The notes under the pieces: model-generated
What the model was told of the DNA's origin: nothing
Database searches by the model: none
The model's input: the letters and a program-made list of their open reading frames with translations, nothing else
Position numbers and translations under genes: made by a program
Shown: positions 1-32,977 of the stretch, piece by piece
Layout: each line of letters begins with the position of its first letter
Position numbering within the stretch: position 1 is the first letter of the stretch
Assembly (NCBI GenBank): GCA_021811275.1
Contig: JAJZPI010000024.1
Location: 1 to 32,977 of the forward strand
Length of the DNA: 32,977 nucleotides
Direction of reading: 5' to 3'
Source: Deltaproteobacteria bacterium
GTDB lineage: Bacteria > Desulfobacterota > Desulfarculia > Desulfarculales > Desulfarculaceae

Positions 1-13
1 CGTATGCAACCAT

Positions 14-35
14 GATTAGAGAGCATTATCTAATC
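14..35. repeat. 7-bp inverted repeat (small hairpin) at the left edge
   Basis: GATTAGA (14-20) and TCTAATC (29-35) are perfect reverse complements around an 8-nt loop. It is AT-rich compared with the rest of the window. It could be an operator or a weak RNA hairpin belonging to a gene beyond the left edge. No coding sequence in 1-477 looks real. Confidence 0.4.
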
Positions 36-67
36 GAGGAGCTCTTGCCGCGTGCAATGTTGGCTGC

Positions 68-190
68 GCCAAAACGTGGTTCCTCCCCGCAAAGCAAGCC
101 TTGCATGGCCACGTTTTTTCTATACTTCAAAGCGATTAGGTGCCAGGTGGGCCATCTCCGGGGTCCCCAGCCGACTTGTTGGCTGAGGTG
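68..190 (-). repeat. Dispersed two-hairpin repeat, copy A (inverted relative to copy B at 8361-8491)
   Basis: Read on the minus strand, this stretch has two blocks that recur at 8361-8491 on the plus strand. The first is a CAGCCAACAAG...GGCTGGGGACCCCG block (160-190 here), a hairpin with one mismatch at 165-188. The second is a GGGG..GAACCACG..TTTT block (68-104 here) that forms the outer arm of a 9-bp inverted repeat. The middle is not conserved between the copies. This looks like a REP-like intergenic element. Only two copies lie in the window, so the family size is unknown. Confidence 0.65.
71..119 (+). terminator. Terminator-like hairpin with T-tract inside repeat copy A
   Basis: AAAACGTGG (71-79) pairs perfectly with CCACGTTTT (109-117), followed by further T residues to 119. 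A shorter GCAAG/TTGC pairing can form in the loop. The loop of 29 nt is long for an intrinsic terminator, but the T-run supports termination of a rightward transcript from beyond the left edge. Confidence 0.45.
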
Positions 191-336
191 AGCCTTGGCC
201 CGCTTCGGCCATTGGGTGGTCAAATAGTGTTTCACGGGATTACTATCTGTTCTTACAAGCTATCTACTTGTTTCAACAGGTAATGGCTTCGATTAATATG
301 TAGACAAAAATCTTTTGGCCTGGATGGCGGTCCAGA

Positions 337-353
337 TGGCAGGATGGCTGCAT
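337..353 (+). promoter_or_regulatory. Weak sigma-54 -24/-12 promoter candidate upstream of the secreted repeat protein
   Basis: TGGCAGG, four bases, then CTGCAT. The GG at 338-339 and GC at 350-351 are 12 bp apart, the spacing sigma-54 needs, but two other consensus positions deviate. A start near 363 would give a leader of about 115 nt before the ATG at 478. A chance match is possible in sequence this GC-rich. Confidence 0.25.
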
Positions 354-477
354 CGTGAGTTGGTCATCAAGGGAGAACGGCCATGGGCGGCAGGGCGCGC
401 CGCCTGGGAAGTGGCAACCAGCGAGGCCGCTGACACACCCCAGCCGGCCCTGTTTCTCAAGAAAGGAGAAGTCCGGC

Positions 478-798
478 ATGAAAAAGTTGGCGTTACTGAT
501 TTTGGCGGCGGCGGTGATGTTGACCGGCGCACTTTTCGGGACCGACGGGGCCATGGCCCGTGGCCGCAATACCTCGGCAACCGGTCCCGGCGGCCAAACC
601 GTAAACCGCGATGTCAATGCCGGCATGACTTCAGAGGGCTATCAGCGCAATGTTACCACCACCGGCCCTGGCGGCGGGGGCGCCAGCCGCGGCAGCACCA
701 CCACCCGCAGCGGCCACAGCCCCAGCACCACCACCAATGTCAAGGGGCCTGCCGGCAACAGCGGAACCATCAACAGCACCACCACGGTCACCCGGTAA
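478..798 (+). CDS. Small secreted TGPGG-repeat protein (unknown function)
   Basis: Encodes 106 residues. The start at 478 is chosen because AAAGGAG lies 8 bp upstream and because it begins a clear signal peptide: MKK, a hydrophobic core to about residue 22, and an A-M-A cleavage site near residue 27. The mature part (about 79 residues) is low-complexity, rich in Gly, Ser, Thr and Asn, with no Cys. The TGPGG motif occurs twice, near residues 35 and 62, each followed by an Arg-containing stretch; a related GPAGN element sits near residue 92. It is probably exported to the periplasm or cell surface. I do not recognise a family with known function. It stands alone, with gaps on both sides, and may have its own promoter. 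It is likely a real gene because of the signal peptide and Shine-Dalgarno sequence. Confidence 0.75.
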   Translation: MKKLALLILAAAVMLTGALFGTDGAMARGRNTSATGPGGQTVNRDVNAGMTSEGYQRNVTTTGPGGGGASRGSTTTRSGHSPSTTTNVKGPAGNSGTINSTTTVTR

Positions 799-852
799 CA
801 ACCCGCCCTTTTCTCCATGCAGAACAGCCACTCAGACCCTTTGATCCGCCAA

Positions 853-864
853 AAGGGTACCCTT
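853..864. repeat. Perfect 12-bp palindrome AAGGGTACCCTT in the gap before the glycosyltransferase
   Basis: AAGGGTACCCTT is fully self-complementary and lies in the roughly 215-bp non-coding stretch between the secreted repeat protein and the membrane glycosyltransferase. It could be an operator for a dimeric regulator. Nothing else in 799-1015 was recognisable. Confidence 0.3.
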
Positions 865-1015
865 CATCCCTCCTGATGTGGTATGGATGAGCCCTTGGGG
901 GCTCCCAAGCTCCCCGCGCACCCCGCCTGCCCGGCCAGCGGCGGCTGGGGGTGTGCCAAGGCCCCGCAAACCCTCAGCCTGGACCGGGGTGGTGAAGCAG
1001 CCTGATTCGGACACA

Positions 1016-3040
1016 ATGGCCCCGCCGGCCTCCCAGGCCTTCGAGCCGGTTCCCAAGCCCCTCTGGTGGGCCTGCCTGGCCTGTCTGATTCTGGGCTTGG
1101 CCGTGGCCGGCTTTTCCTTTGCCAAGGCCCGTCAGGCGCGGGGCCAGTTCCGCGCCATGCTGGAAAGCGTGGTGGAGAAGGACCATCGGGGCGCTTCGCT
1201 CTTCCGCCTGCGCATCGATCAAGATGACCACCGTTTCTACCGCTGGACCCCGCTGTTCGTGCGCAGCCTGCACATGCCCGAGGGACCCCTGCCGGGCGTG
1301 GAGGACTACAAGGTCAAGGCCCTGGCGGTGCTGGACCTCAGGAAGCCCCAGCGCCTGTATTTCCGGATCAGGGCCAATGACGCGGTTACCGTGCAGGTGG
1401 GGCAGCGGCGCGCCTTCGACCAGTGGCGGCCCATCCCCATGGGCATCATCGCCGACTTCACCGAGGATCTTTGCGCCGGGCTCACGCTCCTGGAAGTGGA
1501 CTACTACCTGGGCCACCACAAGGGCATCATGGAGATGCGGATAGTCGACGAGGCCGGTTCGGAGGTGCCCTACCACCCCGTCAAGTTGGAGGTGGACTCC
1601 CGCCTCTGGCAGGAGCTTACCCTGCACGAGGGGGAGGCCGGCCGATACCTGGACCTGGGCCTGGCGCTGGCGCTACTCGGCCTGTTGCTGCCGCCGGCCT
1701 GGCTCCTGGTGCGCAACCACGACTTGCCCGCGCGCTGGTTGGAGAGGGCGCGTGGCCCGCTGCCAGGCTTTTTCGCCGGGTTCGGCCTCTGCACGGCTTG
1801 GCGCATGGCGGTCTACCTGGGAACGCCGGGAGAGAACGACCTCGTTGAACTCCTGCTCATCCCCCTGCTGGGCGGCCTGATCGGAGCGCTGGCGCAAAAA
1901 GCCCTTTACCTCGGCTCCGACGGCCGTCCCAACATCCTTGGCCGCCGGTTTGAGCTGGCCAAGGCTTGGTATCTGGCGCGCGAAAACTGGCTGGCTCCTC
2001 TGGCCTTCTTCGCCGCCCTCATGCTCTACATGTCGTGGGTGGTCAGTGTGCGCGGCGGGTCCTTCCCGGACACCTGGCTGAACGCCCCCTGGGACGCCCT
2101 GCAATACAAGGACATCATGGTCAGGGGCTACGTGATGAACTACACCGAGACCGGCGGGGTCTCGGGCAACTACCCCTGGCACCCCCTGTTCCCCATGCTG
2201 GCCCGGATCCTTTATTGGCTGGGCCTGGAACCCTCCTGGGCCCTGGTGACCATGGCCTGGCTGGGCTCGGCCGCAGCCATGCTGCTCATATTCAGGCTGG
2301 CCCGCGACCTCTTCGGGGTCTCGGCGGCCCGCTGGTCGTTGGCCGTCCTGGTCTGCTACCCCTGCTCATTCTATCTGCTCATCGGCTACCCCTACGGCAC
2401 GGCCCTGGCCCTGGGCGCGGCCTACTTCCTGGCCATAAAGGCCGGCCGTCATTGGCTGGCGGCCCTCATGGGCATCGGCCTGGGCATGGTATATCCCACC
2501 GCCCTGCTGATGGGCCTCTTCCCCATTTTCATGATCGTGCCGCGCATTCGCGCCGCAGAGCGTCCCTGGCCAGAGGTGGGCCGCCTGCTGCTGGTGGGGG
2601 CGGGGCCGGCCTTGGGCGTGCTAGCCTTCTGCCTGCACCATTGGCTGTACTTCGACAACTTCCTGCTGCCCTTCACGGCCCACGCCTATTGGGGCCGACA
2701 GAGCATGTGGCCCTGGGACACCATCATGGACGGGGTCCTGCACGAGCCGCCGCAGTATCCCGAGGCCATCATCACCATCCTCATCGTGGCCTGCCTTTTC
2801 ATCTTCGCCCACCGATTTCATTCCGCGCTTTGGGCCTATCTGATCGTGGTCTTCATCGCCGGGCCGGCCACCGGTTCGCTGGAGTCGGTCTACCGGCAAT
2901 ACCTCATGGCCTGGCCGCTCTTCCTGCTGGTGGGCAGTTCGCCCCGCAGCCGCTGGCTCAAGGCCGCCCTGCTATGGCTGATGGTCTACTTCGCCCTTAC
3001 CTGGTATCTCCCGCTCTGGCTCATCCACGAATTGGTATAG
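1016..3040 (+). CDS. Polytopic membrane glycosyltransferase (PIG-V/GT39-like) with N-terminal PA14-like domain
   Basis: Encodes 674 residues from the ATG at 1016; an in-frame GTG at 992 is the alternative, and neither has a strong Shine-Dalgarno sequence. Residues 17-36 form one membrane segment. Residues about 60-180 then look soluble and extracytoplasmic, with a PA14-like pattern (beta-rich, R-I-R-A-N-D-A-V, then D-Y-Y and G-H-H-K). From about 210 the protein is a series of hydrophobic helices to the C-terminus. After the third group of helices come W-D-A-L-Q-Y-K-D-I...R-G-Y and H-P-L-F-P-M-L, matching the WDxxxYxxIxxxGY and FPLYP signatures of PIG-V and related polyprenyl-phosphate-sugar mannosyltransferases. 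The likely role is moving a lipid-linked sugar to an acceptor on the outer face of the inner membrane. Substrate and acceptor are unknown. The PA14-like domain may bind glycan; that part is inference. Confidence 0.7.
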   Translation: MAPPASQAFEPVPKPLWWACLACLILGLAVAGFSFAKARQARGQFRAMLESVVEKDHRGASLFRLRIDQDDHRFYRWTPLFVRSLHMPEGPLPGVEDYKVKALAVLDLRKPQRLYFRIRANDAVTVQVGQRRAFDQWRPIPMGIIADFTEDLCAGLTLLEVDYYLGHHKGIMEMRIVDEAGSEVPYHPVKLEVDSRLWQELTLHEGEAGRYLDLGLALALLGLLLPPAWLLVRNHDLPARWLERARGPLPGFFAGFGLCTAWRMAVYLGTPGENDLVELLLIPLLGGLIGALAQKALYLGSDGRPNILGRRFELAKAWYLARENWLAPLAFFAALMLYMSWVVSVRGGSFPDTWLNAPWDALQYKDIMVRGYVMNYTETGGVSGNYPWHPLFPMLARILYWLGLEPSWALVTMAWLGSAAAMLLIFRLARDLFGVSAARWSLAVLVCYPCSFYLLIGYPYGTALALGAAYFLAIKAGRHWLAALMGIGLGMVYPTALLMGLFPIFMIVPRIRAAERPWPEVGRLLLVGAGPALGVLAFCLHHWLYFDNFLLPFTAHAYWGRQSMWPWDTIMDGVLHEPPQYPEAIITILIVACLFIFAHRFHSALWAYLIVVFIAGPATGSLESVYRQYLMAWPLFLLVGSSPRSRWLKAALLWLMVYFALTWYLPLWLIHELV

Positions 3041-3042
3041 GC

Positions 3043-3067
3043 CGCAACGCAGGATAACGGCGTTGCG
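3043..3067 (+). terminator. Hairpin just after the glycosyltransferase stop
   Basis: CGCAACGC (3043-3050) and GCGTTGCG (3060-3067) form a perfect 8-bp stem with a 9-nt loop, 3 bp after the stop codon. There is no T-tract, so it may act with Rho or as a 3' end stabiliser rather than as a classical intrinsic terminator. Confidence 0.45.
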
Positions 3068-3170
3068 CGACGGGTGCGCCCGCCCCTGGCGCGAAATGCG
3101 CCCGGAACGGTATAGTATGCCTCCGTGGGCCCGAGGTATCGCCGATTGCCCCAGCCAGGTGGAGATTCCC

Positions 3171-3533
3171 GTGACCGAGCAATCCGAGCCGCAAGTCCGC
3201 AAGTTCTGGCCGCGTCCGGCGCTGCGGGCGGGGGTGGCGGCGGCGGGCGTCAGTCCAGCCCGCGCCCAGGGGCTGGGCGGCCGCTACGCCGCCCGGCCCC
3301 TGGTGCGGTCGAGGGCGGCCAAAAACCTCCGGTTCCAACGAATCGACCAGGGAGCGGTTGCCCACGGCTCGCCCAAGGCCTTGCTCGCCCGCCTGGCGCC
3401 CTTGTTTCTATGCAGTCCGCAAAGCAACGCCTACGGCTCGGGCGGCATCGATTATCCCACCTACGCCCTGGATGACGCCAATGGCCGGGCCGGGGAGCAG
3501 AATAATAACGACAACCGGCGCGGCAAGGGCTGA
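3171..3533 (+). CDS. Small hypothetical protein, 120 residues
   Basis: An open frame starting at GTG 3171 has GGTGGAG about 6 bp upstream, which is well placed. It ends 38 bp before the carboxyltransferase gene. The product is basic, with about a dozen Arg in the first half, has no membrane segment, and ends in a hydrophilic QNNNDNRRGKG tail preceded by S-G-G-I-D-Y-P-T-Y. No family is recognised. A promoter-like TATAGT lies at about 3110. The frame has weak codon character compared with its neighbours, and other frames here are also open because of the high GC content, so it could be spurious or a decayed gene. Confidence 0.4.
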   Translation: MTEQSEPQVRKFWPRPALRAGVAAAGVSPARAQGLGGRYAARPLVRSRAAKNLRFQRIDQGAVAHGSPKALLARLAPLFLCSPQSNAYGSGGIDYPTYALDDANGRAGEQNNNDNRRGKG

Positions 3534-3571
3534 GCCGGCCCCTGAGCCTCCAGACAAGCGGGACGAAAGAC

Positions 3572-5170
3572 ATGACACCCACCGACAAGAACCGAGTAAA
3601 GAGCCCCGGCGAGGGCCTGGCCTGGCCTGGCCAGGACAACCTTACTCGCCTGGAGGACATGCGCGGCGAGGCCCGCCAGGGCGGCGGGGCCAAACGCGCC
3701 GCCGAGCAGCACGGCCGGGGCAAGCTGACCGCTCGCGAGCGAGTGGACCTCCTGCTGGATGAAGGCTCCTTCGAGGAGTTCGACGTGCTCAAGACTGGCC
3801 GCGGCGGCCACCTGGGCTCGGGCCAGGAGTACTTGAGCGATGGCGTCATCACCGGCCACGGCACCATCGACGGCCGCGAGGTTTTCCTGTTCAGCCAGGA
3901 CTTCACGGTAATCGGCGGCTCGCTGGGCGAAGCCCACTCCGAGAAGATCGCCAAGGTCATGGACCAGGCGGTGCGGGTGGGCGCCCCCTTCATCGGCCTG
4001 AACGACTCCGGCGGGGCCCGCATCCAGGAGGGCGTGGACGCCCTGGCCGCCTACGGCGAGATATTCAACCGCAACGTCATGGCCAGCGGGGTCATACCGC
4101 AGATTTCATGCATCATGGGCCCCTGCGCCGGCGGGGCGGTCTACAGCCCGGCCATGACCGACTTCGTATTCATGGTGGAGAACTCCTCCTACATGTTCGT
4201 GACCGGCCCCAACGTGGTCAAGACGGTCATTCACCAGGACATCAGCCTGGAGGACCTTGGCGGTCCCTCGGTGCACGCCGAGAAGAGCGGGGTGGCCCAT
4301 TTCGTGCTGCCCAACGACATCCTCTGCCTGCGCGAGGTGCGGCGGCTGATCAACTACCTGCCTTCCAACAACCGTCAGAAGCCGCCCTTCCTGGACCTCT
4401 CCGATCCGCCCGACCGTAGCGACCCGGCCCTGGACTATCTGGTGCCCAGCAACCCCAACCAGCCCTACGACATGCGCATCCTGATCCACAGCATCCTGGA
4501 CGGGGCGGAGTTTCTGGAGGTGCACCCGGCCTTCGCCAAAAACCTCATCGTGGGCTTCGGGCGCCTGGGCGGGGAAACCATCGGGCTCATCGCCAATCAG
4601 CCGGCGGCTCTGGCCGGAGTGCTGGACACCAACGCCTCGGTCAAGGGCGCGCGCTTCGTGCGCTTCTGCGACACCTTCAACATCCCCCTGGTCTGCCTGG
4701 TGGACGTGCCCGGCTTCATGCCCGGCCCGGACCAGGAGCACGGAGGCATCATCCGCCACGGCTCCAAGCTGCTCTACGCCTTCATCGAGGCCACGGTGCC
4801 CAGGATCACCGTGGTTTTGCGCAAGGCCTACGGCGGGGCCTACGTGGTGATGAACTCCAAGCACATCGGGGCCGACATCAACTACGCCTGGCCCACCGCC
4901 GAGATAGCGGTGATGGGCCCAAGGGGCGCGGCGGAGGTGATCTACCGCAAGGAGATTCAGGCCGCCGCCGACCCCGCCGCCGCCTTGCAGGAGAAGGAGG
5001 CGCTCTACCGCTCGACCTTCGCCAACCCCTTCCTGGCCGCCAAGCGTGGCTACATCGATGACGTCATCTTCCCCCGGGACACCCGCAAGAAGCTCATCCG
5101 CAGTTTGCAGTTCCTGGAAGGCAAGACCACCGCCCGCCCCCGGCGCAAGCACGGCAACATAGCTTTGTGA
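3572..5170 (+). CDS. pccB: Acyl-CoA (propionyl-CoA type) carboxylase, carboxyltransferase (beta) subunit
   Basis: Encodes 532 residues, the usual length for the family. This subunit transfers the carboxyl group from carboxybiotin to an acyl-CoA, typically propionyl-CoA to give methylmalonyl-CoA. The N-terminal half has R-G-K-L-T-A-R-E-R-V (about 49-58), the S-G-G-A-R-I-Q-E-G oxyanion loop (146-154) and G-P-C-A-G-G-A-V-Y-S-P-A (183-194). The C-terminal half has the VDVPGFMPG and G-G-A-Y-V-V-M signatures followed by NYAWPTAEIAVMG. These fit the crotonase-fold carboxyltransferase pair of PccB. The biotin carboxylase gene follows after 8 bp, so the two form an operon and probably an alpha-beta complex. 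Acetyl-CoA or another short acyl-CoA remains possible, since substrate cannot be read from sequence alone. No methylmalonyl-CoA mutase or epimerase gene is in the window. Confidence 0.92.
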   Translation: MTPTDKNRVKSPGEGLAWPGQDNLTRLEDMRGEARQGGGAKRAAEQHGRGKLTARERVDLLLDEGSFEEFDVLKTGRGGHLGSGQEYLSDGVITGHGTIDGREVFLFSQDFTVIGGSLGEAHSEKIAKVMDQAVRVGAPFIGLNDSGGARIQEGVDALAAYGEIFNRNVMASGVIPQISCIMGPCAGGAVYSPAMTDFVFMVENSSYMFVTGPNVVKTVIHQDISLEDLGGPSVHAEKSGVAHFVLPNDILCLREVRRLINYLPSNNRQKPPFLDLSDPPDRSDPALDYLVPSNPNQPYDMRILIHSILDGAEFLEVHPAFAKNLIVGFGRLGGETIGLIANQPAALAGVLDTNASVKGARFVRFCDTFNIPLVCLVDVPGFMPGPDQEHGGIIRHGSKLLYAFIEATVPRITVVLRKAYGGAYVVMNSKHIGADINYAWPTAEIAVMGPRGAAEVIYRKEIQAAADPAAALQEKEALYRSTFANPFLAAKRGYIDDVIFPRDTRKKLIRSLQFLEGKTTARPRRKHGNIAL

Positions 5171-5178
5171 GAGGACCC

Positions 5179-7197
5179 ATGCCCTTGTTTGAAAAGATAC
5201 TCATCGCCAACCGCGGCGAGATAGCCATCCGGGTCATCAAGACTTGCCGGCGACTGGGCATCGCCACCCTGGCCGTCTACTCCGAAGCCGATATGCGTTC
5301 GCCCTACGTGCGCCTGGCTGACGAGGCGGCCTTCATCGGGCCGCCCCCGGCGCGCCAGTCCTATTTGGTGGGGGAAAGGCTGATCGAGGCCGCCCTGGCC
5401 CACGGCTGCCAGGCCGTCCACCCCGGCTACGGCTTCCTTTCGGAGAACGCCGCCTTCGCCCGGCGCGCGGCCGAGGCCGGCCTGGTTTTCATCGGCCCGC
5501 CTCCGACGGCCATCGCCACCCTGGGAGACAAGATGGCCTCCAAGACCTTGGCGCTCCAGGCCGGGGTGCCGGTGGTGCCGGGCCACGACCAGCCCCTCGA
5601 TGACCCCGAGGCCGCCCTGGCCGCGGCCGAGGCGGTGGGCTGGCCGGTCTTGATAAAGCCCGCGGCTGGCGGCGGCGGACGCGGCATGCGCATCGTGCGC
5701 CAGCCTTCCGAGCTGGCCCACGCCCTGGCCGCCTGCCGCGACGAGGCGCTCAAGGGCTTTGCCGACGGCCGCGTCTTCCTGGAGCGCTACATCGACGACC
5801 CGCGCCACGTGGAGGTGCAAGTCATGGCCGACCGCCATGGCAACGTCATCCACCTGGGCGAGCGCGAATGCTCCATTCAGCGGCGCTACCAGAAGGTGAT
5901 CGAGGAGACCCCCTCGCCGGCGGTGGACGAGGCCCTGCGTGAACGCATGGGCCGGGTGGCCTGCGATCTGGCCCGGGCCGCGGGCTACGAGGGCGCGGGC
6001 ACCGTGGAGTTCATCCTGGCCCCGGACTTGAGCTTCTTCTTTCTGGAGATGAACACCAGGCTGCAGGTGGAGCACCCCATCACCGAGTTGGTCACCGGGC
6101 TGGACCTGGTTGAGATGCAGCTTGAGGTGGCCGCCGGCCGGCCCTTGGCCGTGGCCCAGGATGATGTGCGCCTGAACGGCTGGGGCATCGAGGCCCGGGT
6201 CTGCGCCGAGGACCCCGCCCGGGGCTTCGTGCCCACCACGGGCATGATAACCCGCTACGCCGTGCCCAGGGGCGAGGGCGTGCGCCTGGACAGCGGCATA
6301 GAAGACGGCAGCCTGGTCACCATCCACTACGACTCGCTGCTGGCCAAGGTCTCGGCCTGGGGCGGGAGCCGCGAGCAGGCCCGCCAGCGCCTGGCCCGGG
6401 CCCTGAACGGCTATCACATCGAGGGACTGACCACCAACGTGGACTTCGTCAACGCCGTGGTCAACCACCCGGCCTTCGCCGAGGGCCGGCTCTCCACGGG
6501 CTTTTTGGAGGAATACTTCCCCGAGGGAGCCTCCAATCTACCCCCCGAGCCCTGGCATCTGAGCTACACCGCCATGGCTGCGCTGATGGTCTTCCACACC
6601 AGGCGCTACCTGGTGAAGGAGTCCCTGAAACCCATGAGCCCCCTGGTGGGAGCCGCCCGCACGCTTCAGGACCGTCACGACTACGTGGTGCGGGTGGACC
6701 ACCAGGTCTTCAACATCAGCCTGAAAGGCGAGCCGGACAGCCGGCGCTGGGAGGTGGTGGTCGATGGGAAGAAGCACGAGGTGCTCGCCCCGGAGTTCGC
6801 TTATTTCCGCCGCCGCCTGGCGCTCAAGATCGACGGCGTATCGCACATGTTCCGTCTGCAATACTTCGAGAACCACATAAAAGGCTTCTTTTGCGGGGTG
6901 GTGCGCACCTACGAGATCTACACCCCGGCGGAATGGAACCTGGCCCAGTACATGCAGCGGGAACGCAAGGAGACCCTGGACAACGTGCTGCGCTGCCCCA
7001 TGCCCGGATTGATCACCGCCCTTTACGCCAAGGAGGGGGACTACGTGCGCAAGGGCCAGGAACTGGCGCGCATGGAGTCGATGAAAATGGAGAGCGGCAT
7101 CGCCAGCACCTGCGACGCCCAGGTGGAAAAGGTCATGGTCAGCCCCGGCCAGACCGTGGAGAGCGGCGACGCCCTGATTATCTTCAGGACATCCTGA
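5179..7197 (+). CDS. pccA: Acyl-CoA carboxylase biotin carboxylase plus biotin carrier (alpha) subunit
   Basis: Encodes 672 residues from the ATG at 5179, which is preceded by GAGAGGA; an in-frame ATG 12 bp earlier is less likely because it overlaps the previous stop. The order is a biotin carboxylase N-domain (KILIANRGEIA at 6-16, HPGYGFLSEN at 81-90), an ATP-grasp domain with the Gly-rich loop K-P-A-A-G-G-G-G-R-G and the E-M-N-T-R-L-Q-V-E-H-P active-site strand, a C-terminal carboxylase domain ending near 450, a linker/BT-like region, and a biotinyl domain. The biotin attachment site is M-K-M with Lys636. It carboxylates its own biotin with ATP and bicarbonate and feeds the beta subunit encoded upstream. 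The last 14 bp overlap the end of the convergent GNAT-like gene. Confidence 0.93.
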   Translation: MPLFEKILIANRGEIAIRVIKTCRRLGIATLAVYSEADMRSPYVRLADEAAFIGPPPARQSYLVGERLIEAALAHGCQAVHPGYGFLSENAAFARRAAEAGLVFIGPPPTAIATLGDKMASKTLALQAGVPVVPGHDQPLDDPEAALAAAEAVGWPVLIKPAAGGGGRGMRIVRQPSELAHALAACRDEALKGFADGRVFLERYIDDPRHVEVQVMADRHGNVIHLGERECSIQRRYQKVIEETPSPAVDEALRERMGRVACDLARAAGYEGAGTVEFILAPDLSFFFLEMNTRLQVEHPITELVTGLDLVEMQLEVAAGRPLAVAQDDVRLNGWGIEARVCAEDPARGFVPTTGMITRYAVPRGEGVRLDSGIEDGSLVTIHYDSLLAKVSAWGGSREQARQRLARALNGYHIEGLTTNVDFVNAVVNHPAFAEGRLSTGFLEEYFPEGASNLPPEPWHLSYTAMAALMVFHTRRYLVKESLKPMSPLVGAARTLQDRHDYVVRVDHQVFNISLKGEPDSRRWEVVVDGKKHEVLAPEFAYFRRRLALKIDGVSHMFRLQYFENHIKGFFCGVVRTYEIYTPAEWNLAQYMQRERKETLDNVLRCPMPGLITALYAKEGDYVRKGQELARMESMKMESGIASTCDAQVEKVMVSPGQTVESGDALIIFRTS

Positions 7198-8227
7198 CGG
7201 AGCGCGCCGCCTCCCAGTCCCGGCGCACCAGTCGGGCGATCTCCTGGGAGCGCTCGCTGAGAAGCTGAATGGCGTTCCAATCCGGCACGTGGCGCAGGCG
7301 CTGCATCAAGAGGCCGTCCTCGTCGAACCAGCGGGGCAGCAGGCCACCCAGGAAGTAGCCGCGCCCGCGCAGCACATCCGCCGCCCAGCCCACCCAGGGC
7401 GAGGACAAGGGCAGCCATATCTGAAAGACAGCGACTCCCTGGGCGGCGGCCTCGATCTCCAGCGGTTCCAGAGCAGCGATCAGGTCCCAGCCCGTCTCCC
7501 AAGCCGTTATTCGAGTGACCTGGGCGTAGTCGTATATCTCGGCGGCCAGACGCGAGCGGCGCTCCGCCGGCGGAGCTTGGGTGGAAGTCTCCATCTGCCT
7601 TGGTTCGGCCAGTCCTTCATAAAGAAAACGCAAGGCATCTTCATAGGCCTGGGGCAAATGCACGGCGTGGGGATAGGGTTTGATGGTTTGGAAGCCGGCC
7701 AGCGAGGAGACCCGGCCTGGGGCGCTCTTTTCGGCCTGGTAGACCTCGGCGGGCATGAGCTCGACCTCCAGGCCCATGGGGATGTTGCCCAGGGTGACGG
7801 CCGCTTTCTGGGTGTGGAGATGGTTGCAGACCGCTTCGCCAAACACCCCCTCTCCCCCGAATTCGGGAACGGCCTGGAGGCCCATGGCGATCATGCGGGT
7901 CAGAAGCTTGGCGGTGTTGCGGTAGGCGGGCAGCACCAGGCCCGCGCCGCCTTCGTAGACCTTGGGGCAGGGCGCGATGCGGTACATGGCGTTGTGGCCT
8001 ACGATGTCGCCCTTGGGCGTGCGGGCCACGCTGGATATGATGCGCCCGTCTTGATTGGCCGCGACCAGCTCCTGGGGCTGGTAGTAGGTCTCGACCGGGT
8101 ATTTTTGGCCATAGACCGCGCGGAAGAGAGCGGCCACGCCGGGGGCGTCGGCGGGCCGCATGAGGTCCACTGCCACTTCCTGGCCAGCGGCGATTTTCAG
8201 GGCGTCGATTTCAGTCATCATGGTCAT
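7184..8227 (-). CDS. GNAT-like acyltransferase paralogue 1
   Basis: Encodes up to 347 residues. Codons 1, 3 and 4 are all Met; AGGA is best spaced for the ATG at 8221. The N-terminal half is GNAT-like: R-P-A-D-A-P-G-V-A-A-L-F, R-T-P-K-G-D-I-V-G-H, then a beta-4 strand and an L-P-A-Y-R-N-T-A loop where GNAT enzymes bind acetyl-CoA pyrophosphate. The loop lacks the usual glycines, so activity is uncertain. The C-terminal half carries a motif shared with the genes at 8503 and 16976: GYF-L-G-G-L-L-P-R-W-F-D followed by L-L-M-Q-R. Its substrate is unknown. It is separated from the minus-strand operon upstream by a repeat element and about 275 bp, so it may be transcribed separately. It converges on the carboxylase alpha gene with a 14-bp overlap. 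Confidence 0.75.
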   Translation of the reverse strand: MTMMTEIDALKIAAGQEVAVDLMRPADAPGVAALFRAVYGQKYPVETYYQPQELVAANQDGRIISSVARTPKGDIVGHNAMYRIAPCPKVYEGGAGLVLPAYRNTAKLLTRMIAMGLQAVPEFGGEGVFGEAVCNHLHTQKAAVTLGNIPMGLEVELMPAEVYQAEKSAPGRVSSLAGFQTIKPYPHAVHLPQAYEDALRFLYEGLAEPRQMETSTQAPPAERRSRLAAEIYDYAQVTRITAWETGWDLIAALEPLEIEAAAQGVAVFQIWLPLSSPWVGWAADVLRGRGYFLGGLLPRWFDEDGLLMQRLRHVPDWNAIQLLSERSQEIARLVRRDWEAARSVRMS

Positions 8228-8360
8228 CCTGTGCTTGAGGCGTGGCCTCCGACAGCCGGGGGGTGTCCGTGGCCGTCAGCCATGTTGTTCAGGTGTCAAT
8301 ACCAATTAGCGTTCATAAGGAGTAGTTTGAGCGCCAATTGGCATGCGGCCCATGGATCCA

Positions 8361-8491
8361 CCCCAGCCAACAAGCTGGCTGGGGACCCCGAAGGAGGGCC
8401 CGCCGAGCGCGCAAGCGCCCGCGAGGCAGGGCAAAACCGGGGGTCCCCCCAAAGCTTTCTTGGTGGGGTCGAACCACGCTTTTGCCCTGCC
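8361..8491 (+). repeat. Dispersed two-hairpin repeat, copy B
   Basis: The first hairpin is CCCCAGCCA (8361-8369), 6-nt loop, TGGCTGGGG (8376-8384), a perfect 9-bp stem. The second is GGCAGGGCAAAA (8425-8436) with TTTTGCCCTGCC (8480-8491), a perfect 12-bp stem enclosing a GGGGGTCCCCCC palindrome (8439-8450) and the GAACCACG block. It begins 133 bp upstream of paralogue 1 and ends 11 bp from the stop codon of paralogue 2, where it could terminate or protect the minus-strand operon transcript. Copy A at 68-190 matches in both blocks, in the opposite orientation. Confidence 0.7.
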
Positions 8492-8502
8492 GGTCGGCGA
8501 GA

Positions 8503-9537
8503 TCAAAGCCATGGACGTCTTTGATCGCATATTGGCATAAGGCTTTCCCAGTCCTTTTTGGCCAAGGCCATGATTTGCCTGGACCGATCGAAGGCGATCT
8601 GGGCGCTTTCCCAGCCGGGGCGATGGGACATGCGTTGCATGAGCAGGCCGTCGTCGTCGAACCAGCGGGGCAGCAGGCCGCCGAAGAAATAGCCGCGCCG
8701 GCGCAGTTCCGCCACCGCCCAGCCCACCCAGGGCCGGGTGAGGATCAACCGGACCTGGAAGACCACCACGCCTTTTTCCTGGGCGCGGCGTTCATTCTCC
8801 GTGAGGGCTGCCGCGAAGTCTTCCCCGATCTCCCGCACCCCGAGCCTGGTGACCTGGGCGAATTCGAAGATCGAGGCTTCGATGGCGGTGGACAACCCGG
8901 CGGGCGGCTCCCCTTTAGCCGGCAACAGGCGGCGCTGGTCGTCCAGTCCGGCGTAAAGCGAGCGCATGCCCTCGTCGTAGACCTCGGGCAGAAAGACCTC
9001 GTGGGGCCGCGTGTGCAGGGTCTTGAAGTCCAGCAGCGCCGACACCCGTCCGCTCGCAGAGCCCTCCTTGGCATAGGCCGCCGCGGGCATGAGGTCCATC
9101 TCAAGGGCATGGGTGGTCCAGCCCTGGCTGTGGCACATTTTTTGGGAGAATACGTGGTTGCATACCGGCTCGCCGAAAATGGCCTGGCCATCTGACCGGT
9201 CCCGCAGGATTTTCTCGCCGTGGGCGACCATCTTGGTGAAGATGCCCGCCCCGCCGCGATAGTCCGGGTGCACCACCCCGGAGCCTGATTCCCAGGTGCC
9301 CTGGTAGTGCGCCGAGTGGAACAGGGCGTTATGTCCCACGATGTCGCCCTTGGGCGTGCGGGCCACGCTGGAGAGGACCCCCCCGGCGGCGTTCTCCCGC
9401 CTGAGCAGACCGGCGTCGATGAAGGTGCGGATGGGATAGCCATTGCCATAGACCAGTTTGAACAGACCGGCCACGCCCTCCGCGTCCTCGGGGCGGAAGA
9501 TATCTATCTTCCAGGTCTGTCCGGGTTCGATGCTCAT
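8503..9537 (-). CDS. GNAT-like acyltransferase paralogue 2
   Basis: Encodes 344 residues. The ATG at 9537 overlaps the transporter stop by 4 bp (ATGA), which fixes the start and implies translational coupling; the frame stays open upstream but that part is the transporter gene read in another frame. It closely parallels paralogue 1: R-P-E-D-A-E-G-V-A near the N-terminus, S-S-V-A-R-T-P-K-G-D-I-V-G-H, a Y-R-G-G-A-G-I loop at the acetyl-CoA pyrophosphate position (closer to the GNAT consensus than in the other two paralogues), F-G-E-P-V-C-N-H, and the C-terminal G-Y-F-F-G-G-L-L-P-R-W-F-D and L-L-M-Q-R. This is probably the last gene of the operon that starts at 13209. Substrate is unknown. The repeat element follows its stop codon. 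Confidence 0.78.
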   Translation of the reverse strand: MSIEPGQTWKIDIFRPEDAEGVAGLFKLVYGNGYPIRTFIDAGLLRRENAAGGVLSSVARTPKGDIVGHNALFHSAHYQGTWESGSGVVHPDYRGGAGIFTKMVAHGEKILRDRSDGQAIFGEPVCNHVFSQKMCHSQGWTTHALEMDLMPAAAYAKEGSASGRVSALLDFKTLHTRPHEVFLPEVYDEGMRSLYAGLDDQRRLLPAKGEPPAGLSTAIEASIFEFAQVTRLGVREIGEDFAAALTENERRAQEKGVVVFQVRLILTRPWVGWAVAELRRRGYFFGGLLPRWFDDDGLLMQRMSHRPGWESAQIAFDRSRQIMALAKKDWESLMPICDQRRPWL

Positions 9538-10760
9538 GCGGGGCCTTCCTCCTTTCCGGCATCCCCGTGGACGGGGACGGCGGCGGCTAGCGGGATCGCC
9601 AGCAAGGCGCAGAGGCACAGGCAGGCGCAGATCACGAACAGGGCGCCGTAAGTCCAGCCTGCCACCACCCAGCCGGCGAACAGGGGTCCCATGAATAGGC
9701 CGGCCTGGAACATCAGCATGCCCAGGTTGGCGTTCATGGCGCGCATGGCTGGGGGTGAGATGTCGAAGATGATGGCGTTGAAAAGAGGCATGGCGCCACC
9801 CAGGCCCAGGCCCAGGGCCATGGCCGCCGGCCACAGCCAGGATTCGTCCCGGGCCGCGGCCAGGAGAAGGTAGGCCGCCACCAACAAGGCCAAGGCCACG
9901 GCAAGTAGCCGGCGCTTGGAATAGCGGTCGAAGGCGCGGCCAAAGAAAACCCGCACTCCCAGCTCGCAGACGGTGTTTACCGTGAAGAACCAGCCCGCGT
10001 TGGCCATGCCCAGCTTGCGGGCGTAGGTTTCCACATAGAAAAAAACCGGGGCGAAAGCGGTGAAGACCAGAAGGGAGGCCGTCAAAAGCAAAAACAAGGG
10101 CTGGTTGCGCAGGCTTTGACGCAGTTGGGCCAGCCCCGGCAAACGACGCCCTCCCTCTTGTTGGCCAAGATTGGAGGGCAGGAGGAACAGCAGGGGCAGG
10201 CTTAAGCCCAGCACCAAAGCGGTGAGGTTGAGCACGGGCAGAAAACCGCCCAGGTGCTGGGCGGCGATCACCGCCAGGGGCGGCACCACCGCGAAGGGCA
10301 GCACCAGGATGATGCCCAGAACCCCGAAGGCCTCGCCGCTGCGCTGCGGAGGGATGACCGCAACCGCCGCCGCGGTCAGGCCCGTGATCATCGCCACGTA
10401 AGCCAGGCCATGCAGGCAACGCACGAGCAGCAGCGGCCAGGGCGAGGCCGCCAGGTTGTACATGAGCAGCATGACCGCCGAGCCCAGGCAACCCCAAATA
10501 ATCCAGCGCCGGGCGTTGGCCGCGGTGATGACCGGGCTCAGGGCCGGTCTGACCAGCAGCCCGATAAAGGCCAGGGAGCTTATCAAGGGGCCTTGCCAGG
10601 AAGCCGGCACGCCCAGGGAGTTCAGGTAGCCTTGGAATTGGAAGAACACGGTCATATTGCAGTTGCTGAGGAAAGAAACCGTGTTGACGATGATGAAAGG
10701 GATGGTCCAGAGGGGCGGCGGGGATGCCTGGCCGTCCGGCCGCCGTTCGTAACTGGGCAT
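9534..10760 (-). CDS. Major facilitator superfamily transporter
   Basis: Encodes 408 residues, with about 12 hydrophobic helices. AGGAGG is well placed before the ATG at 10760. The helix 2-3 loop is not the classical GxLaDrxGrr signature, but the second-half equivalent, F-F-G-R-A-F-D-R-Y-S-K-R-R, is clear near residue 275. The family moves small solutes or drugs across the inner membrane by proton coupling, as uptake or efflux. The aminotransferase gene ends 8 bp upstream, and the GNAT-like gene overlaps the 3' end by 4 bp, so this is an operon member. Context suggests export of a product made by the neighbouring transferases, but that is inference; uptake is equally possible. Confidence 0.85.
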   Translation of the reverse strand: MPSYERRPDGQASPPPLWTIPFIIVNTVSFLSNCNMTVFFQFQGYLNSLGVPASWQGPLISSLAFIGLLVRPALSPVITAANARRWIIWGCLGSAVMLLMYNLAASPWPLLLVRCLHGLAYVAMITGLTAAAVAVIPPQRSGEAFGVLGIILVLPFAVVPPLAVIAAQHLGGFLPVLNLTALVLGLSLPLLFLLPSNLGQQEGGRRLPGLAQLRQSLRNQPLFLLLTASLLVFTAFAPVFFYVETYARKLGMANAGWFFTVNTVCELGVRVFFGRAFDRYSKRRLLAVALALLVAAYLLLAAARDESWLWPAAMALGLGLGGAMPLFNAIIFDISPPAMRAMNANLGMLMFQAGLFMGPLFAGWVVAGWTYGALFVICACLCLCALLAIPLAAAVPVHGDAGKEEGPA

Positions 10761-10768
10761 GGGGCCTC

Positions 10769-11896
10769 CTAAAGGATTTTCTTGAGGCCCTGCACAAAGG
10801 CCTCCATGGCCGGGTGCAGCCCGATGCTGATGCGGATCCAGTTGGGGAAACGAAAGCCGGTCATGGAGCGTATCATGATCCCCTGGGCCATGAGGCGGCG
10901 GTAGGCTAGGGTGTCGCTCATGGGAAGGCGGGCCATGACGAAGCAGCCTTCGCCGGCCTGCACGGCGAGCCCCAGGCCGGTTAATTCTCGCGCCAGGTAG
11001 GCCTTTTCCCGCCGCACCAGCTCGCGGGTGGCCGCGACGTGCGCGTCGGCGTCCTCCATCGTGGCCAGGGCGGCCTCCTGGGCCAGGGTGTTGACCGAGT
11101 AGACCACGCAGGTGCGCCGCATGACCTCGACCACCTCCAGGCTGCCGGCCAGATAGCCGATGCGCAGGCCGGCCAAGGCGAACATCTTGGAGAAGGTGCG
11201 GAACACGACCAGATTGGGATACTCCTTGAGAAGCTTCAAGCCGTCGGGAAAGGCGGGGTCCTCCGCGAACTCGCAGTAGGCTTCGTCCACGACCACGATC
11301 TGGCGGCCGTCCAGGCAGTCCAAAAAACGGCGCAGTCTGGCTTCATCCCACCAGGTTCCGGTGGGGTTGTTGGGGTTGCAGATGAAGACGATTTTGGTGC
11401 GCCCGTCGATGAGGGAAAGCAGGCCCTCGTCGTCGAAACCGAAGTCCTTCAGGGGGGCGAGCCTGGCTTCGAAGCCGGAGAAGGTGGCCACCCATTCGTA
11501 GACTGCGAAGGTCTTGTCGGCGGTTACGATGTTGTCGCCGGATTCGCAGAAGGCCTTGATGGCGAAGGTGATGACTTCGTTGGCGCCGTTGCCCACCAGA
11601 AACTGTTCCGGGTCCAGGCCGAAGCGCTCGGCCAGCCTCAGGCGCAGGTAGTAGGCATCGCCGCTGGGATAGAGGGAGGCTCGGGGCGGCGGAAAGCCCG
11701 CGATGACCGTCCGCGCCCGGGGCGAGGGCCCCAGGGGGTTTTCGTTGTTGTTGAGCCGGTAAAGGTGATCCACCCGGTAGGTGCGCATGAGTTCCGGGTC
11801 GGGCTTGGAGGGCACGTAGGCCTCGAAGCTCTTGACGTAGGCCGGGACCAGCCGGGTAAGGTCCGGCTGCCTGCCTGAAACCGCCAGTGAGCTCAA
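10769..11896 (-). CDS. HisC-family pyridoxal-phosphate aminotransferase
   Basis: Encodes 375 residues. The start is TTG at 11896, overlapping the stop of the previous gene, with GGAAGG a few bases upstream. It is a class I/II fold type I aminotransferase: N-E-N-P-L-G-P-S-P (51-59), a G-N-G-A-N-E motif for the PLP phosphate (102-107), C-N-P-N-N-P-T-G (173-180), V-V-D-E-A-Y (202-207) and the Schiff-base lysine in T-F-S-K-M-F-A-L-A-G-L-R-I-G-Y (Lys237). These match histidinol-phosphate aminotransferase and relatives, including the CobD threonine-phosphate decarboxylase branch. No other histidine or cobalamin gene is nearby. The partners are acyltransferase-like proteins and an MFS transporter, so a specialised amino-acid or amine substrate is more likely than histidine synthesis. 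Confidence 0.85.
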   Translation of the reverse strand: MSSLAVSGRQPDLTRLVPAYVKSFEAYVPSKPDPELMRTYRVDHLYRLNNNENPLGPSPRARTVIAGFPPPRASLYPSGDAYYLRLRLAERFGLDPEQFLVGNGANEVITFAIKAFCESGDNIVTADKTFAVYEWVATFSGFEARLAPLKDFGFDDEGLLSLIDGRTKIVFICNPNNPTGTWWDEARLRRFLDCLDGRQIVVVDEAYCEFAEDPAFPDGLKLLKEYPNLVVFRTFSKMFALAGLRIGYLAGSLEVVEVMRRTCVVYSVNTLAQEAALATMEDADAHVAATRELVRREKAYLARELTGLGLAVQAGEGCFVMARLPMSDTLAYRRLMAQGIMIRSMTGFRFPNWIRISIGLHPAMEAFVQGLKKIL

Positions 11897-13209
11897 ATTG
11901 CCTTCCCCCGGTATTGGAAGATCAGCTCGTCGGCCTTGCCGGCGCAGGGCAGGAGCAGACGGGGCTCAAACCCCCGTTCCAAGAGCACCGGCATGAGATG
12001 TGCGTGCCAGGTCCGGCCCAGGTCCAGGGCCACATAGATGTTGGGGGTCTGCTCGCGCAGCATGAGTTGAACGTGCAGGTCCAGATTGGCCGGGACGTCC
12101 CGGCCGTCGACCATGGGGGTCAGGGTGACGTGGCCCTGGCTGTGGTCCATGTGGGCCGCCAAGACCGAATACTCGTCGCGGTGCTCGCCTTCATAGGCGG
12201 TGAGGTGGATGTCGCGGGGCAGAAAGAGCCGGTCGTAGGCCTGGCGCAGAAAGGGCTCGAGATCGGGGTGGCACCAGGCGCTCATGCCCGGGTCCTCGCG
12301 CAATTGGCGGTAGTAGTGGGGCCAGGGGGTGTGCGAGCCGTCGGGCCAACCGTAGTCCAGCTCGCCCAGGTACTCGAAGTAGTCCGGCGGCAGCTCGGCG
12401 GTGGGGTAGCGGCAGAGCAGGTTCAGGGCGTCGCTTTTGCCCACTCTCGCCAGGCAGGCCTCGACCAGCTGGGCGGCCATCGGGGAGCCCGCGGGCTGGC
12501 CGAAGAGGTAGGGGCCGTAGGAGCGCACGGTGGCCCCTCCGGCCGTTCGCCAGAGGAAGGCCCCGCCCAGTTGGCCGCGCTCGCCCGTGGCCAGCGCCGC
12601 GTGGTACTCTCCGCCGGCCACCATGTCCACCAGCTTGCCCGGCACCAGGAAGGCCGAAGGGTATTGCTGGCGTGGGTAAGCTGCGGCCAGCAGGTGGGCA
12701 AGCTCCTTGAGCTGGTCGGGACCGGCTTCGACCAACCGCCAACTTGCCAAGGGCGGGGGGGTCGGCGTGGCGGTCGGGGCCGGCGGGGGATAGGTCTTTT
12801 CCTTGACCAGGTTCAGGCTTAGACGCGAGCCGTCATACTCTTGCAAAAACAATCTGTCCACGGCCCGGGCCGCCAACACCAGGCCCAGCTGGTCCAGGCT
12901 GGACTCGTCGTTGGGGTCGAACTCGGTGGTCAGGTTGAAGTAGCGCAGTTCCATGCGCTTCCAAGGGCAGCGAAACTCCGCGCGCACGCAGTAGCCGCCG
13001 CCGTGCAGGCGCAGGGTGAAGCTGGTGCCGGGCTCGGCCAGGCGGGCCAGATAGGCGTAGACCTCCTCGGCGGCCAGGGTCAGCTTGAGCGCCTCGCTCC
13101 CGCCCAACCCCAGGGCCAGGGCGCCGTTTTCGGTGAAGCTGGTCACCAGGCGCACCAATTCCATGTCCAGGGGAAGGTTCACCTCCAGGGGTAGGTCGCT
13201 GCCGCTCAT
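11893..13209 (-). CDS. HATPase-like (RsbW-type) domain fused to a GNAT-like domain
   Basis: Encodes 438 residues, first gene of the minus-strand operon, with GAGGAG before the ATG at 13209. Residues about 10-135 resemble the anti-sigma-factor/serine kinase HATPase_c_2 domain (L-K-L-T-L-A-A-E-E-V, then G-G-G-Y-C-V-R-A-E, and the C-terminal R-L-S-L-N-L-V-K). The N-box position that normally carries the Mg-binding Asn appears to be Tyr (about residue 53), so catalysis is doubtful. A Pro/Thr-rich linker follows (about 140-154), then a roughly 280-residue GNAT-like part. Its end, G-F-E-P-R-L-L-L-P then G-K-A-D-E-L-I-F-Q, aligns with the C-terminal motif of the three stand-alone paralogues. It may be a sensor or scaffold for the operon's chemistry; function is unknown. 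Confidence 0.65.
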   Translation of the reverse strand: MSGSDLPLEVNLPLDMELVRLVTSFTENGALALGLGGSEALKLTLAAEEVYAYLARLAEPGTSFTLRLHGGGYCVRAEFRCPWKRMELRYFNLTTEFDPNDESSLDQLGLVLAARAVDRLFLQEYDGSRLSLNLVKEKTYPPPAPTATPTPPPLASWRLVEAGPDQLKELAHLLAAAYPRQQYPSAFLVPGKLVDMVAGGEYHAALATGERGQLGGAFLWRTAGGATVRSYGPYLFGQPAGSPMAAQLVEACLARVGKSDALNLLCRYPTAELPPDYFEYLGELDYGWPDGSHTPWPHYYRQLREDPGMSAWCHPDLEPFLRQAYDRLFLPRDIHLTAYEGEHRDEYSVLAAHMDHSQGHVTLTPMVDGRDVPANLDLHVQLMLREQTPNIYVALDLGRTWHAHLMPVLLERGFEPRLLLPCAGKADELIFQYRGKAI

Positions 13210-13265
13210 GGGGCTCCTCGCGCCCGTCGGCGACGGTGGGTTTTTCCATCGCCGGCCTGTTTGGT

Positions 13266-13294
13266 TTGCATTTGTCGAGTGATGATCCTATAAA
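13266..13294 (+). promoter_or_regulatory. Sigma-70-type promoter for the molybdenum hydroxylase operon
   Basis: TTGCAT (13266-13271), a 17-bp spacer and TATAAA (13289-13294) form a good housekeeping promoter facing the hydroxylase genes. The AT-rich patch is the only one in the divergent 123-bp gap between 13209 and 13333. Just downstream, CCGGT and ACCGG around 13304-13317 form a short hairpin in the leader. Confidence 0.6.
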
Positions 13295-13332
13295 TTATCA
13301 GCCCGGTCGCAAACCGGGGCAGCCCGAGGACC

Positions 13333-15660
13333 ATGGATGAACGTAGCATGAACCCACGCGGATTCCAAGACGGACGCAAGACGTCCAGGGACGGAGACCT
13401 GGCCAAGGCCCGTGGCCTGGAAATGTTCGCCGCCGACCGCTACGGGGCCGGTATGCTCTGGGCGGGGGTGAGGCGCGCGGGCGTGGCCCATGCCGCGATT
13501 GAGGGAGTGGACACCTCGCGGGCTCTGGCCGCGCCGGGAGTGGTGGCGGCGCTGACCCACGCCGACATCAAGGGCTCCAACCGCCAGGGGGTGATCCAGC
13601 GCGACCAGCCGGTGCTGGCCGACGACCGCGTGCGCCACCGCGGCGACGCGGTGGCCTTGGTGGTGGCCGAGACCCGGCAGGCCCTGGCCGCCGCGCTCGA
13701 GCTGATCTCCCTCCAACTAAGCGAGCTGCCGGCGGTCTTCGATCCGGACCAGGCCCTGGCCAAGGGCGCGCCCATAATCCACCCCGGCCACGCCGGCGGA
13801 AATCTGCTCCTGGGCGGCCGGGTTGAGACCGGCCGGGGCGAGGCCGTTCTGGCCGAGTGCGCGGCGATGGTGGAGGCCGAATACCGCCTTCCCTGGCAGG
13901 AGCACGCCTACCTGGAGACCGAGGCCGGCTGGGCCATCCAGGAGGACGACGGCCGCCTGATTATCGTCTCCTCCACCCAGACTCCGTTCCGTGACCGGCA
14001 GGAGGTGGCCGAGGCCCTGGGTCTGGACCCGGCCAGGCTGCGCATGATCGCGCCGCCCACCGGCGGGGCCTTCGGGGGCAAGGACGGCGTGAGCGTGCAA
14101 AGTCTGCTGGCTCTGGCCGCTCTGGCCTGTCCGGGGCGGCCGATCAAGATGTGGTGGAGCCGGGAGGAAAGCTTCCTGGCCAGCCCCAAGCGCCACCGGG
14201 CCCGTCTGCGCTACCGCCTGGGGGCCGACTCCCAGGGCCGTTTCCAGGCCCTGGCCGCCGAGATCGTCTACGATACCGGCCCCTATGATCACCTGGGCGG
14301 GGCGGTGCTCACCCTGGGCCTGGAGCACGCCGGCGGGCCCTACCGCATCCCCAACGCCCTGATCGAGGCCAGGGCGGTCTACACCAACAATCCGGTGTCA
14401 GGGGCCTTTCGCGGTTTCGGCGTGCCCCAGGTGGCGGCGGCCATGGAGATGACCGTGGACCTCCTGGCCGCCAAGCTGGGGCGCGACCCCCTGGACCTGC
14501 GCCGCCTTAACGCCGTGCGCCGAGGAGACATCATCGCTCCAGGGGTGACGTTGACCGGCTCCACGGAGATCGGCCAATGCCTGGACCGCCTGGAGGCCCA
14601 CGACCTGTGGCGGGGCCGCCGGGCCTGGAAGGAGGCCGCCGGCCCCTTCCAGCGCCGGGGGGTGGGGGTGGCGGCGGTAATGCACGCCGTGGGCTATGGC
14701 CCCATGGTGCCGGACGTCGGCAATGCCAAGATCGAGCTGGGCGCGGACGGCGTCTTCAGCCTCTTCTGCGGGGTGGTCGAAATGGGCCAGGGTAACTCCG
14801 CCACCTACGGCCTCTTGGCCGAAAGGGTGCTGGGGCAGGAGCCCGGTTCGGTGCGGCTGATCCAGCCCGACACCGACCGCTGCCTGCCCTCGGGCTCGGC
14901 CTCGGCCAGCCGCACCACCTTCACCTTCGGCAACGCCGTGCTGGGTGCGGCCACGCTCCTGCGGGAGCGGCTGCTGGCGCGGGCCGCCGACGCCCTGCTG
15001 GGAGTGGCCCCGGCTGAGATGGCGCTGCTGCCCGGCCGGGTGCGGCACCTGCCCACGGGCAAGGAGCTGCCCCTGGATCTGCTGGCCCGGCTGATGACCC
15101 CGGAGCAGCGGGTGGCCGTGCACCGCCACCGCGCGCCGGCCTCCACGCAACGGCCCAGCGCCGATCCGGTTTTGCAGATGCACGGCCTGCCCCACGAGGT
15201 ATTTTCTTTCGGGGCGGTATTGGCGGCGGTGGAGATCGACGAACTCACCGGCCGGCTGCGGGTGGAGCGCCTGATCACCGCCGTGGACTGCGGCGGCCTG
15301 ATCGACCCGCTCCTGGCCGAGCGCCAGGTGGAGGGGGCGGTGGTGCAGGGCCTGGGCTACGGCCTCTACGAGGAGTTCCTGGCCCGCGAGGGCCGGGTGT
15401 TAAGCCCGGACCTGGCTACCTACATTATCCCCACGGCCCTCGACGCGCCGGAGATGGAGACGGTCTTCGTGCCCGGCCATGAAGAGAGCGGACCCCTGGG
15501 CCTGAAGGGGGTGGGCGAGGTGGGGATAGACGGCCCCCTGCCGGCGCTGGCCAACGCCCTGCGCGACGCCGTGGGTGATTGCCCGCGCCGATTTCCGCTT
15601 ACCCCGGAGCGGGTGCTGGAGGCCCTGGCCGGGGCCGGTGAGAGAGGGGGGCGGCCATGA
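13333..15660 (+). CDS. Molybdenum hydroxylase large subunit (xanthine dehydrogenase family)
   Basis: Encodes 775 residues, with GAGGA 5 bp before the ATG. This is the molybdopterin subunit of a xanthine dehydrogenase/aldehyde oxidase-type enzyme, which hydroxylates an N-heterocycle, aldehyde or aromatic substrate with water as oxygen source. Visible signatures are the G-G-A-F-G-G-K cofactor loop, G-A-F-R-G-F-G-V-P-Q (357-366), the G-Q-G loop in V-E-M-G-Q-G-N, and K-G-V-G-E with the likely catalytic Glu729. It overlaps the iron-sulfur gene by 4 bp (ATGA). The order large subunit, FeS, FAD differs from E. coli xdhABC. There is no XdhC-like maturation gene in the window and substrate cannot be assigned. 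The operon diverges from the aminotransferase/transporter operon, which may share its regulation. Confidence 0.88.
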   Translation: MDERSMNPRGFQDGRKTSRDGDLAKARGLEMFAADRYGAGMLWAGVRRAGVAHAAIEGVDTSRALAAPGVVAALTHADIKGSNRQGVIQRDQPVLADDRVRHRGDAVALVVAETRQALAAALELISLQLSELPAVFDPDQALAKGAPIIHPGHAGGNLLLGGRVETGRGEAVLAECAAMVEAEYRLPWQEHAYLETEAGWAIQEDDGRLIIVSSTQTPFRDRQEVAEALGLDPARLRMIAPPTGGAFGGKDGVSVQSLLALAALACPGRPIKMWWSREESFLASPKRHRARLRYRLGADSQGRFQALAAEIVYDTGPYDHLGGAVLTLGLEHAGGPYRIPNALIEARAVYTNNPVSGAFRGFGVPQVAAAMEMTVDLLAAKLGRDPLDLRRLNAVRRGDIIAPGVTLTGSTEIGQCLDRLEAHDLWRGRRAWKEAAGPFQRRGVGVAAVMHAVGYGPMVPDVGNAKIELGADGVFSLFCGVVEMGQGNSATYGLLAERVLGQEPGSVRLIQPDTDRCLPSGSASASRTTFTFGNAVLGAATLLRERLLARAADALLGVAPAEMALLPGRVRHLPTGKELPLDLLARLMTPEQRVAVHRHRAPASTQRPSADPVLQMHGLPHEVFSFGAVLAAVEIDELTGRLRVERLITAVDCGGLIDPLLAERQVEGAVVQGLGYGLYEEFLAREGRVLSPDLATYIIPTALDAPEMETVFVPGHEESGPLGLKGVGEVGIDGPLPALANALRDAVGDCPRRFPLTPERVLEALAGAGERGGRP

Positions 15661-16142
15661 GGATCAACTTTGTCTTGAACGGCGAGCCCCGCCGGGTCGA
15701 GTGCGACCCCGATCGCCGGGTGGTGGACCTCTTGCGCGAGGAACTGGGGCTGACCGGCGTCAAGGAAGCTTGCGGGGCAGGCGAGTGCGGCGCCTGCACG
15801 GTGCTGGTGGACGGCCAGGCCCGGCTCTCCTGCCTGATGCTGGCGGCGCAGCTCGAAGGCCGGGAGCTGACCACCATCGAGGGGCTGGCCGCCGCCGGCC
15901 AAACCCTTGATCCCCTGCCCGCGTCCTTCGTCGAGACCGGTGCGGTGCAGTGCGGCTTTTGCACACCGGGCATGGTGCTCTCGGCGCGGGCGCTGCTGGA
16001 GCGCGCGCCCGCGCCCAGCCGCCGGGAGATACGCCAGGGACTGAGCGGCAACCTCTGCCGCTGCACCGGCTACCAGAAGATCATCGATGCGGTGGAGCTC
16101 GCCGCGGCGCGGGGGAGGGGAGACGAACCGTGGCCAAGGTGA
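15657..16142 (+). CDS. Molybdenum hydroxylase [2Fe-2S] subunit
   Basis: Encodes 161 residues, typical length. The N-terminal plant-type ferredoxin domain has Cys39, Cys44, Cys47 and Cys59 for the first [2Fe-2S] cluster. The C-terminal helical domain has Cys99, Cys102, Cys134 and Cys136 (C-G-F-C-T-P-G and L-C-R-C-T-G-Y) for the second. All eight ligands are present. It passes electrons from the molybdenum centre in the large subunit to FAD. The start overlaps the large-subunit stop (ATGA), and the next gene begins inside its 3' end, so the three subunits are translationally coupled. Residues fit the CoxS/XdhC(FeS)/HbaB group without distinguishing the substrate. Confidence 0.93.
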   Translation: MRINFVLNGEPRRVECDPDRRVVDLLREELGLTGVKEACGAGECGACTVLVDGQARLSCLMLAAQLEGRELTTIEGLAAAGQTLDPLPASFVETGAVQCGFCTPGMVLSARALLERAPAPSRREIRQGLSGNLCRCTGYQKIIDAVELAAARGRGDEPWPR

Positions 16143-16972
16143 TCCTGCCCGCCGATATGGGCCAGCTGTGGGAAGCCATGGAGGCCCACCCCGAGGCCCG
16201 ACTCTACGCCGGGGGCACTGACCTCCTGGTGCGCCTGCGCGCTCAGGCCGGCCCGCCGCCGGCGCTGGTCTGCCTGGAGCGCTTGGAGGAGCTGCGGATC
16301 ATCGAGGAGCGGGGCGGGGAGCTGTTCCTGGGGGCCGGGGCCACCCACGCGCAAATATTGGAGCACCCCAAGGTGCGCGGGCGGCTGCCGGTGTTGGCCC
16401 GGGCCCTTGCCAGCCTGGGCTCCCCCCAGGTCCGCAACATGGGCACCCTGGGCGGCAATCTGGTGACCGCCTCCCCCGCCGGCGACAGTCTACCTCCTTT
16501 GTACGTGCTGGGGGCCGAGGTGCAGCTAATCTCCCGTAAGGCCGGGCGGCGGCTTCCCATCACCGAGTTCATAAAGGGGCCGGGCCGGGTGGACTTGAAT
16601 CCCGGCGAGGTGGTGGCCGGGGTCTGCCTGCCCAAAAGCGAAGGATGGACACTCCAGCACTTCGAGAAGGTCGGCAGGCGCGATGCCCTGGCCATCGCCC
16701 TGGTCAGCCTGGCCGCCCTGTTGCGGCTGTCGTCGGAGGGCGTCGTGGAGGAGGCCCGCCTGGCCTGGGGCAGCGTGGGGCCCACGGTGATGCGTGCGCC
16801 CCAAGCCGAGGCGGCGCTCAAGGGCCGTCCCCTGGGCTTGGCCAGCCTGGGCGAGGCGGCGGAACTGGCCGGCCAGGCGCTGACCCCCATCGACGACCTG
16901 CGTGCCTCGGCCTCCTATCGCCGCCGCGTGGCCGGCAACCTGCTTCTGCGCCTGGCCGAACGCGAGGCCTAG
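16130..16972 (+). CDS. Molybdenum hydroxylase FAD-binding subunit
   Basis: Encodes 280 residues from GTG 16130, with GGGGAGGGGAG upstream; this start overlaps the FeS gene by 13 bp and is preferred over more distant upstream starts that would run far into it. The CoxM-type FAD domain shows Y-A-G-G-T-D-L-L near residue 25 and N-M-G-T-L-G-G-N-L near residue 105, with A-S-P-A-G-D-S just after. The C-terminal CO-dehydrogenase flavoprotein-like domain ends in A-S-Y-R-R-R-V-A-G-N-L-L. It lacks the extra Cys cluster found in 4-hydroxybenzoyl-CoA reductase beta subunits, which argues against that enzyme. It delivers electrons to NAD or another acceptor. It ends 3 bp from the convergent GNAT-like gene. 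Confidence 0.9.
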   Translation: MAKVILPADMGQLWEAMEAHPEARLYAGGTDLLVRLRAQAGPPPALVCLERLEELRIIEERGGELFLGAGATHAQILEHPKVRGRLPVLARALASLGSPQVRNMGTLGGNLVTASPAGDSLPPLYVLGAEVQLISRKAGRRLPITEFIKGPGRVDLNPGEVVAGVCLPKSEGWTLQHFEKVGRRDALAIALVSLAALLRLSSEGVVEEARLAWGSVGPTVMRAPQAEAALKGRPLGLASLGEAAELAGQALTPIDDLRASASYRRRVAGNLLLRLAEREA

Positions 16973-16975
16973 CTT

Positions 16976-18007
16976 CTACTGGCCCAGCACCGCTTCGCGA
17001 TCATGGCGGATGAAATCCAGAAGGCGCTGGGCACGCTTGCCGAAAAGCTTTATGCCAGCCCAATCCGGTTCGCCGGCCACCTTCTGCATTAGCAGCGAAT
17101 CCTCGTCCCGCCAGAGCGGTAGAGGACCGGCCAGAAAATAGCCGCGGGCGCAGGCCACCTCCACGGCTAGGGGCAGGCCAGGGTCGGTCAGGGGCAGGCA
17201 GACCTGATGCAGATGACAGCCGGGATGATTTTCCTCCATCGCGGCCAGGGCTGCCCTGAATCCGTTTCCCACCACCGCGACCTCCAAGCGGGCCAGGGAG
17301 GCGTAGGCGATGAGACCGACCTCGGCCTGAGTTTGGCCGGCGGGGAGCTTGCCGGGGGCATGGCGGCGGTCCAGGCCCGGCTCCGCGTAGAGCTCGGCGA
17401 TGATGCCGGCATAGCGCTCCGGCGGATAGATGGTCTGGGGCTGGTCCTCGATTATCTCGAATTGACTGAGCAGGGCAGTGCGCCGGGATTCCCTGCCGGC
17501 GCTGTCGGTCTGGGTGGGCAGCGCGTCCAGTTCCAATGCGAAAGGCGACATGCCAAGACGGGCCACGATCTTCTGCGAGATGAGGTGGTCACAGACCGAT
17601 TGGCCCTGCAGGGCCCATAGCCCCAGCCTACGTGGTAGCACCTTGTGGGTTAGACGCGGCAAATCCAGGCCGTGGGAGCCCTGGCGGTATTCAGGCAGGA
17701 GCATGAGGCCGCCGGCTTCCATGATGTGACGGCCCGGGGCTGAGCGGAAGAGGGAGGCCGCGCCCACCACCTCACCGCGTTCGGTGCGGACCACCACCTG
17801 GTGGAGGTCGGGTCCGGCGTTGGCCTCGACGATGGCCGCGGGGTCGTAAACGTAGTCGATGGGAAAGTCTTCGCCGTAAACGGCGAGGTAGAGCCGAGCC
17901 ACGCCCTCGGCGTCCTGGGGCCGGAAAAAATCCACCTTCACCTTCTGCCCGGGCTCGATGCTTTGGAGGCGTTCCTGCAGCCGCGCAATGCTTTCTCGCC
18001 TTCCCAC
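16976..18007 (-). CDS. GNAT-like acyltransferase paralogue 3
   Basis: Encodes 343 residues from GTG 18007, which has GGGGAGG about 4 bp upstream; this start gives a length matching the paralogues at 7184 and 8503. An in-frame upstream start at 18067 lacks such a signal. It shares R-P-Q-D-A-E-G-V-A, R-T-E-R-G-E-V-V-G, V-C-D-H-L-I-S-Q-K and the C-terminal motif G-Y-F-L-A-G-P-L-P-L-W-R-D-E-D-S-L-L-M-Q-K. The acetyl-CoA loop is divergent (Y-R-Q-G-S-H). It converges on the hydroxylase operon and diverges from the sigma-54 activator gene. Substrate is unknown; presence of a third copy beside the hydroxylase suggests the paralogues and the hydroxylase belong to one locus. Confidence 0.72.
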   Translation of the reverse strand: MGRRESIARLQERLQSIEPGQKVKVDFFRPQDAEGVARLYLAVYGEDFPIDYVYDPAAIVEANAGPDLHQVVVRTERGEVVGAASLFRSAPGRHIMEAGGLMLLPEYRQGSHGLDLPRLTHKVLPRRLGLWALQGQSVCDHLISQKIVARLGMSPFALELDALPTQTDSAGRESRRTALLSQFEIIEDQPQTIYPPERYAGIIAELYAEPGLDRRHAPGKLPAGQTQAEVGLIAYASLARLEVAVVGNGFRAALAAMEENHPGCHLHQVCLPLTDPGLPLAVEVACARGYFLAGPLPLWRDEDSLLMQKVAGEPDWAGIKLFGKRAQRLLDFIRHDREAVLGQ

Positions 18008-18114
18008 TTGGCCTCCCCGTGTCCTGGGTTGATTATTTGTGTTAACTTGAGCTAGACCGATTAGCACAAACCGGGCAGAGCCGCCATGATCAAGCCGGGC
18101 GGCGGGAAAGGCCG

Positions 18115-19500
18115 ATGACCCAAGACAGCGGAGATTCCAGGGAGCGGGAGCCGGGGCGCATCCTCATCGTCGACGACGAGGAGGTGGCGCTCAAGGCCCT
18201 GCGCCGGCTTTTGGAAAAGGAAGGCTACCGGGTCTCCACCTACAGCGATCCCGTGCGGGCCTTGGACCGCCTGCGCGAGGAGCCCTTCGACGTGGTCCTG
18301 AGCGACATCCGCATGCCCCACCTGGACGGGTTGGCCTTCATGGCCGAGGCCCAGCGCCTGTGGCCCGGCCTGGAGGTTATCCTTATCACCGGCTACGCCA
18401 CCCTGCCCAGCGCGGTGGAGGCGGTCAAGCAGGGGGCCTACCACTACCTGGCCAAGCCCCTGGACCCGGATGAGGTGCGGCGGCTGGTGGCCGAGGCGCT
18501 CAACTCCAAGGCCCTGCGGGACATGGCCCAGTGGCCTTCCGGCCCCGACGCCCCTCCCAGCCGGGCCCCGCTCATAGTGGGCCAGAGCCCGGCCATGCTG
18601 CGCCTGGAGGAGACCATCCGCCAGATCGCGCCCACAGACGCCAACGTGCTCATCGTGGGACCTTCGGGGACCGGCAAGGAGTTGGTGGCCCGTTCCATCC
18701 ACGTGCTCAGCCGCCGTCGCGCCGGCGGGCCTTTTTTGGCCTTCAACTGCGCCTCTCTCACCGAGGATCTGATCGCCAATGAGCTTTTCGGCCACGAGAA
18801 GGGGGCCTACACCGGAGCCACTCAGGCCCAGGCCGGGCTGATGGAGGCTGCTGGCGGAGGGACTCTCTTTCTGGACGAGATCGGCGACATGCCGCTTACC
18901 ATGCAGGCCAAGCTGCTGCGGGCGCTGCAGGAGCGGGAGGTGATCCGGGTGGGCGGCACCAAGGCCATACCTCTGGACGTGCGGGTGGTGGCCGCCACCG
19001 CCCGGGACCTCAGGGAGGCCGCCGCCGCCGGGGCCTTCCGGCAAGACCTCTATTTCCGCCTGAACGTGGTCACCTTAACCCTCCCGCCCCTGGCCGAGCG
19101 CAAGAGCGACATCCCGCTTTTGGCCTACCACTTCCTCTACAGGATCAGCAAGCGCACCGGCAAACCCATCAAGACCATCTCGCCCGAGGCCCTGGCCATT
19201 CTGGAGGGGTATGCCTTCCCCGGCAATGTGCGCGAGTTGGAAAACATCCTGGAGCGGGCGGTGGCCTTGGTCCAGGGGCCGGTCATCCGCCCCGGCGATC
19301 TGCCCGCCGACTTGGCCGACCTCAAGCTTTTCTCCTACGCCGAGTCCGACCGCTCGTTGCCCACCCTGGAGCAGATGGAGCGCGATTACGTGGCCTTCGT
19401 CCTGGAGCGCTGCGGTGGTTCGCGCAGCAAGGCCGCCCGCCTGCTGGGCATAGACCGCGCCTCGCTTTGGCGCCGGCTCAAGAAGTTCGATTTGGCCTGA
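18115..19500 (+). CDS. NtrC-family sigma-54-dependent response regulator
   Basis: Encodes 461 residues. A receiver domain (1-125) has the acidic pocket D20/D21 and phosphoacceptor Asp64 in V-L-S-D-I-R-M-P. The AAA+ domain has Walker A G-P-S-G-T-G-K-E (182-189), the sigma-54 contact loop G-A-Y-T-G-A (230-235; Tyr in place of the usual Phe, a known tolerated form), Walker B L-F-L-D-E-I (251-256) and the R-finger region F-R-Q-D-L-Y-F-R-L. A Fis-type helix-turn-helix closes the protein (about 420-460). When phosphorylated it should bind an enhancer and remodel sigma-54 polymerase. It sits 234 bp upstream of a -24/-12 promoter driving an operon that ends in a histidine kinase, so that operon is its likely target and that kinase its likely partner. 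Confidence 0.93.
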   Translation: MTQDSGDSREREPGRILIVDDEEVALKALRRLLEKEGYRVSTYSDPVRALDRLREEPFDVVLSDIRMPHLDGLAFMAEAQRLWPGLEVILITGYATLPSAVEAVKQGAYHYLAKPLDPDEVRRLVAEALNSKALRDMAQWPSGPDAPPSRAPLIVGQSPAMLRLEETIRQIAPTDANVLIVGPSGTGKELVARSIHVLSRRRAGGPFLAFNCASLTEDLIANELFGHEKGAYTGATQAQAGLMEAAGGGTLFLDEIGDMPLTMQAKLLRALQEREVIRVGGTKAIPLDVRVVAATARDLREAAAAGAFRQDLYFRLNVVTLTLPPLAERKSDIPLLAYHFLYRISKRTGKPIKTISPEALAILEGYAFPGNVRELENILERAVALVQGPVIRPGDLPADLADLKLFSYAESDRSLPTLEQMERDYVAFVLERCGGSRSKAARLLGIDRASLWRRLKKFDLA

Positions 19501-19509
19501 TGGGTTCGA

Positions 19510-19532
19510 TTGCGCTACGTCACCGAGCGTAA
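19510..19532. promoter_or_regulatory. Candidate enhancer (upstream activating sequence) for the sigma-54 promoter
   Basis: TTGCGCT (19510-19516), 9-bp spacer, AGCGTAA (19526-19532): a near-perfect inverted repeat with one mismatch. It lies 10 bp after the activator gene and about 190 bp before the predicted transcription start, a usual distance for an NtrC-family binding site. Only one convincing site was seen. Confidence 0.4.
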
Positions 19533-19683
19533 TTGAAACAAAACGTTCCCCGGCAGCATTGAAGCCTCTTTCCGGTGACGGTCCTGCGCCGCGTTCGCCT
19601 TTGCAACGATCCGATCCTTGGCCGGCCAGTCGGCCCCGCGTATTAATCGCAATCATAACAAAGTGATATCCGGAACAACCTCT

Positions 19684-19699
19684 TGGCCCGCCTTTTGCG
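19684..19699 (+). promoter_or_regulatory. Sigma-54 (-24/-12) promoter
   Basis: TGGCCCG, four bases, TTGCG: GG at 19685-19686 and GC at 19697-19698 are exactly 12 bp apart and nearly all consensus positions match. Transcription should begin about 19710. The AGGAGG at 19705-19710 and the ATG at 19714 would then lie at or before the 5' end of the transcript, which favours the ATG at 19735 as the true first start. Confidence 0.75.
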
Positions 19700-19734
19700 A
19701 AGGCTAGGAGGCGATGTCCCGGAAGAGAGGTGTC

Positions 19735-20283
19735 ATGTTTCAACGAGCCCTGGTGGTCTTCGAGAACCATAAGGTCCTGAGTCAGGCCGTGGACTACGCC
19801 CGCGAGCTGGCCAAGCGCATGGATTGCGAGATCACCCTCCTGATGCTGGTGGAGATGGCCTTCCTGGATTTGCCCCTCTTGGGCAAAAAACGCAACGAGG
19901 TCACCGGACTGGAGGAACAGGCCCGGGTGGTGCTGCCGGACTTGGTGGCCCGTTTGATACGGGAGGGCGTCACTGTGACCGCGGCTTTGCGGGTGGGCGA
20001 ACCAGCCCAGGAACTGGTCAAGTTCCTGGCTGAGCGTCCTCCATTCCAGGTGATCGTCTGGGGCAGCAGCGAGGAGCTGCCCGAAACGGGAAGGGGGGGG
20101 CGTCCCCATTGGCTCGCCAAGGTGGCCGGCGCCTTGGAATGTCCCTTGCTCACGGTGCAGTCCAGGCAACGGCCCCTGGATATCGCGCCGGCGGCGGAGG
20201 AGGGCGCGGGGAGGCAGCCGATCAATTCGAACACAGGCCGTTCCAAGGCTGCGGGCAACCGCGGCCGTCAACAAGGAGTCTAG
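19735..20283 (+). CDS. UspA-like (universal stress protein fold) protein
   Basis: Encodes 182 residues from the ATG at 19735, with GAGAGG 6 bp upstream; an upstream ATG at 19714 is too close to the predicted transcript start. The first 140 residues follow the Usp fold: a hydrophobic beta strand R-A-L-V-V-F, helix Q-A-V-D-Y-A-R-E-L-A, strand I-T-L-L-M-L, helix V-L-P-D-L-V-A-R-L, strand V-T-A-A-L-R-V-G, helix, then V-I-V-W-G-S-S and P-L-L-T-V. The GxxG-9x-G(S/T) ATP loop is absent, so it is likely a non-ATP-binding Usp. A hydrophilic 40-residue tail follows, rich in Arg, Asn and Gly. It is the first gene of the sigma-54 operon; the next begins 1 bp after its stop. Confidence 0.75.
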   Translation: MFQRALVVFENHKVLSQAVDYARELAKRMDCEITLLMLVEMAFLDLPLLGKKRNEVTGLEEQARVVLPDLVARLIREGVTVTAALRVGEPAQELVKFLAERPPFQVIVWGSSEELPETGRGGRPHWLAKVAGALECPLLTVQSRQRPLDIAPAAEEGAGRQPINSNTGRSKAAGNRGRQQGV

Positions 20284-20284
20284 G

Positions 20285-21814
20285 ATGGCCATTGTCATTG
20301 TATCCAGCGCGATCGAAAGCGCCAGGAGAGAGTTGGCCCAGAGCCTGGCGGCCAAACTGGGCGGGGTGTGCGCCAGCCGCGAACAGCTGGTGGAGCAGGC
20401 CACCCTGGCCGGCATCCCGGTGGGCAAGCTGGAGGTCGCGGTGCTCAAGCAGAGCACCCCGCGCGAGCGTCTGGCGCGTCTGAAGTCGCGCTACCTGTCC
20501 TTCGTCACCTCGGCACTCTGCGATCTCGCCTCACAGCACCGCAATCTGGTCTACCACGGTCGGGCCGGCAACCTGCTCCTGCCCGGGGTGTCCCACGTGA
20601 TACGGATTCGGCTCCTGGCCGACAATGAGCGCCAACTTCAGCAGACCATGGCCGCCCTGAATCTGGACCTGGACAAGGCCAAGGACTACCAGCGCAGACT
20701 CAAGGAGGACGTGGCGCGCTGGGTTCACTTCATGCACGGCACCGAGGTGGACAGCCTGAACGGCTACGACTTGGTGCTCAACCTGGCCCACATGAGCATG
20801 GAGAGCGCCGCGGCCGCCATCTGCTCCATGGCCCAGTTGCCGGACTTCAACGAGACCCCGGCCTCCGTCCGCGCCCTGGGCGACCTCTGCCTGGCGGCCC
20901 GGGCCCGCGACCTGCTGGGCCGCGACGAGCGCACCGGCGACATGGACCTGGGAGTCTCGGCCCAGGACGGTCGGGTGACCGTGACCTACATGCCCCAGCA
21001 AGCCGACGAGGCCCCGGCCATCAGCGCCGTGCTGGCCTCCCTCCAGGGCGCGCGCGAGGTGGTTTGCACCATGGCCCTGACCAACCTGCTCTGGCTCTCG
21101 GAGTCCTTCGCCCCCGACAGCCCCGACTTCGCCCACGTCACCGAGTTGGCCCAGCGCTGGGGCGCGGCGGTGGAGTTGATGCGCCTGGTGCCGCAGGACG
21201 CCGACGACCAGCCGGTCTGCCTGGCCAGCGCCGACGAGTTGACCGCGGCCGGGCCCTGCCGGCCCAAGGAGGCCGACCCCACCGGCGGGATCGAGGACGA
21301 CGTGGAGAGCAAGCCTTCGGCCGTGGACGGCGGGCTGGCCGCCACCGCCGAACGCCTCATCAGCTTGGGCCTTTTCGGCGGAGGGCGCACGCTGGCCGGC
21401 GGCGGCCAGGAGGTGGTGGCGGCCATAAAGTCCGCTCCGCGCTACTCCCTGGTGATGGTGGGCGACGTCTTCATGAGCAAGGGCCCGGCGGTGCGCACCC
21501 GGCTCAGCCGCGATCTTGCGGCCTATGTCACCGAGCGCATCACCCTGCCGGTGATGTCCAAGGAAGACCTGCAGGCCAAGGTGGTCTTCGGGGCCAAGCA
21601 GTTCTCGCGCATGGCCCTCTACACCGCCTTGGTGGTGGTGATCTACCTGGTGGTTTTCAGTTTCCAATGGCCGATCCAAGAGTTTCTCGGCTCGCCGGGC
21701 TCCCTGGCCATGAAGGTGGTGGCAACGATAGCGGTGGTCTCCTTCGTGCCCCTGGTGGCTTATCTCTTCGGCAACAGCACGGGCCTGCTCTTCAAATGGC
21801 TGCGGTTTGAGTAA
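20285..21814 (+). CDS. Membrane-anchored cytidylate-kinase-like / BON / Usp-like fusion
   Basis: Encodes 509 residues, with AAGGAG 6 bp upstream. Residues 1-195 match the cytidylate-kinase-like family in layout, including the H-G-R-A-G-N-L-L-L region (91-99), D-N-E-R-Q, and Y-D-L-V-L-N (161-166). The N-terminal strand that should carry G-S-G-G(R/K) instead reads V-S-S-A-I-E-S-A-R-R, so the ATP loop is lost. Residues about 200-270 look like a BON domain. Residues about 285-425 have Usp-like pieces (A-A-I-K-S-A-P-R-Y-S-L-V-M-V-G-D, then I-T-L-P-V-M). Two membrane helices close the protein (443-462 and 473-494). It is probably a membrane-bound ligand or signal sensor beside the exporter; catalysis is unlikely. 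Confidence 0.7.
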   Translation: MAIVIVSSAIESARRELAQSLAAKLGGVCASREQLVEQATLAGIPVGKLEVAVLKQSTPRERLARLKSRYLSFVTSALCDLASQHRNLVYHGRAGNLLLPGVSHVIRIRLLADNERQLQQTMAALNLDLDKAKDYQRRLKEDVARWVHFMHGTEVDSLNGYDLVLNLAHMSMESAAAAICSMAQLPDFNETPASVRALGDLCLAARARDLLGRDERTGDMDLGVSAQDGRVTVTYMPQQADEAPAISAVLASLQGAREVVCTMALTNLLWLSESFAPDSPDFAHVTELAQRWGAAVELMRLVPQDADDQPVCLASADELTAAGPCRPKEADPTGGIEDDVESKPSAVDGGLAATAERLISLGLFGGGRTLAGGGQEVVAAIKSAPRYSLVMVGDVFMSKGPAVRTRLSRDLAAYVTERITLPVMSKEDLQAKVVFGAKQFSRMALYTALVVVIYLVVFSFQWPIQEFLGSPGSLAMKVVATIAVVSFVPLVAYLFGNSTGLLFKWLRFE

Positions 21815-21820
21815 ACACCT

Positions 21821-21838
21821 GCGGGCATCGCGGCCCGC
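21821..21838 (+). other. Intercistronic hairpin before the exporter gene
   Basis: GCGGGC (21821-21826) and GCCCGC (21833-21838) form a perfect 6-bp stem with a 6-nt loop in the 45-bp gap between the kinase-like fusion and the exporter. It has no T-run, so it may be an mRNA processing or stability element that sets relative expression. Confidence 0.4.
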
Positions 21839-21859
21839 TCTTCGTCGGGGAGGATGGAA

Positions 21860-22957
21860 ATGCAAGGTCCCATAACGGATCTCTTCATCAATATCGACCT
21901 GTACTCGGCCCTGCAGGTGGTGGTCCTGGGCTTCATCGGCGGCGTTCTTAGCGGCTTCATCGGCAGCGGCGGCGCCTTCTTCATGACTCCGGGCATGATG
22001 AACCTGGGGGTGGAGGGCGTGATCGCCGTGGCCAGCAACATCACCCACAAGTTCGGCAAGGCCATGGTCGGTTCGCACAAGCATGGCGAAATGGGCAACG
22101 TGGACAAGAAGCTGGCCATGTACCTGCTTCTGACCGCCGCCGCGGGAATCCGCCTTGCGGTCTGGATATCGAGCTTTCTGTTCGAGAGCGGCGACACCCA
22201 CGGGGCCGACAAGGGCGCCGGGGCCAACCTCTATATCAGCCTGGTCTTCGTGAGCATCCTGACGGCGGTGGCGCTGTCGATGCTCAAGGACGTATTGGGA
22301 AAGAAAAACGACGGCGGCGCGGGGCCCTCGCGCAAGATGGTCGAGACCCTGGCCCGGCTCAACCTCAAGCCCCTGATCTACTTCAAGGTCGCCGACGTGA
22401 GCGTGTCGCTTTGGGTGCTGCTGCTGGTCGGACTGGCCACGGGCTACCTGGCCGGCACCATCGGGGTGGGCGGCTTCATCGGCGTGCCGGCCATGATCTA
22501 CATCTTCGGCATCCCCACCGCGGTGGCCGCCGGCACCGAGCTTTATCTGGCCATGTTCATGGGGGCTTTCGGCGCGCTGAACTACGCCTTCGCCGGCTAC
22601 GTCGACCTGCGCCTGACCATGTTGCTCTATCTGGGGTCCCTCGTGGGCGTGCATCTGGGCGTATATGGCGTGAAGGTTGTCAACGAAAAGGTGATCCGGC
22701 TGGTCACGGGTGTTATCATCCTGTTATGCGTGTTCAGCCGGGCTGTCGCCATACCGGTTTATCTGCGCCAGATGGAGATGCTCAACATCGCCGCTTCCTG
22801 GGACGGCTGGCTCAACGGCGCCAGCAAGGCGTTGCTCTTCGCCAGCGGCCTTGCCGGCACCGGCATCATCATGGTGAACGTCATCAAGGCGTACAGGCAA
22901 CGGCTGCGCCTGAAGCGCACCATCGCCTACTCGAGCCAACCCGCCGAGCAGCACTAG
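21860..22957 (+). CDS. TauE/SafE family sulfite/organosulfonate-type exporter
   Basis: Encodes 365 residues from the ATG at 21860. GGGGAGG lies 6 bp upstream, whereas the ATG at 21854 would sit directly on it. There are about eight hydrophobic helices in two halves. Each half carries the family's repeated glycine motif: G-F-I-G-G-V-L-S-G-F-I-G-S-G-G in the first and L-A-G-T-I-G-V-G-G-F-I-G-V-P in the second. A charged cytoplasmic loop (K-K-N-D-G-G) separates the halves. The family exports sulfite, sulfoacetate, or other small anions; the substrate here is not determinable. It sits between the kinase-like fusion and a receiver protein in a sigma-54 operon, so expression is probably induced by a signal sensed by the kinase encoded downstream. 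Confidence 0.9.
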   Translation: MQGPITDLFINIDLYSALQVVVLGFIGGVLSGFIGSGGAFFMTPGMMNLGVEGVIAVASNITHKFGKAMVGSHKHGEMGNVDKKLAMYLLLTAAAGIRLAVWISSFLFESGDTHGADKGAGANLYISLVFVSILTAVALSMLKDVLGKKNDGGAGPSRKMVETLARLNLKPLIYFKVADVSVSLWVLLLVGLATGYLAGTIGVGGFIGVPAMIYIFGIPTAVAAGTELYLAMFMGAFGALNYAFAGYVDLRLTMLLYLGSLVGVHLGVYGVKVVNEKVIRLVTGVIILLCVFSRAVAIPVYLRQMEMLNIAASWDGWLNGASKALLFASGLAGTGIIMVNVIKAYRQRLRLKRTIAYSSQPAEQH

Positions 22958-22977
22958 ACCCAAGGAGGAGGTTAGCC

Positions 22978-23385
22978 ATGTCAGCCCAGCTGAAGGTCAT
23001 GGTGATAGACGACGAACCCATCGTGGGCAAGCGCCTGGGGCCGGCCCTGGAAAAGATGGGTTGCCAGACCGAGACTTTCGTGGACCCCGCCGCGGCCCTC
23101 GGCCGCCTGGCTGAGTGTGAGTTCGACGTGGTGGTCACCGATGTGCGCATGGATGAAGTGGATGGCATCGGGGTGCTGGAAAGGGTCAAGGCCTTGTCCA
23201 AACGCACCAAGGTGATCATGATAACGGGGTACGCGACTCTGGAGGTGGCGCACGAGGCGCTGGCCAAGGGCGCTTTCGACTTCATCGCCAAGCCCTTCAA
23301 ACCCGAGGATCTGCGGCAGGCCGTGGCCAGGGCCGCCGAGGCCCTGGGGATCCAGGGCCCGGGAGCGGCCGCTTCGCAGGCTTGA
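22978..23385 (+). CDS. Receiver-only (CheY-like) response regulator 1
   Basis: Encodes 135 residues, with AAGGAGGAGG before the ATG at 22978; the frame is open further upstream but that is the exporter gene in another frame. It has the acidic pair D-D-E (11-13 approx.), phosphoacceptor Asp in V-V-V-T-D-V-R-M, Thr in M-I-T-G-Y-A and Lys in I-A-K-P-F. No DNA-binding or output domain follows; a short tail rich in Ala and Gly ends the protein. It is strikingly similar to the receiver at 24308. It may act as a phosphate sink or intermediate between the histidine kinase at 24751 and the sigma-54 activator, or bind the kinase-like proteins. The next gene begins 32 bp downstream. Confidence 0.9.
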   Translation: MSAQLKVMVIDDEPIVGKRLGPALEKMGCQTETFVDPAAALGRLAECEFDVVVTDVRMDEVDGIGVLERVKALSKRTKVIMITGYATLEVAHEALAKGAFDFIAKPFKPEDLRQAVARAAEALGIQGPGAAASQA

Positions 23386-23417
23386 TAAGATTAACCCCGT
23401 CTAGGGGAGGTGAGAAA

Positions 23418-24242
23418 ATGTCCGTGATAGCCATATCAGCGTGGAGCCACTGCCACGGTGAGGAGATAGCCCGGCGGGTGGCCCGGAAGTTGAACTTCCG
23501 CAGCCTGGGGCCGGAGCTCCTGGGAGAGGTGGCGGATCGCTGGCAGCTGCCTCTGCCCAAGCTGGTGGCTGCCCTGGGCAAGCAGCAGACGCTACTGGGG
23601 GTGACCCCCCGCGAGCGCCGCCGCCTGTTGGCCTACCTGGAGGCCGCCGTCCTGGAAAAACTGGCCCAGGACAAGGTGGTGACCTGGGGTCTGGGGGCCC
23701 ACTTCTATGTCATGGGCGTCTCTCACGTGCTCAAGGTTCGCCTGGTGCTCGACTGGGAGGCCAGGGTGCGGGCCATGATGGAAGAGGGCGGCATGAACGA
23801 AGCCGCCGCGGCCAAGGCCCTCAAGAAGGAGGACGAGGCCCGCGCCAGGATGGCCCACGAGATCTATCGCAAGCAGGAGGACGACCCCACCCTGTACGAT
23901 CTGACCATCAACCTGATGCAGATAGACATCGAGCAGGCGGTGGAGATCGTCGCCGAGGCCGTCCAGCACAAGCGGTTCAAACCCATGACCTTCTCACGCA
24001 AGCTTATGAAGGATCAGGTTTTGGCCACCCAGGTGAAGGCGGAACTGTTCTCGCGCCACCCCGACGCCCAGGTCTCCGCCGACGGCGGCCAAGTGCTGGT
24101 GACGGTCCCGGCCGTCAGGCGAGACCAGGAAAAGAAGATCTCGGCGGTGCGCGATTTGGCCCGGAAGGTCAAGGGGGTGGCCAGCCTCAAAGTAGAGGTG
24201 GTCAACGACTTCCTGGAAGAAGCCGCTGAATCCATGCGTTGA
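23418..24242 (+). CDS. Cytidylate-kinase-like / BON protein, second copy (soluble)
   Basis: Encodes 274 residues from the ATG at 23418, preceded by GGGGAGGTGAG; an earlier in-frame ATG overlaps the previous gene. Residues 1-190 are cytidylate-kinase-like: T-W-G-L-G-A-H-F-Y-V near 89-98, V-R-L-V, an E-A-A-A-A-K-A-L-K-K-E-D-E-A-R-A-R helix, and Y-D-L-T-I-N (160-165) then I-E-Q-A-V. The N-terminal strand reads I-S-A-W-S-H-C-H-G-E-E, without the G-S-G-G loop. Residues about 200-265 form a BON-like domain ending V-K-G-V-A-S-L-K-V-E-V-V. Unlike the copy at 20285 it has no membrane helices or Usp part. It lies between two receiver-only proteins and may be a signal-transduction partner for them. Confidence 0.75.
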   Translation: MSVIAISAWSHCHGEEIARRVARKLNFRSLGPELLGEVADRWQLPLPKLVAALGKQQTLLGVTPRERRRLLAYLEAAVLEKLAQDKVVTWGLGAHFYVMGVSHVLKVRLVLDWEARVRAMMEEGGMNEAAAAKALKKEDEARARMAHEIYRKQEDDPTLYDLTINLMQIDIEQAVEIVAEAVQHKRFKPMTFSRKLMKDQVLATQVKAELFSRHPDAQVSADGGQVLVTVPAVRRDQEKKISAVRDLARKVKGVASLKVEVVNDFLEEAAESMR

Positions 24243-24251
24243 TGGGCCCGC

Positions 24252-24281
24252 GCCGGGCTTCGACCCCGAAAGATGCCCGGC
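24252..24281 (+). other. Intercistronic hairpin before receiver 2
   Basis: GCCGGGC (24252-24258) and GCCCGGC (24275-24281) form a 7-bp stem with a 16-nt loop between the second kinase-like gene and the second receiver gene. No T-run follows. Possible transcript processing or stability element. Confidence 0.35.
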
Positions 24282-24307
24282 CCCGGCGGCCCGCGAAGGA
24301 GCCGAAG

Positions 24308-24715
24308 ATGAGCGACACGCTTGAGGTCTTGGTGCTCGACGATGAGCCTATCGTGGGCAAGCGCCTGAAGCCGGCCCTGGCCAAGGTGGGGTGCGCGGTG
24401 GAGGTCTTCGATTCCCCCGCCGCCGCCCTGGCGCGCATCGCCGAGAAGGAGTTCGACGTGGTGGTCACCGACATCCGCATGGACGAGATCGATGGCATGC
24501 AGGTGCTGGAGGCCGTGAACAGAAAGTCGCTACGGACCAAGGTTATCATGATCACCGGATACGCCATGATGAGCCTGGCGCGGGAGGCCATGGAGAAGGG
24601 GGCCTTCGATTTCATCGCCAAGCCCTTCACCCCCGAGGACCTGCGGGAGGTGATCGGACGGGCGGCCCAGGCCCTGCGCTCGCCGGCGGAGCCGCCCTCG
24701 GCCTTGGCCGGATAG
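24308..24715 (+). CDS. Receiver-only (CheY-like) response regulator 2
   Basis: Encodes 135 residues from ATG 24308, with AAGGAG about 7 bp upstream. It has L-D-D-E-P-I-V-G-K-R-L near the N-terminus, the phosphoacceptor in V-V-V-T-D-I-R-M-D-E, M-I-T-G-Y-A and I-A-K-P-F. The last two motifs and the D-E-P-I-V-G-K-R-L block are shared almost exactly with the receiver at 22978, so the two are a recent-looking duplication. No output domain follows; a short Pro/Ala tail ends it. It is 35 bp upstream of the histidine kinase gene and is a good candidate for direct phosphotransfer from it. Confidence 0.9.
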   Translation: MSDTLEVLVLDDEPIVGKRLKPALAKVGCAVEVFDSPAAALARIAEKEFDVVVTDIRMDEIDGMQVLEAVNRKSLRTKVIMITGYAMMSLAREAMEKGAFDFIAKPFTPEDLREVIGRAAQALRSPAEPPSALAG

Positions 24716-24750
24716 CGCGGTAATTGTCACCGAACGCCGGGACGGGGCAC

Positions 24751-26337
24751 ATGCCGGATGACAAGCAGCCGGCCGAGCCGGAGCGGGGCCAGGCCGCCAC
24801 GGTGGAAGGCCGCTACGAGCGGATTAAGGCGGCCGAGGCTGCCCGCCAGGCCCTGCTCACCCGGCCCCGCTTCAGCTTCCGCACCCAGATATTCCTGGGC
24901 TTCTTCCTGGCGTTCCTGTTCTCATTCGGCATAGCTACCTCGATGGTGATAACCATCTACCTCGTCGAGAACAAGATGAAGTTCCTGGAGATCGCCAGCG
25001 AGTACGTCACGGAAATTCAGCAGGCCCGGCGCTTCGAGAAGAATTACTTTCTTTACGGCACCAACCTGCAGGATGCCCTGGAGCAGGTCTACCTGGCCAA
25101 GACCATACTTGAGAAGAACTCCGACGAGCTGCTGCGAGTGGCCGGCGACAAGCGCGATTCCATGATAATCCCCCATCTGCAGCGCTACGAGGAGCTGCTC
25201 AAGAGACTGGCCGCCCTGGAGAGCGAGCCGGACAGTCCGCGCCTCAACCAGAAGAAAAAAGAGATCGAGATGGAGGTGCGCCAGCACGGCCAGGAAATGG
25301 TCTCCTTCGCCCAGGACGTCATGACCAAGGAGAAGGAGTCCATGGCCCGGATGGTGGCGCGCTCACGCAACATCCACGTCCTCTCCTTCGCCGTGGCCTC
25401 CATCTTCATGGTCTACATCGCCTATTTCCTAGGCAGCAGCCTTCTGGGCACGGTCAATCGATTCCAGGGCTACGCCCAGCGCATCGCCGCCGGCGACTTC
25501 ACCCCCATCACCCCCATCCGCCGCTTCCGAGACGAGTTCACCGAATTGGCCATCACCATCAACCAGATGTTGCAAGAGCTGGAGGCCCACGAGGCAACCT
25601 TGGTCCAGTCGCACAAGATGCGCGCCGTCGGCACCCTCACCGCGGGTGTGGCCCATGAGCTGAACAACCCCCTGAACAACATCACCCTCACCGCCCACGC
25701 CCTCCTGGAAGACTACCGGGAAATGAATGACGATGACCGCCGAGAAATGTTGGGAGACCTGGTCAACGAGGCTGGCCGGGCCCAGAGCATCATAAAGAAT
25801 CTGCTGGACTTCGCCCGCGAAAGCGGAGCCCAGGTGGAGCCGCTGGACCTGGTGGCCTTGCTCAAGGACACCACCCACCTGGCGGCCAACCAGATCAAGC
25901 TTTCAGGCATAAAGATGGAGTTCAGCGCCACCGACAACCTGCCTAGGGTGCATGGCGACGCCCAGCAATTGCAGCAGGTCTTCCTGAACCTGATCCTGAA
26001 CGCCATGGACGCCTCGCCCAAGGGCGGCAAGATTCAGGTGCTGGTGGTTCCGGCCGACGAGCCCAACTTCGTGGCGGTCAAGATAATCGATTTCGGCTCG
26101 GGCATTCCCGAGCACATCCTGGGCTCCATCTTCGACCCCTTCTTCACCACCAAGACCAAGGGCAAGGGCACCGGCCTGGGGCTCAGTGTCTCCCAGGGCA
26201 TCGTGGCCAAGCACGGCGGCCGCATCATGGTCAGCAGCCGCGAAGGCCAAGGCTCCACCTTCTCGGTGGTGCTGCCCATCACCACCTTGCCAGCGCGCAT
26301 CGGGGGGAACATGCCACGCTCCGGGGCCCTAAGCTAG
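24751..26337 (+). CDS. Membrane sensor histidine kinase
   Basis: Encodes 528 residues from ATG 24751 (weak GGGG upstream; a TTG at 24724 is an alternative). Helix 47-71, an extracytoplasmic helical sensor region of about 135 residues (72-207, E- and K-rich, four-helix-bundle like), helix about 209-229, HAMP (about 230-283), then the H-box G-V-A-H-E-L-N-N-P-L-N-N with His302, the N-box L-N-L-I-L-N-A-M (412-419), D-F-G-S-G-I-P (447-453), F-F-T-T-K and G-T-G-L-G-L-S (473-479). It phosphorylates a receiver; candidates are the two encoded just upstream and the sigma-54 activator at 18115. It is the last gene of the operon. The signal is unknown; given the exporter in the operon, an external anion or redox stress is plausible. 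Confidence 0.92.
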   Translation: MPDDKQPAEPERGQAATVEGRYERIKAAEAARQALLTRPRFSFRTQIFLGFFLAFLFSFGIATSMVITIYLVENKMKFLEIASEYVTEIQQARRFEKNYFLYGTNLQDALEQVYLAKTILEKNSDELLRVAGDKRDSMIIPHLQRYEELLKRLAALESEPDSPRLNQKKKEIEMEVRQHGQEMVSFAQDVMTKEKESMARMVARSRNIHVLSFAVASIFMVYIAYFLGSSLLGTVNRFQGYAQRIAAGDFTPITPIRRFRDEFTELAITINQMLQELEAHEATLVQSHKMRAVGTLTAGVAHELNNPLNNITLTAHALLEDYREMNDDDRREMLGDLVNEAGRAQSIIKNLLDFARESGAQVEPLDLVALLKDTTHLAANQIKLSGIKMEFSATDNLPRVHGDAQQLQQVFLNLILNAMDASPKGGKIQVLVVPADEPNFVAVKIIDFGSGIPEHILGSIFDPFFTTKTKGKGTGLGLSVSQGIVAKHGGRIMVSSREGQGSTFSVVLPITTLPARIGGNMPRSGALS

Positions 26338-26344
26338 ACCCTCC

Positions 26345-26357
26345 CCGCCGAAGGCGG
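26345..26357 (+). terminator. Short hairpin after the sigma-54 operon
   Basis: CCGCC-GAA-GGCGG begins 8 bp after the kinase stop, in the gap before the convergent DUF523 gene. The stem is only 5 bp and there is no T-run, so its terminator role is tentative. Confidence 0.35.
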
Positions 26358-26384
26358 CCCTTCCCTCTGGTCCCGGCAGTGAGC

Positions 26385-27356
26385 CTAGTCCCCCGCTCGT
26401 CCCTTGCCGGAATCTCCCAGGTCGAAGAGTTCCCGCGGGTAGGGCTGGAAGAAGCTCTGTCCCAGCAGATAATCCACCTTGAATTGTAAGGACCATGCGG
26501 TTAGCAGGCCCTGCAAGAGCAGCAGAGGCGCGCGGCCCGCGCGGTATTGTTCCAAGGTCTCAAGGAAATAGGCCTTCTCCCTGGAGCCCAAGGCCTTCTT
26601 GAAATAACCCAGAGCGTGCATGCAAACGTTGATGACCGCCGGCGCGCGCGGCGGGCGGGCCATGGCTTGGCCTAGGAGACGGGCGTACTGGGCAATGGCC
26701 GACACCGGGTCGTCCGCGGCCAGACCCGCCACCAGACGACCCATCTGCCGCAGGGCGGTCTGGTTGTAGGCCATGAGCAGGAGCTTGTTGGATGCCTGAA
26801 ACTCCATCAGACCGCGAGCCCCGGGTCGCGCCGCAATTTGGCGCAGGCGAGCGTTGACGAAAAGTTTGGTCAGGAAGTGCTCGCGCAGCCGGAAGTTCAG
26901 CACCCGGCCTTCGTGCTCCACGGCCAGGGCCGGGAATGCCTCCATCATGGCCGCGGCGAACAGGCCCCGGCCACGGCGCAAGGGCGAGCCCTCCTTGCCG
27001 ACGTTGTATACCTTCACGTCCAGGGGGCCGCAGGAGGGCGAACGGCTTTTGAGGAGGAAGCCGTCGACCGCTTCAAGGCTGGCGATGATTCGCTGGCTGA
27101 AGCGAGCCATTTCCCCGGTGAGGTCGCGCCCGCTGGCGGGCTGCACCATCCTTATGGCGCCGGATGTCCTTTCAACCAGGCGCACCGGCGAGCGGGGCAC
27201 CCCCAGGCCGATCTCCACCTCCGGACAGACGGTGGTGAAATCGACCCAGCCACCCAGGCGGGTGGCGAACTCGTCATTTATGGTTTGGCCGTTGTAGCGG
27301 CAGGAGGCGAAACCCAGGCACTTGCTGGCCAGAACCTTGGGTCGGGGGAAATCCAT
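26385..27356 (-). CDS. DUF523-DUF1722 protein (TudS-like plus YbgA-like fusion)
   Basis: Encodes 323 residues; GGGAG lies 8 bp before the ATG at 27356. Residues about 7-150 are DUF523, with Cys13, Cys19, Cys44 and Cys109 (K-C-L-G-F-A-S-C-R-Y-N-G, V-C-P-E, K-S-R-S-P-S-C-G). In characterised members (TudS) such cysteines hold an iron-sulfur cluster used for desulfurising thiolated bases. Residues about 190-310 are DUF1722, the YbgA domain. E. coli ybgA lies next to the phr photolyase gene, and here too a photolyase diverges from this gene 122 bp away, an association that supports a shared role in DNA or RNA damage handling. Actual substrate is unknown. Confidence 0.88.
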   Translation of the reverse strand: MDFPRPKVLASKCLGFASCRYNGQTINDEFATRLGGWVDFTTVCPEVEIGLGVPRSPVRLVERTSGAIRMVQPASGRDLTGEMARFSQRIIASLEAVDGFLLKSRSPSCGPLDVKVYNVGKEGSPLRRGRGLFAAAMMEAFPALAVEHEGRVLNFRLREHFLTKLFVNARLRQIAARPGARGLMEFQASNKLLLMAYNQTALRQMGRLVAGLAADDPVSAIAQYARLLGQAMARPPRAPAVINVCMHALGYFKKALGSREKAYFLETLEQYRAGRAPLLLLQGLLTAWSLQFKVDYLLGQSFFQPYPRELFDLGDSGKGRAGD

Positions 27357-27421
27357 AATTCGTGCTCCCGGCGGCGGGGTGCCGCCGCGCTGTTAAGCTC
27401 GTGAAGATGACATCCGGCCGA

Positions 27422-27450
27422 TTGAGCATGGCCCTGGTCTGGGCTATCCT
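27422..27450 (+). promoter_or_regulatory. Sigma-70-type promoter candidate for the photolyase gene
   Basis: TTGAGC (27422-27427), exactly 17 bp, TATCCT (27445-27450). Each element matches consensus at four of six positions. Transcription would start near 27457, about 22 bp before the ATG at 27479, which supports that start over earlier in-frame codons. Confidence 0.4.
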
Positions 27451-27478
27451 GAGTCAAACCAGGGAGGTGTCAGCGACC

Positions 27479-29053
27479 ATGGTCCCCCCGGAGAGAATCA
27501 GGGTCCTCAACCAGAGTCCCCTCAACCCCCAAGGCCGCCACGTGCTCTATTGGATGACCGCCGCCCGCCGCTCGAGTCACAATTTCGGCCTGCAACGCGC
27601 TGCCGAGCTAAGCCGCGAATTGGACCGCCCCCTGCTGGTGCTGGAGGCCCTGCGCGCGGACTATCCTTTCGCCTCCCGCCGCCTGCACGCCTTTGTAATG
27701 CAGGGCATGGCCGACAACCTGCGCGCCTTCGCCAAGGGCCGAGCTCTCTATCACCCTTATCTGGAGCCCGCATCAGGGGCGGGCAAGGGTTTGCTGGAAG
27801 TCCTGGCCGAGCACGCCTGCGCGGTGGTGGCCGACGACTTCCCGGCTTTCTTCCTGCCCCGCATGCTGGCCGCGGTCGCTTCACGGCTGGCGGTGGGCCT
27901 GGAGGCGGTGGATTCCTGCGGGCTGCTGCCGCTCGCGGCCACGCCGAAGGCCTTCCCTTCGGCCCACCAAATGCGCCGCTTCATGCACCGCCATCTGCCT
28001 ACCCACCTGGGCAGCCTGGCCGAGGCCGATCCCTTGCGGGCTGGCCTGCCCGCCGGGGCGGCCCTGCCTGCCGGTCTGGCCGAGCGCTGGCCCGCGGCCA
28101 CGGCGGGGCAACTGCGGTCCGGCTCCGGCTGGCTGGCCAACCGACCTCTGGACCATTCCCTGGCCGTATCGCCTCTGGCCGGCGGGTCTCAGGCCGCCGG
28201 AGCCAGGCTGCGCGCCTTCGTGGCGAACGGCCTGGCGCGCTATGCCGAGGAGGCCAAGCATCCCCTCTCCGGCGCGGCCAGCGGGCTCTCGCCCTATCTG
28301 CATTTCGGCCACATATCGACCCAGGAGGTCTTCCTGGCCGTGGCCGGGAACGAGGGCTGGGCTCCCCACCTGCTCAACCCCGGGGCCGCCGGCCACCGGC
28401 AAGGCTTCTGGGGGCTCACGGCCTCCGCCGAGGCATTTTTGGACCAACTCGTCACTTGGCGCGAGCTGGGCTACCACTTCTGCCGCCATCGTCCGGACCA
28501 TGAGTCCTTTTCCGCCCTGCCGGACTGGGCACAGCACACCCTGCGGAAGCACGCCCGGGACCCCCGGGCCTATGTCTACGGCCCGGAGGAGCTGCTGGCC
28601 GCGGCCACCCACGACCCCATCTGGAACGCCGCCCAACGTCAGCTTGCGCGGGAAGGAATTATCCCCAACTACTTGCGCATGCTATGGGGCAAGAAGATCC
28701 TCCACTGGGCGCCTGACCCTCGCTCAGCCTTGGCCATCATGCTCGAACTCAACAACCGCCTGGCTTTGGACGGCCGCGATCCCAATTCGATCAGCGGCAT
28801 TCTCTGGTGCCTGGGGCTTTTTGACCGGCCCTGGGGGCCAGAGCGGCCAGTATTCGGCCGGGTGCGCTACATGACCAGCGAGAACGCCGCTCGCAAACTG
28901 CGCCTCAAGCAATACCTGGACCTCTATGGACCTGAGTCGGGCGTCATGGCCGCCGCATCAGACCTCAAGCCGGCTTCGCAGAGTCCGGAACCTCTCCGGC
29001 CAAATAAGCCGAAAGCACGGCGTGCAAAAGGGCCAGGGCGACCTGCCAGATAG
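27479..29053 (+). CDS. phr: Class II CPD photolyase
   Basis: Encodes 524 residues from the ATG at 27479 (GGGAGG about 10 bp upstream). The protein repairs cyclobutane pyrimidine dimers with blue-light-excited FAD. The N-terminal antenna-like domain starts with R-V-L-N-Q-S-P-L-N-P-Q-G-R-H-V-L-Y-W-M, typical of class II enzymes. The C-terminal FAD domain has Y-L-H-F-G-H-I-S, L-V-T-W-R-E-L-G-Y-H-F, W-N-A-A-Q-R-Q-L, Y-L-R-M-L-W-G-K-K-I-L-H-W, L-D-G-R-D-P-N and P-V-F-G-R-V-R-Y-M, all class II signatures. A roughly 35-residue Lys/Arg/Pro-rich tail follows and may bind DNA. It is divergent from the DUF523-DUF1722 gene and convergent with the small gene at 29058. Confidence 0.93.
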   Translation: MVPPERIRVLNQSPLNPQGRHVLYWMTAARRSSHNFGLQRAAELSRELDRPLLVLEALRADYPFASRRLHAFVMQGMADNLRAFAKGRALYHPYLEPASGAGKGLLEVLAEHACAVVADDFPAFFLPRMLAAVASRLAVGLEAVDSCGLLPLAATPKAFPSAHQMRRFMHRHLPTHLGSLAEADPLRAGLPAGAALPAGLAERWPAATAGQLRSGSGWLANRPLDHSLAVSPLAGGSQAAGARLRAFVANGLARYAEEAKHPLSGAASGLSPYLHFGHISTQEVFLAVAGNEGWAPHLLNPGAAGHRQGFWGLTASAEAFLDQLVTWRELGYHFCRHRPDHESFSALPDWAQHTLRKHARDPRAYVYGPEELLAAATHDPIWNAAQRQLAREGIIPNYLRMLWGKKILHWAPDPRSALAIMLELNNRLALDGRDPNSISGILWCLGLFDRPWGPERPVFGRVRYMTSENAARKLRLKQYLDLYGPESGVMAAASDLKPASQSPEPLRPNKPKARRAKGPGRPAR

Positions 29054-29057
29054 GCCC

Positions 29058-29282
29058 TCAGGCTCTCAGCCTCTCCCAGACCAGACACCCCTGGGGGGCA
29101 AGGTAATTGCCGGAAATCCCGAAACCCAGTTGCGCGCCGCCCGCGCTCCAGGGCAGGCTCGGGAATCGCTCCACCTCTGCTCCTTCGTACACCCGCCGCA
29201 ACGGAACCAAGAGTTCCACCCCGAAATTGGCCAGGAGCACCAGCAGGCAGGACTTGGATTGATCGGGGGCGGCACGTTTCAT
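29058..29282 (-). CDS. Small hypothetical protein downstream of the SDR gene
   Basis: Encodes 74 residues. It begins 17 bp after the SDR-DUF2867 gene stop, on the same strand, with a modest AGG about 5 bp before the ATG, so it is probably the last gene of that operon. The N-terminal third is hydrophobic (S-C-L-L-V-L-L-A-N-F-G-V-E-L-L-V-P-L-R-R-V), then V-E-R-F-P-S-L-P and a Gly-rich G-I-S-G-N-Y. It could be a small cytosolic protein rather than a membrane one, because the hydrophobic stretch contains polar residues. No known family is recognised; position 4 bp from the photolyase stop, convergent, argues it is a real short gene, but a spurious ORF is possible. Confidence 0.5.
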   Translation of the reverse strand: MKRAAPDQSKSCLLVLLANFGVELLVPLRRVYEGAEVERFPSLPWSAGGAQLGFGISGNYLAPQGCLVWERLRA

Positions 29283-29299
29283 AGTGCCTAAGGTCCCCT

Positions 29300-30820
29300 T
29301 CAGATGCGGCAGACGTTGCTGGCGTCAGGGTCGAAGGCCTCCACCGGCCCCAGGGGCTCGCGTCCCAGGCTGCGGGATAGCCCGCGCAGGAGTCCGCTGA
29401 AAAGCCAGCCGTGCATGGGCAGCAGGGCGCGCCAATAAGCCAGGCCGGCCAGGCCTCGGGGCAGGAAGCTGGCCACCAGGCGCACCTCGGTTTCCTGGCC
29501 GGAAATAGGCTCTAGGATGAACTCCATGACCGCCTCGCCGGGGGCCTTCATTTCCGCCACCAGGAGCAACCGTTTGCCAGGCGTCACCTCGGCCACCCGC
29601 CAGAAATCCAGGGCATCGCCCACCCGCAGCTCGTGGGGGTGACGGCGGCCCCGGCCCAGGCCCACTCCGCCCAGAAGGCGGTCGCCCAGGCCCCGCAGGC
29701 CCCAGAGCCAGTCCTGGAAATACCAGCCCTGGCTTCCGCCCAGGCGGGACAGGGCCGGCCAAATTCTTTCGGGGGGCAGGTCCAGGCGAGCGCGGCAGGC
29801 CGACTTGTAGACCGTGCCGCCGGCGTAGGGCGCGTCGGCGCAGTAGAGCCATTCCGGCGGGGGCGGTCCGCCGGCGTCCATCCAGCAGGTGTCCACCCGC
29901 CCTTGGGCGATCCTCTGCAGGGCCCGCCTTATGGCCTCGCGGCAGGTGATCAAGTCCTGGGGGATCATGCCCCTGATGCGGTCGTCCTTGACCACCACCT
30001 CGTTGCGCAGGCCCTCAGTCAGGGGGCGGGCCAGGGAGGCTGGCACCGGGGTGATAAGGTGCGCCCAGTAGGAACTGAGCCGGGGGCTGAACAAGGGCAC
30101 AGGCACGATCAGCCGCCGTCGCAGGTGGGCCTCCTCGGCGAAGATGCGAAACAGCGCCTCGTAGGTGAGCACCTCGGGCCCGCCGATGTCCAGGGTCTGG
30201 CCCAGGACCGCGTCGGTGTTCAGGCAGCCCTCCAGATAGCCCAGCACATTGGCGATGGCTATGGGCTGACAGGGGGTGCGCACCCAGCGCGGAGTTATCA
30301 TCACCGGCAGGCGCTCGACCAGATAGCGCATCAACTCGAAGGAGGCGCTGCCCGCCCCCAGGATCATGGCCGCCCGCAGCCAGGTGCGCGGGGTGCGTCC
30401 CGTCCCCAGGATGCGGCCCACCTCGGCCCGGGAACGCAGGTGCTCGCTGATGTGGGGGTCGTCGGGCACCAGCCCCCCCAAGTAGATCAGGCGGTCCAGG
30501 CCCGCGGCCTCGGCGGCTGCGGCCACGTTGAGCGCAGCCTGGCGGTCGGCGCTGGCGTAGTCCTTGGTCTGCGGGTTCATGGAGTGGACCAGGTAGAAGG
30601 CCGCGCGGCAGCCTCGCGCCGCCTTGGCCAGGGAGGCCAGGTCCATGACGTCGCCCTTGACCACCTCCATGCGGGCATGGGAGGCCCAGGGCCGGCAGGA
30701 AAGCTTGGCCGGGTTGCGGGCCAGGGCCCGCACGGCGTGGCCGGCTTGCAGCAGGCGCGGCGCCAGGCGTCCGCCCACGTAGCCGGTGGCCCCCAATATC
30801 AATACGGGCGATTCGTTCAC
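29300..30820 (-). CDS. SDR-type NAD(P)-binding epimerase-like protein with C-terminal DUF2867
   Basis: Encodes 506 residues. The N-terminal extended-SDR/NmrA-like part (1-310) has the dinucleotide motif G-A-T-G-Y-V-G-G-R-L (11-20), V-K-G-D-V-M-D at the acidic position, and Y-L-V-H-S-M. The typical YxxxK catalytic pair is not clear, so it may be a redox sensor or reductase of atypical mechanism. The C-terminal part (about 340-500) is DUF2867, a START-like ligand-binding fold, with Y-K-S-A-C-R-A-R-L and S-Q-G-W-Y. Such SDR-DUF2867 proteins often accompany photolyase genes in light- or oxidative-stress clusters, and that is the context here. Substrate is unknown. Confidence 0.85.
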   Translation of the reverse strand: MNESPVLILGATGYVGGRLAPRLLQAGHAVRALARNPAKLSCRPWASHARMEVVKGDVMDLASLAKAARGCRAAFYLVHSMNPQTKDYASADRQAALNVAAAAEAAGLDRLIYLGGLVPDDPHISEHLRSRAEVGRILGTGRTPRTWLRAAMILGAGSASFELMRYLVERLPVMITPRWVRTPCQPIAIANVLGYLEGCLNTDAVLGQTLDIGGPEVLTYEALFRIFAEEAHLRRRLIVPVPLFSPRLSSYWAHLITPVPASLARPLTEGLRNEVVVKDDRIRGMIPQDLITCREAIRRALQRIAQGRVDTCWMDAGGPPPPEWLYCADAPYAGGTVYKSACRARLDLPPERIWPALSRLGGSQGWYFQDWLWGLRGLGDRLLGGVGLGRGRRHPHELRVGDALDFWRVAEVTPGKRLLLVAEMKAPGEAVMEFILEPISGQETEVRLVASFLPRGLAGLAYWRALLPMHGWLFSGLLRGLSRSLGREPLGPVEAFDPDASNVCRI

Positions 30821-30906
30821 GCAGACCCCCTTCTTGCCGTAATAGTGTTGCGCCGGAGGCGTCCACTGGCAGGCAGGATCAAACCTGGGCGCGCCGCTAT
30901 TTCTTT

Positions 30907-30943
30907 AATTTTAACCCAATTTTAACCCAGACGCCTTTACTGT
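30907..30943 (+). promoter_or_regulatory. PhoB/OmpR-type tandem box with possible -10
   Basis: AATTTTAACCC occurs twice in perfect head-to-tail order (30907-30917, 30918-30928), an 11-bp period equal to one helical turn, as in PhoB and other OmpR-family boxes. TACTGT at 30938-30943 lies about 9 bp downstream, where the -10 of a PhoB-type promoter would be. It would read toward the CBS-domain gene at 31122 with a leader of about 170 nt. The rest of the 301-bp gap between 30820 and 31122 shows nothing else recognisable. Confidence 0.5.
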
Positions 30944-31121
30944 CTCGCACGAGAGTATGCCCCGGCGCTGTCGGGGGGGCGGGGCTCCGGTCCCAGGCCG
31001 CTCCTGGGGGCCTCCGGTTTTTATGGAAGGCCGCCTATCGCCTGGGTTAGGATTGGGTAATAAAAACGAGGGCTGCGGAGGGGGAGGCCCGGTCCTTTTC
31101 ACGCCAAAAGGAGGGCGGCAA

Positions 31122-31763
31122 GTGAAGATCAAGCATTGGATGACCAGCAATCCCATCACCGTAAAGCCAAGCACATTGGTGGTGGAGGCCTCCAAGCTCA
31201 TGAAGGAGCACGGCGTGCGCCGTCTGCCGGTGGTGGAAAAGGGCAAGGTGGTGGGCATGCTCACCCACCGCAACATCATGGAGGCCTCGCCCTCGGCCGC
31301 GACCTCCTTGAGCGTTCACGAGCTGAACTACATCATCGCCAATCTCAAGGTCAGCGAGGTGATGAGTAAGGATCCCCTGTGCGTGAGTCCCGAGGATTCG
31401 GTGATGGACGTGGTGCTTCTGGGCCAGCAAAAGGGCATCGGGTCCTTCCCGGTGGTGGAACGCGGCCGCTTGGTGGGCATCGTCACCGAGACCGAGATAT
31501 ACCGGGCCTTCGTGGCCCTGCTGGGTCACGGCGAGGAGGATGAGCAGGTCATCTCCCTGGAGAACGTGCGCTTGATGGAGCGTGTGGGCGCCATGAGCCG
31601 AATCGCCGGCATCATCGAGCAGCTCAACGTGCCGGTGCTGGGCATCTTTTCCCTACCTCAGCGCCGCCACGCCGGCCGCCGTCTCTTCATCCGCGTGGTC
31701 ACCAAGGACAAGGCCGGCGTGGAAAAGGCCCTGGTGGACAACGGCTACAAGCTGACCGACTGA
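31122..31763 (+). CDS. CBS-domain protein with C-terminal ACT-like region
   Basis: Encodes 213 residues from GTG 31122, with AGGAGG about 7 bp upstream; an upstream in-frame ATG (30957) would lie in low-complexity sequence and is rejected. Two CBS domains are clear: V-K-I-K-H-W-M-T-S-N-P-I-T-V...G-V-R-R-L-P-V-V-E-K-G-K-V-V-G (about 1-60) and V-S-E-V-M-S-K-D-P...S-F-P-V-V-E-R-G-R-L-V-G-I-V-T (about 78-130). The last 70 residues look like an ACT-type regulatory fold. CBS pairs bind adenosyl ligands such as AMP, ATP or SAM and often regulate transporters or enzymes. No enzyme or transporter domain is attached, so it is likely a stand-alone energy or nucleotide sensor. Confidence 0.85.
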   Translation: MKIKHWMTSNPITVKPSTLVVEASKLMKEHGVRRLPVVEKGKVVGMLTHRNIMEASPSAATSLSVHELNYIIANLKVSEVMSKDPLCVSPEDSVMDVVLLGQQKGIGSFPVVERGRLVGIVTETEIYRAFVALLGHGEEDEQVISLENVRLMERVGAMSRIAGIIEQLNVPVLGIFSLPQRRHAGRRLFIRVVTKDKAGVEKALVDNGYKLTD

Positions 31764-31767
31764 TTCC

Positions 31768-31813
31768 GGGACGCAACCGCGGGCCGCGGGGGTAGCCCCA
31801 ACCTCCGCGTCCC
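31768..31813 (+). terminator. Long GC-rich hairpin between convergent genes
   Basis: GGGACGC (31768-31774) and GCGTCCC (31807-31813) pair over 7 bp, with CCGCGG repeats inside the loop that can pair further. It starts 4 bp after the CBS gene stop and lies before the convergent kinase gene. There is no T-run, so its terminator role is plausible but unproved. Confidence 0.4.
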
Positions 31814-31834
31814 GCCTGCGCGCGGCCAGTCCGC

Positions 31835-32977
31835 TCAAGAAGGGTCTGTTTGGCCGGTCTGCCGCCGGCGGGAGGCGGCCAGGGCCAGGACTTCCAGCAG
31901 GCGGGCGCGTTCCACCGGCTTTTGCAGATAGGCGGCGGGCCGGCAGGAGGCGTCGCCCACCTCCTGAAGCTGGTCGCTGGACCAACCGGAGAGGATCACC
32001 AAGGGTATGCGCCCCAGGCCGGCGCGCTCTGCGGCCAAGGATAGCCTCGAGCATACCTCCCAGCCCGAGGCGTCGGGCAGCCCCAGATCGCAAAGGATAA
32101 GGTCGGGGCGGTTGACGGCCACCTCATTCTCGGCCTGGGCCAGGGTGGTGGCCTGTGAGACCAGGTGGCCGGCCCGGCTCAGGGTGGAGGCCACGCCCAT
32201 GGCCACCAGAGCCTCGTCCTCCACCAGAAGCACATTGAGCCGCGTGGCGAGGGGCTCCGACGCGAGGGTGACGTTGATCGGCGCGGCGGGTGGGCCGGAG
32301 GTCAGGGGGAGATATACCGTGATGGCCGCGCCCCGGCCCGGCAGGTTGTTTGCTTCCATGCGCCCGCCGTGGTTCTGTACTATGGCCCGGCTGACGGCCA
32401 GACCCAGCCCCTGGCCGGCCACGCCCTTGGTGGTGAAGAAGGGCTCGAATATCCGGGTCAAGGTCTCCTCGTCCAGCCCCGGCCCCTCATCCTCGAAGGT
32501 TATGACCGCCTGGTCGTCCTCGGCCTGGCCGGAGATGCGCAGCCTGCCTCCTTGGGGCATGGCCTCCAGGGCGTTCTTGGCCACGTTCAGGAAGACCTCC
32601 ATCAGCTCGCCGCCGACCCCTCGCGTGCACAGGTCGGGCTCCAAGTCCAGGGCCAACTCCAGCGGGGACGCGTTGGGCTGGCGCTGGCTCATGCCGTCGA
32701 TAATGCGGCCCAGCGAGCGCAGGAGCCGGCCCAAGTCGACCAACTCGGGGGGGGTGGCCGACTGATCGCGGCCGCGGCCCACGAGACGGGCCAGGCGCTC
32801 CACCACGTCGCGGCCGCTCCTTGCCCCCTGCACCACGTTGTTGAGCAGGACGTGGATCTCCTCGGAGTATCCGGTACCCTCGCGCAGCAGGGCCTGGGCG
32901 GCCTGGGCGTTGCTCATCATGGCCATGAGCACGTTGTTGAAGTTGTGGGCCACGCCAGCGGCCATCTGGATTTGGGC
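31835..32977 (-). CDS. Hybrid histidine kinase with C-terminal receiver (5' end cut by window edge)
   Basis: At least 380 residues; the frame runs off the right edge, so N-terminal sensor domains are missing. It starts inside the H-box (M-A-A-G-V-A-H-N-F-N-N-V-L, His present). The catalytic domain has N-box F-L-N-V-A-K-N-A-L-E-A, E-D-E-G-P-G-L and F-F-T-T-K then G-Q-G-L-G-L. A receiver follows: L-L-V-E-D-E, phosphoacceptor in L-I-L-C-D-L-G-L-P, V-I-L-S-G-W, and L-Q-K-P-V. It should autophosphorylate and pass phosphate to its own receiver, feeding another protein outside the window. It converges on the CBS-domain gene and is not linked to the sigma-54 system by any overlap. Confidence 0.9.
   Translation of the reverse strand, partial: AQIQMAAGVAHNFNNVLMAMMSNAQAAQALLREGTGYSEEIHVLLNNVVQGARSGRDVVERLARLVGRGRDQSATPPELVDLGRLLRSLGRIIDGMSQRQPNASPLELALDLEPDLCTRGVGGELMEVFLNVAKNALEAMPQGGRLRISGQAEDDQAVITFEDEGPGLDEETLTRIFEPFFTTKGVAGQGLGLAVSRAIVQNHGGRMEANNLPGRGAAITVYLPLTSGPPAAPINVTLASEPLATRLNVLLVEDEALVAMGVASTLSRAGHLVSQATTLAQAENEVAVNRPDLILCDLGLPDASGWEVCSRLSLAAERAGLGRIPLVILSGWSSDQLQEVGDASCRPAAYLQKPVERARLLEVLALAASRRRQTGQTDPS

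Follow-up and report, generated by a model that had tools for sequence, protein, structure and literature searches.

The window analysed here, a stretch of 32,977 nucleotides that is contig C84 of a 3.95-Mb genome assembly in 245 contigs, encodes two cytidylate kinase-like proteins, A and B, within a set of transport and two-component genes. This raises the question of what such proteins do there and whether they are still kinases. Among named genomes, Desulfarculus-type Desulfobacterota are the closest to this one. The set is co-directional (+ strand) and comprises, in order, an NtrC-type sigma-54 activator response regulator (18115..19500; Pfam Response_reg, Sigma54_activat, and HTH_8), a stand-alone Usp protein (19735..20283; PF00582, E = 5e-8; the frame is also open from an ATG at 19714), protein A (20285..21814; 509 amino acids), a TauE/SafE (TSUP) permease (21854..22957; PF01925, E = 1.8e-35), single-domain receiver 1 (22978..23385; PF00072, E = 1.9e-28), protein B (23418..24242; 274 amino acids), single-domain receiver 2 (24239..24715; PF00072, E = 3.5e-29), and a membrane histidine kinase (24724..26337; HAMP, HisKA, and HATPase_c in Pfam). 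For B, the ATG at 23418 is a more plausible start than the TTG at 23382. Directly past the histidine kinase gene, the opposite strand encodes a protein with a 2-thiouracil desulfurase domain and DUF1722 (26385-27356, -).

A sigma-54 (-24/-12) promoter-like site, TTGGCCCGCCTTTTGC, lies just upstream of the Usp gene (19683..19698, +). It is the sole match in the window, against 0.17 expected by chance, and as the best site in the gap upstream of Usp it was equaled in 0 of 100 shuffles of the region. The best sigma-54-type site in the gap between the NtrC gene and A reached p ≤0.05 in 15 of 24 loci, a rough count based on mononucleotide shuffles. An anti-phage defence role was also considered and rejected, as PADLOC gave no match. 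The weak match of B to one PHROGs family of unknown function (E 8.7e-8) was uninformative.

A sequence-only reading had described both open reading frames as cytidylate kinase-like, and the profile searches agree. Against a PF13189 cut-off of 28 bits, A scored 63.1 bits (E = 4.7e-17, residues 7-168) and B scored 101.1 bits (E = 1e-28). The AlphaFold2 models were based on 32 aligned orthologues for A and 14 aligned B-type proteins for B, with a pLDDT of 81 and pTM of 0.67 for A and a pLDDT of 90 and pTM of 0.86 for B. A CMP-kinase fold was predicted for the kinase parts of both proteins (residues 1-190 in A and 1-188 in B). The A domain gave Z scores of 15.3 to 3hdt and 11.4 to E. coli CMP kinase (1kdo), and the B domain 19.2 and 14.8, respectively.

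The kinase part is followed in both proteins by a BON-type domain (residues 192-263 in A and 191-263 in B), as had been proposed from the sequence. The BON profile itself (PF04972) found no match at E ≤1 in A or B, but it did match 3 of 32 aligned A rows and 5 of 14 B-type rows, and it passed the cut-off in homologues L012, L098, L100, and one L099 protein. Furthermore, a family profile of this region matched OsmY at 5e-9 and DolP at 3e-6, and the models place the secondary structure in the order alpha-beta-beta-alpha-beta. The assignment therefore comes from homologues, profile comparison, and predicted structure. OsmY and DolP (PMC7806268) share the BON-type domain and are periplasmic or outer-membrane proteins, whereas A and B have no apparent export signal. 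A kinase-BON fusion is not in the architecture table of PMC7806268, and PF13189 or cytidylate kinase, although an indexed term of the DolP paper, was not found in its main text.

Protein A continues with a domain predicted to adopt a Usp fold (residues 265-427; Z about 11 to 3fh0, 3s3t, and 1mjh), interrupted by a disordered stretch at 306-346. The Usp-like part suggested earlier thus stands as a predicted fold but not as a Pfam assignment, because PF00582 was silent on A and reached only about 0.08 in 2 of 32 orthologues. A differs from ATP-binding Usp proteins in that the ATP motif G-2x-G-9x-G(S/T) is present in none of 39 A-family members; the stand-alone Usp protein (19735..20283) also lacks this motif. 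The two membrane helices described for A correspond to hydrophobic helices at about residues 437-459 and 474-505.

We then compared the ATP-binding loop of both proteins with that of canonical PF13189 members, in which S-R-x-Y-G-S-G-G-[KR] lies between strand 1 and helix 1. From residue S7, A reads S-S-A-I-E-S-A-R-R-E and B reads S-A-W-S-H-C-H-G-E-E, where canonical proteins have S-R-x-Y-G-S-G-G-R-x. Alignment, and for A also the model, place the degenerate loop at residues 8-16 (20306..20332 in A and 23439..23465 in B, both +). Neither GxxxxGK[ST] nor GSGG[KR] was found elsewhere in either protein. A contains a single G-x(3)-G-K string, GIPVGK (43-48), which was rejected as a P-loop because it lies between two helices and does not follow a strand. 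In the models, the degenerate residues occupy the strand 1-helix 1 turn of the CMP-kinase fold, indicating that no P-loop is hidden at another position. These data are in agreement with the loss of the loop first noticed in the sequence, and the structure prediction, which had been suggested as a check on it, revealed no intact P-loop elsewhere in A or B.

The neighbourhood of A is strongly conserved. A recurs across related loci, and in all 36 in which the contig continues, TauE follows directly at a distance of 9-218 bp; a survey of TauE neighbourhoods for loop-less members had been proposed alongside the original observation. Where the contig is long enough, a receiver is usually the next gene, and a Usp-like ORF with weak Pfam scores precedes A in several other lineages. 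Such tight linkage to TauE, the predicted membrane anchor of A, and the sigma-54-like site and NtrC gene upstream would fit a reading in which A serves TauE alone, as a structural or regulatory subunit outside the phosphorelay, and the receivers and kinase do no more than regulate transport operon expression. We regard this as unlikely, given that the same loop-less fold is found, without membrane helices, in B and in a group of receiver fusions, all encoded among phosphorelay genes. In these fusions, of about 406-407 amino acids, a loop-less PF13189 domain is joined to a response-regulator receiver (L013:8719-9939, on contig C20 of the same genome, L037, and L038). Open frames of similar length occur in other related genomes.

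Related genomes also encode a pair of kinase-like proteins, one loop-bearing and one loop-less, in a comparable gene set that includes NtrC, Usp, a permease, a receiver, and a histidine kinase. The permease adjoining the pair, scanned in L064 only, is a DASS-type protein of 603 residues with CitMHS/Na_sulph_symp and TrkA_C domains. Adjacent pairs of this type with a receiver and a histidine kinase were seen in L054, L056, and L064 (also L058 and L059). Together, the linkage to TauE and receivers, the permease-pair sets, and the receiver fusions make a signalling role for the loop-less PF13189 fold probable. A separate loop-less paralogue with a BON domain over the cut-off lies near an NtrC-type regulator on contig C135 of the same genome (L012:8331-9146); L033-L036 group with it.

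A single scan of named genomes yielded 38 full or partial A orthologues from Desulfobacterota, Acidobacteriota, Myxococcota, and an Abyssobacteria record, including cultured Desulfospira joergensenii. Of the 38 distinct A-family proteins in the alignment, 34 have no intact loop, and none of these 34 has the lid arginine seen in loop-bearing relatives, which in A is replaced by V/I/L/F (about residues 140-146; 20702..20722, +). The remaining four retain both GG[KR] and the lid arginine (Fisher p 1.4e-5 for co-loss, a value that ignores relatedness). In comparison with Cytidylate_kin2 proteins (PF13189; 3hdt and 3fdi), A and B thus share the sequence family over the cut-off and the fold (Z 15-19) but lack the GSGG(K/R) loop and, in A, the lid arginine, and they carry added BON, Usp-fold, and membrane parts. 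With E. coli Cmk they share the overall fold at 14% identity but not Walker A, which is absent from both; of the lid, A lacks the catalytic arginine, whereas B retains one as part of a D..R pair (D139 and R142).

These retained residues bear on the possibility that A and B are still enzymes, which would hold phosphate in a different way or draw on a different phosphoryl donor, with a loop that is divergent rather than dead. In the profile alignment, a glycine of canonical PF13189 members aligns with the Walker lysine of E. coli CMP kinase, so even canonical loops are unusual. The Walker-A lysine is, by this alignment, already missing from canonical members, and the family evidently tolerates change in the loop. 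In addition, B keeps its lid pair, so that it may still bind nucleotides to some extent, and R93, D162, and N166 remain conserved in A while its ATP loop and lid have changed. Against this, none of G11, G13, G14, and R8 is left in A of the window or its nearest orthologues, loop residues are variable among them, and the very proteins that lack the loop have no lid arginine either. We therefore consider continued catalysis improbable. What A and B have lost is nevertheless uncertain, canonical PF13189 members being themselves only presumed kinases.

In a tree computed after removal of the loop and lid columns, one event (support 82, not starred) accounts for the joint loss of loop and lid inside A, and a sign test of loop against lid loss had few independent pairs to draw on. 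B belongs to a different clade, made up of loop-less partners (support 98). The sister paralogues of this clade, often encoded adjacent to its members, have S-R-G-S-Y-S-x-G-[KR] as well as the lid arginine. The loop was thus lost independently in A and B; over the whole tree, the loop state requires seven changes. As L098, L100, and one L099 protein are loop-bearing and have BON domains over the cut-off, the BON fusion is older than the loop loss, so the title of the initial proposal, which links the two changes, is not fully accurate. Between A and an 81% identical orthologue, dN was 0.12 and dS 0.50 (0.13 and 0.60 for the kinase domain alone), showing that A is under purifying selection and is maintained, not decaying. 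It is therefore highly improbable that the loop loss is relaxed constraint or misassembly without functional meaning, as a metagenome-derived assembly in so many contigs might suggest: dN is well below dS, loop-less relatives of B exist, and the loop-less A orthologues, from separate records including the cultured organism, rule out a sequencing error or assembly artefact.

Beyond the fold, the loss of the loop and of the lid arginine in A, purifying selection, and linkage to TauE and receivers, we favour, with somewhat better than even confidence, the reading that A and B are catalytically dead nucleotide-kinase folds, acting as subunits that read a ligand or provide a scaffold in a module of transporter and two-component system. 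Both would be pseudo-nucleotide-kinases that keep the Cytidylate_kin2 fold without the usual ATP binding and cleavage. A would act as a membrane-anchored accessory subunit of the adjoining TauE-type anion permease, a contact for which linkage alone is not proof, and B as a soluble partner of the two receivers and the histidine kinase. The surviving substrate-side half may bind a phosphoprotein or a ligand that is phosphorylated or a nucleotide, with the BON and Usp modules scaffolding the kinase fold to the membrane and the phosphorelay. The state of transport or ligand would then be reported to the kinase/NtrC system, which could drive the operon from the putative sigma-54 promoter. For the conversion of a kinase fold to a sensor or adaptor, as originally envisaged, the loop loss, the signalling context, and the receiver-fused loop-less relatives speak in favour; the sensor or adaptor role itself is what we infer from them. 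Our results suggest that a nucleotide-kinase fold has been co-opted for signalling on more than one occasion.

The closest proven precedent, by analogy, is the guanylate-kinase domain of the MAGUK proteins. This domain has lost ATP and GMP binding as well as catalysis, its old GMP site takes phosphoproteins, and its divergence is greatest in the ATP-side lid (PMC3335814). The Dlg domain and the proteins described here have in common a nucleotide-kinase fold, a diverged ATP side and lid, a retained substrate side, and a place in a multidomain signalling protein. They differ in that the MAGUK domain belongs to the guanylate, not the cytidylate, kinase lineage and is found in animals, and in that phosphoprotein binding is proven there and proposed for A and B by analogy only. 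More speculatively, the module might be a bacterial counterpart of MAGUK, in which the ATP half was repeatedly lost and the substrate half reads a phosphorylated ligand or receiver and so links an anion permease with a phosphorelay; we hold this broader view to be doubtful.

There are also parallels for the Usp part. According to work cited in PMC5549992, UspC acts as a scaffold for KdpD/KdpE, and the transporter TeaABC may be regulated by TeaD. Both tie a Usp fold to a transporter or to a kinase and response regulator; A differs in that its Usp fold belongs to a membrane protein in which it is joined to a loop-less kinase fold. In the openly accessible literature, we found no paper joining cytidylate kinase with universal stress proteins, TauE, or a response regulator, and a sulfate transporter review (PMC5840216) does not mention such kinase-like partners.

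PF13189 proteins are numerous in Desulfobacterota, with up to nine places per genome, and 'cytidylate kinase-like' is usually their sole label. This label is misleading if many of them are transporter-linked signalling pseudoenzymes. In that case, PF13189 would provide a natural gradation between loop-bearing and loop-less proteins on which the change from enzyme to signalling domain could be tested, also inside one orthologous family (A) whose TauE partner is constant. The genome studied here has eight PF13189 places: five with a degenerate loop (A, B, and those on C20, C135, and C138), a canonical one on C12, and near-canonical ones on C189 and C115. Finally, high-scoring PF13189 proteins from the same phylum (L117, L119, L123, L105, and L132) carry other loop variants, SKEYASESEEFA, SKEYGTHSNELA, and SRECGVDSEEVA, indicating that loop change is wider than the A/B module.
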